Source: Miltoncostaea oceani (GTDB lineage Bacteria > Actinomycetota > Thermoleophilia > Miltoncostaeales > Miltoncostaeaceae). Taken from it: a stretch of 64,000 bases of DNA. The notes beneath the pieces were generated by a model. It did no database searches. It was not told the origin of the DNA and saw only the letters and a program-made list of their open reading frames with translations. The stretch lies in NCBI RefSeq assembly GCF_018141545.1, contig NZ_CP064356.1:1935001-1999000 (forward strand), read 5' to 3'. Of the stretch, positions 1 through 64,000 are shown one piece after another. Numbering within the stretch: the first letter of the stretch is position 1; each line of letters begins with the position of its first letter. Both the position numbers and the translations under genes were made by a program.

Positions 1-601
1 CCCGGCCGGCCCGCACGGCCGCGCCGTCATCGAGGTCGACGCCGCGCGCCGGCCGCCCGGAGATGCGGGCGACGGCGCCGGGGACCCGCTGGACGCCCGC
101 GGCGTCGCAGGCGGCCGTGAGCGCCGCCAGCAGGGCCCGCGGCTCCACCTGGTGCTCGCGCGGGAGGTCGAGCCCACCCGCCGACGACGGGGCCAGCCCC
201 GGCTCCACCGCCCGCAGCCGCGAGCCGGACGACCAACCGGGGTCCTCGCCCCACTCCCGGAGCGTCGCGTGGCGACGGCGGACCTCCCCGAGGTGCTCGG
301 GACGCGACGCCCCCAGCACCGCGCCGGAGCGCCGGAGCCCGGGGTCGCGCGCTGCGTCCGCGGCGAGCGCGTCGGCCGTGGCCGGCCAGGCGTCGAGGGC
401 GCGCACCATCAGGTCGTGGAGCGGGCGCTCGCGCTCGTCGGCCTCCGCCCACGGCCCGAGCATGCCGGCGGCCACGTGCGCGGCGGGCGGGCGGCCGTCG
501 TCGACCACCACGACCCGGGCGCCCGCGCGGGCCGCCCTCCACGCGGTCATCAGCCCCCAGGGGCCCGCCCCCACCACGACGATGTCGGCTGCCGCGCTCA
601 G
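1..601 (-). CDS. thiO: Glycine oxidase ThiO, FAD-dependent (partial, C-terminus beyond window)
   Basis: Last visible gene of the thiamine operon. The family oxidises glycine to the imine used in thiazole synthesis. The frame opens with an FAD-binding motif, VVVGAGPWGLMTAW (residues 8-21), followed by the AAGMLGPWAEA stretch typical of ThiO. No ATG, GTG or TTG lies upstream in frame, and the first internal ATG would remove the FAD motif. The best start is the CTG at 601-599, which overlaps the TGA of the preceding gene as CTGA, so translational coupling is likely. The gene runs off the window start; about 200 residues are visible. A general D-amino-acid oxidase is possible, but the operon favours ThiO. 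Confidence 0.82.
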   Translation of the reverse strand, partial: MSAAADIVVVGAGPWGLMTAWRAARAGARVVVVDDGRPPAAHVAAGMLGPWAEADERERPLHDLMVRALDAWPATADALAADAARDPGLRRSGAVLGASRPEHLGEVRRRHATLREWGEDPGWSSGSRLRAVEPGLAPSSAGGLDLPREHQVEPRALLAALTAACDAAGVQRVPGAVARISGRPARGVDLDDGAAVRAGR

Positions 602-1599
602 CGGTCCTCGGGCAGGAACGCGTCGGTGACGACGGCGTCCACGTCGACGTCCTCCGTCAGCAGGCCGTTCTCGCGCATCCAGTCGGCGAAGGCCGCCCAC
701 TCCGCCGGGTCGACGTTCAGGGTCGGCTCGTCGGACGGGGACAGCAGCTCCGCCGTCGCCCGGACCTGCTCGGTGAGGGTCTCCCGGTCGAGGTCGGGGT
801 TGGCCTCGACGAGGTGATCGACGGCCCCGGTCTGGTCGGTCGCCGCCCAGTCCTGGCCCGCGCGGAGGCCGGCGAGGAAGGAGCGCACGAGGTCCGGCCG
901 GTCACGGGCGATCTCGTCGCTGGTGACGACGACGAGCTCGTCGTAGTCGGGGACGCCGTTCTCCTCCAGCCGGAACGCGTCGACCTCGACGCCCTGCCGC
1001 TCCAGGTCGACCTGCTCCACGTTCCAGTAGGCGCCGATCACCGCGTCGACCTTCCCCGCGGCGAGCGCCGGGGCCAGGGTGAAGCCGATGGTGCGCACCT
1101 TCACCGCCGCCGGGTCGCCGCCCGCCGACCTCACCACCGCGTCCAGCAGCGGGCGGTCCGAGGGCACGCCGGCGACGCCGACCGTCCTCCCCTCGAGGTC
1201 CGCCGGGGTCCGGATGCCGCGGTCGGTCCGCACGATCACGCTGTTCAGGGGGTGGGGGATCACCGCGCCGACGGCGACGACCGGGACTCCCTGGGAGCGG
1301 GCGATCAGCACCTCCGGCTCGTACGAGATCGCGAACGGCGCCTTCCCCGTCGCCACCTGCTTGAGGGCCGCCGCCGGGTCGCTCGGCACCGACGGGGTCA
1401 CGTCGAGGCCCTCCTCCGCGAAGTAGCCCTCCTCCATCGCCCCGTAGATCCCGGCGTGGTCGGCGTTCGGGAACCAGTCGAGGATCAGCTCCACGGGCTC
1501 GGCGTCGGCGGCCGGCTCCGGGTCGTCCCCGCCGCAGCCGGCGACGAGCGACCCGCAGGCGGCGAGGGCGAGGAGGGACATCAGGCAACGGCGGATCAT
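598..1599 (-). CDS. thiY: ABC transporter substrate-binding lipoprotein, NMT1/THI5 (ThiY-like)
   Basis: Probable extracellular binding lipoprotein for a thiamine pyrimidine precursor. The 333-residue protein starts with a lipoprotein signal ending in LVAGC (Cys22), then an acidic linker and an NMT1/THI5-like periplasmic-binding fold. The stretch DWFPNADHAGIYGAMEEGYF near residue 43 is characteristic of ThiY. ATG at 1599 overlaps the permease stop (ATGA). It sits between permease and thiO under a TPP riboswitch, which supports a thiamine-pathway ligand such as formyl-aminopyrimidine rather than nitrate or taurine. The exact ligand cannot be read from sequence. Confidence 0.88.
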   Translation of the reverse strand: MIRRCLMSLLALAACGSLVAGCGGDDPEPAADAEPVELILDWFPNADHAGIYGAMEEGYFAEEGLDVTPSVPSDPAAALKQVATGKAPFAISYEPEVLIARSQGVPVVAVGAVIPHPLNSVIVRTDRGIRTPADLEGRTVGVAGVPSDRPLLDAVVRSAGGDPAAVKVRTIGFTLAPALAAGKVDAVIGAYWNVEQVDLERQGVEVDAFRLEENGVPDYDELVVVTSDEIARDRPDLVRSFLAGLRAGQDWAATDQTGAVDHLVEANPDLDRETLTEQVRATAELLSPSDEPTLNVDPAEWAAFADWMRENGLLTEDVDVDAVVTDAFLPEDR

Positions 1600-2423
1600 C
1601 GGCGTCTCCAGGTGGGGCGGGAGGGGTGGCGGCGGTGGGGGAGGGCGAGCCGTTCGGCGAGGCCGACGGCGGCGAAGAAGGCGAGTCCGATCGCGGCGAG
1701 CAGGGCGATCGCGGCGAAGCTGCGGGCGGTGCGGAACTCGGCGGTCGAGAACTCCGACAGGTAGCCGAGCCCGCGGTCGGCGCCGACGTACTCCGCCACG
1801 ACGGCGCCCGTCACGGCGAAGACCGCGGCCATCCGCAGCCCCGAGAACAGGACGGGCAGGGCGGCCGGCATCGTCACCCGGCGGAACACCCACCCCCGTG
1901 ACGCGCCGAGGGTGCGGACCGCCGCCCCGAGGGCGGGATCGACGGACCGCAGGCCGTCCACACCCGTGACGACGACCGGGAAGAACGCGATCACGAACGC
2001 GACCATCACCTGGGCGGTGCCGTAGTCGAGCCAGACGGCGACGAGGGGGGCGACCGCCAGGATCGGGATGGCCTGGCTGGCGACGATCCACGGGTAGAGG
2101 GTCCGCTCGACGTGGGGCGACGACGCGATCGCCACGGCGAGCGCCGTGCCCAGCACCGCGGCGAGGGCGAAGCCGACCGCCGCCTCCGCGATGGTCGCCT
2201 GGGCGTGGAACCAGAGGCGGTCGCGGTCGGTCCAGAGGACCTCGGCGACGGCGCCCGGCGAGGGCAGCAGCCACTCGCGCGGCGACGCGACCCAGATCAC
2301 GGCCTGCCATACCGCCAGGCCGAGGAGCGGAAGAAGCAGCAGCGGCAGGCGGCTCCACGGCCGGCGTGGCGCCCGCCCCGGGGCGGGTTCGACCGCGATC
2401 GCGATGCGGTCGGTGGTGCTCAC
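1596..2423 (-). CDS. thiX: ABC transporter permease for thiamine precursor (ThiX-like)
   Basis: Inner-membrane permease of the thiamine-precursor importer, 275 residues with about six hydrophobic segments after a short basic N-terminus. The cytoplasmic loop region (LGASRGWVFRRVTMPAALP) is the ATPase-contact motif of the BPD_transp_1 family. GTG at 2423 is the only start fitting the family N-terminus and overlaps the ATPase stop as GTGA. Flanked by its ATPase upstream and binding protein downstream in one overlapping operon. Confidence 0.88.
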   Translation of the reverse strand: MSTTDRIAIAVEPAPGRAPRRPWSRLPLLLLPLLGLAVWQAVIWVASPREWLLPSPGAVAEVLWTDRDRLWFHAQATIAEAAVGFALAAVLGTALAVAIASSPHVERTLYPWIVASQAIPILAVAPLVAVWLDYGTAQVMVAFVIAFFPVVVTGVDGLRSVDPALGAAVRTLGASRGWVFRRVTMPAALPVLFSGLRMAAVFAVTGAVVAEYVGADRGLGYLSEFSTAEFRTARSFAAIALLAAIGLAFFAAVGLAERLALPHRRHPSRPTWRRR

Positions 2424-3187
2424 GTCAACGCCCCCGCGCCGCGCAACGCGGCGAGGAGGTCCCCGCGCAGGGCGGCGAAGTCGGCGCGGGCGGTGTCGTC
2501 GATCGTCCGCGGACGGGGCAGGTCGACGACCACCTCCGCCACCACGCGGGCGGGGCGCGGGCCGCAGACGAGCACCCGGTCCGCCAGCAGGAGGGCCTCG
2601 TCGAGGTCGTGGGTCACGAGGAGGGCGCTCGGGCGGTCCTGCGACCAGGCACGCGACAGCACGCCCTGCAGGTCGGCGCGGGTGAGCGCGTCGAGGGCGC
2701 CGAACGGCTCGTCGAGGAGCCACCCGCGGGCGCCGCCCAGCAGCGTCCGGGCGAGGGCCGCCCGCTGGCGCATCCCGCCGGAGAGGGCGTGCGGGTAGTG
2801 CTCCTCGAACCCGGCGAGGCCGAAGCGGGCGAGCGTGCGGCGGGCGGTCTCGCGGGCCGCGTCGCGGTCGGCGCCGGCGAGGGCGGGGCCGAGGCCGACG
2901 TTCTCGATCAGGGTCCGCCACGGCAGCAGGGCGTCGTGCTGGGGCATCAGCGTCAGCCGGCCGAGGCGCCCGGGGTCGTCGCGACCGTCGATGAGCACCC
3001 GGCCCGCGTCGGGTTCGCGCAGGCCGGCGAGCACCGCGAGGAGGGTGCTCTTGCCGCAGCCCGACGGCCCGACCAGGGCGACCATCTCCCCGGGGGCGAC
3101 CCGCAGGTCGAACCGGTCGAGCACCGCCGTGCCGCCGAGGGACAGGGTGAGGTCGCGGGCCTCGATCGCGGGGGCGGCGTCAGTCAC
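2420..3187 (-). CDS. thiZ: ABC transporter ATP-binding protein (ThiZ-like)
   Basis: ATPase that energises the thiamine-precursor importer. The 255-residue protein has Walker A GPSGCGKST, Q-loop, signature LSGGMRQRAALARTL, Walker B WLLDEPFGALD and the H-loop (LLVTHDLDEALLL), all intact. The order and length match the nitrate/taurine/thiamine-pyrimidine importer subfamily. GTG at 3187 starts 8 bases inside the end of thiL. The riboswitch and thiL neighbour assign it to thiamine salvage. Confidence 0.88.
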   Translation of the reverse strand: MTDAAPAIEARDLTLSLGGTAVLDRFDLRVAPGEMVALVGPSGCGKSTLLAVLAGLREPDAGRVLIDGRDDPGRLGRLTLMPQHDALLPWRTLIENVGLGPALAGADRDAARETARRTLARFGLAGFEEHYPHALSGGMRQRAALARTLLGGARGWLLDEPFGALDALTRADLQGVLSRAWSQDRPSALLVTHDLDEALLLADRVLVCGPRPARVVAEVVVDLPRPRTIDDTARADFAALRGDLLAALRGAGALT

Positions 3188-4148
3188 CGTGCGTCCACCC
3201 GAGACGGCCGACGGGGCGTTCGGTGCCGTCCGCGTCGACCAGGTCGACCCCGGGGGCGCCCCCGCCGAGGGCGCCGACGACGTGCAGGTCGCCGACCGCG
3301 GCCCGCAGCGTGCCGAGGCGCTCCGGCGGGACGGCGGCCAGCAGCTCGTAGTCCTCGCCGCCCGTCGCCGCCAGGAGCAGCGGGTCGCGTCCCGCCGCGA
3401 GGGCGACGGCGCCGACGCCCGCCGCCACGGGGACGGCCGGCAGGTCGATGCGTGCGCGCAGGCCGCTGGCGACGGCCATCCGCCGGGCGTCGAGCCCGAG
3501 CCCGTCCGAGAGGTCCAGCATCGCCGTCGCGCCGCCCGCGGCGAGCGCGAGACCCGCTGCGACACGGGGGCAGGGGCGGCGGTGGGCGGCGACGAGCGCG
3601 TCGCGTTCCAACAGGCCCGTGGCGAGGTCCGGGTCCTCGAGCAGCAGGAGCCCCGCCGCGGCGGCGCCGAGGGGACCGGTGACGCAGAGGAGGTCCCCGT
3701 CCCGTGCGCCCGAGCGCCGCAGCGGCGCGACCCCGGGGGCGGCCCGGCCGAGGGCCGTGACCGCGAGCACCAGCACCGGCGCGGACGTGACGTCGCCGCC
3801 GGCGACGGTCACGCCGTGGGCGGCAGCGACCTCCTCCATCCCGGCGTAGAGGTCGTCGACCTCCTCGTCGGTGATGCCGGGCGGCAGCCCGAGCCCGACG
3901 AGCACCCCCACCGGGACCGCGCCCATCGCCGCGATGTCGGACACGTTCACCGCGAGCGCCTTCGCGCCGAGGTCGCGCGGCGAGATCGTCCCGCGGCGGA
4001 AGTGAACGTCCTCGACGAGCATGTCGTGGGTGGCGACCGCCTCGTCGCCGAGGGCGAGCACCGCGGCGTCGTCACCGATGCCGAGGGACGTCCCCGGGCG
4101 GAGGGCGGTGCGTCGCGCGATGCGCTCGATGAGCGCGAGCTCCGGCAT
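3180..4148 (-). CDS. thiL: Thiamine-monophosphate kinase ThiL
   Basis: Phosphorylates thiamine monophosphate to the active cofactor TPP. The 322-residue protein shows the nucleotide/Mg-binding motifs of the family: GIGDDAAV (residues 23-30), the EDVHF segment, an AVNVSDIAAMGA helix and a later DLSDGLGLD. It is first in the operon, directly after the TPP riboswitch. ATG at 4148 is preceded by a GGGAGG ribosome-binding site that lies at the 3-prime edge of the aptamer, suggesting control of translation by TPP. Confidence 0.95.
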   Translation of the reverse strand: MPELALIERIARRTALRPGTSLGIGDDAAVLALGDEAVATHDMLVEDVHFRRGTISPRDLGAKALAVNVSDIAAMGAVPVGVLVGLGLPPGITDEEVDDLYAGMEEVAAAHGVTVAGGDVTSAPVLVLAVTALGRAAPGVAPLRRSGARDGDLLCVTGPLGAAAAGLLLLEDPDLATGLLERDALVAAHRRPCPRVAAGLALAAGGATAMLDLSDGLGLDARRMAVASGLRARIDLPAVPVAAGVGAVALAAGRDPLLLAATGGEDYELLAAVPPERLGTLRAAVGDLHVVGALGGGAPGVDLVDADGTERPVGRLGWTHGD

Positions 4149-4154
4149 CGGAGT

Positions 4155-4235
4155 CCTCCCTTCGCTGGCATTACCCAGATCAGGTTCGAGGGTCGAGGCG
4201 GTCGCCTCCTCTCAGCCGCCGCGTGGCAGCTCCCC
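4155..4235 (-). promoter_or_regulatory. TPP riboswitch (THI element)
   Basis: Read on the minus strand, the segment runs GGGGAGC, then GGCTGAGAGG, then ACCCTCGAACCTGATCTGGG, then TAATGCCAGCGAAGGGAG. These are the near-invariant CUGAGA, ACCUGAUCUGG and GCCAGCG blocks of the thi-box aptamer, in the right order and spacing. The 3-prime end merges with the GGGAGG ribosome-binding site of thiL, 5-10 bases before its ATG, so control of translation is more likely than termination. It would repress the thiL-ABC-thiO operon when TPP is abundant. Confidence 0.96.
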
Positions 4236-4348
4236 TGGTCGATTCCGCGTCAGCCTACCACCACGTCCCGCCGCCGCCCGCCCGCCGCTCAGCCCCGGGC
4301 GGGAACGGCCGATACCAGTGGGGACGTACCCGGACGCGAGAGGACGAC

Positions 4349-4798
4349 GTGAGCGCGGAGAGCGGCATCGACGAGGGGCGTCGCCTGGTGGTGTTCCACC
4401 TCGGCGACGAGGAGTACGGGGTGCCGATCACCCTCGTGCAGGAGATCATCCGCCACACGCCCCCGCGGCCGGTCCCCGGCAGCGCGCCCCACGTCCAGGG
4501 CGTCATCAACCTGCGTGGCCGGATCATCCCCGTCATCGACCTCCGCAGCCGCTTCGGCATCGCCGGTGACCGCCCCGCCGACGCGAAGGTCGTGATCACC
4601 ACGGTCGACGGCGTGACGATCGGCGTCGTCGTCGACGAGGTCCGCGAGGTGCTGACGCTCGGCGCCGACGTGTTCGAGCCCGCTCCCGCGGGGACGGATG
4701 CCGACGGTCACGTCGAGGCGGTCGCGAAGCTCGACGGGCGCCTCGTGGTCGTGCTCGACCTGGTCCGCCTCCTCCACGAGGGGGCGTTGGCCGCCTGA
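4349..4798 (+). CDS. cheW: CheW-like coupling protein
   Basis: 149-residue single-domain CheW fold. The family links receptors to the CheA kinase in chemotaxis arrays. Diagnostic segments are VVFHLGDEEYGVPITLVQEIIR near the N-terminus, the VINLRGRIIPVIDLRSRFG loop and VVVDEVREVLTL. GTG at 4349 has a GAGAGGA ribosome-binding site; upstream in-frame starts lie inside the riboswitch region of the opposite gene and were rejected. No cheA, receptor or flagellar gene is in the window, so this is an orphan CheW here. Confidence 0.9.
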   Translation: MSAESGIDEGRRLVVFHLGDEEYGVPITLVQEIIRHTPPRPVPGSAPHVQGVINLRGRIIPVIDLRSRFGIAGDRPADAKVVITTVDGVTIGVVVDEVREVLTLGADVFEPAPAGTDADGHVEAVAKLDGRLVVVLDLVRLLHEGALAA

Positions 4799-4814
4799 CC
4801 GCGGCCGGCGGTAC

Positions 4815-6218
4815 TCAGCCGGCCGCCTCCCGGGACCTCCGGTAACGCTCGAGCATCAGCTCGCGCCGCTCCTTGTGGTCCACCCGCGGCGCCGGGTAGT
4901 CGCTCCCGATGCGACACCCGGCGCCGCGCTGCTCCTCCGCCGTCATCCGCCACGGCTCGTGGATGCGCGACGTCGGCACGTCGCGGAGCTCCGGGACGAA
5001 ACGACGGACGTACTCGCCGTCGGGGTCGAAGCGCGCGGCCTGCCGCAGGGGGTTGAGGACGCGGAAGTAGGGGGCGGCGTCGGTGCCGGTGCCGGCCGTC
5101 CACTGCCAGCCGCCGTTGTTGTTCGCGGGGTCGCCGTCGACGAGGCCCTGCATGAAGACGGTCTCCCCGCGGCGCCAGTCGACGAGGAGGTCCTTCACGA
5201 GGAAGGAGGCGACGATCATCCGGGCGCGGTTGTGGATCCACCCGGTCGACGCCAATTGGCGCATGCCGGCGTCGACGATCGGGAACCCCGTGCTGCCCTC
5301 CGCCCACGCCGCGAGGTCCGCGGCGTCGTCGTCCCACTCGATCCCCCGGAGGGTGGGCTTGAGGGAGACGCGGGCGACCTCGGGGTGCCGTGCGAGGTGG
5401 TGGTGGTAGAACTCGCGCCAGCAGATCTGCCGCCAGAACGCCTCCCTGCCCGCCGTGAGCCGCCCCGGCAGGCCGAGGGCCCGCCCCACCTGGGCGCCGG
5501 TGCACATCCCGAAGCGCAGGTACGCGGACAGGTGCGACGTGCGGTCCTCCGCCGGGACGTCGCGGTGGTCGGGGTAGCCGTCGGCGTCACCGTCGCGGAT
5601 GAACTCGACGATCCGCCGGCGCGCCGCCGCCGGGCCCGCCTCGAGGGGTGGGTCGCCGGACGGGAGGCGGTCCAGCCCCTCCGACGGGAGCTCGGGCCCG
5701 GGGATCTCCCGGGGCGCCGGGACGTGCTCCGGCAGCGGCGCGTCGCGCCACACGCGGCTGAACGGCGTGAAGACGAGGTATCCGGCGCCGGAGGTGCCGG
5801 TGAGGTCCTCGGGTTCGACGACGAGGTCGCCGCCGAACTCGACCATCTCCACGCGGTCGCGCTCCAGGGCCCGCCGCACCCGGTCGTCGCGGCGGCGGCC
5901 GAACGGCGACACCTCGCGTGTGACGACGACGCGGGTCGCGCCCGCCTCCTCCGCCACCGCGGGGACGACCCGGGACGGGGCGCCCTCCCGGACGACGAGG
6001 CGCGAACCGCGGGCGCGCAGCTCCCCGTCGAGGGCCTCGAGGCCCGCCCGCAGGAACCGCAGGCGCGGCGGGGCGTGGTGGTGGCGCCGGCGCAGGAGGG
6101 TCGTGTCGATCACGAACAGGCAGACGGTCGGGCCGGCGTCGACGGCGGCGCGGAGGGCGGGGTGGTCGGCGACGCGGAGGTCCCGGCGGAACCAGACGAC
6201 CGTCGTCGGGGCGCTCAC
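4815..6218 (-). CDS. phr: Deoxyribodipyrimidine photo-lyase
   Basis: Light-driven repair of UV pyrimidine dimers. The 467-residue protein has the N-terminal alpha/beta photolyase domain (VVWFRRDLRVADHPAL) and the C-terminal FAD domain (GWIHNRARMIVASFLVKDLL, then DPANNNGGWQWTAGTGTDA). These are class I CPD photolyase/cryptochrome motifs. GTG at 6218 overlaps the SRPBCC stop (GTGA). The coding sequence carries the palindrome CGCCAATTGGCG at 5250-5261 using codons CAA and TTG, otherwise uncommon here. A (6-4) or cryptochrome role is less likely given the NNNGGWQW motif. Confidence 0.94.
   Translation of the reverse strand: MSAPTTVVWFRRDLRVADHPALRAAVDAGPTVCLFVIDTTLLRRRHHHAPPRLRFLRAGLEALDGELRARGSRLVVREGAPSRVVPAVAEEAGATRVVVTREVSPFGRRRDDRVRRALERDRVEMVEFGGDLVVEPEDLTGTSGAGYLVFTPFSRVWRDAPLPEHVPAPREIPGPELPSEGLDRLPSGDPPLEAGPAAARRRIVEFIRDGDADGYPDHRDVPAEDRTSHLSAYLRFGMCTGAQVGRALGLPGRLTAGREAFWRQICWREFYHHHLARHPEVARVSLKPTLRGIEWDDDAADLAAWAEGSTGFPIVDAGMRQLASTGWIHNRARMIVASFLVKDLLVDWRRGETVFMQGLVDGDPANNNGGWQWTAGTGTDAAPYFRVLNPLRQAARFDPDGEYVRRFVPELRDVPTSRIHEPWRMTAEEQRGAGCRIGSDYPAPRVDHKERRELMLERYRRSREAAG
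5250..5261. repeat. Palindrome CGCCAATTGGCG in photolyase gene
   Basis: Coding copy of the dispersed element core, within GTCGACGCCAATTGGCGCA (5246-5264), identical over 19 bases to part of the intergenic copy at 18.6 kb. Confidence 0.75.
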
Positions 6219-6688
6219 GCGGACCGCGCCTCCAGCAGCTCCTTCGTGAGGCGGTGCCGTTCGGCGAACGCGTGCGCCAATTGGCGTCCCATGAGGAGGC
6301 GGTCCGCGAGCCGGCCGATCGGGCCACCCGGGAGGGCGTAGGTGAGGCGGTCGGTCATGAGGGTCCGGTCGGGGCCGAGCGCCTGGAAGATGTGCTCGTG
6401 CCGCCAGCTCGCGAACGGCGACCGCTCCGCGACGTCGACGATCCGGGTCGGCGGCTCCACCGACTCGATCCGGACCCGCCAGCTCATCGCGATGGGGGAG
6501 GGGAAGGGCCGCATCCTCATGACGATCCGCGCCCCCGTCGTCACCGGGAACGTGCCCTGCACGTCGAGGATCCGGGTCGACCGGGGTGAGATCGACGCGG
6601 CGTTCCGGGTGTCCAGGTGGAAGGCGAAGACCTCCTCGACGGGGGCCTCGATCTCCACGGACCGCTCGAGCAGGGAGGGGGTGGTCAT
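6215..6688 (-). CDS. SRPBCC-fold polyketide-cyclase/START-like protein
   Basis: 157-residue single-domain protein of the SRPBCC superfamily (LERSVEIEAPVEEVFAFHLDTRNAASISP at the N-terminus, then strands and a C-terminal helix). These proteins bind hydrophobic ligands in a helix-grip pocket; the ligand here is unknown. It is co-transcribed with and overlaps the photolyase, an association common in bacteria (SRPBCC next to phr). Start choice: a TAGGAT -10 box six bases before ATG 6688 suggests a leaderless message, so ATG 6688 is preferred over GTG 6691. It carries CGCCAATTGGCG at 6275-6286. Confidence 0.8.
   Translation of the reverse strand: MTTPSLLERSVEIEAPVEEVFAFHLDTRNAASISPRSTRILDVQGTFPVTTGARIVMRMRPFPSPIAMSWRVRIESVEPPTRIVDVAERSPFASWRHEHIFQALGPDRTLMTDRLTYALPGGPIGRLADRLLMGRQLAHAFAERHRLTKELLEARSA
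6275..6286. repeat. Palindrome CGCCAATTGGCG in SRPBCC gene
   Basis: Exact 12-base palindrome encoding Arg-Gln-Leu-Ala with codons CAA and TTG. Confidence 0.7.
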
Positions 6689-6694
6689 CACCCG

Positions 6695-6700
6695 ATCCTA
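6695..6700 (-). promoter_or_regulatory. -10 box TAGGAT, leaderless start of SRPBCC/photolyase operon
   Basis: TAGGAT lies exactly six bases before ATG 6688, which would place the transcript start at or next to the A of ATG. There is no ribosome-binding site. Confidence 0.55.
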
Positions 6701-6764
6701 GTGCCGGTACCGATCCCGGGCCGGGGATCGTCCCGGGCTCGGCGGGCCGCCTCCCGGGGGGGGA

Positions 6765-6803
6765 TGCGTCGATTGGCGTCGACGCGGTGCGCCAATCGAC
6801 GCA
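6765..6803. repeat. Perfect 14-bp inverted repeat, copy of the dispersed GATTGGCG/CGCCAATC element
   Basis: Left arm TGCGTCGATTGGCG (6765-6778) and right arm CGCCAATCGACGCA (6790-6803) are perfect reverse complements separated by 11 bases. It lies between two divergent leaderless genes. The same half-sites with the same 11-base spacing occur at 18.46-18.60 kb. It could be a hairpin or the target of a dimeric DNA-binding protein. Confidence 0.85.
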
Positions 6804-6844
6804 CACCCCGCGACGGGGCCCGCCGGACCCGGCGACGGCACGCG

Positions 6845-6850
6845 TACGAT
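6845..6850 (+). promoter_or_regulatory. -10 box TACGAT, leaderless start
   Basis: TACGAT lies seven bases before ATG 6858 and no ribosome-binding site is present, so transcription probably begins at the start codon. Confidence 0.5.
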
Positions 6851-6857
6851 CCCCGCC

Positions 6858-7388
6858 ATGCGACGCCGGGCGGAGGACGAGCGGGTCGGGGTGGGGTCGA
6901 TCGTGTTCCGCCGCGAGACGGGGGTCTACGAGATGGTCGCCCGCGACGAGGACGGGGTCCTCCACCAGCTCGCCCTGTTCCGCGTGGCGGGGCGGGTGTT
7001 CCGGGCGGACGCGTCGCTCGGCCGCCTCCCGTGGCCGCGGGAGGCGATGGAGGCGGACCTCGCGGCGGGCCTGTGGCAGCGGGCGGGGCGGGTGCCGGCG
7101 GCGCAGGCGGTGCCGGGGGCGCGGGTCCGGATCTCCCGCCGCTTCTACCTGTGGCGCATCGCCCGGTGGCCGTACTCCCAGTTCGTGGAGCCGCACCGCA
7201 ACGGCCAGTACCACGCGGTCCCGGGGCTCTGGCGGGCGGGCCGGCGCGCGAAGGCGCTCCGCTGGCTCACGCGGTCGGCGGTGGTGACGGTGGGGTTCGG
7301 CGTGCTGACGGCCCCGCTGTTCGTGCTCGGCCAGGTCGCGGCGACGGCCGTGGCCTTCGTGCGCACCGCGGGGGGACGCCGGGTCTGA
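6858..7388 (+). CDS. Hypothetical protein with C-terminal membrane segment
   Basis: 176 residues, not recognised. The N-terminal part has an alternating strand pattern (VGSIVFRRETGVYEMVARDEDG), then an arginine/tryptophan-rich middle. One hydrophobic segment near the C-terminus (about residues 145-168) suggests a single membrane anchor with the bulk in the cytoplasm. It is preceded by a leaderless-type -10 box and followed by a separate secreted-protein gene. Confidence 0.65.
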   Translation: MRRRAEDERVGVGSIVFRRETGVYEMVARDEDGVLHQLALFRVAGRVFRADASLGRLPWPREAMEADLAAGLWQRAGRVPAAQAVPGARVRISRRFYLWRIARWPYSQFVEPHRNGQYHAVPGLWRAGRRAKALRWLTRSAVVTVGFGVLTAPLFVLGQVAATAVAFVRTAGGRRV

Positions 7389-7483
7389 CGGAACGTCGCG
7401 GGGCGGGGATCGCCGGGGGGCCTCTCCTGTCGGCGCCGGGCGGCCGATGACAGGGGTGTCCCCTCGTCGTAGGAGCCCCCTCC

Positions 7484-8548
7484 GTGATCCGCACGCGCCG
7501 CCTCGTCCCGCTCGCCCTCGCGCTCGCCGCCCTCTCGGTGGTGCCGTCGCTCGCCACTGCGCGGATGTCGATCTTCTACGACGAGGCCGACGCCGTGCGC
7601 GTGCTCACCGACCCGTCGGGCCCGGGCGCGCCCATCGGCGGTGACCGCGGTGCGTTCCGGCAGGACCCCGGCGCGGGTGGCGTGTTCGACCCCGCCGGCC
7701 GCGACTCCGCGTTCCGGATCGCGAAGATCTCGGCGTCGGAGATCACAGACCTCTCGCCGGAGGCGATGGCCGACCGGATCCAGGACGAGATCGACGACCC
7801 GGAGATCGCGAACACCTCCGGCCTCGTCGCGATCGACGAGCTCGGCAACACCTTCAACGACGGCCGCGTGAAGATCACGTACTCGTGGAAGTCCGTCCGC
7901 GGGAAGCGGATCCGCGTCGCGTCGCACAACCGCCTCGTCGTCACCCGGACGGGCTACCGCATCGCGAAGGGCGCCGCGCCGCTGCCGGTCATCGACCCGG
8001 CGAGCCCCGGCGCCAAGCTCTCCGTCGCCATGGAGATCCTCGCGAGCCGCCCCCACGCCGCCGGCGGGTCGTACGCCGATCGCGTCCACCTCTACATCGC
8101 CCCCGCCTTCGGCACGTCGATCGCCGCGGGCCGCGGGCCGCACCGCCACCTCGGCAACGACGGCAAGCCCCACCGCGCGACGTGGCGGGGGGTCATGCCG
8201 GCCCTCGCCCGCGCCGGCGGCGTCTGGATCGAGATGTACCACCACTCCGCCGCCCGCGGCGTCCACACCATGACCGCCCGCGAGTGGCGCACCGTCCCCG
8301 TCGCGATGACGAACTACGCCCGCCGCTTCGGCGCGGACACGTCCCGCATGCACCTCCTCATGAGCGCGGCGGGCACCGGCCCCGCCGGGGTGAGCGGCTG
8401 CGGCACGCCGATGGCCTGCCAGTGGGGCCTCGCCGGCTCCACCCGCGAGGGCGCCGCACTGCTCGCGAACGGCCCGGGCGCCTACCGCCTCGGCGCCGAG
8501 GCCGCCGCCTGGCGGGCGGAGTACAACCGGGTCTTCGGCGGCTCGTAG
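7484..8548 (+). CDS. Secreted protein of unknown function
   Basis: 354 residues with a clear signal peptide (basic RTRR, hydrophobic core, cleavage likely after residue 26, ATA). The mature part has no motif I can name; it contains histidine-rich stretches (GPHRHLGNDGKPHRATW and EMYHHSAARGVHTM) and two cysteines near the C-terminus (SGCGTPMACQWG) that may form a disulphide. GTG at 7484 follows AGGAG by eight bases. Predicted extracytoplasmic. The histidine-rich stretches might bind metal, which is speculation. Confidence 0.75.
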   Translation: MIRTRRLVPLALALAALSVVPSLATARMSIFYDEADAVRVLTDPSGPGAPIGGDRGAFRQDPGAGGVFDPAGRDSAFRIAKISASEITDLSPEAMADRIQDEIDDPEIANTSGLVAIDELGNTFNDGRVKITYSWKSVRGKRIRVASHNRLVVTRTGYRIAKGAAPLPVIDPASPGAKLSVAMEILASRPHAAGGSYADRVHLYIAPAFGTSIAAGRGPHRHLGNDGKPHRATWRGVMPALARAGGVWIEMYHHSAARGVHTMTAREWRTVPVAMTNYARRFGADTSRMHLLMSAAGTGPAGVSGCGTPMACQWGLAGSTREGAALLANGPGAYRLGAEAAAWRAEYNRVFGGS

Positions 8549-8617
8549 GCCCGCCCCGGCCGCTACAGTCCCGCCCGGCGGAGCGATGGCCCCGGGGCGG
8601 GGCGGTAGAGGGGGCGC

Positions 8618-10252
8618 GTGGCCACAACGGTCGACCCACGGGAGGACACCGGTCGTCATGACCGGCCGGTACCGCCGTCCCCCGAGACGGACGCGCCGCG
8701 GTCGTGGCGCCCCGACGCGGGGCTGCTCGCCGTCTGGGCGCTCACCGCCGCGTGGGCCGCCGCCTTCTCGGTCCTCTCCGTCCTGCGCTACCGCGGCTTC
8801 TCGACCGGTCGCTTCGACCTCGGGAACATGGTCCAGGCGGTGTGGAGCACCTCCGAGGGACGGTTCCTCGACACCACCGACGTCTCCGGCGTGCAGTTCT
8901 CCCGGCTCGGCGCGCACGTCGACCCGATCCTCGCCCTGTTCGTCCCGCTCTGGTGGGTCTGGTCGAGCCCCGAGGCGCTGCTCGTCGCGCAGGCCGTGAT
9001 CGTCGCGCTCGGCGCCCTCCCCGCGTACTGGCTGGGGCGCCGCTGGCTCGGCGACACCCGCCTCGCCCTCGCGGGAGCCGCCGTCTACCTGCTGCTGCCG
9101 GCGGTGCAGAGCGCCACGCTCTTCGACTTCCACCCCGTCACGCTCGCCGCGCCGCTGCTGCTCTGGTGCATCTGGGCGGCCGAGGAGGGCCGCTGGGTCG
9201 TCCTCACCGTGTGCGCGGGCCTCGCCCTGATCTGCCAGGAGCAGGTCGGCCTGCTGCTCGTCGCCCTGGCCGTCTGGCTGTGGTTCCGCCACCCGGCACG
9301 CCGCAGGGCGGCCGTCGTGCTCGCCGTCGTGTCGGCGACGTGGGTGGCGGTGGCGATCGGCGTGATCATGCCCCACTTCGCCCTGAAGGGCGGCAACCCC
9401 CACATCGGGCGGTACTCCCGCTTCGGCGAGGGGCCGACGGACATCCTCATGACGTTCGTGACGCGGCCGTGGGACGTCGCCGAGCTCGTCATCACCCCGG
9501 GGCGCATCACCTACGTCCTCGGGCTGCTCCTGCCGCTGCTGCTGCTGCCGCTGGCGGCGCCGATGCTGGCCGCCGTCGCCCTGCCGCAGCTCCTGATCAA
9601 CGTCTTCGCGGCGTGGGGCCCGGCGCAGAGCGTCCACTACCACTACGCCGTGCTGATCGCACCGGTGCTGGTGGCGGCGAGCCTCCTCGGACTGCAGCGC
9701 CTGCGCACCCGGCCCGAGGGCGACCCGCTCCGGCGCCTCACGTCGCGGTCGGGGTGGGTCGCGGCGGCGATGGTGGTCGCGGCGATCATCCCGGGCATCT
9801 GGCAGGGACCGTTGCCGCTCTGGGGCTGGGTGCCCGGTGGGTGGGGGGGGAGCCCCCTGCACGCGTTCACGATCGACGCCGACGCCCGCGCGATCCAGTG
9901 CGCCGTCGACCTGATCCCGCCGGGGGAGCCGGTGTCGGCGACCAACGACGCGGGGTCGCACCTGTCGGCGCGTGAGCGCATCCACCTGTTCCCGGTGCTG
10001 CGCGACGCCAACTGGGCGCTCGTCTCCGACGGCCGGCGGGCGCAGGGCATCGCCGCCGACCGGCCGACGCTGCGCCCCACGATCCCCCTCGGCATCCGCC
10101 CCCGGTCGAAGTTGCTGCAGAAGGACGAGAAGTGGGACCTGATCTACGTCGAGCGCGGCATCCGCCTGTACCGGCGGGTCGCGAGCGTGCCGGCCGGCCA
10201 GCCGGTCGACCCGCGGGATCAGCCCGGGGGGCCCTCGCGGGACTGCTCGTAG
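8618..10252 (+). CDS. DUF2079 multi-pass membrane protein
   Basis: 544-residue integral membrane protein with around ten hydrophobic segments. The segment FDLGNMVQAVWSTSEGRFLD followed by GAHVDPILALFVPLWW is the hallmark of the DUF2079 family, which is related in topology to GT-C glycosyltransferases; the Asp in the first loop may be catalytic by analogy. The C-terminal part is a soluble domain outside the membrane. Its end overlaps the convergent LLM oxidoreductase gene by 34 bases. Substrate unknown. Confidence 0.85.
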   Translation: MATTVDPREDTGRHDRPVPPSPETDAPRSWRPDAGLLAVWALTAAWAAAFSVLSVLRYRGFSTGRFDLGNMVQAVWSTSEGRFLDTTDVSGVQFSRLGAHVDPILALFVPLWWVWSSPEALLVAQAVIVALGALPAYWLGRRWLGDTRLALAGAAVYLLLPAVQSATLFDFHPVTLAAPLLLWCIWAAEEGRWVVLTVCAGLALICQEQVGLLLVALAVWLWFRHPARRRAAVVLAVVSATWVAVAIGVIMPHFALKGGNPHIGRYSRFGEGPTDILMTFVTRPWDVAELVITPGRITYVLGLLLPLLLLPLAAPMLAAVALPQLLINVFAAWGPAQSVHYHYAVLIAPVLVAASLLGLQRLRTRPEGDPLRRLTSRSGWVAAAMVVAAIIPGIWQGPLPLWGWVPGGWGGSPLHAFTIDADARAIQCAVDLIPPGEPVSATNDAGSHLSARERIHLFPVLRDANWALVSDGRRAQGIAADRPTLRPTIPLGIRPRSKLLQKDEKWDLIYVERGIRLYRRVASVPAGQPVDPRDQPGGPSRDCS

Positions 10253-11385
10253 GCGCGCTGCGCCCGCTCGACGGCGTCGGTGCGCTGCTCCCCCGTCACG
10301 GCGGCCCGCGCACGGGCCACCCGGTTCGAGGCCTCGATGCCGCTCAGTGAGTCCTGGAAGCGGGGGACGACGTGGCGGGCGAGCAGCTCGTACGACCGGT
10401 GGACCTTCTCCCGCGGCGCCCACTCGTTCGCCCAGCACATGAGCCCGCCGAACCCGCCGGAGCGCTCCTGCAGCCGCTCGATCGCGGCGACCGCGTCGTC
10501 GGGGGTGCCGACCACCCAGCTCCCCGCCTCGACCATCTGCTCGATGATCAGGTCCCGCGGCCCGGGGACCGGGCGCGGCCGCCCCGTCACCGCCTCCGCG
10601 TAGTCGAGCAGGTAGGCGGCGGCGCCCCGGCGGGCGTCGTCGAAGGCCTCGCGGCGGGTCTCGGCGACGTGCACCGGCAGCGACAGGCGCCAATCGGCGC
10701 GGTCGACGGTGGTGCCGTGCCGCGCGGCCTCCTCCTCGGCCACCCGCCACTGGGCGGCGAGGTCGATCGGGCCCCGCGGCCCCTTGGCGACGGTCAGCGA
10801 CAGCACCCCCGTGCCATGCGTCCCGGCGAGCACCATCCCCGCCGGCGACTCCATGCTGGTCACCGCGATCGGCGGGTGGGGGCGCTGGTAGGGGCGCAGC
10901 TGCAGGACGGCGTCGGTGAGCGTGAACCAGTCGCTCCGCACCGTCAGCGGCTCGGTCTCGGTGAAGAGCCGGATGATCACCCCGAGGGCCTCCGCCATCC
11001 GCGGGCGCAGGTCGGCGGGGGCGATGCCCAGCATGCGGGCGTCGGTCAGGTGCCCGCCGGGTCCGACGCCGAACTCGATCCGCCCGCGGGTGAGGTGGTC
11101 GAGCAGCACGATGCGGTCCGCCACCATCAGGGGGTGGTGGTAGGGGAGGCTCACGACCCCCGTGCCGAGGCGGATGTGACGGGTGCGCTCCGCGGCGACG
11201 GCCAGGAACAGCTCGGGCGACGCGATCGTCTCCCAGCCGGTGCTGTGGTGCTCGCCGACCCAGGCCTCGTCGTAGCCGAGCTCGTCGAGGCGGACGATCA
11301 GCTCGAGGTCGCGCTCCAGCGCGAGCGTGGGGTTCTCGCCGGGCTCGTGGAACGGGGCGAGGAAGACGCCGAACCTCATGCGCAC
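10219..11385 (-). CDS. LLM-class flavin-dependent oxidoreductase
   Basis: 388-residue member of the bacterial luciferase-like monooxygenase family, which uses FMN or F420. Typical segments: FGVFLAPFHEPGENPTLALERDLELIVRLDELGYDEAWVGEHH, then TRHIRLGTGVVSLPYHHPLMVADR and the GRIEFGVGPGG turn. GTG at 11385 is chosen because a TAGGCT -10 box lies seven bases before it; ATG 11379 is an alternative. It carries the near-palindrome CGCCAATCGGCG at 10688-10699. Substrate cannot be inferred. Confidence 0.88.
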   Translation of the reverse strand: MRMRFGVFLAPFHEPGENPTLALERDLELIVRLDELGYDEAWVGEHHSTGWETIASPELFLAVAAERTRHIRLGTGVVSLPYHHPLMVADRIVLLDHLTRGRIEFGVGPGGHLTDARMLGIAPADLRPRMAEALGVIIRLFTETEPLTVRSDWFTLTDAVLQLRPYQRPHPPIAVTSMESPAGMVLAGTHGTGVLSLTVAKGPRGPIDLAAQWRVAEEEAARHGTTVDRADWRLSLPVHVAETRREAFDDARRGAAAYLLDYAEAVTGRPRPVPGPRDLIIEQMVEAGSWVVGTPDDAVAAIERLQERSGGFGGLMCWANEWAPREKVHRSYELLARHVVPRFQDSLSGIEASNRVARARAAVTGEQRTDAVERAQRAYEQSREGPPG

Positions 11386-11392
11386 GCGGCGG

Positions 11393-11398
11393 AGCCTA
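11393..11398 (-). promoter_or_regulatory. -10 box TAGGCT before LLM oxidoreductase
   Basis: TAGGCT sits seven bases before GTG 11385, inside the stop codon region of the upstream HEAGH gene; a leaderless transcript is suggested. Confidence 0.45.
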
Positions 11399-11944
11399 CT
11401 CCGACGCGACGACCGCCGGTGGGTCCCCGCGCAGCCCGCGCGCCTGCAGGAACGGCGTGGCGAGGCACCCGGCGACGGCGGCCAGCACCATGAGCAGGCC
11501 CGCCCCCGAGACCGCGGCGGCGACGGCCCCGGCGCGGTCGATGGCGTCGAGCCCCTCGGGGCCGAGCGCGAACGCCCAGTCGTGCATCCCGCCGATCAGC
11601 TCCAGGCGCTCGTACGGCGCGTCGGCGACGTAGACCGACACGTCCCGCGCCGACGTCCCCGCCCACGCGAGGCAGAGCAGGGCCGACAGCGCCTCCCGCC
11701 GGACCGCGAAGCGGACCGCGATCGCGAGGGGGAGCGCGACCTGGGCCACCGACCCGGCCATCGCGGTCGCCAGGTCGGGGAGCACGTAGGTGGCGACGTG
11801 CCCGGCCTCGTGGATCGCGAGGTCGATCCAGCCGAGCAGGGGCACCCGTCCGCCGCGCCCGTACGACAGAAGTCCGAGCAGCGCGCACGCCGCGGCGGCG
11901 GCCACGCCGCGCCAGAGGACCGGGGAGGGGACACGCGTGCCCAT
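11396..11944 (-). CDS. Small membrane protein with HEAGH zinc-protease motif
   Basis: 182 residues with about five hydrophobic segments. Segment 2 carries IDLAIHEAGHVATYVLPD (near residue 45), an HExxH motif at the membrane edge like that of site-2 protease/M50-type enzymes. A later candidate third ligand region is GGMHDWAFALG. It is shorter than known M50 proteases and lacks a recognisable NPDG motif, so it may be a membrane-embedded metallopeptidase or only a metal-binding relative. ATG 11944 is the only ATG before the first membrane segment. Confidence 0.68.
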   Translation of the reverse strand: MGTRVPSPVLWRGVAAAAACALLGLLSYGRGGRVPLLGWIDLAIHEAGHVATYVLPDLATAMAGSVAQVALPLAIAVRFAVRREALSALLCLAWAGTSARDVSVYVADAPYERLELIGGMHDWAFALGPEGLDAIDRAGAVAAAVSGAGLLMVLAAVAGCLATPFLQARGLRGDPPAVVASE

Positions 11945-11993
11945 GGGGATCCCATCGGCACGCCCGGGCCTGGCCGACACGGCGGCCGCGACG

Positions 11994-11999
11994 GATACT
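11994..11999 (+). promoter_or_regulatory. -10 box GATACT, leaderless start
   Basis: GATACT lies six bases before ATG 12006 with no ribosome-binding site. Confidence 0.45.
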
Positions 12000-12005
12000 C
12001 GCGCC

Positions 12006-12911
12006 ATGAGATCCGTCCGCACCGCCGTCCTCGTCGCCGCCGTCGCGCTCGCATCCGCCGCCGCGGCCGCCGCCGCGCCGCTCCCCGGCGCGCCGTCCTG
12101 CCCGGTGCTCCCGCCCGGCAACGTCTGGAACACGCCGGTCGACGCGCTCCCGCGGCACCCCGACTCGGACCGGCTCGTCCGGTCGATCGGCCTCGGCGAC
12201 GCGCTGCACCCCGACTTCAGCGACGCGGGCCGCTACGGCATCCCGATCACCGTCGTCGGCCGCGCGACCCCGCGGCGCGCCGTCCGGTTCACCTACGCCG
12301 GCGAGTCGGACCGCGTGCGCTACCCGATCCCGGTCCGGCCGCGCATCGAGCGCGGCTCCGACCGGCACATCCTGATGCTCGACCGCGACGCGTGCCGCCT
12401 CTACGAGTTGTTCGCGGCGCGCCGGGTCGCGGGCCGGTGGACGGCGGGGTCGGGCGCCGTGTTCGACCTGCGCTCGAACGCCCTGCGGCCCGCCGGCTGG
12501 ACGAGCGCGGACGCCGCCGGACTCCCGATCCTGCCGGGCCTCGCACGGTACGACGAGGTCGCCCGCGGGGTGATCGACCACGCCCTGCGGTTCACGGCGT
12601 CGCGCACGCGGCGGTCGTACGTGTACCCGGCCCGCCACCAGGCCGGGTCGTCGGGCGACCCCGCCCTGCCGCCCATGGGGCTGCGGGTGCGCCTCAGGGC
12701 GTCCGTACCGCTCGACGGCTTCGGGCCGCAGTCGCGCGTGGTGCTCCGGGCCCTGCGGACCTACGGGATGATCCTCGCCGACAACGGATCGCCCTGGTAC
12801 GTCAGCGGTGCGCCCGACCCGCGCTGGGACGACGACGACCTGCACGACCTCGGCCGCCTGACCGGCGCGGACTTCGAGGTGGTGGACACCCGGACGCTGC
12901 GCAATCGGTGA
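12006..12911 (+). CDS. Secreted protein of unknown function
   Basis: 301 residues with an Ala-rich signal peptide (residues 1-24, cleavage near AAAAAA-PLPG). The mature part opens with CPVLPPGNVWNTPVDALPRHPDSDRLV, a pattern I have seen in uncharacterised actinobacterial exported proteins but cannot name. Two cysteines (one near residue 32, one mid-protein) could pair. It is divergent from the HEAGH membrane gene, 61 bases away. Confidence 0.72.
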   Translation: MRSVRTAVLVAAVALASAAAAAAAPLPGAPSCPVLPPGNVWNTPVDALPRHPDSDRLVRSIGLGDALHPDFSDAGRYGIPITVVGRATPRRAVRFTYAGESDRVRYPIPVRPRIERGSDRHILMLDRDACRLYELFAARRVAGRWTAGSGAVFDLRSNALRPAGWTSADAAGLPILPGLARYDEVARGVIDHALRFTASRTRRSYVYPARHQAGSSGDPALPPMGLRVRLRASVPLDGFGPQSRVVLRALRTYGMILADNGSPWYVSGAPDPRWDDDDLHDLGRLTGADFEVVDTRTLRNR

Positions 12912-12945
12912 CGACCCCCTCGCCGCGGCGAGGCTTACGCTGTAC

Positions 12946-12970
12946 GCTTACGTTGTAAACCAACGTGAGC
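12946..12970. promoter_or_regulatory. Putative TetR-type operator before SDR gene
   Basis: Inverted repeat GCTTACGTTG (12946-12955), spacer TAAAC, CAACGTGAGC (12961-12970); the 10-bp arms differ at one position. It lies 11 bases before the SDR ATG. The convergent downstream gene encodes a TetR regulator, the likely binder. Confidence 0.65.
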
Positions 12971-12981
12971 GGGGGTGGGGG

Positions 12982-13848
12982 ATGTCGGATCCGTCGTCGA
13001 TGTTCGATCTGGACGGGCGCGTCGCGTTCGTGACCGGGGCCTCGTCGGGCCTCGGGGTGACGTTCGCCGAGGGCCTGGCCGCAGCGGGGGCCGACGTGGT
13101 GCTCGCCGCGCGCCGGGTCGACCGGCTCGAGGAGGTCGCGGAGCGGATCCGGGCGACGGGGCGGCGGGCGCTGCCCGTCGCGTGCGACGTCACCGACCCC
13201 GCGCAGGTGGAGGCGGCCGTCGAGGCGGCGATGGCGGAGTTCGGCCGCATCGACGTCCTCGTCGCGAACGCCGGCGCCGTCCCGGACGGGTTCAGCATGC
13301 CGGAGCGGATCCCGCACGAGCTGTTCGAGCAGTCGATCCGGGTCAACCTGATCGGGACGTGGACCACCGTCCAGTCGGTCGGCCGCCGCATGCTCGCGCA
13401 GGGTGGCGGGTCGATCGTGGTGGTGTCGTCGTACACCGGCGTCGCCGGGGTGCCGCACTTCCCGCCGGCCTACCAGGCGTCGAAGGCGGCCCTGTTCAAC
13501 ATCACCCAGCAGCTCGCCGCGAGCTGGGGCGACCGAGGCGTCCGCGTCAACGCGCTCGCGCCGGGGTGGTTCCCGAGCGAGATGACCGAGGCGGTGCTGT
13601 CGGCGCCGGTCTTCCGCGACCGCATCGACTCGCAGGCGCCGCTCGGCCGGGCGGGCCGCCCCGAGGAGCTCCTCGGGGCCCTGCTGCTGCTGGCCTCCGA
13701 CGCCTCCAGCTACATGACGGGCTCCACCATCACGGTGGACGGCGGGACGTCCGCGTCGGTCGGCGCGGCGCCCTACGGCGAGGAGCTGTTCGGCCTGCAC
13801 GACGCCGTGATGCCGCACGGCCTCGGCAGCCGGGTCATGCCCGCCTGA
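12982..13848 (+). CDS. Short-chain dehydrogenase/reductase (SDR)
   Basis: 288-residue classical SDR. NAD(P) motif TGASSGLG near residues 18-25, NAG motif (VANAGAVPDG), catalytic Ser in VVSSYTG, and Tyr-Lys in AYQASKAA. The sequence after the Rossmann motif (AARRVDRLEEV) suggests NADP preference. The C-terminal 30 residues extend past the usual GG-T end. An inverted repeat immediately upstream and the convergent TetR gene suggest substrate-inducible expression. Substrate unknown. Confidence 0.9.
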   Translation: MSDPSSMFDLDGRVAFVTGASSGLGVTFAEGLAAAGADVVLAARRVDRLEEVAERIRATGRRALPVACDVTDPAQVEAAVEAAMAEFGRIDVLVANAGAVPDGFSMPERIPHELFEQSIRVNLIGTWTTVQSVGRRMLAQGGGSIVVVSSYTGVAGVPHFPPAYQASKAALFNITQQLAASWGDRGVRVNALAPGWFPSEMTEAVLSAPVFRDRIDSQAPLGRAGRPEELLGALLLLASDASSYMTGSTITVDGGTSASVGAAPYGEELFGLHDAVMPHGLGSRVMPA

Positions 13849-14446
13849 GCCGGGCCTCCAGCCCGTCGAGCATCAGCTCGAGGCCGAACGCGAACAGCTC
13901 GCCCGGGTCGTCACCCGCGACCTGGGCGAGCAGCTCGTCGAGGCGGGGCGAGTCGGTGGGGGGAGGGGGCGTCGCCGTCTGGCGGTCCGCCTCGGAGAGG
14001 GTGAAGCCCACGACGTACCGGGCGACCGACCGCGCCGCGCGGAGGGCGGTGGCGCGGTCGAAGCCCGCCGCCTCGAGGCGGGCGATGCCGCGGTCGGCCA
14101 TCGTCGACGCCGCCGCGTAGGCGCCGAGCGGGCGCCCCGCGATGAGGGGGACGACGTTCGGGTGGCGCAGGACGACGGCGCGGAACGTGGTCGCGAAGCC
14201 CGCCATCCCGGCGCGCCAGTCGGCGATGTCGGGCGGCTCCTCCGCCGCGACCTCGTTGAGTACCATCCCGACGACGCCGTCGAGGAGCGCGTCCTTGCCG
14301 GGCACGTGCCAGTAGAGGGACATCGCCTCGACGCCGAGCTCGGCGGCGACGGCCCGCATGGTGCAGGCCTCGAGGCCGGCCTCGTCGATGACGGTCAACG
14401 CCGCGCGCAGCACGGCGTCGCGGGAGAGTCGCCGGCGCCCGCTCAC
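13835..14446 (-). CDS. TetR-family transcriptional regulator
   Basis: 203-residue repressor with an N-terminal HTH (LSRDAVLRAALTVIDEAGLEACTMRAVAAELGVEAMSLYWHVPGKDALLDGV) and a TetR_C-like ligand domain. The YWHVPGKDALL wording resembles the tetracycline-repressor branch. GTG 14446 gives the usual VSGRRRLSRDAV start; TTG 14458 and GTG 14455 are alternatives. It overlaps the SDR gene end-to-end by 14 bases and probably binds the inverted repeat at 12946-12970. Confidence 0.85.
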   Translation of the reverse strand: MSGRRRLSRDAVLRAALTVIDEAGLEACTMRAVAAELGVEAMSLYWHVPGKDALLDGVVGMVLNEVAAEEPPDIADWRAGMAGFATTFRAVVLRHPNVVPLIAGRPLGAYAAASTMADRGIARLEAAGFDRATALRAARSVARYVVGFTLSEADRQTATPPPPTDSPRLDELLAQVAGDDPGELFAFGLELMLDGLEARLRRA

Positions 14447-14492
14447 GGCCGGCACCAAGCCGCGGGGCTCGCGGTGTCCGGCCCCACCCCGG

Positions 14493-15266
14493 TCAGACGG
14501 GCGACGTGACGCTCTCCCCGTCGGCGGGGATGCGCACGCGGTCGCCGAGCCCGGCCGCCCCGACCCGCGCGGCCAGGTCGGCGCGCAGCTCCAGGCAGTG
14601 GTTGATCGCCTCCATGTGGGTGGCCACGACGACCGCCCCGGGTGCCGCGGTGCCGACCGCGATGACGTCGTCGGCCTCCATCGTGATCGTCCCGCCCTGC
14701 AGGAAGCGCGCGCCGCCGGCGTTGACGACGATGACGGCGGGGGAGTGGTCGGTGATCGCCCGCTCGACCTCGGGGCACCAGACCGTGTCGCCCGCGAGGT
14801 AGACGGTCGGCTCGCCGGCGGCCTCGACCACGAAGCCGCTGACGGGCCCGAGGCCCTGCATGGCGGCCTCGTCGCGGCCGTGGCGGCCCCCCGTGCGCGT
14901 GAGGGTGAGCCCCTCCCACGCGACCGGGTCCCCGAGGGGGACGGGGCGGACGTCGGTGAAGCCGATCGAGGTCAGGTCCTCCGCGTCCTCGGGCTGGCAG
15001 AACCAGACGGGGTCCGACGGCAGCAGGGCGCTGACACCCGCGGCGTCGAGGTGGTCGACGTGGGTGTGGGTGAGGAGCACCGCCTCGACGCCCTCGGCCG
15101 CCGCCTCCGGCGTGACCGGCAGCGGGACGAGGGGGTTCGGCCGTTCCTGGGGCGTCCCGCGCACGGGCGCCCGGGCACCCTCCGGGTCGAGCATCGGATC
15201 GACCATCAGGCGGTGCCCGGCGATCTCGATGACCAGCGTGGCGTGACGCAGCAGGGTCAGTCGCAC
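14493..15266 (-). CDS. MBL-fold metallo-hydrolase (UlaG-like)
   Basis: 257-residue metallo-beta-lactamase-fold protein. It begins at the RLTLLRHATLVIEIAGHRLMVDP strand typical of the UlaG/YtnP-like branch. The metal motif THTHVDHLD is present, with further ligand candidates in GDTVWCPEV and ATHMEAINH. Predicted cytoplasmic hydrolase of unknown substrate. GTG 15266 lies six bases after a TAGCCT -10 box within the end of the upstream gene. Confidence 0.85.
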   Translation of the reverse strand: MRLTLLRHATLVIEIAGHRLMVDPMLDPEGARAPVRGTPQERPNPLVPLPVTPEAAAEGVEAVLLTHTHVDHLDAAGVSALLPSDPVWFCQPEDAEDLTSIGFTDVRPVPLGDPVAWEGLTLTRTGGRHGRDEAAMQGLGPVSGFVVEAAGEPTVYLAGDTVWCPEVERAITDHSPAVIVVNAGGARFLQGGTITMEADDVIAVGTAAPGAVVVATHMEAINHCLELRADLAARVGAAGLGDRVRIPADGESVTSPV

Positions 15267-15270
15267 CCCG

Positions 15271-15867
15271 TCAGGCTACCGAGCCGGGGTCGGAGAGGAG
15301 CCGGGACACGACGCGCCCGCGGCGCGAGAGGCGGTAGCCGACCTCCAGGCTCTCGGTGGGGCCGAGCGCCTTCAGCTTCCGTACGTCGCGCTTGAGGACC
15401 GGGGTCTCGAGCCCGAGCGACGCGGCGAGGTCGGCGGCACGCACGCCGGGATGGGCGTCGATGGTCCGCAGGAACATCGCCGTCCAGGGGCCGCGCCCGG
15501 AGCGGCCGTCCATGGCGGCGAGGCGGGCTCGCAGCGCGTCGGCCTCCGCCGGGTCCAGGTCGGCATCGTCGCGCAGGGCGACGCGCGGGTCGGGGCCACC
15601 GGGGCGCAGGACGATGCGGTGGATGCGCCCATCGGCACGCCGGTCGAGGTCCCGCAGCGCCGCGTCGCGGCCGGTGTAGCCGGCGCGCCGGGCGTCGGCG
15701 TCGGTCACCTCGTCCGACTCGAGGACGTCGACGGCGTCGATGGCGAGCAGCCCGACCGCGGTGCGCAGCGTCCCGCCGGCGCGGACCGTCGGGCGGACCC
15801 ACCGGCGGAACGCGAGCGTCACCCGACCGTCGGCGATGGCGTCGAGGTCGGCACGCCGGATGAGCAC
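15271..15867 (-). CDS. ASCH/PUA-like domain fused to a winged helix (putative)
   Basis: 198 residues. The N-terminal half (LIRRADLDAIADGRVTLAFRRWVRP, GGTLRTAVGLLAIDAVDVL, ITDADA-like VTDADARRAGY) resembles the ASCH/PUA-like fold found in RNA-associated proteins. The C-terminal half (MFLRTIDAHPGVRAADLAASLGLETPVLKRDVRKLKALGPTESLEVGYRLSRRG) reads as a winged helix. Both calls rest on pattern recognition. It lies between the PilZ gene and the metallo-hydrolase on the same strand, with spacings of 10 and 4 bases, so an operon is likely. Confidence 0.6.
   Translation of the reverse strand: MLIRRADLDAIADGRVTLAFRRWVRPTVRAGGTLRTAVGLLAIDAVDVLESDEVTDADARRAGYTGRDAALRDLDRRADGRIHRIVLRPGGPDPRVALRDDADLDPAEADALRARLAAMDGRSGRGPWTAMFLRTIDAHPGVRAADLAASLGLETPVLKRDVRKLKALGPTESLEVGYRLSRRGRVVSRLLSDPGSVA
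15273..15278 (-). promoter_or_regulatory. -10 box TAGCCT before metallo-hydrolase
   Basis: TAGCCT lies six bases before GTG 15266 and overlaps the last codons of the upstream gene, suggesting an internal leaderless promoter. Confidence 0.4.
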
Positions 15868-15877
15868 GCCGCGGTCC

Positions 15878-16471
15878 TCAGCCGGGGTCGGCGGCGACGC
15901 GGTCGGCGTCGTTCGACAGGCGCACCATGGCGTGCAGGAGCGCCCGGTTGTCGGGCGGCCGCGCGACCCCGTCCACGTGGAGCTCGGTGGCGAGGCGGTC
16001 GGCCCAGGTCAGGAGGGTCTCGACGGGCGCCGCGCCGGCGTCCATGAGGGCCTGCTCGTAGACCAGCGCCGCCAGCGACCGCAGCTCGGCCCGCACCTCG
16101 GCGAACGGCCGGGCGGCCTTCGGCGCGGCGCGGCTCTTGCGGACCCGCCTGCGGGGACCGCGCTCGACGCGCTCGGGGGGGCCGGTGAAGCGCACGGCGA
16201 CCCAGCGCCGCTCGATCTCGACGCGCACCACGTCGCAGGGCACGTCGGCGGGTCCGCCCTCGAGGTCGATCCGCACGCGCAGCGCGGCGTCCTCGGCGAT
16301 CCACCCGATGTCGGCGACCTGCAGCAGCAGACCGCGCTCGGACGCGTTCACCGTGCGCGCCGGGCTGCGTCCGCCCGCACCGGTGATCGTCACGTCGGCG
16401 TCCATGGGCAGCCGCGGCCACTGGCGGCGCTCGTCGGCGATCGGCGTCGGCGTCGGCGTCAGGATGCTCAT
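15878..16471 (-). CDS. PilZ-domain protein (c-di-GMP binding)
   Basis: 197 residues. The N-terminal PilZ domain keeps the two ligand motifs: RRQWPRLPM (R-x3-R) near residues 15-23 and NASERGLLL near 42-50 (N/DxSxxG). The second half is helical and unassigned. PilZ domains bind cyclic di-GMP and act as effectors. First gene of a probable operon with the ASCH-like gene. A GGDEF protein and an RsiG-like motif elsewhere in the window make c-di-GMP signalling credible in this organism. Confidence 0.82.
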   Translation of the reverse strand: MSILTPTPTPIADERRQWPRLPMDADVTITGAGGRSPARTVNASERGLLLQVADIGWIAEDAALRVRIDLEGGPADVPCDVVRVEIERRWVAVRFTGPPERVERGPRRRVRKSRAAPKAARPFAEVRAELRSLAALVYEQALMDAGAAPVETLLTWADRLATELHVDGVARPPDNRALLHAMVRLSNDADRVAADPG

Positions 16472-16585
16472 GCTGCGGACAATCTCACGTCAGGCGGATC
16501 CGTCCACCCTCCGAACGGATATCCCTCCCGTCCGGTCGTCCTGGCCGGGGGGAGGGGCGCCGGGCGACCCCCCGGCCCGACGGAT

Positions 16586-16609
16586 GGGAACGACATAACA
16601 TCAGTTCCC
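16586..16609. repeat. Short inverted repeat GGGAAC/GTTCCC
   Basis: GGGAAC (16586-16591) and GTTCCC (16604-16609) flank 12 AT-rich bases in a 224-base gap between divergent genes. It may be an operator or an ECF-type promoter element; nothing else in the gap is recognisable. Confidence 0.35.
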
Positions 16610-16695
16610 GTGCGTGGGGGGGTGGGGCGGGCGGGGCGTCCGACGATCCCGGTAGCGTGCGCCGCGAACTCGTGACCACCGGTCGGAGGCACACC

Positions 16696-16842
16696 GTGAG
16701 CGCCACCAGCGAGCACATCACGTCCGTCGCGCCGAGCCCGGCGTCATCGCCGCGGCCGACCGACCCGCCGCCCGCGCCGCCGACGTCGGCGACGCCGAGC
16801 CCGTGGCCGGACGAGGTCTACCGGGGCTGGTCGAGCCTCTAG
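16696..16842 (+). CDS. Possible small protein, 48 residues
   Basis: GTG 16696 follows CGGAGG by six bases, a good ribosome-binding site. The product is Pro/Ser/Ala-rich with a distinct C-terminus PWPDEVYRGWSSL. No signal peptide or membrane segment. It ends 45 bases before the C5-epimerase-like gene. No family recognised; it could be spurious, but the ribosome-binding site and aromatic tail are not typical of random GC-rich frames. Confidence 0.38.
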   Translation: MSATSEHITSVAPSPASSPRPTDPPPAPPTSATPSPWPDEVYRGWSSL

Positions 16843-16875
16843 CTCCGCGCCGTCGGCGGGCGCCCCCCGCCGTGG

Positions 16876-16881
16876 TATGAG
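16876..16881 (+). promoter_or_regulatory. -10-like box TATGAG before C5-epimerase-like gene
   Basis: TATGAG lies six bases before GTG 16888 with no ribosome-binding site at the usual distance. Confidence 0.35.
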
Positions 16882-16887
16882 GACCGG

Positions 16888-18435
16888 GTGACGAACCCCG
16901 CCCGGCAGATCGTCGTCGTCGCCGCGGTGGGACTGGTGGCGGCGGCCACCGGGTTCGGGGCGATGGCCCTGCTGACGGGCGCCGCCGACGGCGGTACGGC
17001 CCCGACGGCGGCCGCCGTGCCCGCGGCGCCGCCCGAGGAGGCGCTCCTCGCCCCGCCGCCCGAGCCCGCGGCGGGACCGGCGGCCGTGCCGCCGGCGGCG
17101 GCGCCCGAGGCTCCACCTCCCGTCGAGGGCGAGCCCGCGGCGCCCGCCATGGACCCTCCGCCTCCGGTCGAGCCCGAGCCCGGGCCTCGCCCCGCGCCCG
17201 GGGTGCCACCCGACCCGCCGCCGGTCCCCGACCCCGAGCCGGCCGCCCCGCCGGAACCGGTCGAGCCGCCACCGGCCGAGCCGCCGCCGGCGGAGCCGCC
17301 CGGTCCGCCGGCCGCGGCGACGGCGCCGCCACCCGAACCCCCGGTGGGCGTCCGCATCCCGGACGGGACGCTCCCGACGGGGCACGACGCCGCGCACCGC
17401 GACCTGGTCGCGGCCTTGGGGCGCGCCACCCCCGGATCCACGACGGCGACCGACATCCGGCGGATGCTGGCCCTGTGGAAGGCGTACCTCGGACCGGGGG
17501 CGTCAGGGGTCCCGGAGGGGCGACGTGCCACGGTGTCACGGGCCCTGCGGGCGAACGCCTGGTGGTTCGGCGGACGGGGCGCGCCGGCCCGGCGGGTGCT
17601 GCTGCGCGACCCGGACGGCGTGATCCTCACCTACCGCGCGGGCCAGGGTTTCGCGGTGAACCCCGTCGCGACGACGGGACGCTGGCGGGGCTTGAACGCG
17701 GACGTCCCGCCGGACCGGCTCGCGGAGGCGATGCTGCCGATGGGCGTCGCGCGGCGGGCCGGGGAGCGGGCGTTCACGGTCTGGGAGTACTACGACGTGC
17801 CCGGGGACGCGGCGGCGATCCGCCCCGGGACGTCGGGAATGGCGCAGGGGCGGGTGGCGTTGCTGATGGCCCACGCCCAGGACCGGACGGGCGACCCCCG
17901 GTTCGCGCGGGCCGCGCTCGGGGCCCTCGCCGCGTTGACGGTGGACGTGGACCGGGGCGGCGCCCGGAGCATGGTGACGACGGAGGCCGCCCCGGAGCCG
18001 GAGCCGTGGTACGTCGAGCGGGCCTACCCGGGGACGGACCCGTGGACGGGCGGCGCGCTGAACGGGTTCATGGTGACGTTGCTGAACCTGCGGGGGACCG
18101 GCGCGGTGCTCGACCGGGCGGCGGGTGGCGGCGCGGAGGGCGCCACCGCGGCGGGCCTCGCCCGCGACCTCGCCGACCGGGGGGCCGTGACCCTCGCCCG
18201 GCACCTCGACGACCACGACACCGGGTCGTGGAGCCTCTACGGGCTCCTGACCCCCGGCCGGGCCTGGCGGAGCTACCTCGCCGACCTCAACTACCACTGC
18301 TACCACGTGCGGCTCCTCACCCAGCTCGCCGGGCCGTACCCCGACGAGGGCTTCGCCGACGTCGCCGCCCGGTGGCAGGGCTACGTCGACGCCGCGGGCG
18401 CGACCTGCCCCGTCCGCGCCTCCGACCGACCGTGA
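16888..18435 (+). CDS. Exported D-glucuronyl C5-epimerase-like protein with proline-rich stalk
   Basis: 515 residues. A membrane anchor/signal (residues 5-28) is followed by a Pro/Ala/Glu-rich linker (about 30-150) and a C-terminal domain matching the D-glucuronyl C5-epimerase family: WEYYDVPG, SGMAQGRVALLMAHAQDRTGD (about 315), WYVERAYPG, GGALNGFMVTLLNL (about 388), DDHDTGSWSLYGLL and LNYHCYHVRLLTQL (about 470). The family epimerises glucuronate in heparan-type polymers; bacterial members act on cell-surface polysaccharides. Predicted to sit outside the membrane on an extended stalk. Catalytic activity is inferred, not proven. Confidence 0.78.
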   Translation: MTNPARQIVVVAAVGLVAAATGFGAMALLTGAADGGTAPTAAAVPAAPPEEALLAPPPEPAAGPAAVPPAAAPEAPPPVEGEPAAPAMDPPPPVEPEPGPRPAPGVPPDPPPVPDPEPAAPPEPVEPPPAEPPPAEPPGPPAAATAPPPEPPVGVRIPDGTLPTGHDAAHRDLVAALGRATPGSTTATDIRRMLALWKAYLGPGASGVPEGRRATVSRALRANAWWFGGRGAPARRVLLRDPDGVILTYRAGQGFAVNPVATTGRWRGLNADVPPDRLAEAMLPMGVARRAGERAFTVWEYYDVPGDAAAIRPGTSGMAQGRVALLMAHAQDRTGDPRFARAALGALAALTVDVDRGGARSMVTTEAAPEPEPWYVERAYPGTDPWTGGALNGFMVTLLNLRGTGAVLDRAAGGGAEGATAAGLARDLADRGAVTLARHLDDHDTGSWSLYGLLTPGRAWRSYLADLNYHCYHVRLLTQLAGPYPDEGFADVAARWQGYVDAAGATCPVRASDRP

Positions 18436-18462
18436 CCTCGGCGACCCCACCCCGTGGCGCCG

Positions 18463-18504
18463 GTCCGCGTCGATTGGCGCATCACGTCGACGCCATTTGG
18501 CGCC
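18463..18504. repeat. Copy A of dispersed GATTGGCG-N11-CGCCAAT element
   Basis: GTCCGCGTCGATTGGCGC leads into ACGTCGACGCCATTTGGCGC. The half-sites GATTGGCG and CGCCATTT are 11 bases apart, as in the other copies. It is one of two direct repeats 99 bases apart in the gap between the C5-epimerase-like gene and the convergent recombinase-like gene. Confidence 0.8.
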
Positions 18505-18561
18505 TCCCCGAGAACCTTCGTCGCCGGCGGGATCCGGGAGCGCTGCCGACGCCCGTCCGGG

Positions 18562-18603
18562 GTCCGCGTCGATTGGCGCATGACGTCGACGCCAATTGGC
18601 GCA
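18562..18603. repeat. Copy B of dispersed GATTGGCG-N11-CGCCAAT element
   Basis: Begins GTCCGCGTCGATTGGCGCAT and ends GTCGACGCCAATTGGCGCA. The latter 19-mer recurs exactly inside the photolyase gene (5246-5264). Half-sites GATTGGCG (18571-18578) and CGCCAATT (18590-18597) are 11 bases apart. Confidence 0.82.
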
Positions 18604-18662
18604 CTCCGCGGACCGGGGTGGGACGAGGCCCCTCGGACGCCGCGGGACGGAACCCCGAGGGG

Positions 18663-19268
18663 CTAGCGCAGGACGGACCTCAGGGAGGTGGGGCGCCATT
18701 CGGCGCCGCCGCGGGGGGTCGGGACGTTCTCGGCGTTGAGGGTGTCGCAGATGCCCTGGAGCGTCATGCCCTGGCCGCGGAGCTCGCGGATCCGCTCGGC
18801 GACGGCGGGGGGCGTCGACGACGGCCGCCCGGGGCGGCCGGCGAGGGCCCTCGAGGCGCTCGTGATCGCGCGGGGCTGCCAGGTGGCGGCCTCGGCGAGC
18901 ACCTCCCCCACCGCGCGGCCGCCGTCGGCGGAGAGGTCGACGTCGGGCTGGAGGGAGATGATCGTGAAGCCCCCCTCGATCGCCTCCCGGACGAGCTCCG
19001 CGAGGTCGGTCAGCGAGTAGGTGAGCCGGTCGAGGCGGGAGACGGCGACGCCCTCCGCGGTGCCGGCGCGGCACGCGGCGAGCGCGGCGCGCAGGCCGGG
19101 ACGCCGGAGCGTCCGCCCGGACCGCACGTCCTCCTCGATCTGCACCAGCTCCCAGCCGCGGGCGGCGGCGGCGGCGGACAGGGCGTCCCGTTGCGCGTCG
19201 AGGCCGGGTCGCTCACCGGTCCGCTCCCGGGGGGCGACGCGGACGTATCCGATCAGGGGGCGGCTCAC
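18663..19268 (-). CDS. Serine-recombinase homologue lacking catalytic residues (likely DNA-binding regulator)
   Basis: 201 residues. The N-terminus (LIGYVRVAPRERTGERPGLDAQRDAL) is the resolvase fold, but the nucleophilic Ser (normally VRVS) is Ala12. In the second motif SRLDRLTYSLTDL, Asp80 and Arg81 remain but the last conserved Arg is Tyr84. The C-terminal part (AVAERIRELRGQGMTLQGICDTLNAENVPTPRGGAEWRPTSLRSVLR) is the recombinase-type HTH end. Strand cleavage is therefore unlikely; a DNA-binding role is inferred. It is divergent from ino1 across an 89-base gap with repeated GTGTAA sites, one overlapping its own TAAAGT -10 box. Confidence 0.82.
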   Translation of the reverse strand: MSRPLIGYVRVAPRERTGERPGLDAQRDALSAAAAARGWELVQIEEDVRSGRTLRRPGLRAALAACRAGTAEGVAVSRLDRLTYSLTDLAELVREAIEGGFTIISLQPDVDLSADGGRAVGEVLAEAATWQPRAITSASRALAGRPGRPSSTPPAVAERIRELRGQGMTLQGICDTLNAENVPTPRGGAEWRPTSLRSVLR

Positions 19269-19275
19269 GGCGGCG

Positions 19276-19281
19276 ACTTTA
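19276..19281 (-). promoter_or_regulatory. -10 box TAAAGT of recombinase-like gene
   Basis: TAAAGT lies seven bases before GTG 19268 and overlaps the TTTACAC operator half-site at 19278-19284, so autoregulation is plausible. Confidence 0.45.
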
Positions 19282-19329
19282 CACTAATCGTCGTTTCGTG
19301 TAAAAACGCGAAAGCAGTTCGTGTAAGCC
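19278..19329. promoter_or_regulatory. Repeated GTGTAA sites in the divergent recombinase-like/ino1 promoter
   Basis: TTTACAC (19278-19284) and GTGTAAA (19298-19304) form an inverted repeat. TTCGTGTAA occurs at 19295 and again at 19318, a direct repeat with 23-base period. The AT-rich sites stand out in this GC-rich sequence and cover both divergent promoters, so they are probable operators. Confidence 0.6.
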
Positions 19330-19357
19330 GGACCGATCCGAGAAGGAGCGACCGCCC

Positions 19358-20479
19358 GTGAGCGACAAAGTCAACGTAGCGATCATCGGGGTGGGCAACT
19401 GCGCCTCGTCCCTGGTGCAGGGCGTCCAGTACTACAAGGACGCTGACCCTGACCAGTTCGTCCCCGGCCTGATGCACGTGGACCTGGGCGGGTACCACAT
19501 CCGCGACATCAACTTCACCGCGGCCTTCGACATCAACGCCACCAAGGTCGGGAAGGACCTCTCCGAGGCGATCGTCGCGGAGCCGAACAACACGATCCAC
19601 CTCGCCGACGTCCCGAACCTCGGCGTCGAGGTCCACCGCGGCATGACCCACGACGGCCTCGGCAAGTACCTCTCCGAGGTCATCACCAAGGCCGACGGCC
19701 CCACCGCCGACATCGCCGGCATCCTCCGCGACACCAACACCCACGTGGTCGTGAGCTACCTGCCGGTCGGCTCCGAGAACGCCACCAAGTGGTACGTCGA
19801 GCAGATCCTGCGCGCCGGCTGCGGCTTCGTGAACTGCGTGCCGGTGTTCATCGGTCGCGAGGCCTACTGGCAGGAGCGGTTCCGCGAGCGGGGCCTCCCG
19901 ATCGTCGGCGACGACATCAAGAGCCAGGTCGGCGCGACCATCGTCCACCGCCAGCTCGTCCACCTGATGCGGGAGCGGGGCGTCAAGCTCGCCCACACCT
20001 CGCAGCTCAACTTCGGTGGCAACACCGACTTCCTCAACATGCTGGAGCGCGAGCGCCTCGAGTCGAAGAAGATCTCGAAGACGAACGCGGTCACCTCCGT
20101 CATGGGCGACGTCATCGACAAGGACGACGTCCACATCGGCCCGAGCGACTACGTGCCGTGGCTGACGGACCGCAAGTGGGCGCACATCCGCGTCGAGGGC
20201 CAGGGCTTCGGCGACGTGCCGATCAACATCGAGCTGAAGCTCGAGGTGTGGGACTCGCCGAACTCGGCCGGCATCGTCATCGACGCCGTCCGCTGCGCGA
20301 AGCTCGCGCTCGACCGCGGCATCGGCGGCACGCTGGAGGGCCCCTCCTCGTACTTCATGAAGAGCCCGCCGGTGCAGCACCCCGACTCGGTCGCCCACGA
20401 CCTGACCGAGGCCTTCATCTCGGGTGCCGACTCCTCGTCGCTGGTCGGTGAGTACGTGGAGACCGGCTCCGCCTCGTAG
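19358..20479 (+). CDS. ino1: Inositol-3-phosphate synthase
   Basis: Converts glucose 6-phosphate to myo-inositol 3-phosphate, the entry to phosphatidylinositol and inositol-derived metabolites. The 373-residue protein is the short actinobacterial/archaeal form: NAD motif [14 protein letters not shown] (8-21), then [30 protein letters not shown], and [13 protein letters not shown] with conserved lysines in [12 protein letters not shown] 19358 has an AGAAGGAG ribosome-binding site. It is divergent from an inactive recombinase homologue that may regulate it. A strong GC hairpin follows the stop. Confidence 0.95.
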
Positions 20480-20488
20480 CACCGTGGT

Positions 20489-20514
20489 CCCGCCCGCCCC
20501 CCGGGGCGGGCGGG
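20489..20514 (+). terminator. Hairpin terminator after ino1
   Basis: CCCGCCCGCCCC (20489-20500) pairs with GGGGCGGGCGGG (20503-20514), 10 bases after the ino1 stop. No T-tract follows, as is common in GC-rich actinobacteria. Confidence 0.6.
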
Positions 20515-20591
20515 CCGCCGCGCCGACCCGTCCGCGACCCGCGGCGGGCGCGCGCGGGCCGTGTCCCGGCCGGGGGTCCGGGTGCGTTGCC

Positions 20592-20597
20592 TAGTAT
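20592..20597 (+). promoter_or_regulatory. -10 box TAGTAT of the ABC cluster
   Basis: TAGTAT lies nine bases before GTG 20607, giving a leader of at most two or three bases. Confidence 0.5.
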
Positions 20598-20606
20598 GGG
20601 CGGCAC

Positions 20607-21557
20607 GTGAGCCCCGCCTCCCCCACCGCCGCCGCCCCCACGGGCACGCGCCTGATCGCCACGGAGGGGCTCGCCAAGGCCTACGGGCGGGTGCAGGCCC
20701 TCGACGGGGTGACCGTCGGCATCAGCGCCCGCGCGACGGGCCTCCTCGGCGCGAACGGCGCCGGCAAGTCGACGCTCATGAAGAGCATCCTCGGGCTGGT
20801 GCACCCCGACGCCGGGCGCATCGAGGTGCTCGGCATCGACGCCGCGGAGAACCCCGGCGAGATCCGCCGGCGCCTCGGGTACATGCCCGAGCTCGACTGC
20901 CTGCCGCTCGACATGACCGCCCGCGACATCGTGGTGCACATGGCGGAGCTCCGCGGCCTGCCGCGCCGCGACGCGGTGCTCCGCGCCTCGGAGGTGCTGT
21001 TCCAGGTGGGCCTCGAGGAGGAGCGCTCCCGCCTGATCCGCACGTTCTCGACGGGCATGAAGCAGCGCACCAAGCTCGCCCAGGCGCTCGTGCACTCGCC
21101 GGAGCTGGTGATCCTCGACGAGCCCACGAACGGCCTCGACCCCTCCGGCCGCGACGAGATGCTGTCCCTGGTGCGCCGACTGTCGAGCGAGCTCGACATC
21201 GCCGTGCTGCTGTCGTCGCACGTGCTGGAGGACGTCACCCGCACCTGCGACGCCGTGGTGGTGCTCCGCGACGGCCGCCTCGTCACCGAGGGCCTCATCG
21301 GCGACATGCGCGGGATGATCGACGACGGGGTGTTCGCCCGCGTCGCCGGCGACACGGGCGCCTTCACCGCGGCCCTCGGGGCGCGGGGCCTGCGGGCCGA
21401 GCCGCGCGGCGACGGCGTCACCGTCCACGGCGGCGGGTCCGAGGCCGGTCTGCTCGACGGGGTCCGCGACGCCGCCGCCGACGCCGGGGTCGGGCTGCGC
21501 GAGCTGCGTCCCGCCGGGCGCACCCTGGAGGACGCGCTCGTGGACGCGATCGAGTGA
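20607..21557 (+). CDS. ABC transporter ATP-binding protein (first of pair)
   Basis: 316-residue ATPase of the ABC-2/DRI exporter type. Walker A GANGAGKST, degenerate signature FSTGMKQRTKLAQAL, Walker B LVILDEPTNGLD, and switch His in SSHVLEDV. The C-terminal 90 residues form the extension seen in drug/lipid export ATPases. It starts a four-gene overlapping cluster (ATPase-permease-ATPase-permease). Substrate unknown; export of an antibiotic, lipid or surface polymer is possible. Confidence 0.9.
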   Translation: MSPASPTAAAPTGTRLIATEGLAKAYGRVQALDGVTVGISARATGLLGANGAGKSTLMKSILGLVHPDAGRIEVLGIDAAENPGEIRRRLGYMPELDCLPLDMTARDIVVHMAELRGLPRRDAVLRASEVLFQVGLEEERSRLIRTFSTGMKQRTKLAQALVHSPELVILDEPTNGLDPSGRDEMLSLVRRLSSELDIAVLLSSHVLEDVTRTCDAVVVLRDGRLVTEGLIGDMRGMIDDGVFARVAGDTGAFTAALGARGLRAEPRGDGVTVHGGGSEAGLLDGVRDAAADAGVGLRELRPAGRTLEDALVDAIE

Positions 21558-22435
21558 GCCCCGCCTCCCGCGACGCGGAGATCCGCGACGTCCGCTACCA
21601 GCGGTACGACGGCCAGCGCCGCGGCCGCGGCGCCGCCGTCATGTCGCTGGCCCGCTGGGGCGCCCTGCGCTCCCTCGGGGCGCGGCGCGGCTGGAAGGCC
21701 AAGGCGATCCCGATCACGCTCATCCTGCTCGCCGTGGCGCCGGCGGTGATCGTGCTGGGCGTCCGCGCCCTCTTCGCCGAGCAGAGCGGCATCGACCTCT
21801 CCGACGCCCTCCCGTTCTCCGGGTACCAGGCGATCATCGGCATCGTGATCCTGCTGTTCGCGGCGATCACCACCCCCGAGCTGCTGTGCCCGGACCGCCG
21901 CGACGGCACCCTCTCCCTCTACTTCTCGACGGCCGTCTCCCGCCGCGAGTACCTCGCCGGGCGCGTGCTCGCGGCGATCCTGCCGCTGCTGCTCGTCACG
22001 CTCGTGCCGCTCCTCGTGCTGTTCGCGGGGATCATGGTCTTCGAGGAGTTCCCGCTGGCGTGGTTCTGGGACAACTGGGACGAGCTGCCGCGCATCCTCG
22101 CCGCCGGCCTCATCAACGCCTTCTACTACGGGCTGGTCGGGCTCGCCGTCTCCTCGCTCACGGCCCGCCGGGCGTTCGCCGTCGGCGGCTACCTGCTGCT
22201 TCTCGTCGCCCCCACGGTCGTCGGCGGCCTCCTCGGCGAGGTCTTCCCCGACTCGGAGGCCGTGGAGCTGATGAACCTGTCGGTCCTCCCGATCTCCTTC
22301 GCCGGCGAGATCTTCCCCGACGCCCGCGACGACATCCCCAACGACCTGTGGCAGTGGGCGCTCATCTACGCGATCGTCGTCGGCGCCGCCGTGCTCGTGC
22401 TGCTCCGCCGCTACCGCGCCGGGACCGACGGATGA
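21554..22435 (+). CDS. ABC-2 type permease (first of pair)
   Basis: 293 residues with about six hydrophobic segments. The soluble N-terminus contains RYQRYDGQRRGRG, often found at the start of this permease group. GTG 21554 overlaps the preceding ATPase stop (GTGA). The downstream ATPase ATG overlaps its own stop (ATGA), implying equal, coupled expression. Confidence 0.85.
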   Translation: MSPASRDAEIRDVRYQRYDGQRRGRGAAVMSLARWGALRSLGARRGWKAKAIPITLILLAVAPAVIVLGVRALFAEQSGIDLSDALPFSGYQAIIGIVILLFAAITTPELLCPDRRDGTLSLYFSTAVSRREYLAGRVLAAILPLLLVTLVPLLVLFAGIMVFEEFPLAWFWDNWDELPRILAAGLINAFYYGLVGLAVSSLTARRAFAVGGYLLLLVAPTVVGGLLGEVFPDSEAVELMNLSVLPISFAGEIFPDARDDIPNDLWQWALIYAIVVGAAVLVLLRRYRAGTDG

Positions 22436-23373
22436 GCGCCCCCGACCGCCTCGTCTTCACCGGCGTCTCCCGCTGGTACGGCGACACCGTCGCCCTCGCC
22501 GACGTGTCGTTCTCCCTCGGGCCCGGCGTCACCGGCCTCCTCGGCCACAACGGCGCCGGCAAGTCCACGGCCCTGAAGCTCTGCGCCGGGTTCAGCCAGC
22601 CGAGCAGCGGCACCGTCCGCGTGCTCGGGACGGACCTGGCGGAGAGCCCCGAGGCGTACCGCCGGATCGGGGTCTCGCACGACCGCGACGCCCTCTGGCC
22701 GTTCCTCACCGCCCGGGAGATGGTCGCGCTCTGCGCCCGCCTGCGCGGCGTGGCCGACCCGGACGCCGCCGCCGTCCGCGCCCTCGACGAGGTCGGGCTC
22801 GGGGACGCGGCCGACCGCAAGCTGAAGGGCTTCTCGCACGGGATGCGCCAGCGGGTGAAGCTCGCGCAGGCCCTGGCGCACGAGCCGGAGCTGCTGCTGC
22901 TCGACGAGCCCCTCAACGGCCTCGACCCCGCCCAGCGCCGCGGCGTCGTCGCGCTGATCGAGCGTCTCGGGGCGGAGGGGCGCACCGTGCTGGTGTCGTC
23001 CCACGTGCTGCACGAGGTGGAGCGCATGGCGCCCCGGGTGCTGGTGCTCGTCAACGGCCACCTCGTCGCGAGCGGCGCCACCGCCGGCATCCGGGAGCTG
23101 ATCGCCGACCGGCCGCGGGCGATCCGCATCGAGGCGGACTCCGGCGCCCGCGAGCTCGCCCGCGAGCTGGTGGGCGTGGGGCTCGTGGAGTCGGTGCGCT
23201 TCGACGACGGGGCGATGATGGTCGAGTCGTCCGACGTCGACGGCTTCAGCCGGGCGCTGCCCGGCCTGGCGCGCGACGTCGGCGCGCGCCTGCGCCGCGT
23301 GGAGCCGATCGGCGACGACCTCGAGAGCGTCTACACCTACCTCCACGAGCGGGCACGCGGGGTCGGCCGGTGA
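22432..23373 (+). CDS. ABC transporter ATP-binding protein (second of pair)
   Basis: 313 residues. Walker A GHNGAGKST, signature FSHGMRQRVKLAQAL, Walker B LLLLDEPLNGLD and SSHVLHEV are intact. Related to but clearly different from the first ATPase of the cluster, so the pair probably drives a heteromeric exporter. It overlaps genes on both sides by four bases. Confidence 0.9.
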   Translation: MSAPDRLVFTGVSRWYGDTVALADVSFSLGPGVTGLLGHNGAGKSTALKLCAGFSQPSSGTVRVLGTDLAESPEAYRRIGVSHDRDALWPFLTAREMVALCARLRGVADPDAAAVRALDEVGLGDAADRKLKGFSHGMRQRVKLAQALAHEPELLLLDEPLNGLDPAQRRGVVALIERLGAEGRTVLVSSHVLHEVERMAPRVLVLVNGHLVASGATAGIRELIADRPRAIRIEADSGARELARELVGVGLVESVRFDDGAMMVESSDVDGFSRALPGLARDVGARLRRVEPIGDDLESVYTYLHERARGVGR

Positions 23374-24098
23374 CCGCACTCGGGTTCAGCGGGCCGGTCT
23401 ACCGGCTCACGCTCCGCTCGCTGCTCGACGGCCGGCGCGTGCTGGCCCTCGCCGGGCTCGCGCTCGTCCCGGTGTTCGCGGCCGTCGTGTTCGCGACGGC
23501 GGGCGACATCGACCCGCGCATCTTCTGGGCCCGGCTCGCGCAGCGTCTCGTCATCCCGACGGTCACGGCCTTCATCGCCGTCGTCATCGCCGCGGGGGCG
23601 ATCGGCGACGAACGGGAGGACGGCACGATCCTCTACCTCGCCTCGACGCCGCTGCCGCGCCTCGGGCTGATCGGGACGAAGGTCCTCGCCGCCTGGACCG
23701 CCTCGATGATCCTGCTCGCGCCGTCGGTGCTGGTCTCCGGGGTGATCGCCCTGGGTGACCGGGCGACGGCGGAGATGCTGGTCTGGCCGCTCGTCGGCGT
23801 CGCCCTCGCGGCGCTCGGGTACTGCGCCGCCGCGGTGCTCCTGGCCATGGTGAGCCGCCGGCCGGTGGTGCTGGGCGTGCTCTACATCCTGCTCTGGGAG
23901 GGGTCGATCGCCACGTTCGCGGCGTCCGCGGACCGGCTGTCGATCGCCGCCTACGGCCGCGCGATCGCCGTGGAGGGCGTGGTCGACGTCAACGCGCCCG
24001 ACGCGTCCGCGGCGGCGGCGGTGGTCATCCTGGTCGTCATCACGGCGGCCGCGACGTGGCTGGCCGCCCGCCGGCTCACGCGGACGGAGCTGCCGTGA
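23370..24098 (+). CDS. ABC-2 type permease (second of pair)
   Basis: 242 residues with six predicted membrane segments. The GDEREDGTILYLASTPLPR loop resembles the ABC-2 permease segment between the second and third helices. Last gene of the exporter cluster. Its 3-prime end overlaps the convergent GGDEF gene by 23 bases. Confidence 0.85.
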   Translation: MTALGFSGPVYRLTLRSLLDGRRVLALAGLALVPVFAAVVFATAGDIDPRIFWARLAQRLVIPTVTAFIAVVIAAGAIGDEREDGTILYLASTPLPRLGLIGTKVLAAWTASMILLAPSVLVSGVIALGDRATAEMLVWPLVGVALAALGYCAAAVLLAMVSRRPVVLGVLYILLWEGSIATFAASADRLSIAAYGRAIAVEGVVDVNAPDASAAAAVVILVVITAAATWLAARRLTRTELP

Positions 24099-25728
24099 CC
24101 TCCGCCACCCCGTCGCCGGCGACGCACGCGTCCCGCCCCCCCGCCTTGGCCCGGTAGAGCGCCAGGTCGGCCCGGCGCAGCAGGCCCGCCGGACCGTCGT
24201 CGGCGTGCTCGGCGACGCCCATCGAGGCCGTCACCCGCCCGACGCGCGGGAAGTCCGCCCCGCGGATGTCGCCCCGCAGGCGCTCCGCCGCCTCCAGGGC
24301 CTCCGCCACGCCGGCGCCGGGCAGCAGCCAGGCCAGCTCCTCCCCGCCGACGCGGGCGACGACGTCCTCGCGCCGCGACCGGCCGCGCAGCCGCCGCGCC
24401 ACCTCCCGCAGCACGTCGTCCCCGGCCTGGTGGCCGTGGGTGTCGTTGACGCGCTTGAAGTGGTCCAGGTCGATCAGGACCAGCCCGAGCGGGGTGCCGC
24501 CCCGGGCGGACCGCGCGGCCTCGGCGCCGAGGCGGTCGTGGAAGGTGCGGTGGTTCGCGAGGCCCGTGAGGGGGTCGGTGGTGGCGAGCGCGACCAGGCG
24601 CCGCCGGCTGTTCGCGTTGGCGACGGCGAGGGCCACGAGGTCCGCGAGGGCCCGCAGGCGCTCCTCGTCGCGGGGCCGTGGCGTCGGCGCGCCCCGGGAC
24701 CGCACGAGCCCCCACGGCCGTCCCTCCACCGCGACGGGCACGGCGAGGGCGTCGGGGACGGCGACGTCGAGGGGCACCCGGTCCCCGGCGCGGGAGGGAG
24801 CGCCGGACGCCCCGACCACGAGGCCCTCGTCGCCGTGGAACCGCACGACCTCGGCGGCCGGGGCGCCCGACAGGGCCGCCGCCTCGCGGGCGACCATCGC
24901 CGCGACGCGCTCGACGTCGGCGGCGGCCGCGACCGCGGCGGTGACGCGCGCGAGGGCCTCGCGCTCGGCGTCGTCGCGCATGCGGTCGGTGACGTCGCGG
25001 GAGTCGGTGTGCGTCTCGCGCAGTCGGCCGGTCGGGTCGCGCACCGCCCGGACGGTGGTCTCCATCCACACCCACTCGCCGGTACGGGCCCGCAGGCGGT
25101 GCGGGAAGGGGGCCGGGTCGGCGTCCCCCTCGAGCGCCTCCTCGACCCGGGCGCGCTCCTTCGGATGGCAGAGGTCGGGGAGGCGCCGCCCCTCCAGGTC
25201 GCGCGGTTCGCGGCCCAGCGACTCGCGGGACGCCGCGGACGCGAACACGACCGTCCCCCCGGCGTCGACGCGCATCAGCAGGTCGCGGCTCCCCTCGGCG
25301 AGCTCGCGGAAGGCCTCCGCCGCGGCGGAGAGGGCGCGGTGGCCCCGCGCCCGCCGCGCGAGCACGACCGCCCGGGCCACCACCTCGGCGGGGGCGGTCC
25401 CCTCCCGCACCGCGTCGGCGAAGCCGGCGTCGAGCGCGGAGGCGACGGTGGCGGCGGGGGCGTCCCCCGGGACCACCAGGAGCGCGGCCGCGCACCCGGG
25501 CAGCCCCACGAGGGACCGGGCGAGGCGCTCGTGGCGCGTGGACGCCCACACGACGACGTCCCAGACGTCCCTGGTGAGGTCGGCCTCGGCGGCCCACGGA
25601 TCGACCGCGCGCGCGTCCGTCCCGGCCCGTCGCAGCCGTCGCTGGAGCCGCAGGCGCCCGAGGGCGCTGTCCGACACCACGAGGGCGGTCGGCCGAGCCG
25701 TGCTCGGCTGGGGACGAGGGGTGGGCAC
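24076..25728 (-). CDS. Diguanylate cyclase with receiver-like, PAS, GAF and GGDEF domains
   Basis: About 550 residues. An N-terminal receiver-like fold (ALVVSDSALGRLRLQRRL, residues about 12-130) lacks the phospho-acceptor Asp context. It is followed by a PAS domain (about 150-265), a GAF domain (about 280-390) and a GGDEF domain at the C-terminus. The active-site loop reads GGEEL (ARVGGEELAWLL), which is competent for c-di-GMP synthesis; the substrate motif DLDHFKRVNDTHGHQAGDDVL is intact. No clear product-inhibition RxxD. GTG 25728 is the best start; others are possible. Probably cytoplasmic. Confidence 0.85.
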   Translation of the reverse strand: MPTPRPQPSTARPTALVVSDSALGRLRLQRRLRRAGTDARAVDPWAAEADLTRDVWDVVVWASTRHERLARSLVGLPGCAAALLVVPGDAPAATVASALDAGFADAVREGTAPAEVVARAVVLARRARGHRALSAAAEAFRELAEGSRDLLMRVDAGGTVVFASAASRESLGREPRDLEGRRLPDLCHPKERARVEEALEGDADPAPFPHRLRARTGEWVWMETTVRAVRDPTGRLRETHTDSRDVTDRMRDDAEREALARVTAAVAAAADVERVAAMVAREAAALSGAPAAEVVRFHGDEGLVVGASGAPSRAGDRVPLDVAVPDALAVPVAVEGRPWGLVRSRGAPTPRPRDEERLRALADLVALAVANANSRRRLVALATTDPLTGLANHRTFHDRLGAEAARSARGGTPLGLVLIDLDHFKRVNDTHGHQAGDDVLREVARRLRGRSRREDVVARVGGEELAWLLPGAGVAEALEAAERLRGDIRGADFPRVGRVTASMGVAEHADDGPAGLLRRADLALYRAKAGGRDACVAGDGVAEVTAAPSA

Positions 25729-25861
25729 CCGGTACAGGGACCATCGGCCCCTGTCGCCCCGGGCATGAGGGGGCTTCCTCCCCCCCGCGGGACCGTGGTA
25801 CGGTCCCCCGGCTCGCGGGCCGGGACCCACGCCCCCGCCGCCCGCCCCGCGACCCCTCACC

Positions 25862-26938
25862 ATGGATCGCCCCACTCTCCACGGCCCGAACACGGGGTCA
25901 CGACCGGTTCTCCGCATGGTCCTCACGGTCCTCGGCGCCGCCGTGCTCGTGGGCGCCCTCGCGGCGATCGGCGGCACCGCGGCCCCCGGGACGCAGGTGC
26001 TCGACGCCCGCCGCGACCAGATCCGGACGCTCGAGGCCGAGGTGCAGCGCATCGACGAGAGCGCGCGCGCCGCCGCCGACGCCCACGCCGCCGCGGTCCG
26101 CCGCGCCGACGAGCTGCAGGCGCGGATCGCCGGGACGAACGCCTCCCTGGCCGAGGCCCGGCGGGCTCACGCGGTCTCGGTGCAGCGCCTCTCCGACCGC
26201 GTCGTCGTCCTCTACCGCACGGGCGACCCGTCGCTGGTGGAGATCGTGCTGAGCTCCGGCGACCTGTCCGACGCCCTCGACGCGCAGCAGGCCCTGGAGC
26301 AGATCGGCGTCAACGACCGGCGCATCGTGGAGCAGCTCGAGGGCACCCGCTCCCGCCTGCGCGGCCTCCGCGCCGAGCTGGAGAGCTCCCGCGCGGGAGT
26401 CGAGGCGAACGTCCGGGAGAAGGCCGCCCGGCTCGCGGACCTCGAGGGGCTGATCGCCGACCGCCGCGCCGCCCTCGGGGAGGCCCGGACGGCCCTCGAC
26501 GCGTTGATCCGCCAGGAGGAGCGGCGCCAGGCCGTCTCCGCCGCGCGGGAGCGCGCCGCCGCGGCCGCCGCCGCCGCGGAGGAGAGCGCCGAGCGCGACC
26601 TCCTGCGTCGCGCGGGCGCCGAGCCGGCCGACCCCGCCACCCCCGCGACCCCGGCGGCGCCCGCCGCGGACCCCGCGCCCGCACCGGCGGCGGCCCCCTC
26701 CGGCGGGGTCTCGGAGCACCTGCAGCGGATCGCCCAGTGCGAGTCCGGCGGCAACCCGACGGCCGTCTCGTCGAGCGGGCTGTACCGCGGCAAGTACCAG
26801 TTCGCCGTCTCCACCTGGCAGGGCCTCGGCGGGACCGGCGACCCCGCGGCCGCCCCGGAGGCCGAGCAGGACCGCATCGCCGCGCTCCTCTACGCCCGGA
26901 GCGGCCCCGCCCCCTGGCCCGTCTGCGGGTACCGGTAG
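25862..26938 (+). CDS. Exported muralytic protein: coiled coil plus Rpf transglycosylase domain
   Basis: 358 residues. A signal anchor (about 18-45) is followed by a long coiled coil (about 48-240) like the CwlO/NlpC-P60 N-terminal region. An Ala/Pro linker leads to a C-terminal transglycosylase-like Rpf domain: IAQCESGGNPTAVSSSGLYRGKYQFAVSTWQGLGG (about 286-320) with catalytic Glu in CESGG. It should cleave peptidoglycan in the envelope, promoting growth or separation. It lies immediately before the primary sigma gene. Confidence 0.9.
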   Translation: MDRPTLHGPNTGSRPVLRMVLTVLGAAVLVGALAAIGGTAAPGTQVLDARRDQIRTLEAEVQRIDESARAAADAHAAAVRRADELQARIAGTNASLAEARRAHAVSVQRLSDRVVVLYRTGDPSLVEIVLSSGDLSDALDAQQALEQIGVNDRRIVEQLEGTRSRLRGLRAELESSRAGVEANVREKAARLADLEGLIADRRAALGEARTALDALIRQEERRQAVSAARERAAAAAAAAEESAERDLLRRAGAEPADPATPATPAAPAADPAPAPAAAPSGGVSEHLQRIAQCESGGNPTAVSSSGLYRGKYQFAVSTWQGLGGTGDPAAAPEAEQDRIAALLYARSGPAPWPVCGYR

Positions 26939-26972
26939 GTCGTGGCGCCGGTTCGCACGGGGCATCTGCCCC

Positions 26973-27001
26973 TTGACGGGGCGGGCGGGTCCGAACATAG
27001 T
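26973..27001 (+). promoter_or_regulatory. Primary-sigma promoter before rpoD
   Basis: TTGACG (26973-26978), 17-base spacer, CATAGT (26996-27001). A leader of about 185 bases follows before ATG 27196; nothing else is recognisable in it. Confidence 0.7.
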
Positions 27002-27195
27002 CTCGGGCTGGCCGATGACGGTCGAGGATCCGGACGGGGCGCCCACGGCGCGCCGTCCCGCCGACGGGGCACCGCGGCACTCGACACCCGACTCTGCCCC
27101 GTGTCCTTCCGCGACCCCGGAGCGCCCTCGTGCGGCCGGTCGCCAGTCGGAGCGGTACGGCCGGACACGTACGGACCACGCGCGAACGGAGACGG

Positions 27196-28278
27196 ATGAC
27201 GACCCAGGCGGTTAGCGGGCTGACGCGGGACGGCGAGCTGCGCGAGCTGATCCAGCGCGGGCAGGAGATGGGCTTCCTCGGCATGGAGGAGGTCGCGGAG
27301 GTCATCGACGGCCTCGGACTCGACGCCGACGCCGTCGAGGCGATCTACCAGCACCTCGAGGAGGCCGGGGTCGATCTGCTGGAGCAGTCGGAGGCCGGCG
27401 CCCGCGCCGCGCAGATGGCCGAGGAGGTCGAGCGTCCGCGCAAGACCACCACGACCGTCGAGCAGACCACCGACGCCCTGCAGCTCTTCCTCAAGGACAT
27501 CGGGCGCGTCCCGCTGCTCACCGCCGCCGACGAGGTCCGCCTCGCGAAGCGCATCGAGCTGGGCGACCAGGCCGCCAAGCAGCAGATGGTCGAGGCCAAC
27601 CTGCGCCTCGTGGTGTCCATCGCCAAGGGCTACCGCGGCCGCGGCCTGCCGTTCCTGGACCTGATCCAGGAGGGCACGCTCGGGCTCGTCCGCGCCGTCG
27701 AGAAGTTCGACTGGCGCCGCGGCTTCAAGTTCTCGACCTACGCGACGTGGTGGATCCGCCAGGCCGTCACCCGCGCCCTCGCCGACAAGGGCCGCACGAT
27801 CCGCATCCCCGTGCACGTCGTCGAGAAGCTCAACCAGATCAGCCGCGCCGAGCGCGTCCTGATCGGGCAGCTCGGCCGCGAGCCCACCGTCGAGGAGATC
27901 GGCGACGCCGCCGGCCTGCCGCCGGACGAGGTCGAGGAGATCCTGCGCTCCGCCCAGCCGACCGTCTCGCTGGAGAAGCCGGTCGGTGAGGAGGAGGAGT
28001 CCGAGCTCGGCCGCTTCCTGGCCGACGAGAACTCCGTCGCCCCCGAGGTGTCCGCCGAGACCAGCCTGCGCGAGCAGGCCCTGCGCGACCTCCTCGACCA
28101 GCTCAGCTACCGGGAGCGCCGCGTGCTGGAGCTCCGGTACGGCCTGCGCGGCGAGAAGCCCCGCACGCTCGACGAGCTCGGCCGCATGTTCAACGTCACC
28201 CGCGAGCGGATCCGCCAGGTCGAGAGCCAGTCGCTGCAGAAGCTCGGCTCGCTGCCGGACTCGGGCCGCCTGGGCTGA
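27196..28278 (+). CDS. rpoD: RNA polymerase primary sigma factor (sigma-70 group 1/2)
   Basis: 360 residues. A short region 1.1-like N-terminus ([40 protein letters not shown]) is followed by region 1.2/2 ([27 protein letters not shown], then [46 protein letters not shown]). Region 3 follows, and region 4.2 reads [27 protein letters not shown]. Directs housekeeping transcription. The region 1.1 and strong promoter suggest the principal sigma factor rather than a stress paralogue. Confidence 0.93.
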
Positions 28279-28316
28279 CCCCTCCCCCGCTGCGGCGGGG
28301 CACGGGCGCATCACAC

Positions 28317-28351
28317 GACGCCGGCCGCGGGGCTCCCCCGCGGCCGGCGTC
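28317..28351. terminator. Bidirectional hairpin between rpoD and yqgE
   Basis: A 16-bp perfect stem: GACGCCGGCCGCGGGG (28317-28332) and its complement (28336-28351) around a CTC loop. It lies between convergent genes. A smaller CCCCGC/GCGGGG hairpin precedes it at about 28285-28300. Confidence 0.8.
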
Positions 28352-28390
28352 GGTCGTCGACGGCACCACCCGGCCGCGGGGGGCGAGGGG

Positions 28391-28951
28391 TCAGTTCATG
28401 CGGGGGTCGCGCGGCATGCGCGCGATGAGGCGCCAGGAGCCGCCCTTGCGCTCCATCACGCGGGCCCAGAGGCCGTCGTGGTCGTCGGTGAAGACGTCCT
28501 CCGCCTCGGCGGCCGCGTCGATCCAGGCCTCCTCCTCCAGCTCGCGCTCCAGCTGGCCGCCCGCCCACCCGGCGTAGCCGCCGAACGCGCGGATGGCGCG
28601 GAGCCCGCCGGAGCCGCCGGCGGCGGCCTCGGGGTCGACGATGCCGACCGACCCGAACGCGAGGTTCGCGGCGGCGGGGGGGTCGGTGAAGTCGGCGAGC
28701 AGGATCACGGCCTCCGGCTGGACGGGTCCGCCCTCGAAGACGCGCTCGTCCCCCGGCATCAGCTCGGCGAGGTGCGCCGGCAGCGCCTCGCGCGACACGA
28801 GCGGCGTCGGCCGGTTCAGCACCAGTCCGAGCGCGCCGTCGGCCGAGTGCTCGAGCATCAGGACGACGGCCCGGGCGAAGTTCGGGTCGACGAGCGCGGG
28901 GGCGGCGACGAGCAGCCGTCCGCGGCGGTTGGGCGGACCCTCCGTGCTCAC
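28391..28951 (-). CDS. YqgE/AlgH family protein
   Basis: 186 residues. The family pattern is complete: GRLLVAAPALVDPNFARAVVLMLEHSADGALGLVLNRPT, then VFEGGPVQPEAVILL and FGGYAGWAGGQLERELEEEAW. Function is uncertain despite broad conservation. GTG 28951 overlaps the upstream small gene (GTGA). Confidence 0.92.
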   Translation of the reverse strand: MSTEGPPNRRGRLLVAAPALVDPNFARAVVLMLEHSADGALGLVLNRPTPLVSREALPAHLAELMPGDERVFEGGPVQPEAVILLADFTDPPAAANLAFGSVGIVDPEAAAGGSGGLRAIRAFGGYAGWAGGQLERELEEEAWIDAAAEAEDVFTDDHDGLWARVMERKGGSWRLIARMPRDPRMN

Positions 28952-29223
28952 GGGAACATCTCCCCCACCAGGTCGGTGAAGTCGGCGAGCTCGTCGCGGT
29001 CCCGGGACACGCAGGCCGCGAGGACGCCGTCGAACACCTGTGACGGGATCGGGCCGAACAGCCCGGAGGCCGCGGCGAAGATCCCCTTCAGCCGGCGCGC
29101 CTCGTCGGCGGCGCCGGTCCAGTCGTCCTGATCCACCAAGGCGCGGACGCGCTCGAGGCCGCCCCGGGCGACCTCGCGGTAGCTGGTGGGCTCACCGTCC
29201 GCGCGGGCGGACGGCCGGGTCAC
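28948..29223 (-). CDS. Small hypothetical protein, 91 residues
   Basis: Predicted all-helical cytoplasmic protein (YREVARGGLERVRALVDQDDWTGAADEARRLKGIFAAASGLFGP), not recognised. GTG 29223 overlaps the stop of the upstream membrane gene, and its own stop overlaps yqgE, so the three are one translationally coupled unit. Confidence 0.7.
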   Translation of the reverse strand: MTRPSARADGEPTSYREVARGGLERVRALVDQDDWTGAADEARRLKGIFAAASGLFGPIPSQVFDGVLAACVSRDRDELADFTDLVGEMFP

Positions 29224-29480
29224 CCCGTGGTGCGCTTCCGGGAGCGGGACTGGCCGAGGTTGTAGATCGCCCCGCCGAGCACCAGGAGGATCGACGCGAG
29301 GAGCAGGAGCCAGAAGACCGGCATGTGGTTCGCGAGCTCGTCGCCCATGTCCTTCACGGCGAAGCCGAAGCAGAACCAGGACAGCGCCACGATCAGGAGG
29401 GTCCCGGCGGCGCGGAACGGCCACGTGGCCGGGAGACCCTCGTACTTCGAGTTGTGCGCCAACGTCGGTCCTTTCCCCAC
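29220..29480 (-). CDS. Small two-helix membrane protein
   Basis: 86 residues with two hydrophobic segments (about 24-43 and 54-74) and a basic C-terminus SRSRKRTTG. Start alternatives are GTG 29480 and TTG 29462; AAGGA six bases before the TTG makes the shorter 80-residue form likely. Not recognised. First gene of the yqgE unit. Confidence 0.68.
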   Translation of the reverse strand: MGKGPTLAHNSKYEGLPATWPFRAAGTLLIVALSWFCFGFAVKDMGDELANHMPVFWLLLLASILLVLGGAIYNLGQSRSRKRTTG

Positions 29481-29568
29481 GTCTCTGCGAGCGGTCGAAG
29501 GCTACCACGGGGTCCGGCGGGCATCCGTGCCCACCGGACCCCGCGGCGCGGGCGGATCGTCCCCGGCG

Positions 29569-30114
29569 TCAGGCGGCGGGGACGGCGGCGACCAGCTCCG
29601 CGACGGGGGTCAGCTCGGCGGCGTAGATCGCCTGGAGGTACGCGAGGCCGGAGTCGTGGTCCTCCTGCGTGAAGGAGTCGACGGCGTCGGGCGGCACGAT
29701 GATCCGGTACCCGCGGTAGAGCGCGTCGGCGGACGTGTGCCGCACGCAGATGTGCGTGTGCTGGCCGCAGAGGATCACGGTGTCGACGCCGTTCTGCCGC
29801 AGCAGGGCGTCGAGGCCCGTCTCGTGGAAGGCCGAGTAGAAGCGCTTCGGCAGCTCCACGTCGCCGTCCTGCGGCGCGAGCTCGCCGATGACGCGGGCGC
29901 CGGGGCTGCCCGCCAGGGCGTGCGGGCCCCAGACGCGCTCCTCGAAGTCGCCAGGGAGGTGGGCGTCGTTGGCGTAGACGACGGGCCACCCGCGCTCGCG
30001 GGCGTGGGCGGCGAGGGTGGCGATGGACGGGATGATGCGCGCGGAGCGGGGGTTCGCCAGCGCGCCGGTGACGAAGTCGTCGAGCATGTCGACGATCACG
30101 ACGGCGGGGTTCAC
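29569..30114 (-). CDS. Isochorismatase-family cysteine hydrolase, nicotinamidase-like
   Basis: 181 residues. The family's Asp-Lys-Cys triad is visible: VDMLDDF (Asp9), LPKRFYSAF (Lys) and the Cys in HTHICVRHTSADA. Its gene overlaps nrtR by four bases and is second in that operon. With NrtR as partner, nicotinamide deamidation for NAD salvage is the likeliest role. Metal-ligand spacing (NDAHLPGDFEERVWGPH) differs from classical PncA, so substrate is not certain. Confidence 0.85.
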   Translation of the reverse strand: MNPAVVIVDMLDDFVTGALANPRSARIIPSIATLAAHARERGWPVVYANDAHLPGDFEERVWGPHALAGSPGARVIGELAPQDGDVELPKRFYSAFHETGLDALLRQNGVDTVILCGQHTHICVRHTSADALYRGYRIIVPPDAVDSFTQEDHDSGLAYLQAIYAAELTPVAELVAAVPAA

Positions 30115-30788
30115 GGTGTCCCTCCTGGTGTGCCGATGGGGCCGGCGATCGCGCGCGCGATGCGGCGCTCGCGGGCGAGGACCTGGAAGTCGCCGGCGGC
30201 GGAGCGGTAGAGGCCCGCGGGTCGGCCGGGGCCGTCGGCGCGGGCGCGGCCGACCGCCTCGACGACCCCGGCCGCCAGCACGTCGCGCCGGAAGTTGCGG
30301 GTGTCGAGCTCGTGGCCGAGGACGGCCTCATAGACCGTCTGGAGCTCGCCGAGGGTGAACGTCTCGGGGAGCAGCTGCAGGGCGATCGGCGCGTACGCCG
30401 CCTTCGCCCGGAGGCGCGCGACGCCGTAGCCGAGGACCTCCGCGCCCTCCGCCCCGAGGGCGGGGCCGTCGTCGGTCGGGAACCACCGCACCTCCACGAC
30501 GCCCGGCCCGGGCGTCAGGGGGTGCCGGTCGGCGTCCACGAGGGCGAGGTGGGCCACGCTGACGCCCTCCCCCCCGTCCCGGTCGAAGGTGTAGAGCTGC
30601 TCGAGGGCGACGCCCCGCACGCCCGTCTGCTCGGCGAGCGCGCGGTGCGCGGCGGCCTCGAGGGTGGCCCCGGGCGGCACGGCCAGGCCGGGCAGGGCCC
30701 AGACGCTCCCGGGCAGCCGGACGAGCAGCGCGTGGGTCGTCCCCTCGCGCACGCTCACCACCACCAGCTCGACCCGGACATTTTTCAT
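30111..30788 (-). CDS. nrtR: NrtR-type Nudix transcriptional regulator of NAD metabolism
   Basis: 225 residues. An N-terminal Nudix-like domain (VELVVVSVREGTTHALLVRLPGSVWALPGLAVPPGATLEAAAHRALAEQTG) lacks the full catalytic Nudix box, as usual for NrtR. A C-terminal winged helix follows (LPETFTLGELQTVYEAVLGHELDTRNFRRDVLAAG). The family senses ADP-ribose and represses NAD genes. An inverted repeat spans its own promoter, so it is probably autoregulated together with the nicotinamidase-like gene. Confidence 0.9.
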   Translation of the reverse strand: MKNVRVELVVVSVREGTTHALLVRLPGSVWALPGLAVPPGATLEAAAHRALAEQTGVRGVALEQLYTFDRDGGEGVSVAHLALVDADRHPLTPGPGVVEVRWFPTDDGPALGAEGAEVLGYGVARLRAKAAYAPIALQLLPETFTLGELQTVYEAVLGHELDTRNFRRDVLAAGVVEAVGRARADGPGRPAGLYRSAAGDFQVLARERRIARAIAGPIGTPGGTP

Positions 30789-30795
30789 GTCGTCA

Positions 30796-30825
30796 CGACA
30801 ATAACGCGGGATCGAATTATTGTCG
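30796..30825 (-). promoter_or_regulatory. NrtR operator over the nrtR promoter
   Basis: CGACAATAA (30796-30804) and TTATTGTCG (30817-30825) form a perfect 9-bp inverted repeat with 12-base spacer. On the minus strand the arms contain the -35 TCGACA and -10 TATTGT (17-base spacing). A second nested palindrome TGTCG-TCA-CGACA (30788-30800) reaches the ATG. Occupancy would block the promoter. Confidence 0.72.
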
Positions 30826-31731
30826 AGCGTCGGCCTCCGCGGTGCGCGTCCCGTCGGCCCACAGGGCGAGCCCCTCGACGAGGTCGTCCCGCCAGCCCAG
30901 CATCCCCCAGAGCCCGACCGCGCCCGGATCGCCCACGACCGGCGCGATCGGCAGGTCGACGTCGAGGCGGGCCGCGAGCGCGGGACGACCGGACGTCGCC
31001 CGGGCGGCCTCGGCGCAGAGCGCCAATTGGCGTCGTGCGAGGTCGATGTCCGCCCGGGGGTCGGGCGACGGCCCGGAGTGGGCCAGCAGCAGGGCCGTGG
31101 GGTCGAGGGCGGCGAGGCGGGCGAGGCTGGCGTCGCCGGCCGCCGGGTCCACGTCGGGCGGCGGCAGGGCCGGGTGCAGGCCGGCGCCCGCCATGCGCAC
31201 GCCGACGGCGTCGCCGGCGATGACGGCGCCGCTGCCCTCGTGGAGGAGGGAGGCGTGGTGGCGGGCGTGCCCGGGCGTGTGGAGGAGGCGCAGGGCGCCC
31301 CCGCCGCCGAGGTCGATGCGGTGCCCGTCGGGGGCCGCGACGATCCGCTCGGCCGGGGTCGGGTCGATACCGCCGTAGATCGACCAGCGGTGGCGGTACA
31401 CGGCGACCGACCCGGCGAGCAGGCGCCCCGGCTCCGCCAGGTGCCGGGCGCCGCGTTCGTGCACGACGACCGTGGCCCGCGGGAACGCGTGGGCCAGGAT
31501 CCCGGTCGCCCCGCAGTGGTCGAGGTGCACGTGCGTCGGGACGATCCACGCGAGGTCGTCCGGGCCCATGCCCCGGGAGGCGAGGGCGGCGCGCACGACC
31601 GCCGCCGTCGTGCGGGCCCCCGGGTCGACGAGCGCGGGCCGGGGACCGTCGACGAGGTAGGCGGTGGTGATGCCCGGGCGTCCCGCCAGGAGCGTGTCGA
31701 TCATCGTGATCCCGGGCGGGGCCTCCTGCAC
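30817..31731 (-). CDS. MBL-fold metallo-hydrolase
   Basis: 304 residues (294 if ATG 31704 is used). Metal motif THVHLDHCG, then HTPGHARHHASLLH and GDAVGVRM complete the beta-lactamase-fold ligand set, closest in style to glyoxalase-II/RNase Z-like hydrolases. The palindrome CGCCAATTGGCG occurs in its coding sequence at 31021-31032 (Arg-Gln-Leu-Ala). GTG 31731 is divergent from rpiA with only 29 bases between starts. Substrate unknown. Confidence 0.85.
   Translation of the reverse strand: MQEAPPGITMIDTLLAGRPGITTAYLVDGPRPALVDPGARTTAAVVRAALASRGMGPDDLAWIVPTHVHLDHCGATGILAHAFPRATVVVHERGARHLAEPGRLLAGSVAVYRHRWSIYGGIDPTPAERIVAAPDGHRIDLGGGGALRLLHTPGHARHHASLLHEGSGAVIAGDAVGVRMAGAGLHPALPPPDVDPAAGDASLARLAALDPTALLLAHSGPSPDPRADIDLARRQLALCAEAARATSGRPALAARLDVDLPIAPVVGDPGAVGLWGMLGWRDDLVEGLALWADGTRTAEADARQ
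31021..31032. repeat. Palindrome CGCCAATTGGCG in metallo-hydrolase gene
   Basis: Third coding copy, again encoding Arg-Gln-Leu-Ala. A one-mismatch version, CGCCAATCGGCG, is at 10688-10699 in the LLM oxidoreductase gene. Confidence 0.7.
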
Positions 31732-31746
31732 GGCCGGATCGTCGCA

Positions 31747-31752
31747 TAGCCT
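31747..31752 (+). promoter_or_regulatory. -10 box TAGCCT before rpiA
   Basis: TAGCCT lies eight bases before GTG 31761 in the 29-base divergent gap; leaderless start suggested. Confidence 0.4.
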
Positions 31753-31760
31753 TCCGTCCC

Positions 31761-32417
31761 GTGGAGGACGGGCGCCAACGCGCGTGGGCCGCGGCCGGTG
31801 AGGCCGCCGCCGCGCGCATCGAGGACGGGATGCGGGTCGGGCTCGGCACGGGCCGCGCCGCCGCCGCGGGCATCCGCGCGCTCGGGCTCCGCGTGGCGGG
31901 GGGCCTGCGCTGCACCGGCGTGCCGACGTCGCGGGCGAGCGCCGCCCTGGCGCGCGAGCTCGGGATCCCCCTCGGCCGCATGGGCCCGCCGCTCGACCTG
32001 GCGTTCGACGGGGCGGACGCCGTCGACCCGGGCGGGCTCGTCATCAAGGGCGCCGGGGGCGCGATGGTGCGCGAGCGCATCGTGGCCGACGCCGCCGCCC
32101 TGTTCCTGGTGCTCGTGGACGGCCCGAAGGTGGTGCCGCGGCTCGACGCCTGGGGTGTCCTGCCGGTGGCGGTCGTCCCCTTCGGCGCGGCCCGGGTGCT
32201 CGGGGAGCTGGCCGACGTGGGCGCCGTCCGGCGTCCGGGGCTCAACGACGACGGGCTCGTGATCCTCGACCTGCAGGTGCCGGCGGGCGCCGACTGGGTG
32301 GCGCTCGCCGAACGGGTGGACGGCCTCGCCGGGGTCGTGGACCACGGGCTGTTCCGCGTCCCCCTCGCGAACGTCCTGGTGGGCGCCCCCGACGGAGGGT
32401 GCGCCCCGGCGGGGTAG
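31761..32417 (+). CDS. rpiA: Ribose-5-phosphate isomerase A
   Basis: 218 residues. Interconverts ribose 5-phosphate and ribulose 5-phosphate. Motifs: GLGTGRAAAAG (family GTGST, altered), the catalytic DLAFDGADAVD, and KGAGGAMVRERIVADAA with the conserved Lys and Glu. The changed GTGST loop and short length mark it as divergent, but the Asp, Lys and Glu of the active site remain. First gene of a run with murT; the murT start has its own -10 box. Confidence 0.85.
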   Translation: MEDGRQRAWAAAGEAAAARIEDGMRVGLGTGRAAAAGIRALGLRVAGGLRCTGVPTSRASAALARELGIPLGRMGPPLDLAFDGADAVDPGGLVIKGAGGAMVRERIVADAAALFLVLVDGPKVVPRLDAWGVLPVAVVPFGAARVLGELADVGAVRRPGLNDDGLVILDLQVPAGADWVALAERVDGLAGVVDHGLFRVPLANVLVGAPDGGCAPAG

Positions 32418-32431
32418 CCGGGGGACGCCGC

Positions 32432-32437
32432 TACGAT
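32432..32437 (+). promoter_or_regulatory. -10 box TACGAT before murT
   Basis: TACGAT lies six bases before ATG 32444 with no ribosome-binding site: probable leaderless transcript start of the murT operon. Confidence 0.5.
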
Positions 32438-32443
32438 CCCCCG

Positions 32444-33817
32444 ATGCCCGCGCCCTCGCTGACGATCGCCCGCGCCGCCGGAACGCTCTCGCGCCGGCTC
32501 GGCCGCGGCGGCGGGACGAGCCTGCCCGGCAAGCTGCTGCTGCGGATGCGCCCCGGGGCGCTGGCCGAGCTGGGCGGCGCCCTGCCGCGGGGCGTGACGG
32601 TGGTGTCGGCCACCAACGGCAAGACGACGACGTCGCGCCTGCTGGCCGACTGCGCCCGCGCCGCGGGATGGGAGCTCGTGGCGAACACCTCCGGCGCCAA
32701 CCTGCTGTCGGGCCTGGCGACCGCCCTGCTCGAGGCCCGCGGCCGGCGGCCCGCCCCCGACGCCGGCCTGTTCGAGGTCGACGAGGCCGCCCTCGTCGAG
32801 GTCACCCGCCAGCTCCACCCTCGCGTGCTGCTGCTGATGAACCTGTTCCGCGACCAGCTCGACCGGTACGGCGAGCTGGAGCACCTCGCCGCGATCTGGA
32901 CGACGATGGTCGCCGGGCTGCCGCCGGACGCCGTCCCGGTGCTGAACGCCGACGACCCCGCGATCGCCGCCCTCGGGACCGGGCGTCCCGGCGTCGTCAC
33001 CTTCGGCATCGACGACCCCGGCATGGCACTCCCCTCCCTCCCCCACGCCGCCGACTCGACCCGCTGCCGCGTGTGCGAGGCCCCCCTGACGTACACGCTG
33101 GTCACGATCGGCCACCTGGGCCACTGGAGCTGCGACGCGTGCGGCGCCGCCCGGCCCGTGCCCGACGTGCGGGCGACCCGCGTCGAGCTGCGGGGGGCGC
33201 ACGGCATCGCCGTGACGATCGCGACGCCCGAGGGCGAGGTGGCCGTGGAGCTGCCGCTGCCGGGGCTGCACAACGCCTACAACGTCACCGCCGCCACGGC
33301 GGGGGCGCTGGCGATGGGGATCCCGGTCGAGGCGATCCGCCGGGGCCTCGCCACGACCACGGCGGCGTTCGGGCGCGGCGAGCGGGTGGTGCTCGACGGC
33401 CGCGAGCTGGTGCTGCTGCTCGCGAAGAACCCGACGGGGGCGAACGAGACGGTCCGCACCGTCCTGCTCGACCCGGAGCCGCCGCACCTGCTGATCGCCC
33501 TCAACGACCGCACCGCCGACGGGCACGACGTGTCGTGGATCTGGGACGTCGACTACGAGCCGCTGCTGGAGCGGGCCGCGTCGCTCACCCTGACCGGGGA
33601 CCGCGCCTACGACCTCGCCCTGCGGATGCGGTACGCGGGGGTGCCGGACGACGCGATGACCGTCGAGCCCGACCCGGAGCGGGCCCTCGACCGCGCGGTG
33701 GCGGCGGTGCCGGACGGCGGGACCCTCTACGTGCTCCCCACCTACACGGCGATGCTCGGCCTGCGCGAGACGCTCGTGCGGCGCGGGGCGGCCGAGGCGT
33801 TCTGGCGTGAGCGATGA
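32444..33817 (+). CDS. murT: Lipid II isoglutaminyl synthase, Mur-ligase subunit MurT
   Basis: 457 residues. With GatD it amidates the D-Glu of lipid II in the cytoplasm. ATP motif SATNGKTTTSRL (55-66), then a Mur-ligase centre. An inserted zinc ribbon has cysteines near 207, 210, 229 and 232 (CRVCEAPL and HWSCDACG), characteristic of MurT, and a C-terminal DUF1727 domain follows. The GatD partner is two genes downstream; the methyltransferase gene in between is unusual. Confidence 0.94.
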   Translation: MPAPSLTIARAAGTLSRRLGRGGGTSLPGKLLLRMRPGALAELGGALPRGVTVVSATNGKTTTSRLLADCARAAGWELVANTSGANLLSGLATALLEARGRRPAPDAGLFEVDEAALVEVTRQLHPRVLLLMNLFRDQLDRYGELEHLAAIWTTMVAGLPPDAVPVLNADDPAIAALGTGRPGVVTFGIDDPGMALPSLPHAADSTRCRVCEAPLTYTLVTIGHLGHWSCDACGAARPVPDVRATRVELRGAHGIAVTIATPEGEVAVELPLPGLHNAYNVTAATAGALAMGIPVEAIRRGLATTTAAFGRGERVVLDGRELVLLLAKNPTGANETVRTVLLDPEPPHLLIALNDRTADGHDVSWIWDVDYEPLLERAASLTLTGDRAYDLALRMRYAGVPDDAMTVEPDPERALDRAVAAVPDGGTLYVLPTYTAMLGLRETLVRRGAAEAFWRER

Positions 33818-34574
33818 CGAGGCCCGGCGCTTCGCCGCCGAGCACGCGCACTACACCGAGGACATCGCGTTCTGGCGGGCCGCGGCCCTGCGCCTGCGGG
33901 GCCCCGTGCTCGACCTCGGCGCCGCTGCGGGCCGGGTGGCGATCCCCCTCGCGCGCGACGGCGCGGAGGTCTGGGCCCTCGACCGGTCGCCGGCGATGCT
34001 CGCCGAGCTGCGGCGGCGGCTCGCGGCGGAGCCCGCGGCGGTGGCGTCGCGGGTCCATCCGGTCGCCGGGGACCTGGCGCACATCGACCTGCCCCACCGG
34101 TTCCGCCTGGTGATGGTCGCGATGAACACGCTGCAGGTGCTGACCGAGCCCGCGGACCGGGTGTCGTGCATGGCGGGGGTGCGGCGGCACCTCGACGCCG
34201 GCGGGGAGTTCGTGTTCGACGTCGCCCTGCCGGACGTGGAGGAGATCGTCGACTCGATGGGGGTCGAGCGCGACGGCGGCGTCCACACCGACCCGGAGAC
34301 GGGCGCGGTGCTGCGCCACTCGGCGTGGTACGACCGCTGGGACCCGGGCACCCACACGCTGGAGTTCACGTTGCGCATCCGCGAGACGCCGCCGCAGGGC
34401 CCGCCGCGGGAGGCGCTGCGCCACCACCGGGTGCACCTCTTCACCCCCGACGAGCTCGCGTCGCTGCTGGCGGGGGCGGGCCTGGAGCAGGTCGAGGTGC
34501 TCGGCGACTTCGACGGCTCGCCGCTGGACGACCTGTCGGAGCGGCAGATCCACCGCTGCCGGGTCGCCGCGTGA
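33807..34574 (+). CDS. Class I SAM-dependent methyltransferase
   Basis: 255 residues. SAM-binding motif VLDLGAAAGRVAIPLARDGAEVWALDRSPAML near residues 30-65, then the acidic motif GDLAHIDLPHRFRLVMVAMNTLQVL. The C-terminal half has the beta-rich cap typical of small-molecule methyltransferases. It overlaps murT by 11 bases and gatD by four, so it is co-translated with the lipid II amidation enzymes. Substrate unknown; a role in cell-wall precursor modification would be speculation. Confidence 0.85.
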   Translation: MSDDEARRFAAEHAHYTEDIAFWRAAALRLRGPVLDLGAAAGRVAIPLARDGAEVWALDRSPAMLAELRRRLAAEPAAVASRVHPVAGDLAHIDLPHRFRLVMVAMNTLQVLTEPADRVSCMAGVRRHLDAGGEFVFDVALPDVEEIVDSMGVERDGGVHTDPETGAVLRHSAWYDRWDPGTHTLEFTLRIRETPPQGPPREALRHHRVHLFTPDELASLLAGAGLEQVEVLGDFDGSPLDDLSERQIHRCRVAA

Positions 34575-35332
34575 GCGGGGCCGCCGCCACGGTGCGCCTC
34601 GGCCACCTCTACCCCGCCGAGATGAACATCTACGCCGACCGCGGCAACATCGCGGTGCTCGCCCGGCGGCTCGCGTGGCGGGGGATGGCCCTCGAGGTCA
34701 CGGAGCTCGGCGTCGGCGCCCCCGTCGACCCCGCCGCCCACGACCTCTACTACCTCGGGGGCGGGCAGGACCGCGACCAGGCCGTCGTCGCCGAGGACCT
34801 CGTCGCGACGAAGGCGGAGGGGCTGCGCGCCGCGGTGGCGGACGGGGCGGCGGCGTTGTGCGTGTGCGGCGGCTTCCAGCTCGCCGGCCACGGCTACACC
34901 GGCACCGACGGGTCCCGGATGCCGGGGATCGGGATCCTCGACCTCGACACCGTCGCCGGCCCGACCCGGCTGATCGGGAACCTCGCGATCGAGGCGGAGC
35001 TCGACGGCGAGGTGCGGAGCGTCGTCGGCTTCGAGAACCACGCGGGCCGCACGCGCCTCGGATCCGGGTGCCGGCCGCTCGGGCGGGTCGTCCACGGGCA
35101 CGGCAACAACGGCGAGGACGGCGGGGAGGGCGGCGTCGGGGGCCGCGTCATCGGGACGTACCTCCACGGCCCCCTGCTCCCGAAGAACCCGTGGATCGCG
35201 GACACCCTCCTCCGCTGGGCCCTCGCCCACCGCCTCGGGGACGCCCCCGTGCTGGAGCCGATCGACGACGCGCTCGAGGAGCGCGCCCACGCGGCCGCCG
35301 TCGCCCGGGCCGCGGGGGGCCGCCGCCGGTGA
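34571..35332 (+). CDS. gatD: Lipid II isoglutaminyl synthase, glutaminase subunit GatD
   Basis: 253 residues. Class I glutamine amidotransferase providing ammonia to MurT. N-terminal HLYPAEMNIYADRGNIAVLARRL is characteristic. The nucleophile Cys is in ALCVCGGFQLAG (about 97-99) and the catalytic His in GTYLHGPLLPKNP (about 198). GTG overlaps the methyltransferase stop. The C-terminal basic tail is of usual length. Confidence 0.94.
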   Translation: MSGAAATVRLGHLYPAEMNIYADRGNIAVLARRLAWRGMALEVTELGVGAPVDPAAHDLYYLGGGQDRDQAVVAEDLVATKAEGLRAAVADGAAALCVCGGFQLAGHGYTGTDGSRMPGIGILDLDTVAGPTRLIGNLAIEAELDGEVRSVVGFENHAGRTRLGSGCRPLGRVVHGHGNNGEDGGEGGVGGRVIGTYLHGPLLPKNPWIADTLLRWALAHRLGDAPVLEPIDDALEERAHAAAVARAAGGRRR

Positions 35333-35679
35333 ACCGCGTGCTCGTCTCCGTGCACCACACCCACGGGCACTCGGGGGTGGTCATCGGCGACGGGGGCGTG
35401 CTGCTCGTGCGGAACCTGCGGGCCGCGGGGGCCGGGTGGGAGGCGCTGCAGGGGGAGCGCCCCGGCGTCCTGACGTGGCCGGGGGACCACCTCGTCGCGG
35501 GCGGGCTGCTGCCGGGCGGGGCCGCCGGCGCCGAGCTCGTCGTCGGGGGACGCCGCGCGAGCGCCGTCGTCGCGCGCGGCGCCTGGATCGTCGCCACCCA
35601 CGTCCCCACGCGCCCCGTCGAGGTGCGCTTCACGGGGCCCGACGGCGCGGAGCTCGGGCGGGCGATGGCGGCCGGCTGA
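35329..35679 (+). CDS. Hypothetical protein downstream of gatD
   Basis: 116 residues, not recognised. Opens with VNRVLVSVHHTHGHSGVVIGDGGVLLVRNL and continues as beta strands with no signal peptide or membrane segment. GTG 35329 overlaps the gatD stop (GTGA), so it is translated with the lipid II amidation operon. A small beta-sandwich is likely. Confidence 0.68.
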   Translation: MNRVLVSVHHTHGHSGVVIGDGGVLLVRNLRAAGAGWEALQGERPGVLTWPGDHLVAGGLLPGGAAGAELVVGGRRASAVVARGAWIVATHVPTRPVEVRFTGPDGAELGRAMAAG

Positions 35680-35710
35680 CGCCGCCCGCCGGGCGGGCCG
35701 CGCCGCGGCA

Positions 35711-36004
35711 CTAGTGGGGCAGCAGCAGCTCCCCCGCGATGAGGAGGACGACGAGGGCCAGGGGGATCATCGCGGCGAGCACCGCCAGCGCCCGCTCACC
35801 CCGGCGCCGCACGGCGACGATCGCCACGACGCCACCGGCGAGCCCCGACAGCAACGAGGCGGCCCCGCCACCCGGCAGGACCATCCAGAGCGGCTGGAGC
35901 ACGAGGAAGCCGAGGGCGAGCGCGACCGCCCACCGGCCCGTCGCGGTCGTGGGCAGGAGCGGACGCCGCTCACGCTGACCCTGCCGCTGCGCGTGCTCCG
36001 TCAT
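35711..36004 (-). CDS. Small membrane protein, three segments
   Basis: 97 residues. A polar N-terminus (MTEHAQRQGQRERRP) is followed by three hydrophobic stretches, ending IPLALVVLLIAGELLLPH. Not recognised. It lies alone between the gatD operon and dut. Confidence 0.68.
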   Translation of the reverse strand: MTEHAQRQGQRERRPLLPTTATGRWAVALALGFLVLQPLWMVLPGGGAASLLSGLAGGVVAIVAVRRRGERALAVLAAMIPLALVVLLIAGELLLPH

Positions 36005-36091
36005 CCCCCGATCCTGGCCCGCGCGGCGCCGGGTCCCATCGGGGCGGGTCGGGAACGCGACTGCGGCTTTACCCCGGGGCGTCCGGCACCG

Positions 36092-36529
36092 CTAGCCCCC
36101 GGTCGAGCCGAAGCCCCCCTCGCCGCGGCCGTCGGACGGGGGGAGGTCGTCGACGACGACCGGCTCGGCGAGGGCGACGGGGACGAGGACGAGCTGGGCG
36201 ATGCGGTCGCCGGCGGCGACGTGGTGCGGTGCGTCGCCCAGGTTGACGAGGAGCACGAGGAGCTCGCCGCGGTAGCCGGCGTCGATCAGGCCGGGGGCGT
36301 TCGCGACGGTGACGCCGTGGCGGCGGGCGAGCCCGGACCGTGGGACGACGAGGCCCGCGTGGCCGTCGGGGACGGCGACGGCGAGGCCGGTGCGGACCGC
36401 GGCGCGTCCCCCCGGCGGCAGGTCGCACGACGCGATCGCCGTGAGGTCGAGCCCCGCGTCGCCCGGGTGGGCCCGGACGGGGACGACGGCGCGGGGATGG
36501 AGGCGCCGGACCGGCAGATCCGGCGCCAC
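36092..36529 (-). CDS. dut: dUTP diphosphatase
   Basis: 145 residues, full length for trimeric dUTPase. All five motifs are present in order: DAGLDL, PRSGLA, NAPGLIDAGYRGEL, RIAQLVL and the C-terminal RGEGGFGSTG. Hydrolyses dUTP to dUMP, keeping uracil out of DNA. GTG 36529 follows GGGGAG, 10 bases after the dapL stop, so dut ends the miaB-to-dut run. Confidence 0.95.
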   Translation of the reverse strand: MAPDLPVRRLHPRAVVPVRAHPGDAGLDLTAIASCDLPPGGRAAVRTGLAVAVPDGHAGLVVPRSGLARRHGVTVANAPGLIDAGYRGELLVLLVNLGDAPHHVAAGDRIAQLVLVPVALAEPVVVDDLPPSDGRGEGGFGSTGG

Positions 36530-36539
36530 TCCCCGCCCC

Positions 36540-37712
36540 CTACCCGACGAGCTTCGCGATCCGGTCGGCGGCCTCGTTCAGGCGGTCGTCCGGGACGGTG
36601 AGGCTCATCCGCACGAATCCCTCCCCGCTGGGGCCGTACGCGGCGCCCGGGGAGATGACCACGGCGGCCTCCTCCAGCACCTTCTCCGTGAACGACGCCG
36701 ACGTCTCGCCGTCCGGCACCCGCGCCCACACGTAGATCGCGCCCTTCGGGGGATCGACCCGCAGGCCGATCCGCTGCAGGGCCCCGACGAGGACGTCGCG
36801 GCGGCGCTGGTAGATCGCGCACATCTCCGCCACCGACGACTGGTCCGAGCGGAGCGCCGCGGCGGCGGCCTCCTGCAGCGCCTCGAACATGCCGCTGTCG
36901 ATGTTCGTCTTCAGCTGCCAGTACGCGGCGACGAGGTCGGCGTTGCCGACGACGGCGCCCGCCCGCCACCCCGTCATGTTGTACGTCTTCGACAGGGAGA
37001 AGATCTCGATGCCGACGTCCATCGCCCCCGGCGTCTCCAGGAACGACGGCGCCCGGTACCCGTCGTACGTGATCTCCGAGTACGCGTTGTCGTGCACGAT
37101 GATGATGTCGTTCGCCCGCGCGAACGCGATCGCCCGCTCGAAGAAGTCGTCCTCGATCACGCCACCCGTCGGGTTGTTCGGGTAGTTGAGGAACATGACC
37201 CGGGCGCGCGCCGCGACGTCGGCGGGGATCGCCGTCAGGTCGGGCTGGAAGCCGAGCTCCGGCAGCAGCGGCATCGGCACCGGCTCCGCACCCGCGAGCA
37301 GCGGACCCGTGGTGTAGACGGGGTAGCCGGGGTCGCTCGCCAGGGCGACGTCGCCGGGGTCGAGGAACGCCAGGTTGACGTTCGCCACCGCCTCCTTCGC
37401 GCCCATCGCCGGGATGATCTGCGTCCCCGGGTCGAGGGACACGCCGAATCGGTTCGCGTAGAAGCCGGCGATCGCGTCGCGGAAGCTCTCGCGCCCGCGG
37501 TTCGACGGGTACTGGTGCGTGTCGGGCCGGAGGACCTGCTCGCGCAGGGTCTCGACGACGAAGCCGGGTGTCGGCGTGTCGGGGTCGCCGATGCCGAGCG
37601 AGATCACGTCCACTCCCGCGGCCTTCTTCGCCGCGATCTTCTGCTCGATCTGCGCGAACAGGTACGGGGGGAGCCGGCGGAGCCTCTCGGCGCCGACGGC
37701 GCGGCCCGTCAG
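36540..37712 (-). CDS. dapL: LL-diaminopimelate aminotransferase-like, class I/II
   Basis: 390 residues, PLP-dependent. The N-terminus AERLRRLPPYLFAQIEQKIAAKKAAGVDVISLGIGDPDTPTP and the PLP-lysine loop SLSKTYNMTGWRAGAVVGN fit the DapL group, which makes LL-diaminopimelate directly from tetrahydrodipicolinate. Its place beside dapF supports this. No ATG/GTG/TTG precedes the conserved N-terminus in frame; CTG at 37712-37710 overlaps the dapF stop as CTGA and is the only suitable start. Confidence 0.85.
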   Translation of the reverse strand: MTGRAVGAERLRRLPPYLFAQIEQKIAAKKAAGVDVISLGIGDPDTPTPGFVVETLREQVLRPDTHQYPSNRGRESFRDAIAGFYANRFGVSLDPGTQIIPAMGAKEAVANVNLAFLDPGDVALASDPGYPVYTTGPLLAGAEPVPMPLLPELGFQPDLTAIPADVAARARVMFLNYPNNPTGGVIEDDFFERAIAFARANDIIIVHDNAYSEITYDGYRAPSFLETPGAMDVGIEIFSLSKTYNMTGWRAGAVVGNADLVAAYWQLKTNIDSGMFEALQEAAAAALRSDQSSVAEMCAIYQRRRDVLVGALQRIGLRVDPPKGAIYVWARVPDGETSASFTEKVLEEAAVVISPGAAYGPSGEGFVRMSLTVPDDRLNEAADRIAKLVG

Positions 37713-38524
37713 AGCTCCTCCAACGCGCGCACGAGCTCCGGGGACAGCGCGCCCCGGTAGATCTCCTCGGCCGGACCGGTCATCGTCACCTCCAGGTCGT
37801 CGCCGACGGCGATCTCCAGATCGCCGCCCGCGAGGTGAACCGTCACGGGGCTGGTCAGCCCCCCGAGCCGCACCGCGGCGACGGCCGCGGCGCACGCGCC
37901 GGTGCCGCACGCGAGCGTCTCCCCCACGCCCCGCTCCCACACGCGCATCGTCAGCTCCGACGGGCCCTCGGCCCGGACGAACTCGACGTTGGTGCGCTCC
38001 GGGAACCGGGCGTCGGTCTCGATCGCCGGCCCGAGCGCCCGCACCACGGACGACGGGTCGGGGTGCTCGATGATCGCGTGGGGGTTGCCCATCGACACCT
38101 CGGCGAACTCCACGCCGTCACCGGCGACCGCGAGGGTCTCGCGGGCCTCGCCGGCGGGGAACCGCGCCCGGCCCATCCGGACCTCGACGCGATCGTCGTC
38201 GAGCACCGCCACCTCCACCGGGCCGCCACCGGTGAGGATGCGGCCGTCGGCGGGCAGGCGCCCCGCGTCGCGCAGGTGGAGGGCGATGATGCGGATGCCG
38301 TTGCCGCAGTTCTCGGCCTGGCTGCCGTCGGGGTTCCAGACGGTCATGCGCGGCGTCCCGTCGTCCTCGTGGGAGACCTCGAGGATGCCGTCACCGCCGA
38401 CGCCGAACGCCGGGTCGAGGATGCGCTGGGCGCGTGCGGGGGTGATGGGCAGCGCCCAGTCGGTGCGCTCGACCACCAGGTGGTGGTTGCCCAGCCCCTG
38501 CCACTTCGCGAAGGGGAGGCTCAT
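37709..38524 (-). CDS. dapF: Diaminopimelate epimerase
   Basis: 271 residues. Converts LL- to meso-diaminopimelate for lysine and peptidoglycan. The two catalytic cysteines lie in AENCGNGIR and LACGTGACA. The N-terminus FAKWQGLGNHHLVVERT replaces the usual GNDF with GNHH. ATG 38524 overlaps the miaA stop (ATGA), and its stop overlaps the CTG of dapL. Confidence 0.94.
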   Translation of the reverse strand: MSLPFAKWQGLGNHHLVVERTDWALPITPARAQRILDPAFGVGGDGILEVSHEDDGTPRMTVWNPDGSQAENCGNGIRIIALHLRDAGRLPADGRILTGGGPVEVAVLDDDRVEVRMGRARFPAGEARETLAVAGDGVEFAEVSMGNPHAIIEHPDPSSVVRALGPAIETDARFPERTNVEFVRAEGPSELTMRVWERGVGETLACGTGACAAAVAAVRLGGLTSPVTVHLAGGDLEIAVGDDLEVTMTGPAEEIYRGALSPELVRALEEL

Positions 38525-39444
38525 CCCCCGGAGGGTACCGGATCGCCCGGCCCGCCCTCCCACAGGGCGAGCAGCCGCGGCAGGGCCTCCTCCGCCGGCG
38601 CATCGCCGAGGTCGAGGGTCACGAGCCCCGGCGTCTTGCGGAGCCACGTCAGCTGCCTGCGCGCGAGGCGGCGGGTGCGGGCCGCGAGGCGGTCGGGCAG
38701 CTCCGCGGGGTCGAGCGCGCCCGCGCGGACAGCGGCCACCTCCCGCGCTCCGATCACCTGGAGCGCCTCACGCGACACGCCGGGGGTGTCGAGCGCCCGC
38801 GCGAGCTCGTCGACGAGGCCCTCGTCGAGCTCCCGCCGCACGCGGGCGGCGATGCGCGCGTCGAGGACCTCCCGGGGGCGGACGACGGCGACGAGCAGGG
38901 TCGGCCGGCGCGTCGACCCGCTCCACAGCCGGTCGCCGCCCCCGGCGCCACCCGCCGCGGCGAGCTCCAGCGCCCGGGCGACGCGCCGCGGGTTGGCCCG
39001 GTCGACGCGGTCCGCGGCCGCGGGGTCGCGGGCCCGCAGCTCCGCGAGGGCCGCCGGCGGGTCGGCCGCGGCGAGGTCCTCCGCCCACGCGCGCACCCCC
39101 GGGTCCGCCTCGGGGGGGAAGTCCAGATCGGCGACCGCGGCGCGCAGGTAGAGGCCGGTGCCCCCGCTCACCACCGGCGTGCGGCCCGCCGCGAGGGCCG
39201 CGTCGACCGCCGCGTGGGCGAGCGCCGCGAACCCCGCCGCCGTGGACCGCTCCGTCAGGTCCAGGTCACCGGCGCCGTGGTGCGGCACCGCCGCGCGCTC
39301 GCCGGGACGCGGCGCGTCGGCGGCGATCTCCAGCCCCCGGTACCGCTGGAAGGGGTCGGCGACCACGATCTCGCCGCCGAGCGCGCGGGCCGCCGCGAGG
39401 GCGAGGGCGCTCTTTCCGGACGCCGTCGGCCCGGCCAGGGCCAG
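38521..39444 (-). CDS. miaA: tRNA dimethylallyltransferase MiaA
   Basis: 307 residues. Transfers dimethylallyl to A37 of tRNAs. The ATP-binding loop LALAGPTASGKSALALA must be included, followed by VADPFQRYRGLEI and VVSGGTGLYLRA. No ATG, GTG or TTG lies in frame before the P-loop; an internal GTG at 39366 would delete it. CTG 39444-39442 (13 bases past the miaB stop, preceded by GAGG) or CTG 39438 is therefore the likely start. It works with MiaB upstream in the same pathway. Confidence 0.88.
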   Translation of the reverse strand: MALAGPTASGKSALALAAARALGGEIVVADPFQRYRGLEIAADAPRPGERAAVPHHGAGDLDLTERSTAAGFAALAHAAVDAALAAGRTPVVSGGTGLYLRAAVADLDFPPEADPGVRAWAEDLAAADPPAALAELRARDPAAADRVDRANPRRVARALELAAAGGAGGGDRLWSGSTRRPTLLVAVVRPREVLDARIAARVRRELDEGLVDELARALDTPGVSREALQVIGAREVAAVRAGALDPAELPDRLAARTRRLARRQLTWLRKTPGLVTLDLGDAPAEEALPRLLALWEGGPGDPVPSGG

Positions 39445-39457
39445 GACCTCGGGTCGC

Positions 39458-40795
39458 TCAGGCGGGGACGAGGTCCGCCTGCACGGGGGCGCCGACCTGA
39501 CGGCCGGACAGGGTGGTGGACGTCGACCCCTCGATCACGACGTCGACGAGCGTCCCGGGCGCCGCCGTGCCCGTGAAGTTGACGGCGATGTTGTGGCGGA
39601 GGCGGCCGCGCAGGCGCGTGGGGTCGGTGCGGGACGGGCCCTCGACGAGCACCTCGCCGGTGGTGCCGACGAACCGGGCGGCCCGTGCGGCCGCGGTGCG
39701 CTGGGTCACCTCGATCAGCCGGCCGATGCGCTCCCGCTTCACCTCCGGCGGGACGTCGTCGGGGAGGTTCGCCGCCGCCTCCGTGCCGGGCCGCGGCGAG
39801 TACAGGAAGGTGTACGCCCCGTCGTAGCCGACCTCCTCGACGAGCGAGAGGGTGTCGGCGAAGTCCTCCTCCGTCTCACCGGGGAAGCCGACGATGAGGT
39901 CGGTGGTGAGCGACAGGTCGGGGATCGCGTCGCGCAGGCGGCCGACGAGCTCCAGGTACCGGTCGCGGCTGTAGGTGCGGCGCATCGCCTTGAGGATCCG
40001 CGTGCTGCCCGACTGCGCCGGCAGGTGCAGGTGCTCGCACACCTCGGGGCACTCGGCCATCGCCGCGATGACGTCGGCCTTCATGTCCTTCGGGTGGGGG
40101 CTGGTGTACCGGACCCGGGCGATCCCCTCGACGCCGGCGACGGCGCGCAGCAGGCCGGCGAACGTCTCGCGCCCCTCGCGGGGCAGGTCCCGTCCGTAGG
40201 AGTTGACGTTCTGGCCGAGCAGGGTGATCTCGACGACCCCGTCGGCGGCGAGGGCCCGCGCCTCCGCCACCACGTCGGCGGGCGGGCGGCTGCGCTCGCG
40301 GCCGCGCACGCTCGGCACGACGCAGTAGGCGCAGACGCAGTTGCACCCCACGGACATCTGCACCCACGCCTGGTGGGGGCGCTCCCGGCGGGACGGCAGG
40401 CTGCCGCTGAAGGCGCCGTCGAAGCTGAACGCCCCGACCGCCTCGATGCGCTCCCGCGCGACGAGCTCCCCGAGGCGGGCGACCTCGCTCGGCCCGAACG
40501 CGATGTCCACGAACGGGAACTCGCGGAACACCTCCTCCTTCATGCTCTGGGCCCAGCAGCCGCCCACGGCGACCACCGTCGACGGCCGCTCGCGCTTCAC
40601 GCGCTTCGCGTCACCGAGGTTGCCGAGGAAGCGCTCGTCGGCGCTGCCGCGGATGGTGCAGGTGTTGAAGAGGATGAGGTCGGCGTCGTCGCGCCGCTCC
40701 ACGGGCGCGTACCCGAGGCCCTCGAGGAGGCCCCGCATCCGCTCGGAGTCGTGGTCGTTCATCTGGCACCCGAAGGTGGTCAGGTGGTAGCGCAC
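39458..40795 (-). CDS. miaB: tRNA-2-methylthio-N6-dimethylallyladenosine synthase MiaB
   Basis: 445 residues. N-terminal UPF0004 domain with TTFGCQMN, NTCTIRG and GGCWAQ cysteines for one Fe-S cluster. The radical-SAM cluster motif is CNCVCAYC, and a TRAM domain lies at the C-terminus. Methylthiolates i6A37 made by MiaA. GTG 40795 lies six bases after a TAGGAT -10 box, so the miaB-miaA-dapF-dapL-dut transcript may be leaderless. Confidence 0.95.
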   Translation of the reverse strand: MRYHLTTFGCQMNDHDSERMRGLLEGLGYAPVERRDDADLILFNTCTIRGSADERFLGNLGDAKRVKRERPSTVVAVGGCWAQSMKEEVFREFPFVDIAFGPSEVARLGELVARERIEAVGAFSFDGAFSGSLPSRRERPHQAWVQMSVGCNCVCAYCVVPSVRGRERSRPPADVVAEARALAADGVVEITLLGQNVNSYGRDLPREGRETFAGLLRAVAGVEGIARVRYTSPHPKDMKADVIAAMAECPEVCEHLHLPAQSGSTRILKAMRRTYSRDRYLELVGRLRDAIPDLSLTTDLIVGFPGETEEDFADTLSLVEEVGYDGAYTFLYSPRPGTEAAANLPDDVPPEVKRERIGRLIEVTQRTAAARAARFVGTTGEVLVEGPSRTDPTRLRGRLRHNIAVNFTGTAAPGTLVDVVIEGSTSTTLSGRQVGAPVQADLVPA

Positions 40796-40801
40796 CGGGC
40801 G

Positions 40802-40807
40802 ATCCTA
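40802..40807 (-). promoter_or_regulatory. -10 box TAGGAT before miaB
   Basis: TAGGAT lies exactly six bases before GTG 40795 without a ribosome-binding site; leaderless transcript suggested. Confidence 0.5.
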
Positions 40808-40823
40808 GACGGTGGCGCCCCGG

Positions 40824-42296
40824 TCAGAGGCGGACGACCACCTCGTCGAGGCCGCCGTCGTCGTCATCGGTGCCGGTGAACCGCGCCAGCCAGTCCGTCG
40901 CCGCGCCGGCGCGGTCGCCGGCCGCGCCGAGCATCACCCGCGTCAGGGCGGCGGTGTCGCTCAGCAGCTCGTCGAGCGCCGCCCCGACGTCGGCGTCGTC
41001 CACCGTCTCGCGCCCGTCGTCGAGGGCGCGGAGCGTGGCCTTCCGCAGCAGCTCCTTCACGAACGACGCGGTGACCCCCTCCGTGCGCTCCACCACCGCC
41101 GCGCGGTCCGCGAGCCGCAGGTCGAGCCCTCGCCCGTAGATCTCCAGGAGGCGCTCCCGGGCCGCGGCGTCCGGGAGCGGGATCTCGACGGCCAGGTCGA
41201 CGCGTCCCGGCCGGGCGGCAAGGGCCGGCTCCAGCGCCTCCGGCCGGTTGGTGGTCAGCACGAACGCGATGTCGGCGTCGTCGGCGTGGCCGCTCATCTC
41301 GTTCATCAGCTCGAAGAGCACCTCGCCCCCGCCCCCGTCGAACGTGCGCTCCTCGGCGACGAGGTCGACGTCCTCCAGGATCACGACGCTCGGGGCGAGC
41401 CGGCGGGCGATGGTGCCGAAGGCGCCGACCGCATCGAGCGTCGCCCCGGAGAGGACGATCACGGTGCAGTCCGTCAGGCGGCCGGAGAGGTAGCGCACCG
41501 TCAGGGTCTTGCCCGTGCCGGGAGGCCCCCAGAGCAGGAGGCCGCGCGACATGTGACGACCCATCGCGAGGAGCTTCTCGCGGTGGACGCTCGGGCCCGC
41601 GAGGTGGCGCTCGATGCGGGCGAGGGCGCCGTCGGGGAGCACCACGTCGCCAGGGTCGACGTCGGGGCGCTCGAGGAACGCGAGGCGGGTGCCGTCCGGC
41701 CCGGACTCGAGGGTGATCAGCTGCCCCCGGTAGACGTCGTGCTCCGCGATCAGCGTCCGGAGGTCGGCGATCAGACGCTCCGCGTCGGCGCGGTCGCGGG
41801 CGACCACCTGCAGCTCCACGTCGCTCCCGCGCCCGAAGTGGTCGTCGCCGCGGTGGACGAACGCCGCGAGCGGGCCCGCCGGGGACCGGATCAGCATCAC
41901 GGCGAAGTCGATGCAGGCGAGCGTGCGCCCCGGTCCGACGTCGACCGTCGCGTGCTCGACGGGACCGACGCTGAAGTGGTCGGCGCGCATCATGTCCCCG
42001 AGGCCGAGGGCCCCGAAGTGGCGTGCCTGGCCACTCAGACCGAACGTCTCGGCCGACCAGCCCCCACGCGCCATCGCCGCGTCGAGTGCGAGCTGCAGGT
42101 TCGCCTGGTCCCAGCGGGAGAACGTGTCGGCCACGAGGGGCATCGTCGCCGCCCCCTCCCCGAGGTGCTCCCGCAGGAGGGCCCCCGCCTGCACGTCGTC
42201 GCCCGCGCCCTCCGGGACGGACTGCAGCAGCCGGCGCACCAGCACGCCGAGGTCGCGTGCGAGGCGGTCGAGGTCCGTGGCGGGGTGGTCGCCCAC
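40824..42296 (-). CDS. AAA+ ATPase of unknown role
   Basis: 490 residues. The N-terminal half (about 1-230) is unassigned. The C-terminal AAA module has Walker A GPPGTGKT (about 255), Walker B VVILEDVDLV, sensor TTNRPEALEPALAARPGRVD and an Arg finger region, closest to the proteasome/FtsH-like classical AAA group. It probably remodels proteins as a hexamer. GTG 42296 lies six bases after TACCCT. Divergent from an M24 peptidase gene, which might be functionally linked. Confidence 0.82.
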   Translation of the reverse strand: MGDHPATDLDRLARDLGVLVRRLLQSVPEGAGDDVQAGALLREHLGEGAATMPLVADTFSRWDQANLQLALDAAMARGGWSAETFGLSGQARHFGALGLGDMMRADHFSVGPVEHATVDVGPGRTLACIDFAVMLIRSPAGPLAAFVHRGDDHFGRGSDVELQVVARDRADAERLIADLRTLIAEHDVYRGQLITLESGPDGTRLAFLERPDVDPGDVVLPDGALARIERHLAGPSVHREKLLAMGRHMSRGLLLWGPPGTGKTLTVRYLSGRLTDCTVIVLSGATLDAVGAFGTIARRLAPSVVILEDVDLVAEERTFDGGGGEVLFELMNEMSGHADDADIAFVLTTNRPEALEPALAARPGRVDLAVEIPLPDAAARERLLEIYGRGLDLRLADRAAVVERTEGVTASFVKELLRKATLRALDDGRETVDDADVGAALDELLSDTAALTRVMLGAAGDRAGAATDWLARFTGTDDDDGGLDEVVVRL

Positions 42297-42302
42297 GTGA
42301 CG

Positions 42303-42308
42303 AGGGTA
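42303..42308 (-). promoter_or_regulatory. -10 box TACCCT before AAA ATPase gene
   Basis: TACCCT lies six bases before GTG 42296; no ribosome-binding site is visible. Confidence 0.45.
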
Positions 42309-42353
42309 GGTCACCCCCCGGACACGGCGGTAGCGCGCACGGTGCATCGCCGG

Positions 42354-42368
42354 TGTGATCGGATCACA
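42354..42368. promoter_or_regulatory. Palindrome TGTGATC-G-GATCACA, candidate operator
   Basis: Perfect 15-base palindrome in the 123-base divergent gap between the AAA ATPase and M24 peptidase genes, about 50 bases before the peptidase ATG. It resembles GntR or CRP-like operators, but the CRP consensus has one more central base. Confidence 0.5.
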
Positions 42369-42419
42369 TGTGGCAGAAACCGCCGGGGGCGCACCCGGCA
42401 CCCCGCAGAGGAGGAAGCC

Positions 42420-43571
42420 ATGTCCGCGAGCGGCGACATCCTGATCCACGGCGACACCGAGCGCTCGCCGGTCATGCGGCACGAGGTGCCGGTCGCCATC
42501 GGCGACCCGTTCCTTTTCATGGAGCGGGACGGCCGGCCGATCGTGCTGACGAACGCGCTGGAGCGCGACCGGATCGCGGCGGTCCTCCCGGACGCGGAGC
42601 TGCTGATGATCGACCAGCTCGGCCTGTTCGAGCTCCTGGAGGGCGGGCTCTCCCGCGACGACGCCGAGCTGGAGGTCGTCGCCCGGGCCGTCGCGGCGGC
42701 GGGGATCACGCGCGCGACGGTGCCCGGGTCGCTGCCCGTCGCCGTGGCGGACCGGCTCCGCGCCGACGGCGTCGTGCTCGACGTGGACACCCCGTCCTTC
42801 GAGGCGCGACGGCGGGTGAAGAACGCCGCGGAGCTCGCGGGGGTCCGCCGTGCCCAGGAGGCCGCCCACCGCGGCCTCGCGGCCGGCGCGGCGCTGCTGC
42901 GGAGCTCCCGCGCCGACGGCGGCCGGCTGGTGCTCGACGGGGAGCCGCTCACGTCCGAGCGGGTGCGGGCGGCCGTCCGCGACGCGTGCGCCGCCGCGGG
43001 CGCGCCGGCGCCGCCGGACATCATGGTCGTGAGCGCCTGGTCGGGTGGTGGCCACGACTCCGGCACCGGGCCGCTCCCGGCGGGCCTGCCGATCCAGATC
43101 GACCTCTGGCCGCGTGACGAGGAGTCGGGCTGCTGGGCCGACATGACCCGCACGTTCGTGGTCGGGGACGTCCCGCCCGAGGTCGCCGCGCTGCACGCCG
43201 TGGTGCGGGAGGCCATCGAGGCGGCGCGGGCCCTGATCCGCCCCGGCGTCCCCGGCCGGGCCCTCTACGAGGCGGCCGCCCAGGTGATCGAGGACGCCGG
43301 GCACCCGACCCTGCGGACCCGCGCGGCGGGCGAGACGCTGACCCACGGCTTCTACTTCTCGCTGGGGCACGGCGTGGGCCTGGAGGTCCACGAGCCGCCA
43401 TCGCTCGGCCTGTCGCGGGAGCACGACCTCGTCGCCGGCGACGTGATCGCCATCGAGCCGGGGATCGAGGGCATCCCCGGCATCGGGGGCGTCCGCCTGG
43501 AGGACCTGATCCTCGTCACCGCCGACGGCCACGAGACGCTCACCGACTACGACTACGGCCTGGCGCCCTGA
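42420..43571 (+). CDS. M24-family Xaa-Pro peptidase
   Basis: 383 residues. N-terminal creatinase-like domain (about 1-130), then a pita-bread metallopeptidase domain. Metal ligands can be seen in QIDLWPRDEESGCWADMTRTF (two Asp), GHGVGLEVHEPP (His), AIEPGI (Glu) and VRLEDLILV (Glu). The first ligand Asp lies in a somewhat changed context (IDLWPRDE). ATG 42420 follows GAGGAGGAA. Probably a cytoplasmic aminopeptidase or dipeptidase. Confidence 0.87.
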   Translation: MSASGDILIHGDTERSPVMRHEVPVAIGDPFLFMERDGRPIVLTNALERDRIAAVLPDAELLMIDQLGLFELLEGGLSRDDAELEVVARAVAAAGITRATVPGSLPVAVADRLRADGVVLDVDTPSFEARRRVKNAAELAGVRRAQEAAHRGLAAGAALLRSSRADGGRLVLDGEPLTSERVRAAVRDACAAAGAPAPPDIMVVSAWSGGGHDSGTGPLPAGLPIQIDLWPRDEESGCWADMTRTFVVGDVPPEVAALHAVVREAIEAARALIRPGVPGRALYEAAAQVIEDAGHPTLRTRAAGETLTHGFYFSLGHGVGLEVHEPPSLGLSREHDLVAGDVIAIEPGIEGIPGIGGVRLEDLILVTADGHETLTDYDYGLAP

Positions 43572-43656
43572 GGGCGTCGCCCGGCCCGGTCGCCGGGGGG
43601 TACGATCGGCCGGGCGCCGGCCCGTGTCCCGGCGGCCGACGACGAGGGGGTACCGC

Positions 43657-45132
43657 GTGCTCGCTGGGGCCGAGAGGGGCAGCCGGCTCGGGAAGGACGA
43701 GTTCAAGGAGGTCGTCCCCGCGCTGCGCGTCGACCTGCTGAACGCCCAGTTCGACCTCACGGGCGCCGACTTCCCCGTGATGGTGTTCATCGCCGGCGAC
43801 GACCGCCTCGCCGGGAGCGAGGTGGTCAAGCGCCTCCACGAGTGGATGGACGCCCGCCACATCGACACGAGCGTCTTCGGGGACCGGCGCCCGGAGGAGG
43901 AGGGGCGGCCCGCCCTGTGGCGCCTGTGGCGGGCCATGCCGGCACGCGGCCGCATGGCCATCTGCGTCGGTGGGCTGATGCGGCAGATCGCCGCCCGCCT
44001 CGACGGCCGGATCGACGACGCCGACATCGACGCATGGACGGGGCACCTGGAGGCGTTCCAGACGGAGCTGCTGACCGACGGCGGGCTGGTGGTGAAGATC
44101 TTCCTCCACACCCCCGCCGACGAGCAGCGGGCACGGCTCGAGTCGGGTGGGGACGGCGCGAGCACGTGGCGGGTCGACGCCCGCGACTGGGAGATGCTCG
44201 ACACGAACGCCGAGGCGCGGCCGTACGTCGAGCGCTTCCTGCGCCGGACCTCCGCCCCGGGGGCGCCGTGGACGGTCGTCGAGGCGACCGACCCGCGCCA
44301 CCGCGACGTCACCGTCGCCCGCGCCATCCTCGACGCCCTGACCGGCCGCCTCGCGGGGCCGCCGCCCGAGGTGCCGAGCGCGCCCGTCGAGATGTTCACG
44401 TCCCGTCCCGGCGAGACGACGGCGCTCGCGGGCGTCGACCTGTCGGCGCGGATGTCGCGGGGCGACTACCGCACGCGGCTCGAGAAGCTCCAGCGCCGCC
44501 TGCACGGCCTGTCGCTCGAGGCGCGGGAGGCCGGGCTGCCGACGGTGCTCGCGTTCGAGGGCTGGGACGCCGCGGGCAAGGGCGGCGTCGTCCGCCGCTG
44601 CACCGCCGCCCTCGAGGTCGGCGACTACCGCGTCGTCCCGGTCGCGGCGCCGACGGTGGAGGAGCTGCGCTACCACTACCTGTGGCGGTTCTGGCGCGCG
44701 CTGCCGCGCCCCGGCGAGACGGTGATCTTCGACCGCTCGTGGTACGGCCGGGTGCTGGTGGAGCGGGTCGAGGGCCTCGCGAGCGCCGCCGAATGGCAAC
44801 GCGGCTACGACGAGATCAACGACTTCGAGGCCCAGCTCGTCGAGTCGGGCTGCCTCGTCCAGAAGTTCTGGCTCCACATCTCCCGCGAGGAGCAGCTCGC
44901 CCGGTTCGAGGCCCGCGAGGAGACGCCGTACAAGAAGTACAAGATCACGGACGAGGACTACCGGAACCGCGACCGGTGGGAGGAGTACGACGGCGCCGTC
45001 GACCAGATGGTGCTGCGCACCTCCACCGACGCCGTCCCGTGGCACCTCGTGAGCGCCGAGGACAAGCAGCACGCCCGCGTCGAGGTGCTCGACATCCTCA
45101 CCTCCGGGCTGAAGCGGGCGCTCAAGGGCTGA
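43657..45132 (+). CDS. pap: Polyphosphate:AMP phosphotransferase (two-domain PPK2)
   Basis: 491 residues with two tandem PPK2 domains. The second keeps Walker A EGWDAAGKGG (about 304), the lid RFWRALPRPGE and FDRSWYGRVLVERVEG. The first (IAGDDRLAGSEVVKRL, about 47) has lost the P-loop Lys. This one-dead/one-active layout is that of class II PPK2, which makes ADP from AMP and polyphosphate. Start GTG 43657 matches the family N-terminus (GAERGSRLGKDEFKEVVPALR). Confidence 0.92.
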   Translation: MLAGAERGSRLGKDEFKEVVPALRVDLLNAQFDLTGADFPVMVFIAGDDRLAGSEVVKRLHEWMDARHIDTSVFGDRRPEEEGRPALWRLWRAMPARGRMAICVGGLMRQIAARLDGRIDDADIDAWTGHLEAFQTELLTDGGLVVKIFLHTPADEQRARLESGGDGASTWRVDARDWEMLDTNAEARPYVERFLRRTSAPGAPWTVVEATDPRHRDVTVARAILDALTGRLAGPPPEVPSAPVEMFTSRPGETTALAGVDLSARMSRGDYRTRLEKLQRRLHGLSLEAREAGLPTVLAFEGWDAAGKGGVVRRCTAALEVGDYRVVPVAAPTVEELRYHYLWRFWRALPRPGETVIFDRSWYGRVLVERVEGLASAAEWQRGYDEINDFEAQLVESGCLVQKFWLHISREEQLARFEAREETPYKKYKITDEDYRNRDRWEEYDGAVDQMVLRTSTDAVPWHLVSAEDKQHARVEVLDILTSGLKRALKG

Positions 45133-45207
45133 CGCGCAGCCCCGGCGGGCCCGGCCGGGGAGACCGCGGTCCGGGCCGCGGGCCCGGCACCCGTACGCCC
45201 CGGTCCA

Positions 45208-45239
45208 CGTGGGGGCCGGCCCGGGGGCCGGCCCCCACG
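45208..45239. terminator. Bidirectional hairpin between PPK2 gene and recA
   Basis: Perfect 15-bp arms CGTGGGGGCCGGCCC (45208-45222) and GGGCCGGCCCCCACG (45225-45239) lie between convergent genes, ending four bases before the recA stop codon. Confidence 0.8.
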
Positions 45240-45243
45240 GCGC

Positions 45244-46323
45244 CTAGCGCTTGGCGGGGGCCAGCTTGGGGGTCTTCGGCGTGGCCGTGCCCGCGGCGTG
45301 CTCGATGATCTCGCCCGTCGCCGGGTCGAAGGCGGGGTGCCCGGGGACACCCGCGTCCTCGCGGATCTTCGCCTCGAGCTGGTCGGCGATGTCGGAGTGC
45401 TCCCGCAGGAACGCCCGCGCCGCGTGGCGGCCCTGGCCGAGGCGCTCGTCACCGAACGAGAAGTACGCCCCGCTCTTCTGGACCATCCCGCGCTCGACGC
45501 CGAGGTCGATGAGGTTGCCCTCGTGGGAGATGCCCTCGCCGTAGATGATGTCGAACTCGGCCTGCCGGAACGGCGGGGCCACCTTGTTCTTCACGACCTT
45601 CACCCGGGCGCGGTTGCCGACGGCCTCCGTGCCCTCCTTGAGGGTCTCGATGCGGCGGATGTCGAGGCGCACCGACGCGTAGAACTTGAGGGCGCGCCCA
45701 CCCGGCGTCGTCTCGGGCGAGCCGAACATGACGCCGATCTTCTCGCGCAGCTGGTTCGTGAAGATGCAGATCGTGCCGGCGCGGTTCAGGTTGCCGGCGA
45801 GCTTGCGCAGCGCCTGCGACATGAGGCGGGCCTGGAGGCCGACGTGGGTGTCCCCCATCTCGCCCTCGATCTCGGCCTTCGGCACGAGCGCCGCCACCGA
45901 GTCGATCGCGACCACGTCGAGCGCGGCGGAGCGGACCAGGAGGTCGGCGATCTCGAGCGCCTGCTCGCCGTGGTCGGGCTGCGAGAGCAGCAGCTCGTCG
46001 ACGTCGACGCCGATCGCCTTGGCGTAGGTCGGGTCCATCGCGTGCTCGGCGTCGATGAAGGCGCAGAGCCCGCCGCGCTTCTGTGCCTGGGCGATCAGGT
46101 GGTAGAGCATCGTCGTCTTGCCGGAGCTCTCCGGGCCGAAGACCTCGACGATCCTCCCGCGCGGGATGCCGCCGATGCCGAGCGCGATGTCGAGCGCGAG
46201 CGACCCCGTCGGCACGGCGGAGACCTCGGTCAGTGCGCTGTCGCTCATCTTCATGATCGAGCCCTTGCCGAACTGACGCTCGATCTGCGCGACGGCCGAG
46301 CCCAGCGCCTCGTGCTTCTCCAC
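45244..46323 (-). CDS. recA: Recombinase RecA
   Basis: 359 residues. Walker [14 protein letters not shown]1 region [20 protein letters not shown]2 and [28 protein letters not shown] are all intact. Central to homologous recombination and SOS induction. GTG 46323 follows AGGAGG. No intein. A LexA-type box overlaps the promoter about 110 bases upstream. Confidence 0.98.
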
Positions 46324-46404
46324 GGAGGGCCTCCTCGAGGGGGTGGTGTTCCATGACTGCCGGCGGAGCAACCCTGCGGACCACCCACCCGGCGACTGGT
46401 GGAG

Positions 46405-46445
46405 ATCATAGTGCGGGGTCCGGCCGGATATCGAACACGTGTTCC
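46405..46445 (-). promoter_or_regulatory. recA promoter with SOS (LexA) box
   Basis: The -10 TATGAT is at 46410-46405 on the minus strand. The box CGAACACGTGTTCC (46432-46445) contains GAAC-N4-GTTC, the Gram-positive/actinobacterial LexA consensus, and overlaps the expected -35 (TTCGAT). LexA would occlude polymerase. Confidence 0.82.
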
Positions 46446-46488
46446 CGGCGATCGTGCCGGAACGGCGCCGCGGGGGCGCCGGCGGACG

Positions 46489-47742
46489 TCACACTGCGGG
46501 CGGCTCCTCCAGCGCGCGGCGCAGCAGGTGCAGCGCCGCGGCGACCGACCGGGAGCGGATCGCCTCGCGCGAGCCCCCGCGTCCCAGCGCCACGTGCCGG
46601 GCCCCCACCGGGCCCGCGAGGCCGACGTGGACCGTGCCGACCGGCTTGTCGTCCGTTCCGCCGCCCGGACCCGCGACGCCCGTGACCGAGAGGGCCCAGT
46701 CGCTCCCGAGGCGCTCGCGCGCGCCCGCCGCCATCGCCGCGGCGCACTCCGCCGAGACGGCGCCGTGGGCGCGGATGATCGCGGGGTCCACCCCGAGCAG
46801 CGCGGACTTCACGTCGTCGGCGTAGGCGATGACGCCGCCGCGCACGTAGGCCGACGACCCCGGCCGCGCGGTCAGCCGGGCGCCGAGCCCCCCGCCCGTG
46901 CACGACTCCGCGACCGCCACCGTCTGACCGGCCGCGACGAGCCGCCGCGCCACCACCTCGTCGACCGTCGCGCCGTCGCGGCTGAAGAGGGCGTCCCCCA
47001 CCCCCGCGGCGATCATCTCCTCCAGGGCGTCGGCGGCGTCGCGGTCCGCGGGGTCGACCCGCACCGTCACCTCCAGCTCGCCCTCGCGTGCGCAGATCCC
47101 GACGCGCAGCCGCTCCCACGCCGCGGGGTCGAAGCCGTCGACCGCCGCGATCAGCTGCGACTCGGGGACGGCGTACAGCCGCAGCACCCGCTCGTCCGCC
47201 ACGGCGGCGCGGGCCAGCACCCCCGCGAGGGGCTCGCGCCCCACGGCGTCCGCCCACATGCGCGCGAGCTCCCACGGCGGACCGGGCAGGACCGCCACCA
47301 CGACGCCGTCGTGCTCCAGGAGGCAGCCGGGGGCGGTGCCCGGCGGGGGCAGCATCACCGAGCCCACGGGCAGCGTCGCCTGCTTCTCCTGGACGCGCCG
47401 GCGCACCTCCTCGGACGCGTCGATGCGGATGACCCGGGACGCCACCAGCGCCAGGGCCTCGCGGTCGAGGTGCAGGGCGCGTCCGGTGGCCCGGGCCACC
47501 GCCTCCATCGTGACGTCGTCGTGGGTCGGGCCGAGCCCCCCGGAGACGCAGACGAGGTCCACGCCCGACGCGATCAGCCGCGCGAGCGCGTCCGCGATGT
47601 CGGGGAGGTCGTCGGAGACCATCTCCCACCGAGAGACCTCGACGCCGCGCGACCCGAGGTCGCGCGCGAGGTGGCCGGCGTTGCGCTCCTGGATCCGGCC
47701 GCGCAGCACCTCGTCACCGGTGATGAGCACCGCCGCCCGCAC
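46489..47742 (-). CDS. cinA: CinA family protein (nucleotide amidohydrolase)
   Basis: 417 residues. N-terminal MoCF-like domain (AAVLITGDEVLRGRIQERNAGHLARDL, VSGGLGPTHDDVT) and C-terminal amidase domain with AESCTGGGLGARLTARPGSSAYVRGGVIAYAD and SVTGVAGPGGG. Members recycle pyridine nucleotides (NMN deamidase, ADP-ribose hydrolysis). Upstream of recA, a widely conserved arrangement. GTG 47742 starts 19 bases after the RodZ-like gene. Confidence 0.92.
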   Translation of the reverse strand: MRAAVLITGDEVLRGRIQERNAGHLARDLGSRGVEVSRWEMVSDDLPDIADALARLIASGVDLVCVSGGLGPTHDDVTMEAVARATGRALHLDREALALVASRVIRIDASEEVRRRVQEKQATLPVGSVMLPPPGTAPGCLLEHDGVVVAVLPGPPWELARMWADAVGREPLAGVLARAAVADERVLRLYAVPESQLIAAVDGFDPAAWERLRVGICAREGELEVTVRVDPADRDAADALEEMIAAGVGDALFSRDGATVDEVVARRLVAAGQTVAVAESCTGGGLGARLTARPGSSAYVRGGVIAYADDVKSALLGVDPAIIRAHGAVSAECAAAMAAGARERLGSDWALSVTGVAGPGGGTDDKPVGTVHVGLAGPVGARHVALGRGGSREAIRSRSVAAALHLLRRALEEPPAV

Positions 47743-47761
47743 CGCGGCGACGTCCCGCCGG

Positions 47762-48589
47762 TCAGGCGTCCTGGACCCCGGTGGTCGTCAGGAGCCACGC
47801 GCCGCCCTCGGTGCCGAGGGTGGTGGTCGGCCGCTTCCCGATCTTCACGTCGAGCTCGGCGGGGTTCGACGCCCGCACCCAGACGCCCTGCGCGACGCGG
47901 AAGGTCTGCGTCTGCCCGGGGGCGATGACGCCGGTGAACACCACGCGGCCGTTGGCGGTGCGGCTGCGCACCTCGACCCAGCAGCCGTTCTCGCCGGTGC
48001 CCGTGAGGACGATGGCGGTGCGCTTCGCCGGCTGCGGGCGCTCCGTGGAGTCGGTGTCGGGCTCCGTGACCGCCGGTGTCGTGAGGCCGGCGGCGCCGGG
48101 GGGCGACGTCGGGGAGATCACGGCCGGGGTCGAGCTCTCGCCCACACCCAGCCAGATCAGGAGCGCGACGGTCATGACGCCGCCGATCGCGAGCCACAGC
48201 AGCTGCACCTCGGTGCGGCGCGGACGCGCACGGCGCCGCGGAGGCGTGCCCTGGCGGCGGCGGGGCGACGACAGGTCCCGGTGGCTGCGGGGCGCGGCCC
48301 CGGGCCGCGGGACCCGCGACGACAGCCCGCTCTCGGACCCGCGGAACTCGCGGAACTCCCCGAACCGGGACTCGTACTCGTCGAGGACCAGGCGGCCGTC
48401 GAGGTCGAGGAAGTCGGCGTACGTGCGGAGGAACCCGCGCACGTACGTCGGCGACGGCATGAGGTCGAACTGCTCCTCTTCCATCGCCCGGAGGTATTTG
48501 GCTCTGATCTTGGTCTCGGCCTCGCAGTCGAGGATGTCCAACCCTCGGCGGAGGCGAGCCTCACGGAGTGTGTTTCCGATTTCGAACAT
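47762..48589 (-). CDS. RodZ-like HTH membrane protein
   Basis: 275 residues. N-terminal HTH_25 domain (FEIGNTLREARLRRGLDILDCEAETKIRAKYLRAMEEEQFDLMPSPTYVRGFLRTYADFL), then a basic linker, one membrane segment (about 143-163) and an extracytoplasmic DUF4115-type domain. The architecture is that of RodZ, a cell-shape/division-linked protein. ATG 48589 begins directly at the HTH; ATG 48610 is an alternative. Confidence 0.85.
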   Translation of the reverse strand: MFEIGNTLREARLRRGLDILDCEAETKIRAKYLRAMEEEQFDLMPSPTYVRGFLRTYADFLDLDGRLVLDEYESRFGEFREFRGSESGLSSRVPRPGAAPRSHRDLSSPRRRQGTPPRRRARPRRTEVQLLWLAIGGVMTVALLIWLGVGESSTPAVISPTSPPGAAGLTTPAVTEPDTDSTERPQPAKRTAIVLTGTGENGCWVEVRSRTANGRVVFTGVIAPGQTQTFRVAQGVWVRASNPAELDVKIGKRPTTTLGTEGGAWLLTTTGVQDA

Positions 48590-48665
48590 GGGCGCGTCGG
48601 CGAGCGGCATCCGGCCGCTCGGTGCGGCACCCTAGCCCAGTTCGCGCGCGCCGTGCAACCCGTCC

Positions 48666-51086
48666 CTACGCCTCGTCGTCCTCCTCGGCCTCCGGGGACC
48701 GGCGCAGGATGCGGTCGACGTCGCCGGCGCCCACCAGGACGGTGCGCGGCTTCGACCCCTCGTGGCCCGACACGATCCCCATGCGCTCCATCGCGTCCAC
48801 GAGGCGCCCGGCGCGGGCGTAGCCCACGCCGAGGCGGCGCTGCAGCAGCGACACCGACGCGGTGCCCTGCTCCACCACCATGTCGATGGCCCGCTCGATC
48901 ATGTCGTCGGCGTCGGCGTCGACGGGGTCGTCGACCGGCTCCGGGCGCTCCATCAGCTCCTGGCGCATCTGGGGCTTGCCCTGCGCGCGCCAGTGGTCGG
49001 TGATCGCGAGGATCTCGTCCTCGCCGACGTACGCGCCCTGCAGGCGCTGCAGGCGCGACGTCCCGACGGGGCGGAACAGCATGTCGCCGTGGCCGAGCAG
49101 CGACTCCGCGCCGCCGGCGTCGAGGACGACGCGCGAGTCGACCTGGGACGACACCGCGAACGCGATCCGCGACGGGACGTTCGCCTTGATCATGCCGGTG
49201 ATGACGTCCGCCGACGGCCGCTGCGTCGCGAGGACGAGGTGGATGCCGACCGCCCGGCTCTTCTGGGCGAGGCGGATGATGGAGTCCTCCACCTCGGCGG
49301 GCGAGACCATCATCAGGTCGGCGAGCTCGTCGATGACGACGAGGATCGTCGGCATCGGGGGCTCACCGGACGCCGCCCGCGCCTCGTTCCAGTCGCGCAG
49401 GTTGCGGGCCCGCTTCATGCCCATCAGCTCGTAGCGGGTCTCCATCTCGCGGACGATGTTGGAGAGGACCGCCGCGGCGTCCTTCATGTTCGTGACCACC
49501 GGCGTGAGCAGGTGCGGGATGCTCTCGTAGTGGTTGAGCTCGACCTTCTTCGGGTCGATCAGGATCATCTTCAGGTCCTCGGGCGTGGACCGCAGCAGCA
49601 CCGAGGCGAGCAGGGCGTTGAGGCAGACGCTCTTGCCGGTGCCGGTCGAGCCGGCGATCAGCAGGTGCGGCATCTTCGCCAGGTCGATGTAGACGGGCTT
49701 GCCGCCGAGGTCGAGGCCCAGCCAGGCCATCAGGGGGCCCGCGTGGGCGGGGAACTCCCGGGTGATGTCCCCGAGCGTCACGAGCGAGGCCTCGGGGTTC
49801 GGGACCTCGACGCCGACGGCCTGCTTGCCGGGGATCGGGGCGATGATCCGCAGCTCCTCCCGCGACGCGAGCGCGTACGCCAGGTCGTCGCGGAGCGCCG
49901 TGATCCGGCCGACCTTCGTGCCGGGGGCGAGCTGGAGCTCGTAGCGCGTGACGCGGGGACCGCCGACCGTGTCGGAGACCTTCGCCTCGATGCCGAAGTG
50001 CCCGAGGGCCTCCTCCAGCAGGCGGCTCGTGCGCTGGATCAGCTCCTCCGGCTGGCTCGTCGGGCCGCTGGAGCGCTTCAGGAGGCTGAGCGGCGGGCGG
50101 CGGTACGCCACGCCGGTGCGGGCGCCGCGGACGGTGCGCTCCGGCTCCGGCGCCGGGGCGAACACCTCGAGGTCGGGCGCCTCCTCCGCCAGCCCGAGCT
50201 GCTCGACCGGCTCGGCGTGGGCCGGTGCCGGCGCGGGGGCGAGGGCGACGGCCGCCGTCAGCGGGGTCGCGGTGCGCGGGAGGATCTCCTCCTCCACGTG
50301 CTCGCCCACCAGGGCGGGCGACGGCGGCATGCCCGACGGGCCGTCGAAGAGGTCGGAGAAGGCGTCGGCGCCGTCCACGAGCGGCCGGGCGGCCGCGAGC
50401 CGGGCACGCCGGCGCCCGATCAGGGTGGGCGGCTCGATCGCGTCGATGCGCTCCCGCACGCCGCGGACCGTGGCGGTGGTCGCGGTCGTCGCGACACGGC
50501 CGACCTGGCGGGAGGCGACCACGGCGCCCTCCCCCCCGCGCCGCACCGCGACGCCGAGGGAGGCCCCCGAGATCAGGACGACCGCCGCGATCAGGCCGAC
50601 GAGCACCAGCAGCGCGGTGCCGAACCCGCCGACGGTGCTGCTCGTCGCCCAGTAGCCGAGCTCGCCGATGTAGCCGCCGCGGCCGCCGAGGCCGTCGTCG
50701 AACCACGACACCCGCTCGGTGCCGCCCGTCCCGAGGCTCCCGCCCGCGAGGGCGACCAGCAGCGCGAACGCGCCGATGCCGACGCCGAGGCGCAGGGGCC
50801 GGGCGGCGAGCAGCGGGTGGTCGAGGATCAGCGCGATGCCGACCAGGATCAGCGTCAGGGGGGCGAGGGCGACCGCGCGGCCCACGAGCAGGCGCAGCCC
50901 GTCCTCGAGCCACCCGCCGACCGGGCCGGCGCCGAAGCCGAGGAAGAGGGAGACGGCGAGGAACACGCCGAGGGCGACGAGGCCGAGGCCGATCAGCTCG
51001 CGCGTCTGGGCGTCGTTGCGCGACCCGCGGCCCGCGGGCTTCGCGGGGCGGCGGCGCCGGCTCGAATGGGCGACCTGCGTGCCGAT
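48666..51086 (-). CDS. ftsK: DNA translocase FtsK/SpoIIIE
   Basis: About 806 residues. Four membrane segments at the N-terminus, a variable linker, then the motor: VYIDLAKMPHLLIAGSTGTGKSVCLN (Walker A near 478), ILVVIDELADLMM (Walker B), and a C-terminal gamma winged helix (LLQRRLGVGYARAGRLVDAMERMGIV). Moves chromosomes at division. The conserved N-terminus SRNDAQTRELIGLGLVALG has no ATG/GTG/TTG before it in frame. An AGGAGG site lies six bases before ATC 51086-51084, the likely start. GTG 50966 would cut the first membrane helix and lacks a ribosome-binding site. Confidence 0.9.
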   Translation of the reverse strand: MGTQVAHSSRRRRPAKPAGRGSRNDAQTRELIGLGLVALGVFLAVSLFLGFGAGPVGGWLEDGLRLLVGRAVALAPLTLILVGIALILDHPLLAARPLRLGVGIGAFALLVALAGGSLGTGGTERVSWFDDGLGGRGGYIGELGYWATSSTVGGFGTALLVLVGLIAAVVLISGASLGVAVRRGGEGAVVASRQVGRVATTATTATVRGVRERIDAIEPPTLIGRRRARLAAARPLVDGADAFSDLFDGPSGMPPSPALVGEHVEEEILPRTATPLTAAVALAPAPAPAHAEPVEQLGLAEEAPDLEVFAPAPEPERTVRGARTGVAYRRPPLSLLKRSSGPTSQPEELIQRTSRLLEEALGHFGIEAKVSDTVGGPRVTRYELQLAPGTKVGRITALRDDLAYALASREELRIIAPIPGKQAVGVEVPNPEASLVTLGDITREFPAHAGPLMAWLGLDLGGKPVYIDLAKMPHLLIAGSTGTGKSVCLNALLASVLLRSTPEDLKMILIDPKKVELNHYESIPHLLTPVVTNMKDAAAVLSNIVREMETRYELMGMKRARNLRDWNEARAASGEPPMPTILVVIDELADLMMVSPAEVEDSIIRLAQKSRAVGIHLVLATQRPSADVITGMIKANVPSRIAFAVSSQVDSRVVLDAGGAESLLGHGDMLFRPVGTSRLQRLQGAYVGEDEILAITDHWRAQGKPQMRQELMERPEPVDDPVDADADDMIERAIDMVVEQGTASVSLLQRRLGVGYARAGRLVDAMERMGIVSGHEGSKPRTVLVGAGDVDRILRRSPEAEEDDEA

Positions 51087-51217
51087 CTCACACCTCCTGG
51101 ATGCGCGACGTACGGGCGCACGCCCGCGTCGGAGGGATTGGCCGTGGGCGTCGGTCTTCCTGCCGGGCTAGGGTTCGTGACTGGAATCCCGAACCGGACA
51201 CGCACCAGGAGGCTCCT

Positions 51218-51820
51218 GTGGCCCATCAGCTCTCACCCATCGCGAAGCCCGACAAGATCCTGAAGCTCGACGGGATCTCCGCCGAGTCGGTGGAGGCCCA
51301 CTGGGGTCTCTACGAGGCCTATGTGAAGAAGTACAACGAGGTCCAGGAGAAGCTCGGGGGCGCCGACCGCTCCGCCGCGAACCAGATCTACTCCGAGTAC
51401 CGCGGCCTGCGCGAGCAGCTCACGTTCGCGATCGGCGGCATCAAGAACCACGAGCTCTACTTCAACAACCTCGGCAACCAGGGCGGCTCGCCGTCCGACG
51501 TGCTCGCCGGTCAGGTCGAGAAGGACTTCGGCTCCCACGACGCGATGATCACCGAGCTGAAGGCCGGTGGCATGGCCGGTCGCGGCTGGGCCTGGGTCGC
51601 CTGGGACTGGGACTGGTCCCGCCTCGACGTCTACATCGGCGACGCCCAGAACACGTTCCCCGTCTGGAACGCCACCCCGATCCTCGCGCTCGACGTGTAC
51701 GAGCACTCGTACATCCGCGACTTCTCGACGGCGCGCCCGAAGTACATCGAGGCCTTCGTCGCCAACATCGACTGGGCCGACGTGTCCGGTCGCTGGGAGC
51801 GGATCGCCAAGGAGCTGTGA
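51218..51820 (+). CDS. sodA: Superoxide dismutase, Fe/Mn type
   Basis: 200 residues. Metal ligands: His in VEAHWGLYEAYVKKYNE, His in GIKNHELYFNNLG, Asp and His in LALDVYEHSYIRDF. The active-site segment GWAWVAWDWDWSRL replaces the usual GWxWL. Detoxifies superoxide in the cytoplasm. GTG 51218 follows CAGGAGG. Divergent from ftsK across 131 bases. Fe versus Mn preference cannot be judged. Confidence 0.92.
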   Translation: MAHQLSPIAKPDKILKLDGISAESVEAHWGLYEAYVKKYNEVQEKLGGADRSAANQIYSEYRGLREQLTFAIGGIKNHELYFNNLGNQGGSPSDVLAGQVEKDFGSHDAMITELKAGGMAGRGWAWVAWDWDWSRLDVYIGDAQNTFPVWNATPILALDVYEHSYIRDFSTARPKYIEAFVANIDWADVSGRWERIAKEL

Positions 51821-51916
51821 CCACGCGCCTCCCGCGGCGGCGTCGCCGCTGATCGCGAGGACGGCGCGGACGGCGGTACCCGGCCCCGCCGGGGACGGCC
51901 GCCGGACGGACGGAAC

Positions 51917-51950
51917 CCGACGCCCCCGCTCGCATGAGCGGGGGCGTCGG
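51917..51950. terminator. Hairpin terminator after sodA (bidirectional)
   Basis: Perfect 15-bp arms CCGACGCCCCCGCTC (51917-51931) and GAGCGGGGGCGTCGG (51936-51950) with loop GCAT, followed by TCGTTCC. It sits between the convergent sodA and ice-binding-like genes. Confidence 0.85.
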
Positions 51951-51961
51951 TCGTTCCGGGG

Positions 51962-53293
<1,332 letters not shown>

Positions 53294-53458
53294 GGAACCC
53301 CTTCGGCGGGGAGGTCCGAGCCGGCGCCCACCGGTGAGGGGCGCCCGGCGTGCTCCCCGGGGGACGGCACACACCGCCCTCCCCCCCATCGGCACCCGGG
53401 GCGTCCACCGCGAGGACGCGCGGGTCGCCGCGACGGGCGCGGCCCGCCCGGCGTGGGG

Positions 53459-53989
53459 TCAGCCGAGCTCCCGCTCGACCTCGTCGAGCCAGTCCTCGTG
53501 GGCGTCCAGGACGCGGCGGCCCAGCGAGTGGACGAGCCGGAGGTTGCCGGCGCGGTGCGGGATCTCCCCCACCCGCGCCTCCGACTCGGCGGCGGCGGCG
53601 CGCAGGCTCGCGATCTCGGCCCGCATGGCCCCGAGGCTCTCCCGCAGGCTCGCCGGGTCCCCGAAGTCCCCGGCCATCAGGCGCACGGCCGGCTCGGACT
53701 GGATGCGCGGGAACGGGGTCGGCCGGGCCACCCACGCGCGGAGGGCCTCCTCACCCGCCGGGGTCAGCTCGTACACCCGCCGCGACCGCGTGCGCCCCGG
53801 CTCCTCCCGAGAGCTGAGGTAGCCGAGCCGCTCGAGGCGCTTCGGCTCCGCGTAGAGCTTGCTCTCGGCGGCCGACCAGTGGAGCCGGCCGCCCCGGCGC
53901 ATCATGTCCACGATCTCGTGGGCGCCGGCGCCGCCGCGCCCCACCATTCCGAGCACGACGTACGACAGCGGGTTCAGGTCCTCGGCCAC
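53459..53989 (-). CDS. PadR-family transcriptional regulator
   Basis: 176 residues. Winged helix LNPLSYVVLGMVGRGGAGAHEIVDMMRRGGRLHWSAAESKLYAEPKRLERLGYLSSREEPGRTRSRRVYELTPAGEEALRAWV, then the PadR C-terminal coiled helix with Glu/Arg-rich dimer contacts. GTG 53989 has GGAGG four bases upstream and is preferred to ATG 54019, which lies within the operator-like repeat. Divergent from the cupin gene it probably controls. Confidence 0.88.
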   Translation of the reverse strand: MAEDLNPLSYVVLGMVGRGGAGAHEIVDMMRRGGRLHWSAAESKLYAEPKRLERLGYLSSREEPGRTRSRRVYELTPAGEEALRAWVARPTPFPRIQSEPAVRLMAGDFGDPASLRESLGAMRAEIASLRAAAAESEARVGEIPHRAGNLRLVHSLGRRVLDAHEDWLDEVERELG

Positions 53990-54004
53990 GGGTCCTCCGG
54001 TGGA

Positions 54005-54045
54005 TTGACTCGCTCCCATTGGGACTTATAAGCTCCCAATCGGAG
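54005..54045. promoter_or_regulatory. Shared PadR/cupin promoter with long operator
   Basis: Inverted repeat CTCCCATTGGGA (54013-54024) and TCCCAATCGGAG (54034-54045) around CTTATAAGC; arms differ at one position. Each arm is itself a palindrome of TCCCA-N-TGGGA type. For the cupin gene a -35 TTGACT (54005-54010) and -10 TATAAG (54027-54032) can be read through it. Confidence 0.7.
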
Positions 54046-54071
54046 TTTACACCGTCACCAGGAGGATCGTC

Positions 54072-54512
54072 ATGCCCGTCCCGACCGCCACCCCCGCCGT
54101 CGTCACGGCCCCCGGGGCCGGGAGCGCCGTCCAGAGCTTCCACGCCGTCCGCGTCCTGATCGCGACCGAGGGGCTCTCGCTCTTCGAGGCCGTCGCCCAC
54201 CCGGGCGAGGAGCCCCCGATGCACATCCACGACCGCGAGGACGAGACGTTCCACGTCCTCGAGGGGCACCTCACCGTCCACTGCGGCGGGGAGGCCCACG
54301 ACGCGCCCGCCGGCACGAGCGCGCTGCTGCCGCGCGGCGTGCCCCACACGTTCACGGTGAGGTCGCCGGTGGCGCGGATGCTGGTGGCCTGCACCCCCGG
54401 CGGGTTCGAGGGCATGTTCTCCGAGCTGCCCGCACCCGTGGACATGGACCGGGCACCCGCCGTCTTCGCCGCCTACGGCATCCGGGTCACCGGGCCGAAC
54501 CCCGGGCTCTAG
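54072..54512 (+). CDS. Cupin-domain protein
   Basis: 146-residue single cupin. Metal-binding motif 1 is HIHDREDETFHVLEGHLTVH (His-His-Glu-His pattern) and motif 2 is PRGVPHTFTV. ATG 54072 has a CAGGAGG site. Divergently regulated by the PadR gene. Substrate unknown; quercetinase-like cupins look similar. Confidence 0.85.
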   Translation: MPVPTATPAVVTAPGAGSAVQSFHAVRVLIATEGLSLFEAVAHPGEEPPMHIHDREDETFHVLEGHLTVHCGGEAHDAPAGTSALLPRGVPHTFTVRSPVARMLVACTPGGFEGMFSELPAPVDMDRAPAVFAAYGIRVTGPNPGL

Positions 54513-54517
54513 TCACA

Positions 54518-54551
54518 GAGAGGGGATCGCCCTGGGGGGCGATCCCCTCTC
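54518..54551. terminator. Hairpin terminator after cupin gene (bidirectional)
   Basis: Perfect 15-bp arms GAGAGGGGATCGCCC (54518-54532) and GGGCGATCCCCTCTC (54537-54551), loop TGGG, between convergent cupin and RNase J genes. The rest of the 140-base gap shows nothing recognisable. Confidence 0.85.
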
Positions 54552-54652
54552 GGCTGCATCGTGGTCTCCGGCGGCCGTCCCCGGCGGCAGCCGGTGCCGC
54601 CGTCCGCGCCGTCCTCGCGATCAGCGGCGAAGCCGCCGCGAGAGGCGCTTGG

Positions 54653-56347
54653 TCACACTTCCACGATGACGGGGAGGACCATCGGGCGCTGCTGGGTGCG
54701 CTTGCGGACGAGGCCGGCGACGGCGTCGTGGAGCTGGTGCTGGAGGACGCCGACCTCCGTGATGCGCTGCTCCGCCGACGTCGCGAGGCTCCGCTCGACG
54801 GCCTCGCGGGTCTCCTCGATGAGCTGCTGGTCCTCGCCGGAACCGAAGCCGCGGGTGATGACCTCGATGTCGCCGACGATCGAGCCGTCGGAGGCGTCGA
54901 CGCGGGCGATCACGACGACGAGCCCGTCGTCGGAGAGGTGGCGCCGGTCCCGGAGGACGCTCTCGGTGATGTCGCCGCCGCCGCCCTGGTCCACGTAGGT
55001 GAGGCCCGCCTTGACGCGGTCGGTGATCCCCGCGGAGTCCTTCGTGACCTCGAGGACGTCGCCGTTGTCGAGGATCGTGATCCGGTCGTCCGTGTAGCCG
55101 AGGGCCTTCGCGAGCCCGGCGTGGGCGCGCTGGTGGCGGGCCTCGCCGTGGATCGGGGCGAAGAACCGGGGGCGCAGCAGCTCGAGCATCAGCAGCAGGT
55201 CGCTGGCGCTGCCGTGGCCGGAGACGTGGACGCGGGAGTTCTCCCGCTCCGTGATGAAGTGGGCGTCGGCGCGCACGAGGCGGTTGAGGATCTCGTTGAC
55301 GGCCATCTCGTTGCCCGGGACGGTGCTCGACGAGTAGAGGACGGTGTCGCCCTTCTCGATCGAGACCTGGTGGTGCTCGCCGCGGGCGATGCGGCTGAGG
55401 GCCGCCATCGGCTCGCCCTGGGAGCCGGTGCAGATCAGCACCTGCTCGTCGCGGGGGCGGCTCTCCAGCTCCTTCAGCTTCACCAGCGTCCCCGGCGGCG
55501 GGTTCAGGTACGGGCTGCCGGTCTGCGGGTCGACGAGGTTCTGCGCCATCGCGACGTTGCGGGTGAGGGAGCGGCCGATGAGGGCGACGACGCGGCCGTC
55601 GTCGTACGCGGCGTCGAGCACCTGCTGGACGCGGTGGATGTGCGACGAGAACGTCGTGACGAGCACCCGCTGGGGGGCCGTCGCGAAGATCCGGGTCAGC
55701 TCGTTGCGGACCTCGCGGGTCGGGAGCGGGGAGCCGCTCGGGCCCTCCTCCGCGTTCGTCGAGTCGGCGAGGAGCAGCTGGACGCCGCGCTCGCCGATCC
55801 GGGCGAGGGCGCCGAGGTCGCTGCGCCGCCCGCCCACCGGGGCGAACTCGATGCCGAAGTCGCCGGTGTGCACGATCGTCCCCGCGGGGGTCGACAGCGC
55901 CACCGCCGAGCAGTCGGGCGTGGAGTGGGTCAGCGGGATGAACTCGGTGTCGAACGGGCCGACGGGGATCGACCGGTCGTACGGCGCCTCGATCAGCTCC
56001 GCGCCGTCCATGAGGCGGTGCTCCTCGAGCTTCGCCCGCAGCAGGCCGAGCGTGAACCGGCGGGCGTAGATCGGCACGTGGCCGACGGCGCGCAGCAGGA
56101 ACGGCACGGCGCCGATGTGGTCCTCGTGCCCGTGGGTGAGGATCAGCGCCTCGAGGTTCTCCCGGCGCTCCACCACGTAGCTGAAGTCGGGCAGGACGAT
56201 GTCCACGCCCATCTGGTCGTTCTTCGGGAAGGTGATGCCGCAGTCGATGAGGACCATGCGGTCCCCGTACTCGACCACGTACATGTTCTTGCCGATCTCC
56301 CCCGCTCCCCCGAGCGGGATGACGCGCACGCCGGCGCTGGTCGCCAT
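54653..56347 (-). CDS. rnj: Ribonuclease J
   Basis: 564 residues. MBL/beta-CASP nuclease: VIPLGGAGEIGKNMYVVEYGDRMVLIDCG at the N-terminus, catalytic HGHEDHIGA, HTGDFGIEF, LLADSTNAEEGPSGS, then beta-CASP (VHVSGHGS) and the PIHGEARHQRAHAGLA motif. Processes and degrades RNA. ATG 56347 has GAGGAGG. Downstream of dapA, a common actinobacterial pair. Confidence 0.95.
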   Translation of the reverse strand: MATSAGVRVIPLGGAGEIGKNMYVVEYGDRMVLIDCGITFPKNDQMGVDIVLPDFSYVVERRENLEALILTHGHEDHIGAVPFLLRAVGHVPIYARRFTLGLLRAKLEEHRLMDGAELIEAPYDRSIPVGPFDTEFIPLTHSTPDCSAVALSTPAGTIVHTGDFGIEFAPVGGRRSDLGALARIGERGVQLLLADSTNAEEGPSGSPLPTREVRNELTRIFATAPQRVLVTTFSSHIHRVQQVLDAAYDDGRVVALIGRSLTRNVAMAQNLVDPQTGSPYLNPPPGTLVKLKELESRPRDEQVLICTGSQGEPMAALSRIARGEHHQVSIEKGDTVLYSSSTVPGNEMAVNEILNRLVRADAHFITERENSRVHVSGHGSASDLLLMLELLRPRFFAPIHGEARHQRAHAGLAKALGYTDDRITILDNGDVLEVTKDSAGITDRVKAGLTYVDQGGGGDITESVLRDRRHLSDDGLVVVIARVDASDGSIVGDIEVITRGFGSGEDQQLIEETREAVERSLATSAEQRITEVGVLQHQLHDAVAGLVRKRTQQRPMVLPVIVEV

Positions 56348-56380
56348 GCGACCCTCCTCAGTCTGTTTCGAGCGCGGGAA

Positions 56381-57259
56381 CTATGCCCGCGAGAGAATGC
56401 CCTGGCGCTCGAGCACGCTGCGCAGGATGTCGCGCTGCACGGGCGTCGCCTCGACCAGGGGGAGGCGCAGGCGGTCCGAGGGGATCAGTCCGATCATCTC
56501 GAGTGCCGCCTTGATCAGGATGGGGCTGGTGGTGACGAAGAGGCCCTCGTACAGCGCGGCGAGCTCGCCGTCGCGCCGTCGGGCCTCGTCGTGGTCGCCC
56601 TTGCGCTCCGCCTCGACGACGGCGGCCATCTGCTCGCCGACGAGGTGCGACGCGACCGAGATCACGCCGGCGCCGCCCAGCCGGGCGACGGCGAGCGTCA
56701 TGTCGTCGTTGCCGGCGTAGAGGGTGAGGTCCGGGATGCCCGCGACGGCCGCCAGCTCGTCGGGGTCGGGGTTCGCCTGCTTCAGCGACGTGACGTTGTC
56801 GATGAAGGCGAGCTCGGCGATCAGGTCGGGCTCCATGTTGATCCCGCTGCGGCCGGGGATGTTGTAGAGCACGACCGGCAGGCCGACCTCGGCGATGGCC
56901 GTGACGTGGCCGATGATCCCGGCCCGCGGCGGACGGTTGTAGTACGGGGTCACGACGAGCACCGCGTCGACGCCCGCCTCCGCGGCGAGCCGCGTGAGGT
57001 GCACCGAGTGGGCGGTGTCGTTGCTGCCCGTGCCGGCGACGACGCTGGCGCGCCCGCCGACCTCGCGGACCGCGAGGCGGTAGAGCGCGACCTTCTCGTC
57101 GTCGGTGAGCGTCGACGCCTCACCGGTCGTCCCCGCCATCACCAGGCCGTCGGAGCCGTGCTCCACGAGGTGGTGGGCGAGGGTGGTGGCGGCCGCCTCG
57201 TCGACCCGGAGGTCGGGGTCGAACGGCGTCACCATGGCGGTCAGGATGGTGCCGAGCAC
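56381..57259 (-). CDS. dapA: 4-hydroxy-tetrahydrodipicolinate synthase
   Basis: 292 residues, first step of the diaminopimelate branch. Motifs: LTAMVTPFDPDLRVD, AGTTGEASTL, TPYYNRPP, YNIPGRSG and GNDDMTL. At the Schiff-base position it reads SLKQANPD; the family Lys (normally VKEA) corresponds to Lys in SLKQA. GTG 57259 is directly preceded by a TATACT -10 box at six bases, indicating a leaderless message. Confidence 0.94.
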   Translation of the reverse strand: MLGTILTAMVTPFDPDLRVDEAAATTLAHHLVEHGSDGLVMAGTTGEASTLTDDEKVALYRLAVREVGGRASVVAGTGSNDTAHSVHLTRLAAEAGVDAVLVVTPYYNRPPRAGIIGHVTAIAEVGLPVVLYNIPGRSGINMEPDLIAELAFIDNVTSLKQANPDPDELAAVAGIPDLTLYAGNDDMTLAVARLGGAGVISVASHLVGEQMAAVVEAERKGDHDEARRRDGELAALYEGLFVTTSPILIKAALEMIGLIPSDRLRLPLVEATPVQRDILRSVLERQGILSRA

Positions 57260-57265
57260 GCGCTG

Positions 57266-57271
57266 AGTATA
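57266..57271 (-). promoter_or_regulatory. -10 box TATACT, leaderless dapA start
   Basis: TATACT lies six bases before GTG 57259 in a 41-base gap. It is the clearest leaderless-type promoter in the window; no convincing -35 is seen. Confidence 0.6.
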
Positions 57272-57300
57272 GACGCGTGCCCGGCGCCCACCCCGTGGGG

Positions 57301-58173
57301 CTACTGGGTCTGCGCGCAGACCACCGAGATCCGGACGGTCACGTTGTTCGTGACGTTGGACCGGAAGATGGTGAACCAGCTCCGCGGGACGTCGTTCACG
57401 TCGGCCCCGACCTGGCCGCCGATGATCGTGCCGTCGGTGCTGTTCACGAGGCTCGCGGTGCCGCCGGTGGCGATCCCGCCGTTCGCGCAGGTGTGGCCGG
57501 TGCTGACGTCCTGGGAGGCCGTCGCCGCGACGACCTTGTCCACGACCTCCAGCTCGAACCCGGTGATCGTGCCCCCGCCACCGCCGCCGGTGCCGGCCTT
57601 CGCCGCGAGGAGCGACCACACCGGCGCCGTGCCCGGCACGTCACCCGCGGTCGCCGGGCCGGTCGCGACGTACGACGAGCCGTCGCGCTGCACCGCGTCG
57701 TCCTTCGCGTAGTTGCCGGCCACCCACGCGCCGCGCCAGGTGAGTCCCCGCGCGCCCTGCGCGCCCTGGGGGCCGGTGTCCCCCGTCGTGCCCTTCGGTC
57801 CCTGCGGCCCCTGCGGGCCCGCGGGCCCGGGCGTGCCGGGGGCGCCCGGTGCCCCCGCCGGGCCCTCCGGGCCGACGCCGCCCGCGGCAACGGCTTTCGC
57901 GAAGCGCGCCTCCAGGGAGTCCACGCGGCCGTTGAGCGCCTGCAGCTGGATCGACAGGCCCCGGACCTGCACCTGGAGGAGCTTCGCCTGCTTCGGGAGC
58001 ACCTTCAGCTGCTTCGTCAGCTTCGCCGAGACGGCGCCTGCCTTCGCCGTGCGCTTCGGGACGGTCGCCGTCTCGGAGAAGCCCCACCCGGCCGACACGG
58101 CGGTCGGGACGGACGTGAGGGCGACGGCGGCGACGAGGACGGCGAGGACGGAGCGGCGGGGACGTGGGCACAT
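57301..58173 (-). CDS. Exported collagen-like protein
   Basis: 290 residues. Signal peptide (1-29, cleavage after VSA), basic coiled coil (about 30-90), a collagen-like Gly-x-y stretch (about 95-145, [20 protein letters not shown] onward), then [26 protein letters not shown], which resembles a carbohydrate-binding module of the chitinase type. The C-terminal beta domain carries two cysteines. Probably a trimeric surface or secreted protein. ATG 58173 follows GGAGGT. Confidence 0.82.
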
Positions 58174-58344
58174 GGCGGGACCTCCGAGCGGACGGCGGGC
58201 CACCGCGTCCCGGCGGGTTCGCCGGGGGGAGGCCACGGCGTGGTGCGGGTGAGACGTGGTGCGGGTGCCTCGGGACGTCCCTGTCATCGGCACCCCGCGC
58301 CGAAAGCTCCACCCCCTGCGGTGCCGCGCGACCGGAGGTGTCCC

Positions 58345-59439
58345 TCAGGCCGCGGCGACCGCCGGCACGGGCTCGCGGGCGGCGCCCGCGGTGAGGAGGC
58401 CGGGGTCGGCGACCTCCCAGTAGTGGCGGACCGCCCAGGGGCGCACGCGGGGGTGCGCGACGGCCCGCGCCAGAAACGCGAAGGCGGCGTCGGGGCTGCG
58501 GTCGAGGACGCTCTGCAGGCGGTCGAGGGCGTCGAACCCCCGGCGCCGCGACAGCACGAACGCCCGGTACCGCGAGAGCGCCTCGCCGAGGGTGAGCTCC
58601 CCGGTGCGCACCCGCTCCGCGAGGCGCCCGGCGATCTGCCCGTAGACGAGGGCGGGCCGGATCCCCTCCCCGGAGACCGGCAGGCAGTGGCCGGCGGCGT
58701 CGCCGGTGACGAACATGCCGTCGCGGACGGGCTCGCCGAACCGCGACGTGAAGTAGCCGCCGTGCGTCGCGCCCGTCACGTCGCCGAGGCCGCGGCCGTC
58801 GAGGAACTCCCCGAGGTCGCGCGACAGCGACGACCGCCCGTCGTACGCGGCGAGGCCGGCGCGGACGTGGTCGCCGGCCGGGAACACCCACGAGAACATC
58901 CGCCGGCCGTACGCGGGCCCGACGTAGAAGTGGAGGCCCTCGCCGTGGACGGGGAGGCGCGACTCGACGCCGAAGCTGCGGCGTCCCGCGCGGGCGCGCC
59001 GCTGGGCGGGGCCCTTCGGGGCCGACGTCCGCCAGCCGGCGGCCTCGATCACGACGGGCGCGGTGAACTCGCCCGCGGTCGTGCGGACCACCCCGTCGCC
59101 CGCCGCGGTGATGCGCGCCCGCAGGAACGTGGCCCCGGACCGCGCGAACATCTCCTCGCAGAGCCCCCGGTAGTCGAAGGTCGCGAAGTCGAAGAGGCGG
59201 ATCCGCTGCGACCGCCGCCGCGTGTGCAGGACGATGTCGCGGTGCACCTGCTGGACGTGGGCGGTCAGGTCCATCCGCTGGAGGCACGCGAGCGGGACGG
59301 CGGAGGCCGACGTCTCGCCGTCGCCGATCTCGAGGCGGTCGATGACGAGGACGCGGCCGCCGATCTGGCCGGCGGCGGCGAGGCCGGCGAACGACCCCCC
59401 GCACACGATCGCGTCCCACGGGCCGGCGGGCACGCTCAC
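58345..59439 (-). CDS. FAD-dependent oxidoreductase (geranylgeranyl-reductase-like)
   Basis: 364 residues. FAD motif AIVCGGSFAGLAAAGQIGGRVLVIDR at the N-terminus and GMFVTGDAAGHCLPVSGEGIRPAL at the second FAD site match the group containing geranylgeranyl reductases and flavin hydroxylases. Reaction unknown; lipid or isoprenoid saturation is one option. GTG 59439 overlaps the preceding gene (GTGA). Confidence 0.82.
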   Translation of the reverse strand: MSVPAGPWDAIVCGGSFAGLAAAGQIGGRVLVIDRLEIGDGETSASAVPLACLQRMDLTAHVQQVHRDIVLHTRRRSQRIRLFDFATFDYRGLCEEMFARSGATFLRARITAAGDGVVRTTAGEFTAPVVIEAAGWRTSAPKGPAQRRARAGRRSFGVESRLPVHGEGLHFYVGPAYGRRMFSWVFPAGDHVRAGLAAYDGRSSLSRDLGEFLDGRGLGDVTGATHGGYFTSRFGEPVRDGMFVTGDAAGHCLPVSGEGIRPALVYGQIAGRLAERVRTGELTLGEALSRYRAFVLSRRRGFDALDRLQSVLDRSPDAAFAFLARAVAHPRVRPWAVRHYWEVADPGLLTAGAAREPVPAVAAA

Positions 59440-59966
59440 CGGCGGACCGGGGCGGCGCCGTGCTCGGCGCAGGCCTTCCGCGCCAGGGCGACGGCGAGGA
59501 TGGCGCGCTTCTTCTCATCGACCCCGAGGCGCTCGGCGCGCAGCATCCGCTCCTCCGCGTCGAGGGCCGCGATGACCTCGGCGCGGGCCTTCTCGACGTC
59601 GCGGGCGCCGGTGACGAGGTGGATCGCCGCGGACGCCTGGGCGGCGTAGGCGGTGAGCGCCGCGTCGCGGACCGGCCCCGGGGCCATGTCGGCGACGTCG
59701 TACCGGAGGGCCATGAGGTCGCGCTCCCACGCGCCGACCGACACCTTCCGCCGCTCGACCTCGCGCGCCATCCGGGTGGAGAGCATCCCGGCGGCGCCGC
59801 CCACCGCCTTCGCCGCCGACTCGAGTTGGGCGACGAGCGCACGCTTGGTCGCCTCGTTGGCGGGGTCGGCGAGCCACGCGCGGCCGCTGCGCAGCAGCGC
59901 CTGCGCCACGACGGGGCCCTGCCTCCGGGCGAGCAGGGCCGCCAGGGCGATCAGGCGGGGCCCCAT
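59436..59966 (-). CDS. Hypothetical helical protein
   Basis: 176 residues, strongly alpha-helical, Ala/Arg/Glu-rich; no signal peptide, although the first 25 residues are mildly hydrophobic. Not recognised. Overlaps the FAD oxidoreductase gene by four bases and lies seven bases from the cupin gene upstream, so it belongs to the same transcript. Confidence 0.68.
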   Translation of the reverse strand: MGPRLIALAALLARRQGPVVAQALLRSGRAWLADPANEATKRALVAQLESAAKAVGGAAGMLSTRMAREVERRKVSVGAWERDLMALRYDVADMAPGPVRDAALTAYAAQASAAIHLVTGARDVEKARAEVIAALDAEERMLRAERLGVDEKKRAILAVALARKACAEHGAAPVRR

Positions 59967-59973
59967 CAGCGGC

Positions 59974-60378
59974 TCACGTGCGCGGGATCTCCTGGCCGGT
60001 CTCCGGGTCGATCCGGATGCCGTCGGTGATGCCCGTCCCGGGGGGCGCCCCCATGGTGAGCCACACCGCCTCGCGGTCCGAGTGGTTCTGGATGCGGCGG
60101 GCGACGCCCTTCGCGAAGCGGAGCCACTCCCCGTCCTCGACGGTCACGACCTCACCCTCGACGTAGACCTCCTGGGGACCGCCGGCGAGCAGCTGGTAGA
60201 TCTCCTCCTGCTCGTGGTGGCGGTGGTACGCCATCTCGTTGCCGGGTTGGTACCGCCACACCCGCAGGGTCAGGCCCTGCGCGCCGAGCGCCCCCGCGAG
60301 GTCGCGTGACGCGGCACCGCCGCCGCGGCGCTCCCGCTCCTCGACGTCGCCCTCCGAGACCTTGGTCCAGTCGCCCAT
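59974..60378 (-). CDS. Cupin-domain protein
   Basis: 134 residues. Cupin motif AYHRHHEQEEIYQLLAGGPQEVYVEGE and a second motif with LRFAKGVARRIQNHS, where the usual second-motif His is displaced. The acidic start DVEERERRGGG is characteristic of a common small cupin group. ATG 60378 follows GAGGGAGGGG. Function unknown. Confidence 0.8.
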   Translation of the reverse strand: MGDWTKVSEGDVEERERRGGGAASRDLAGALGAQGLTLRVWRYQPGNEMAYHRHHEQEEIYQLLAGGPQEVYVEGEVVTVEDGEWLRFAKGVARRIQNHSDREAVWLTMGAPPGTGITDGIRIDPETGQEIPRT

Positions 60379-60407
60379 CAGCACCCCTCCCTCGATTGGT
60401 CCCGATG

Positions 60408-61130
60408 CTACCGGTCGTCCCCCGCGGGACGCGGCGCCGGCGGCATCCGTCCGGCGAGCAGGCGCGCGAGCTCGGCGAGGTCGGCCTCGCTCAGGATCGC
60501 GTCGGTGCGCGGCGAGGAGAGGCGGCGGGCGACCTCGCGGCGCATCGCGTCGATGTGGGCGTGCAGGCGGCGCCGGCGCGCCGACACGCGGCGCTCGTCC
60601 TCGGCCAGCAGGTTCAGCTCGTCCTTGAGGACGGCGTCCGGGAGCGCCGCGATCTCCTCGTCGCCGGGCACGGGCGGCTCCGGGGGGTCGTCGACCGCGT
60701 CGCCGAGGGCGAGCATCCGCGGCGGGACCCGGCGGTGGCGGGTGTGGCCGCCCGTCCACAGCTCGGCCCAGACGAGGAAGCCGTCGCCGTCGTGCGCGTA
60801 CCCCCAGCGGTCGGCGAGCTGCTCGACGAGGAAGAGCCCGCGGCCCCCGACCTGGCGGAGGGTCGGCGTGCCCGGGTCGGGGTCGAAGCCGGGTCCCCGG
60901 TCGCGGACCTCGATGCGCACCGCCCCCGGCACCGCCGTCACGTCGAGGCCGACGGGTTCGGTGGACCCCGAGTGCCGCATCGCGTTCGTCACGAGCTCGA
61001 CCGCGATCAGCGCGAGGTCGCCGCGGCCCTCGTCCCCCAGCTCCGGCGCCTCCAGCCCCGCGACCGCCCCGTGCACGCCGGGCAGCGACGCGGGTCGCGC
61101 GGGCAGCTCGAGGTGGACGCGCGCGGCCAT
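60408..61130 (-). CDS. RsbW-like anti-sigma ATPase fused to RsiG-type c-di-GMP motif
   Basis: 240 residues. The N-terminal 125 residues are a GHKL ATPase of the RsbW/SpoIIAB type (ELVTNAMRH with Glu45/Asn49; DRGPGF; GGRGLFLVEQLADRWG). The C-terminal helical part has ELNLLAEDERRVSARRRRL and HAHIDAMRREV. This fits the RsiG c-di-GMP motif E-x3-S-x2-R-x3-Q-x3-D as Glu179, Ser183, Arg186, His190 (in place of Gln), Asp194. RsiG is an anti-sigma factor armed by c-di-GMP; deep-branching members have one motif copy and dimerise. The fusion suggests a sigma-factor switch answering to c-di-GMP. No sigma gene is adjacent. Follows pyc by three bases. Confidence 0.75.
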   Translation of the reverse strand: MAARVHLELPARPASLPGVHGAVAGLEAPELGDEGRGDLALIAVELVTNAMRHSGSTEPVGLDVTAVPGAVRIEVRDRGPGFDPDPGTPTLRQVGGRGLFLVEQLADRWGYAHDGDGFLVWAELWTGGHTRHRRVPPRMLALGDAVDDPPEPPVPGDEEIAALPDAVLKDELNLLAEDERRVSARRRRLHAHIDAMRREVARRLSSPRTDAILSEADLAELARLLAGRMPPAPRPAGDDR

Positions 61131-61133
61131 CGG

Positions 61134-64000
61134 CTACCCCCCGTCCCCTCCGGCGCCGTCGCCGTCGTCGTCCCCGTCGCCCCCGGGGTCGGCGGGGTCG
61201 CCGACCACGACCATCAGCTGCTTGGTGTCGACCTGGGTGCCCGCCCCGACGAGCACCTCGAGGACGACCCCGTCGCGGTCGGCGAAGACGCCCGTCTCCA
61301 TCTTCATCGCCTCGATCGACAGGAGGCGGTCGCCGCGCTCGACCCGGTCGCCCTCGTGGGCGAGCACCGCGACCACCAGGCCCGGCATCGGCGCGGGGAC
61401 GTGGGTGGGGTCGCCCTCGTCCGCCATCCGGCGCCCCGGGCCGGTCGGGGCGACGGAGCGGTCGACGACCTTCACCTCCCGCGGCTGGCCGTTGAGCTCG
61501 AAGAAGATGGTGCGGCGGCCCTCGTCGTCGGCCTCCCCGATGGTGAGGAACCGGATGACGAGCGTCTTGCCGCGCTCGATGTCGACGAACAGCTCCTCGT
61601 CGCGCGTCATCCCGTGGAGGAACACCGGCGTCGGGAGGACGCTGACGTCGCCGTAGGTGCGCTGGTGCTCGGCGAAGTCGGTGAAGACCTTCGGGTACAT
61701 CAGGTAGCCGGCGAGCTCCTGGTCCGACACGCGCCGGCGGACGGCCTTCTCGACCTCCGCCCGGGCGGCGTCGATGTCGATCGGCTCGAGCACCTGGCCG
61801 GGCCGCACCGTCAGCGGCGGCTCCCCCTTCAGCACCTTGCGCTGCAGCGCCTCGGGGAATCCGCCGTGGGGCTGGCCGAGGTCGCCGTGGAAGAACTCGA
61901 CGACGGAGTCGGGGAACGCGATCTCGTGGTCCGGGTCGAGGACGTCGTCGGGCGTCAGGTCGTTGGTGACCATGTAGACGGCGAGGTCGCCGACCACCTT
62001 CGAGGTCGGCGTGACCTTGACGATGTCGCCGAACATGCGGTTCACGGCGGCGTAGGTGCCGGCGACCTCGCGCCACCGCGACTCGATGCCGAGGGCGCGC
62101 GCCTGCTGGCGCAGGTTCGTGTACTGGCCGCCGGGCATCTCGTGCTCGTAGACCTCGGCGGCGCCGGCCCGCATCTCGCTCTCGAAGCCGGCGTAGGCGT
62201 CGCGCACGGCCTCCCAGTAGGCGGCGGCCCGGGCGAGCGGCTCGCGCTCGAACCCGGTGTCGCGGGGACCGCCCCGGAGCGCCTCCACGATCGAGCCGAG
62301 GTTCGGCTGCGAGGTGAGGCCGCTCATGGGGTCCATCGCGACGTCGGCGGCGTCGACGCCGGCGTCGGCGGCGGCGAGGACCGACGCGGCGGAGATGCCG
62401 CTGGTGTCGTGCGTGTGGAAGTGGATGGGGATGCCGATCTCCGCCTTCAGGGCGGTGACCAGCATGCGGGCGGCCTCGGGCTTGCAGAGGCCCGCCATGT
62501 CCTTGATGCCGAGGATGTGGGCGCCGGCGTCCTCGAGCTGCCGCGCCATGCCCGTGTAGTAGGCGAGGTCGTACTTCGTGCGCGTCGGGTCGGTGAGGTC
62601 GCCGGTGTAGCAGATGCTCGCCTCGAGCAGCTTCCCGCTCTCGAGGACCGCGTCCATCGCGACGTGCATGTTCTCGACCCAGTTGAGGCTGTCGAACACG
62701 CGGAACAGGTCGACCCCGCCCTCGGCGGCCTGCTGCACGAAGAACCGGACGACGTTGTCGGGGTAGTTGGTGTAGCCGACGGCGTTCGACGACCGCAGGA
62801 GCATCTGGATGAGGATGTTCGGCACCGCGGCGCGGAGCCGTGCGAGGCGGTCCCAGGGGTCCTCGCGGAGGAACCGCATGGCGACGTCGAACGTCGCGCC
62901 ACCCCACGCCTCCAGCGACAGCAGCCCGGAGAGGTGCCGGGCGTAGTAGGGCGCCGGGCCGACGAGGTCGTGGGTGCGGAACCGCGTCGCGAGGAGGGAC
63001 TGGTGGGCGTCGCGGAACGTCGTGTCGGTGAGGAGCAGGCGGCGTTCGTCGCGCATCCACCGCGAGAACCCCTCGGGCCCGAGCTCCTCGAGGATGTCGC
63101 GGGTGCCGCGGGGCTCCTCGGGGCGGGGCGGGACGTCGGGGATGCGCGGCACCCGGAGGTGCTCCGGCCGGGCGCGCCCCGCGACCTCGGGGTTGCCGTT
63201 GACGAGGACCTCCGCGATGAACTGCAGCAGCCGGGTCGCGCGGTCGCGGCGGGGCCGGAACCGGAACAGCTCCGGTGTCTCGTCGATGAAGCGGGTGGTG
63301 TAGTCGCCGGCCCGGAACCGCGGGTGGGAGATGAGGGCCTCGAGGAACGGCAGGTTGGTGCGGACGCCGCGGATCCGGAACTCCCGCAGCGCCCGGTCCA
63401 TCCGCAGCACCGACTCCTCGTGGGTCGGCGCCCACGCCGTCACCTTCTCGAGGAGCGAGTCGTAGAACGGCGTGATGACCGCGGACGAGTAGGCGGTGCC
63501 GCCGTCGAGGCGGATGCCGAAGCCCGTCGCCTCGCGGTAGGCGCTGATGCGGCCGTAGTCGGGGATGAAGTGGTTCTCGGGGTCCTCGGTGGTGATGCGG
63601 CACTGCATCGCGCTGCCGTTGACCCGGATCCCGTCCTGCGGCGGCACCCCGCAGTCGTCCTCGCCGATGGTGGCGCCCTGCGCGAGGCGGATCTGCGCCT
63701 TCACGATGTCGATCCCCGTGACGACCTCGGTGACGGTGTGCTCGACCTGGACGCGGGGGTTGACCTCGATGAAGAAGAACTCGCCGCGTTCGGCGTCGAC
63801 GAGGAACTCGACGGTGCCGGCGCAGACGTACCGCGCCTCGGTCATGAGGCGGACCGCGGCGTCGCAGATCTCCCGGCGCAGGCGGGGGTCGAGGCGCGGC
63901 GACGGCGCGATCTCGACGACCTTCTGGTGGCGGCGCTGCACGGTGCAGTCGCGTTCGTGGAGGTGGACGACGTTGCCGTGCTCGTCGGCGAGGATCTGCA
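61134..64000 (-). CDS. pyc: Pyruvate carboxylase (partial, N-terminus beyond window)
   Basis: 955 residues visible. Biotin-carboxylase C-terminal half (FFIEVNPRVQVEHTVTEVVTGIDIVKAQI), carboxyltransferase domain (LLTDTTFRDAHQSLLATR, then HFHTHDTSGIS metal ligands), PYC_OADA, and a biotinyl domain with SIEAMKMETG. Makes oxaloacetate from pyruvate. The single-chain order is that of classical PYC. After the biotinyl domain an unusual 20-residue Gly/Asp tail follows. The first part of the biotin-carboxylase domain lies beyond 64000. Confidence 0.96.
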   Translation of the reverse strand, partial: QILADEHGNVVHLHERDCTVQRRHQKVVEIAPSPRLDPRLRREICDAAVRLMTEARYVCAGTVEFLVDAERGEFFFIEVNPRVQVEHTVTEVVTGIDIVKAQIRLAQGATIGEDDCGVPPQDGIRVNGSAMQCRITTEDPENHFIPDYGRISAYREATGFGIRLDGGTAYSSAVITPFYDSLLEKVTAWAPTHEESVLRMDRALREFRIRGVRTNLPFLEALISHPRFRAGDYTTRFIDETPELFRFRPRRDRATRLLQFIAEVLVNGNPEVAGRARPEHLRVPRIPDVPPRPEEPRGTRDILEELGPEGFSRWMRDERRLLLTDTTFRDAHQSLLATRFRTHDLVGPAPYYARHLSGLLSLEAWGGATFDVAMRFLREDPWDRLARLRAAVPNILIQMLLRSSNAVGYTNYPDNVVRFFVQQAAEGGVDLFRVFDSLNWVENMHVAMDAVLESGKLLEASICYTGDLTDPTRTKYDLAYYTGMARQLEDAGAHILGIKDMAGLCKPEAARMLVTALKAEIGIPIHFHTHDTSGISAASVLAAADAGVDAADVAMDPMSGLTSQPNLGSIVEALRGGPRDTGFEREPLARAAAYWEAVRDAYAGFESEMRAGAAEVYEHEMPGGQYTNLRQQARALGIESRWREVAGTYAAVNRMFGDIVKVTPTSKVVGDLAVYMVTNDLTPDDVLDPDHEIAFPDSVVEFFHGDLGQPHGGFPEALQRKVLKGEPPLTVRPGQVLEPIDIDAARAEVEKAVRRRVSDQELAGYLMYPKVFTDFAEHQRTYGDVSVLPTPVFLHGMTRDEELFVDIERGKTLVIRFLTIGEADDEGRRTIFFELNGQPREVKVVDRSVAPTGPGRRMADEGDPTHVPAPMPGLVVAVLAHEGDRVERGDRLLSIEAMKMETGVFADRDGVVLEVLVGAGTQVDTKQLMVVVGDPADPGGDGDDDGDGAGGDGG

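Follow-up and report, generated by a model that had tools for sequence, protein, structure and literature searches.

CTG as a likely minor start codon at dapL and other genes of Miltoncostaea oceani and its relatives

In the 64,000-nt stretch of the Miltoncostaea oceani genome analyzed here (the window), two closely spaced genes, dapL and miaA, lack a usable ATG, GTG or TTG where their conserved proteins begin, and each presents a CTG there. The best explanation, which we regard as likely, is that this genus and its family truly use CTG as a start codon, though a minor one. The CTG of dapL is very probably its real start. There is good reason to believe that miaA also has a non-canonical start, and the CTG at 39444 is the best candidate for it, with the odds slightly in its favor. 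We take this to be a real and repeated use of a start codon already known to be rare, which may or may not be special to the family.

The start of dapL in the window and across the family

The genes miaB, miaA, dapF and dapL follow one another in this order on the minus strand. The dapF gene (37709..38524 (-), diaminopimelate epimerase, TIGR00652) begins with an ATG that shares bases with the miaA stop as ATGA, and both DapF and MiaB score above the NCBIfam cut-offs. Counted from the CTG, dapL (36540..37712 (-)) encodes an LL-diaminopimelate aminotransferase of 390 aa, an enzyme that serves the synthesis of lysine and of cell-wall precursors, identified by NCBIfam NF006756 (E 2.1e-169) and by its relatives; residues 8-388 of this protein match positions 5-385 of the 387 in the profile. 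The candidate start codon (37710..37712 (-), first base 37712) overlaps the dapF TGA (37711-37709) as CTGA, just as the first-pass annotation of this DNA had described. A GGAGG Shine-Dalgarno-like site (37717..37721 (-)), identified from the sequence and its duplex with the 16S tail, lies four bases 5' of it. Upstream of the CTG the frame runs for 136 codons without a stop. Locally it contains no ATG, GTG or TTG; three in-frame GTG codons are found further up, within dapF, at 37895, 37910 and 37940 (61, 66 and 76 codons upstream). The first canonical codon downstream is the GTG at 37613, 33 codons on, and a start there would remove the conserved N-terminus of DapL. Because C is the most common base before TGA in the window genome, G000 (185/334 TGA-ending genes), a CTG in the dapF-dapL register is not rare by itself. 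The weight of the case rests on the missing alternative start and on recurrence in relatives, not on the register alone.

Our search for dapL covered 42 genomes from the order, every one a member of family f1, and we examined the 30 best dapL loci, one per genome. In all 30 junctions the TGA of dapF shares bases with an NTG that is in frame with dapL, giving GTGA in 15, ATGA in nine and CTGA in six. The window junction thus fits the four-base-overlap register of the family, and its CTG stands at the site where 24 of the 30 junctions have ATG or GTG. No canonical dapL start was found nearby in five of the six CTGA genomes (G000, G019, which is a syntenic genome of the same genus, G018, G017 and G015), and G018 has none in its entire dapL open frame; the sixth, G006, has an ATG two codons after the CTG. 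The 10 dapL loci read from outside the family all present a canonical start near the core. On a DapL tree of 36 rows, the CTG state requires five changes by parsimony, at least three of which are forced by well-supported branches. Since the CTGA species represent at least three state changes, a sequencing error at dapL is very unlikely. The comparison of dapL starts in relatives, which the first-pass annotation had proposed as a check, thus gives CTG initiation good support.

The sequence around the overlap is also informative. In four genomes (G000, G019, G018 and G017) dapF ends in CTC-TGA, and this CTC persists although one silent change to CTG-TGA would yield GTGA, a stronger start. All five CTGA species without a near alternative present a strong Shine-Dalgarno-like stretch (GGAGG or GGGGGAG). 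The duplex energy between the 16S tail, whose 3' end was observed in G020, and the 20 bases upstream is -9.3 kcal/mol for dapL of the window. The mean for the six CTG junctions (-9.2 kcal/mol) is similar to that of the GTG junctions (-9.6) and stronger than that of the ATG junctions (-6.8).

The start of miaA

Upstream of miaA lies its partner miaB (39458..40795 (-), TIGR01574, E 8e-138). Counted from the CTG, miaA spans 38521..39444 (-) and encodes a tRNA dimethylallyltransferase (TIGR00174, E 5.8e-46), residues 3-278 of which match positions 4-284 of the 288 in the NCBIfam profile. The first-pass annotation was right to place this CTG (39442..39444 (-), first base 39444) 13 bases beyond the miaB TGA (39460-39458). 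It had also claimed that neither gene has an in-frame ATG, GTG or TTG upstream. This is strictly true of miaA in the window, where none occurs between the preceding in-frame stop (39537, 31 codons before the CTG) and the P-loop, and of dapL in G018; it is true of dapL in the window only locally, given the three GTG codons within dapF. The first canonical codon downstream of the miaA CTG is the GTG at 39366, 26 codons on and past the P-loop, and no NTG codon other than CTG 39444 is suitably placed.

Several properties of this codon differ from those of its dapL counterpart. At 13 bases past the miaB stop, it lies outside the NTGA register, and it does not stand at the position of the ATG or GTG present in relatives: the GTG of G020 is located one codon before the CTG position, where the window has GTC, and that of G019 nine codons before. 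CTG 39444 has no Shine-Dalgarno sequence at the usual spacing; a GAGG lies just two bases upstream. In addition, the codons for P-[EQ]-V that precede the CTG look conserved in relatives, as might be expected if the start lay higher up. Because of this conservation and of the Shine-Dalgarno spacing, the exact miaA start codon in the window is assigned with modest confidence only.

Our family sample comprised 40 miaA loci from 39 genomes. In six of them the open frame holds no canonical start at all (G000, G021, G010, G009, G025 and G026), and G010, G009, G025 and G026 present a CTGA on the miaB stop. The comparison of miaA starts proposed by the first-pass annotation thus supports a non-canonical start and leaves the exact codon in the window less certain. 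In genus g12, CTGA is found on the miaB stop in 19/19 loci; at the Val codon six codons later, 17 loci have a GTG as well, and the other two have GTC or GTT. The 17 loci with both codons may use either as their start. Among the other families of the class, none of the 22 readable miaA loci lacks a canonical start (eight further control loci were fetched and dropped, as the P-loop pattern was unmatched), and the difference between 6/40 and 0/22 is not significant (Fisher p = 0.08).

Non-canonical starts at other genes

We extended the search to 859 kb of G000 and 400 kb of G019, with 800 kb of G165 (family f7) and 400 kb of G102 (family f3) as controls. Genes were called by codon usage and flagged when no canonical start occurred before a point about 16 codons into the coding signal. 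The raw rates are alike in the genus (G000 20/736, G019 8/336) and the controls (G165 16/677, G102 7/274). We scanned 50 of the 51 flagged genes against Pfam and retained, by a rule chosen after seeing the output, those whose profile match began no later than position 6 and preceded the first canonical codon by 8 residues or more. Seven genes pass in G000 (coaE, ydhR-like, maf, rsfS, epimerase, gmk and miaA), four in G019 (epimerase, ApbA, coaE and Rrf2) and two in the controls (dnaG of G165 and RidA of G102). This leaves 11/1072 genes without a canonical start in the genus vs 2/951 in the controls (p = 0.025), with rows that are not independent, since G000 and G019 share two of the families. 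Eight genus rows present a CTG, as against no accepted control row (p = 0.008, from an unblinded reading). The control RidA also presents a CTG and was read as a likely frameshift, its ATG-led frame being one base off. dapL itself fails the Pfam rule (its domain begins late) and passes by NCBIfam. Pairwise scans of ortholog onsets proved too noisy and were replaced by these filters; their many false flags came from wrong frames and from upstream DNA that is itself conserved.

The thiO-like gene, whose body leaves the window, has its CTG (599..601 (-)) in a CTGA overlap in both G000 and G019, and its next canonical codons fall within the first strand. A CTGA is also found at the NAD epimerase of G019 and, with no near alternative, at 2501802 in G000 and at 1644463 and 1498998 in G019; an apparent CTGA start at about 1794767 in G000 was rejected, a GTG being present some 14 codons on. 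In the ligD-like gene of G000, the 3'-phosphoesterase profile TIGR02777 starts at residue one of the CTG-led protein, and maf counts as another genus gene with a CTG or other non-canonical start. Other cases lie away from any upstream stop: the Rrf2-type regulator presents CTG-ATC after purine-rich, Shine-Dalgarno-like leaders in G000 and G019, and the ydhR-like gene of G000 presents a CTG after a similar purine-rich stretch. A CTG with its own Shine-Dalgarno sequence implies that coupling is not required. The first-pass annotation had suggested that CTG initiation is tolerated under translational coupling; the initiation itself is supported, but the restriction to coupled genes is too narrow for these regulators and the ydhR-like gene.

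Some genes point to codons other than CTG. The ftsK/spoIIIE-like gene of the window (48666..51086 (-)) has no ATG, GTG or TTG for 40 codons, and its best start candidate is an ATC six bases after AGGAGG; the same is seen in G019 after CGGAGG. The coaE genes (L154:3029-3727 (+), L184:7421-8131 (-)) have no canonical start in either G000 or G019, share a conserved G-rich stretch (GGGGGGG) located after the upstream stop and ahead of the P-loop and, in G019, have no NTG near the start. The conserved N-terminus of gmk in G000 (L159:8378-8953 (-)) has neither a canonical codon nor a CTG, so that ACG or another codon may be used; gmk of G019 starts with GTG. Likewise, rsfS may start at a codon other than its CTGA. 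In the control G165, dnaG (L244:12702-13736 (-)) seems to start at an ATC after the Shine-Dalgarno-containing GGGAGGGAGGA. Separately, the TPR, EAL and AbgT frames of G000 (L155:12615-13592, L285:8424-9389, L287:4124-5182 (+)) begin inside their domains, as if frameshifted or truncated.

Initiation at CTG and alternative explanations

We propose that a ribosome ending dapF at its TGA, aided by the GGAGG four bases upstream of the CTG, would restart on this overlapping codon. The ordinary CAU initiator tRNA would read the CTG, forming a C:U mismatch at the first position of the codon, and the DapL product would begin with fMet. miaA would most probably start likewise at CTG 39444, just past the miaB stop. 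Initiation at these codons, the level of expression and the role of coupling are our inferences. With the anticodon left free, all 33 matches to an initiator tRNA pattern read CAT; they were found in 30/42 genomes, the pattern needing a GGG/CCC stem and thus missing stem-less variants in a search that left 12/42 genomes without a match. None of the 33 matches thus departs from the CAU anticodon, and infC, whose start is frequently unusual in other organisms, begins here with an ordinary TTG. Neither the initiator anticodons nor the infC start gives any sign of a changed initiation machinery. As a separate observation, part of the initiator tRNA-Met gene is repeated 5.3 kb away in G000 (L190/L193, exact through the 3' end) and its middle part 7.3 kb away in G019 (L192/L189); these repeats are reminiscent of att sites, as for an element integrated into tRNA-fMet.

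Several other explanations must be weighed against CTG initiation. dapL could start at one of the GTG codons 61-76 codons upstream, which are in frame without an intervening stop and which gene finders limited to three codons might select; the protein would then carry an N-terminal extension with the CTG as an internal Leu codon. This is highly improbable: the open frame of G018 offers no canonical start at all, stops or a separate ATG or GTG stand exactly at the overlap in many relatives, and DapL profiles begin just after the CTG. For miaA, there is a more serious chance, though one we rate below even, that the start is not CTG 39444 but GTC or another unusual codon upstream, or that the frame is entered by frameshift or readthrough from miaB. 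The P-[EQ]-V codons vary by synonymous changes in relatives, GAGG is a mere two bases from the CTG, and the GTG of G020 stands exactly at the GTC of the window; yet the 31 upstream codons hold no canonical codon, no CTG occurs among the 22 codons inspected before CTG 39444, and the family profile begins at the CTG-led residues. Errors of assembly or sequencing that mask ATG or GTG starts might be suspected in a GC-rich genome in which some flagged genes look frameshifted (the TPR, EAL and AbgT fragments). The first-pass annotation had named a base error as what would refute it, but independent genomes share the dapL CTG (G000, G019, G018, G017 and G015) and the missing miaA start (G000 and G021), which makes this explanation extremely improbable.

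The remaining alternatives bear on how widespread such starts are. Every GC-rich member of the class could have non-canonical starts at the same frequency, with gene finders hiding them, in which case the family would not be special. This is plausible, if not what we favor: the raw flag rates are alike and dnaG of a control seems to start at ATC, whereas the Pfam rule, post hoc and applied to non-independent rows, leaves an excess in the genus, one of the two control genes is a likely frameshift, and no accepted control row has a CTG. Conversely, the family might have relaxed its start-codon check through a change in the ribosome, IF3 or IF2, so that CTG and partly ATC would be regular minor starts in and out of coupled operons, at about one percent of genes, with CTG as the fixed miaA start of genus g12. 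We consider this unlikely. The reading that we retain is CTG as a genuine but minor start codon of the genus and family.

If CTG starts recur at conserved genes, then 5' ends would be systematically wrong in annotations of this lineage, and MiaA, whose next canonical codon falls after the P-loop, would be an example of the damage. The family would also offer a natural system to ask why CUG is rejected elsewhere. Among bacterial start codons this one ranks close to the bottom, and it is never proposed by a common gene finder: according to its description, Prodigal leaves CTG out of its start codons (PMC2848648), so that the first-pass annotation rightly expected such starts to be missed. CUG is cited as 0.024% of bacterial starts and as very weak in E. 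coli, at 0.86% of AUG (both as cited in PMC11497404), and a selection in M. smegmatis is reported not to enrich CTG (0.03%; PMC4633059). A reconstruction of starts in 36 genome triplets, with 68,906 ancestral starts, reports that four had switched to CUG, two from AUG, one from GUG and one from UUG, from annotations that may not look for CTG (PMC5622118).

We recognized no report for this lineage in the literature on CTG or CUG starts in bacteria, and the closest known systems lie elsewhere. NCBI code table 11 permits CTG as a start. The ATGA, GTGA and TTGA overlaps of termination-reinitiation are like dapF-dapL in geometry, with a Shine-Dalgarno sequence inside the upstream gene; the dapL start differs from them in beginning with C, a weak initiator in the bacteria so far tested. 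The rare bacterial CUG starts involve the same codon and the same ordinary CAU initiator tRNA, but here the same site recurs in several species of one family. Finally, proteomics of Deinococcus deserti, another GC-rich bacterium, reportedly revealed non-canonical ATC and CTG starts, a pair comparable to ftsK and dapL here; those starts were demonstrated by peptides, whereas ours are proposed from sequence comparison.

What the first reader, a model, noticed from the sequence alone, without database searches (positions are those of the whole stretch)
60408..61130. RsbW-type ATPase fused to an RsiG-like c-di-GMP motif
The C-terminal helices carry E-x3-S-x2-R-x3-H-x3-D (Glu179, Ser183, Arg186, His190, Asp194). 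It matches the published RsiG c-di-GMP motif E-x3-S-x2-R-x3-Q-x3-D except for Gln to His. Streptomyces RsiG has two motif copies; deep-branching actinobacterial RsiG is known to have one and to dimerise. Here one copy is joined to a GHKL anti-sigma kinase fold. I do not recall this combination being described. It would merge two anti-sigma logics, partner-switch kinase and c-di-GMP arming, in one protein.
Basis: partly seen in the sequence, partly recalled or inferred. Interest (0 to 1): 0.82.

Follow-up and report, generated by a model that had tools for sequence, protein, structure and literature searches.

The report
Kinase-fold protein fused to c-di-GMP sensor
An actinobacterium of the class Thermoleophilia carries a rare protein that joins an ATP-binding anti-sigma/kinase-type domain to the small RsiG coiled-coil domain known to grip the signalling molecule c-di-GMP and switch off a sigma factor; the fusion is real and apparently undescribed, but its c-di-GMP function is untested and may be lost in its few relatives.

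Summary
The five motif residues lie at E179/S183/R186/H190/D194. The nearest solved relatives of the C-terminal half are the R. radiotolerans RsiG structures. His for Gln is not a deviation: the RsiG paper describes it, and 40 of 41 standalone RsiGs read here have His.

AlphaFold gives a GHKL fold (closest to SpoIIAB/RsbW) plus one 40-residue helix, as expected for a single-motif RsiG that pairs between two chains.

Only four of 399 genomes of the class have the fusion. The other three keep E, S, R, H and the coil core but lose the guanine-reading Asp (R/A/A) and the sigma-docking tail; their coil still evolves under strong purifying selection. The GHKL domain is not the genome's RsbW, which sits in an RsbV-sigma-RsbW locus elsewhere; no STAS or sigma gene adjoins the fusion.

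Best reading: a true GHKL-RsiG fusion acting as a coil-paired regulator, probably c-di-GMP-responsive in this organism, less surely in its relatives. Its sigma target (WhiG the best candidate) is inferred. Related RsiG modules are fused to Clp_N and to an acyl-CoA-synthetase-like enzyme in other Thermoleophilia.

The parts
60408..61130 (-). GHKL-RsiG fusion gene, 240 aa, ATG start
60768..61106 (-). HATPase_c_2 (GHKL) domain, residues 9-121, with N box E45-x3-N49, G1 DRGPGF (77-82) and G2 GGRG (95-98)
   Evidence: PF13581 3e-17, 64.7 bits in genome scan; fold nearest SpoIIAB/RsbW
60663..60755 (-). linker, residues 126-156, low model confidence
   Evidence: pLDDT < 50 at 129-155
60510..60662 (-). 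RsiG domain, residues 157-207; single 40-residue helix at 165-204
   Evidence: PF22802 33 bits, cut-off 27; PDB 7lq2/7lq3/7lq4; helix in model
60549..60596 (-). c-di-GMP motif E179-x3-S183-x2-R186-x3-H190-x3-D194 (ERRVSARRRRLHAHID)
   Evidence: roles of the residues from PMC8325347
60447..60512 (-). C-terminal tail like the sigma-docking tail of standalone RsiG (ILSEADLAELARLLAGRMPP), residues 207-228; absent from the three homologous fusions
61134..63998 (-). pyruvate carboxylase (3' part in window), immediately upstream, likely co-transcribed
59974..60384 (-). cupin-like protein, downstream; directly follows pyc in the three congeners, which have no fusion gene at this site

Best explanation
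The protein is a true fusion of an orphan-type GHKL ATPase (SpoIIAB/RsbW fold) with a complete single-motif RsiG domain. Shown: domain identity, motif, helix prediction, rarity, non-syntenic location, conservation of the coil. Inferred: the C-terminal helices of two chains pair antiparallel as in RsiG of Rubrobacter; the two E-S-R-H-D motifs hold a c-di-GMP dimer; the armed coil plus tail docks a sigma factor, most likely the genome's single WhiG; the tethered GHKL domain adds a second, ATP-dependent grip on the same sigma factor or an input from a STAS antagonist. High c-di-GMP would thus favour sigma capture. In the three relatives the coil still pairs but has probably lost guanine-specific c-di-GMP reading and classical RsiG docking.
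For: Both domains are above Pfam cut-offs. The nearest PDB sequences of the C-terminal half are RsiG_Rr. AlphaFold: GHKL fold plus helix 165-204 and tail helices 207-212, 215-225; Foldseek top hits are SpoIIAB, RsbW and M. tuberculosis UsfX/SigF complexes. All five motif residues are present and all coil-core positions (Rr 48, 52, 55, 62, 69, 73, 76, 80) are compatible. His at the Gln position binds c-di-GMP in RsiG_Cw and occurs in 40 of 41 standalone RsiGs here. The genome has a WhiG with the PLVKYVAGR c-di-GMP-contact stretch conserved, a standalone RsiG and 40 GGDEF matches. In the L126/L127 pair the RsiG domain shows 0 nonsynonymous and 12 synonymous changes in 50 codons.
Against: The three other fusions replace the Asp by R, A, A and lack the tail, so c-di-GMP binding is not a conserved property of the family. 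The glycine-rich links of single-motif RsiGs are missing on the tail side (SSPRTDA). The gene lies next to pyruvate carboxylase, not a sigma, STAS or GGDEF gene, and its location differs between genomes. A canonical RsiG already exists to serve WhiG. No binding, kinase or partner data exist. Model confidence is moderate (pLDDT 68, 4-sequence alignment).
Confidence: 0.45

Rival explanations
1. The RsiG-derived coil is now only a pairing module for the GHKL domain: it dimerises the ATPase, and c-di-GMP binding is lost or vestigial; the output is ordinary GHKL regulation (of a STAS protein or sigma factor).
For: Asp lost in 3 of 4 fusions, tail lost in 3 of 4, while coil-core residues are kept in all and the coil is under strong purifying selection.
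Against: E, S, R and H, the other c-di-GMP contacts, are invariant in all four, and in the window copy the Asp and the tail are intact.
Confidence: 0.35
2. The fusion modulates the canonical RsiG-WhiG switch by heterodimerising with the genome's standalone RsiG through the shared coil, coupling it to the GHKL domain or acting as a decoy.
For: All four fusion genomes also encode a standalone RsiG, with the same coil register in the window genome.
Against: The two genes are not co-located; nothing tests heterodimerisation; motif position 5 is Glu in the genome's standalone RsiG and Asp in the fusion, so the pair would be mixed.
Confidence: 0.13
3. The C-terminal similarity is a chance charged coiled coil, not an RsiG domain.
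For: The motif pattern alone is expected about once per genome; charged helices are compositionally biased.
Against: PF22802 above its curated cut-off, best PDB matches are RsiG, tail similar to standalone RsiG, zero hits in control genomes, only two hits in this genome, and the homologous fusions reach 25-30 bits on their own.
Confidence: 0.03

Closest known systems
Single-motif RsiG of Rubrobacter radiotolerans and Conexibacter woesei (PDB 7lq2, 7lq3, 7lq4; PMC8325347)
   Same: PF22802 domain, one E-x3-S-x2-R-x3-[Q/H]-x3-D motif, ~39-residue helix with the same hydrophobic core, acidic residue at the D39 equivalent, C-terminal tail
   Different: Fused to a GHKL ATPase; no glycine-rich link before the tail; position Rr72 is His rather than Arg; c-di-GMP and WhiG binding untested; relatives lack the Asp
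RsbW/SpoIIAB anti-sigma kinases (PDB 1th8, 6m36; UsfX 8jzt)
   Same: HATPase_c_2 domain with N, G1 and G2 boxes; Foldseek E about 1e-6 for the best
   Different: Very low score with the RsbW model (12.5 bits) against 72 bits for the genome's own RsbW; no neighbouring STAS or sigma gene; carries a C-terminal RsiG domain
RsbA family (NF041045) and orphan actinobacterial HATPase_c_2 proteins
   Same: Best NCBIfam match of the ATPase domain (43 bits); its closest relatives outside the fusions are orphan HATPase_c_2 proteins of the phylum
   Different: In RsbA the ATPase matches the C-terminal third of the model, behind another region; the score is far below the cut-off of 210
Twin-motif RsiG of Streptomyces venezuelae (PMC8325347)
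   Same: Same motif and c-di-GMP logic
   Different: Two motifs in one chain, monomeric, no ATPase

Membership tests
RsiG (c-di-GMP-armed anti-sigma of WhiG) | Match to the RsiG profile (PF22802) | tested here: met
   33 bits, cut-off 27; the three homologous fusions score near the cut-off: G013 30.2 and G001 27.4 over it, G002 25.5 below
RsiG (c-di-GMP-armed anti-sigma of WhiG) | E-x3-S-x2-R-x3-[Q/H]-x3-D motif | tested here: met
   All five in the window protein; the three homologues lack the Asp
RsiG (c-di-GMP-armed anti-sigma of WhiG) | Long coil helix with conserved hydrophobic core | tested here: met
   Helix 165-204; core positions hydrophobic
RsiG (c-di-GMP-armed anti-sigma of WhiG) | N- and C-terminal extensions that dock sigma2 and sigma4 | tested here: inconclusive
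   Both present by sequence similarity in the window protein; tail missing in homologues
RsiG (c-di-GMP-armed anti-sigma of WhiG) | Glycine-rich links between coil and extensions | tested here: not met
   RRLSSPRTDAILSEADL has no Gly; one Gly before the coil
RsiG (c-di-GMP-armed anti-sigma of WhiG) | WhiG partner in the same genome | tested here: met
   G000:C1:1146148-1146825, 268 bits over cut-off; PLVKYVAGR stretch conserved
RsiG (c-di-GMP-armed anti-sigma of WhiG) | Homodimerisation and c-di-GMP binding | not testable with these tools
   No dimer or ligand modelling available
RsbW/SpoIIAB anti-sigma kinase | HATPase_c_2 fold with ATP-binding boxes | tested here: met
RsbW/SpoIIAB anti-sigma kinase | Match to RsbW/SpoIIAB equivalog models | tested here: not met
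   12.5 bits vs cut-off 145; the sigma-linked RsbW of the same genome gives 72 bits, also below the cut-off
RsbW/SpoIIAB anti-sigma kinase | Encoded with a STAS antagonist and a sigma factor | tested here: not met
   Neighbours are pyc and a cupin gene; the RsbV-sigma-RsbW locus is at C1:822-825 kb
RsbW/SpoIIAB anti-sigma kinase | Kinase activity on STAS protein, sigma binding | not testable with these tools
   Needs biochemistry

The most novel reading that the evidence does not exclude
The RsiG coil is a portable c-di-GMP-responsive pairing module that evolution has wired to several outputs in Thermoleophilia: a GHKL anti-sigma/kinase domain (this window), a Clp N-terminal substrate-recognition domain, an acyl-CoA-synthetase-like enzyme and a flagellar operon. 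The window protein would then be an anti-sigma factor that reads ATP/partner-switch input and c-di-GMP in one chain.
Probability: 0.3. Interest if true: 0.82.

Novelty: new variant of a known kind. Interest (0 to 1): 0.57.

Why it matters
RsiG is described only as a stand-alone anti-sigma factor of WhiG. A fusion to a GHKL ATPase, with the intact motif in one organism and a decayed one in relatives, gives a natural series for asking which residues are needed for c-di-GMP, for pairing and for sigma docking. If binding is confirmed it would be, as far as I found, the first protein that joins partner-switch-type ATPase control and c-di-GMP control of a sigma factor, and it would suggest that the RsiG coil is a movable c-di-GMP sensor.

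Tried and rejected
Chance motif: rejected on profile, PDB and tail evidence, although the bare pattern is expected about once per genome. Operon logic from neighbours: rejected; in three congeners pyc is followed directly by the cupin gene, and the fusions of G001, G002 and G013 sit elsewhere. A tie to the standalone GHKL gene near the G013 fusion: not seen in the others. GHKL domain as the genome's RsbW: rejected. A tree of RsiG domains could not place the fusion domains (long branches, few columns); a single origin of the fusion is not excluded, and the shared linker start (W-x-G...TRH) favours it. More fusions in other classes: none among 396 genomes of the phylum at E <= 1e-20, and none beyond the three relatives in a GTDB-wide pattern scan, which depends on two short peptides and can miss diverged ones. 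Plasmid search: one ATPase-only hit.

Full report
What is there. The minus-strand ORF 60408-61130 encodes 240 residues and starts 3 bp after the pyruvate carboxylase stop codon, so it is probably translated from the same message. hmmscan gives PF13581 HATPase_c_2 at 9-121 (3e-17) and PF22802 RsiG at 157-207 (5e-8, 33 bits, cut-off 27). phmmer against the PDB ranks the three R. radiotolerans RsiG entries first (about 5e-4); a profile of the four fusions gives the same three at 4e-5 and then RsbW. The five motif residues are at 179, 183, 186, 190 and 194.

Is it more than chance. The bare five-residue pattern would be expected about 0.9 times in a genome of this size, but 0.00015 times in this protein, and it occurs once in the 65 genes called in the window. 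The domain-level evidence does not rest on the pattern: PF22802 finds two places in the whole genome (a standalone RsiG at C1:1662595 and this one) and nothing in 14 control genomes.

The His. Schumacher et al. (PMC8325347) report that the Gln of motif 1 is often His, that His can make the same stacking contact, and that RsiG_Cw with His binds c-di-GMP with Kd 25 uM against 12 uM for RsiG_Rr. In the 41 standalone RsiG proteins I could read from Thermoleophilia genomes, 40 have His at that place, and the fifth position is Asp in 31 and Glu in 9. The window protein therefore has a typical motif for its class.

Structure. AlphaFold2 from the four-sequence alignment (mean pLDDT 68) gives the GHKL fold, a low-confidence linker at 129-155, one helix at 165-204 and two short tail helices. 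RsiG_Rr has its coil at residues 45-83 and pairs antiparallel between two chains (PMC8325347), so no hairpin is expected within one chain. Foldseek matches the ATPase part to SpoIIAB, RsbW and UsfX. The Asp-less homologue also shows a single C-terminal helix (159-196), at low confidence. The coil-core positions Rr 48, 52, 55, 62, 69, 73, 76 and 80 are hydrophobic in all fusions.

Relatives. Full-length matches occur in 4 of 399 genomes of the class: the window genome, two congeners (G001, G002) and one other genus of the family (G013). None was seen in other classes among 396 genomes of the phylum. A GTDB-wide pattern scan returned the same three relatives, named as Thermoleophilia or Actinobacteria MAGs. 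These three keep E, S, R and H but carry R, A and A in place of the Asp, and stop shortly after the coil. The Asp reads the Watson-Crick face of the outer guanines and the Arg reads the central ones (PMC8325347), so guanine-specific binding is doubtful in the relatives. Yet between the two congeners the RsiG domain has 0 nonsynonymous and 12 synonymous differences in 50 codons; under neutrality the chance of that is about (40.5/150)^12, near 1e-7 (my arithmetic). The coil does something that is selected.

Place in the genome. In G001, G002 and G003 the order is dapB, pyc, cupin, with nothing between pyc and cupin; in the window genome the fusion gene sits exactly there. The other fusions lie in unrelated surroundings. 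The gene has therefore moved, and its neighbours do not tell its function.

Which ATPase. The genome has a textbook partner-switch locus (STAS 117 aa, SigB-like sigma 231 aa, RsbW 138 aa) at C1:822-825 kb. That RsbW scores 72 bits with the RsbW model; the fusion scores 12.5 bits with it and 43 bits with RsbA. The fusion's ATPase is thus an orphan type common in the phylum, with intact N, G1 and G2 boxes.

Likely partners. The genome encodes one sigma factor over the FliA/WhiG cut-off, with the PLVKYVAGR stretch that contains the c-di-GMP-contacting K, G and R of WhiG_Sv (residue roles). It has 40 GGDEF matches; one PAS-GGDEF gene and one PilZ gene lie in this window. c-di-GMP is therefore very likely a live signal in this cell. 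In genus g10 of the same family both RsiG and a sigma over the WhiG cut-off are absent in every genome sampled, which fits RsiG and WhiG being lost together.

Mechanism and confidence. I commit to a coil-paired GHKL-RsiG regulator that, in this organism, probably binds c-di-GMP and docks a sigma factor, most likely WhiG (0.45). Shown: fusion, motif, predicted helix, rarity, conservation of the coil. Inferred: pairing, ligand, sigma target, role of ATP. The main rival is that the coil only pairs the ATPase (0.35). RsiG docks sigma2 and sigma4, whereas SpoIIAB is known mainly to hold region 3 in the middle of its sigma factor (my own knowledge), so a double grip is conceivable but untested.

Wider view. 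While looking for other fusions I found the RsiG domain with an intact motif behind two Clp_N repeats (L177:2512-3213), a paralogue of it (L178), two RsiG-like copies behind an acyl-CoA-synthetase-like enzyme (L148:3557-5803) and a twin-motif RsiG inside a flagellar operon (L149:3066-3494). The Clp_N fusion was seen in one genome only; in 398 genomes the next matches covered the Clp_N part alone, as ClpC would. This raises the chance that the coil is a movable module. Literature searches found no mention of such fusions, but the library holds open-licence papers only.

Noticed in passing
L177:2512-3213 (+) and L178:3163-3975 (-), genome G100: Two proteins with two Clp_N repeats followed by an RsiG domain; the first keeps the whole E-S-R-H-D motif, suggesting a c-di-GMP-linked Clp adaptor. 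Not found in other genomes of the class sample.
   Followed up: partly
L148:3557-5803 (-), genome G038: Acyl-CoA-synthetase-like enzyme (ACAS_N, AMP-binding) with two RsiG-like motif copies at its C terminus.
   Followed up: partly
L149:3066-3494 (+), genome G038: Twin-motif RsiG-like protein encoded inside a flagellar operon, right after a FliM-like gene; a candidate c-di-GMP control of the flagellar sigma factor or switch. Also shows that twin-motif RsiG-like proteins occur in Thermoleophilia (see also L147, L181).
   Followed up: no
L001, L145, L146: Standalone RsiG sits in a conserved cluster pgsA-rsiG-FHA protein-MerR regulator (followed by an apt-like gene in L145 and L146) in this family.
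   Followed up: no
genomes of genus g10: All sampled genomes of this genus lack both RsiG and any sigma over the WhiG cut-off, consistent with joint loss.
   Followed up: no
window 24076-25680 (-) and 15878-16471 (-): PAS-GGDEF diguanylate cyclase candidate and a PilZ protein in the same window; 40 GGDEF matches in the genome.
   Followed up: no
window 60384-61134: Clean insertion of the fusion gene between pyc and the cupin gene relative to three congeners.
   Followed up: yes
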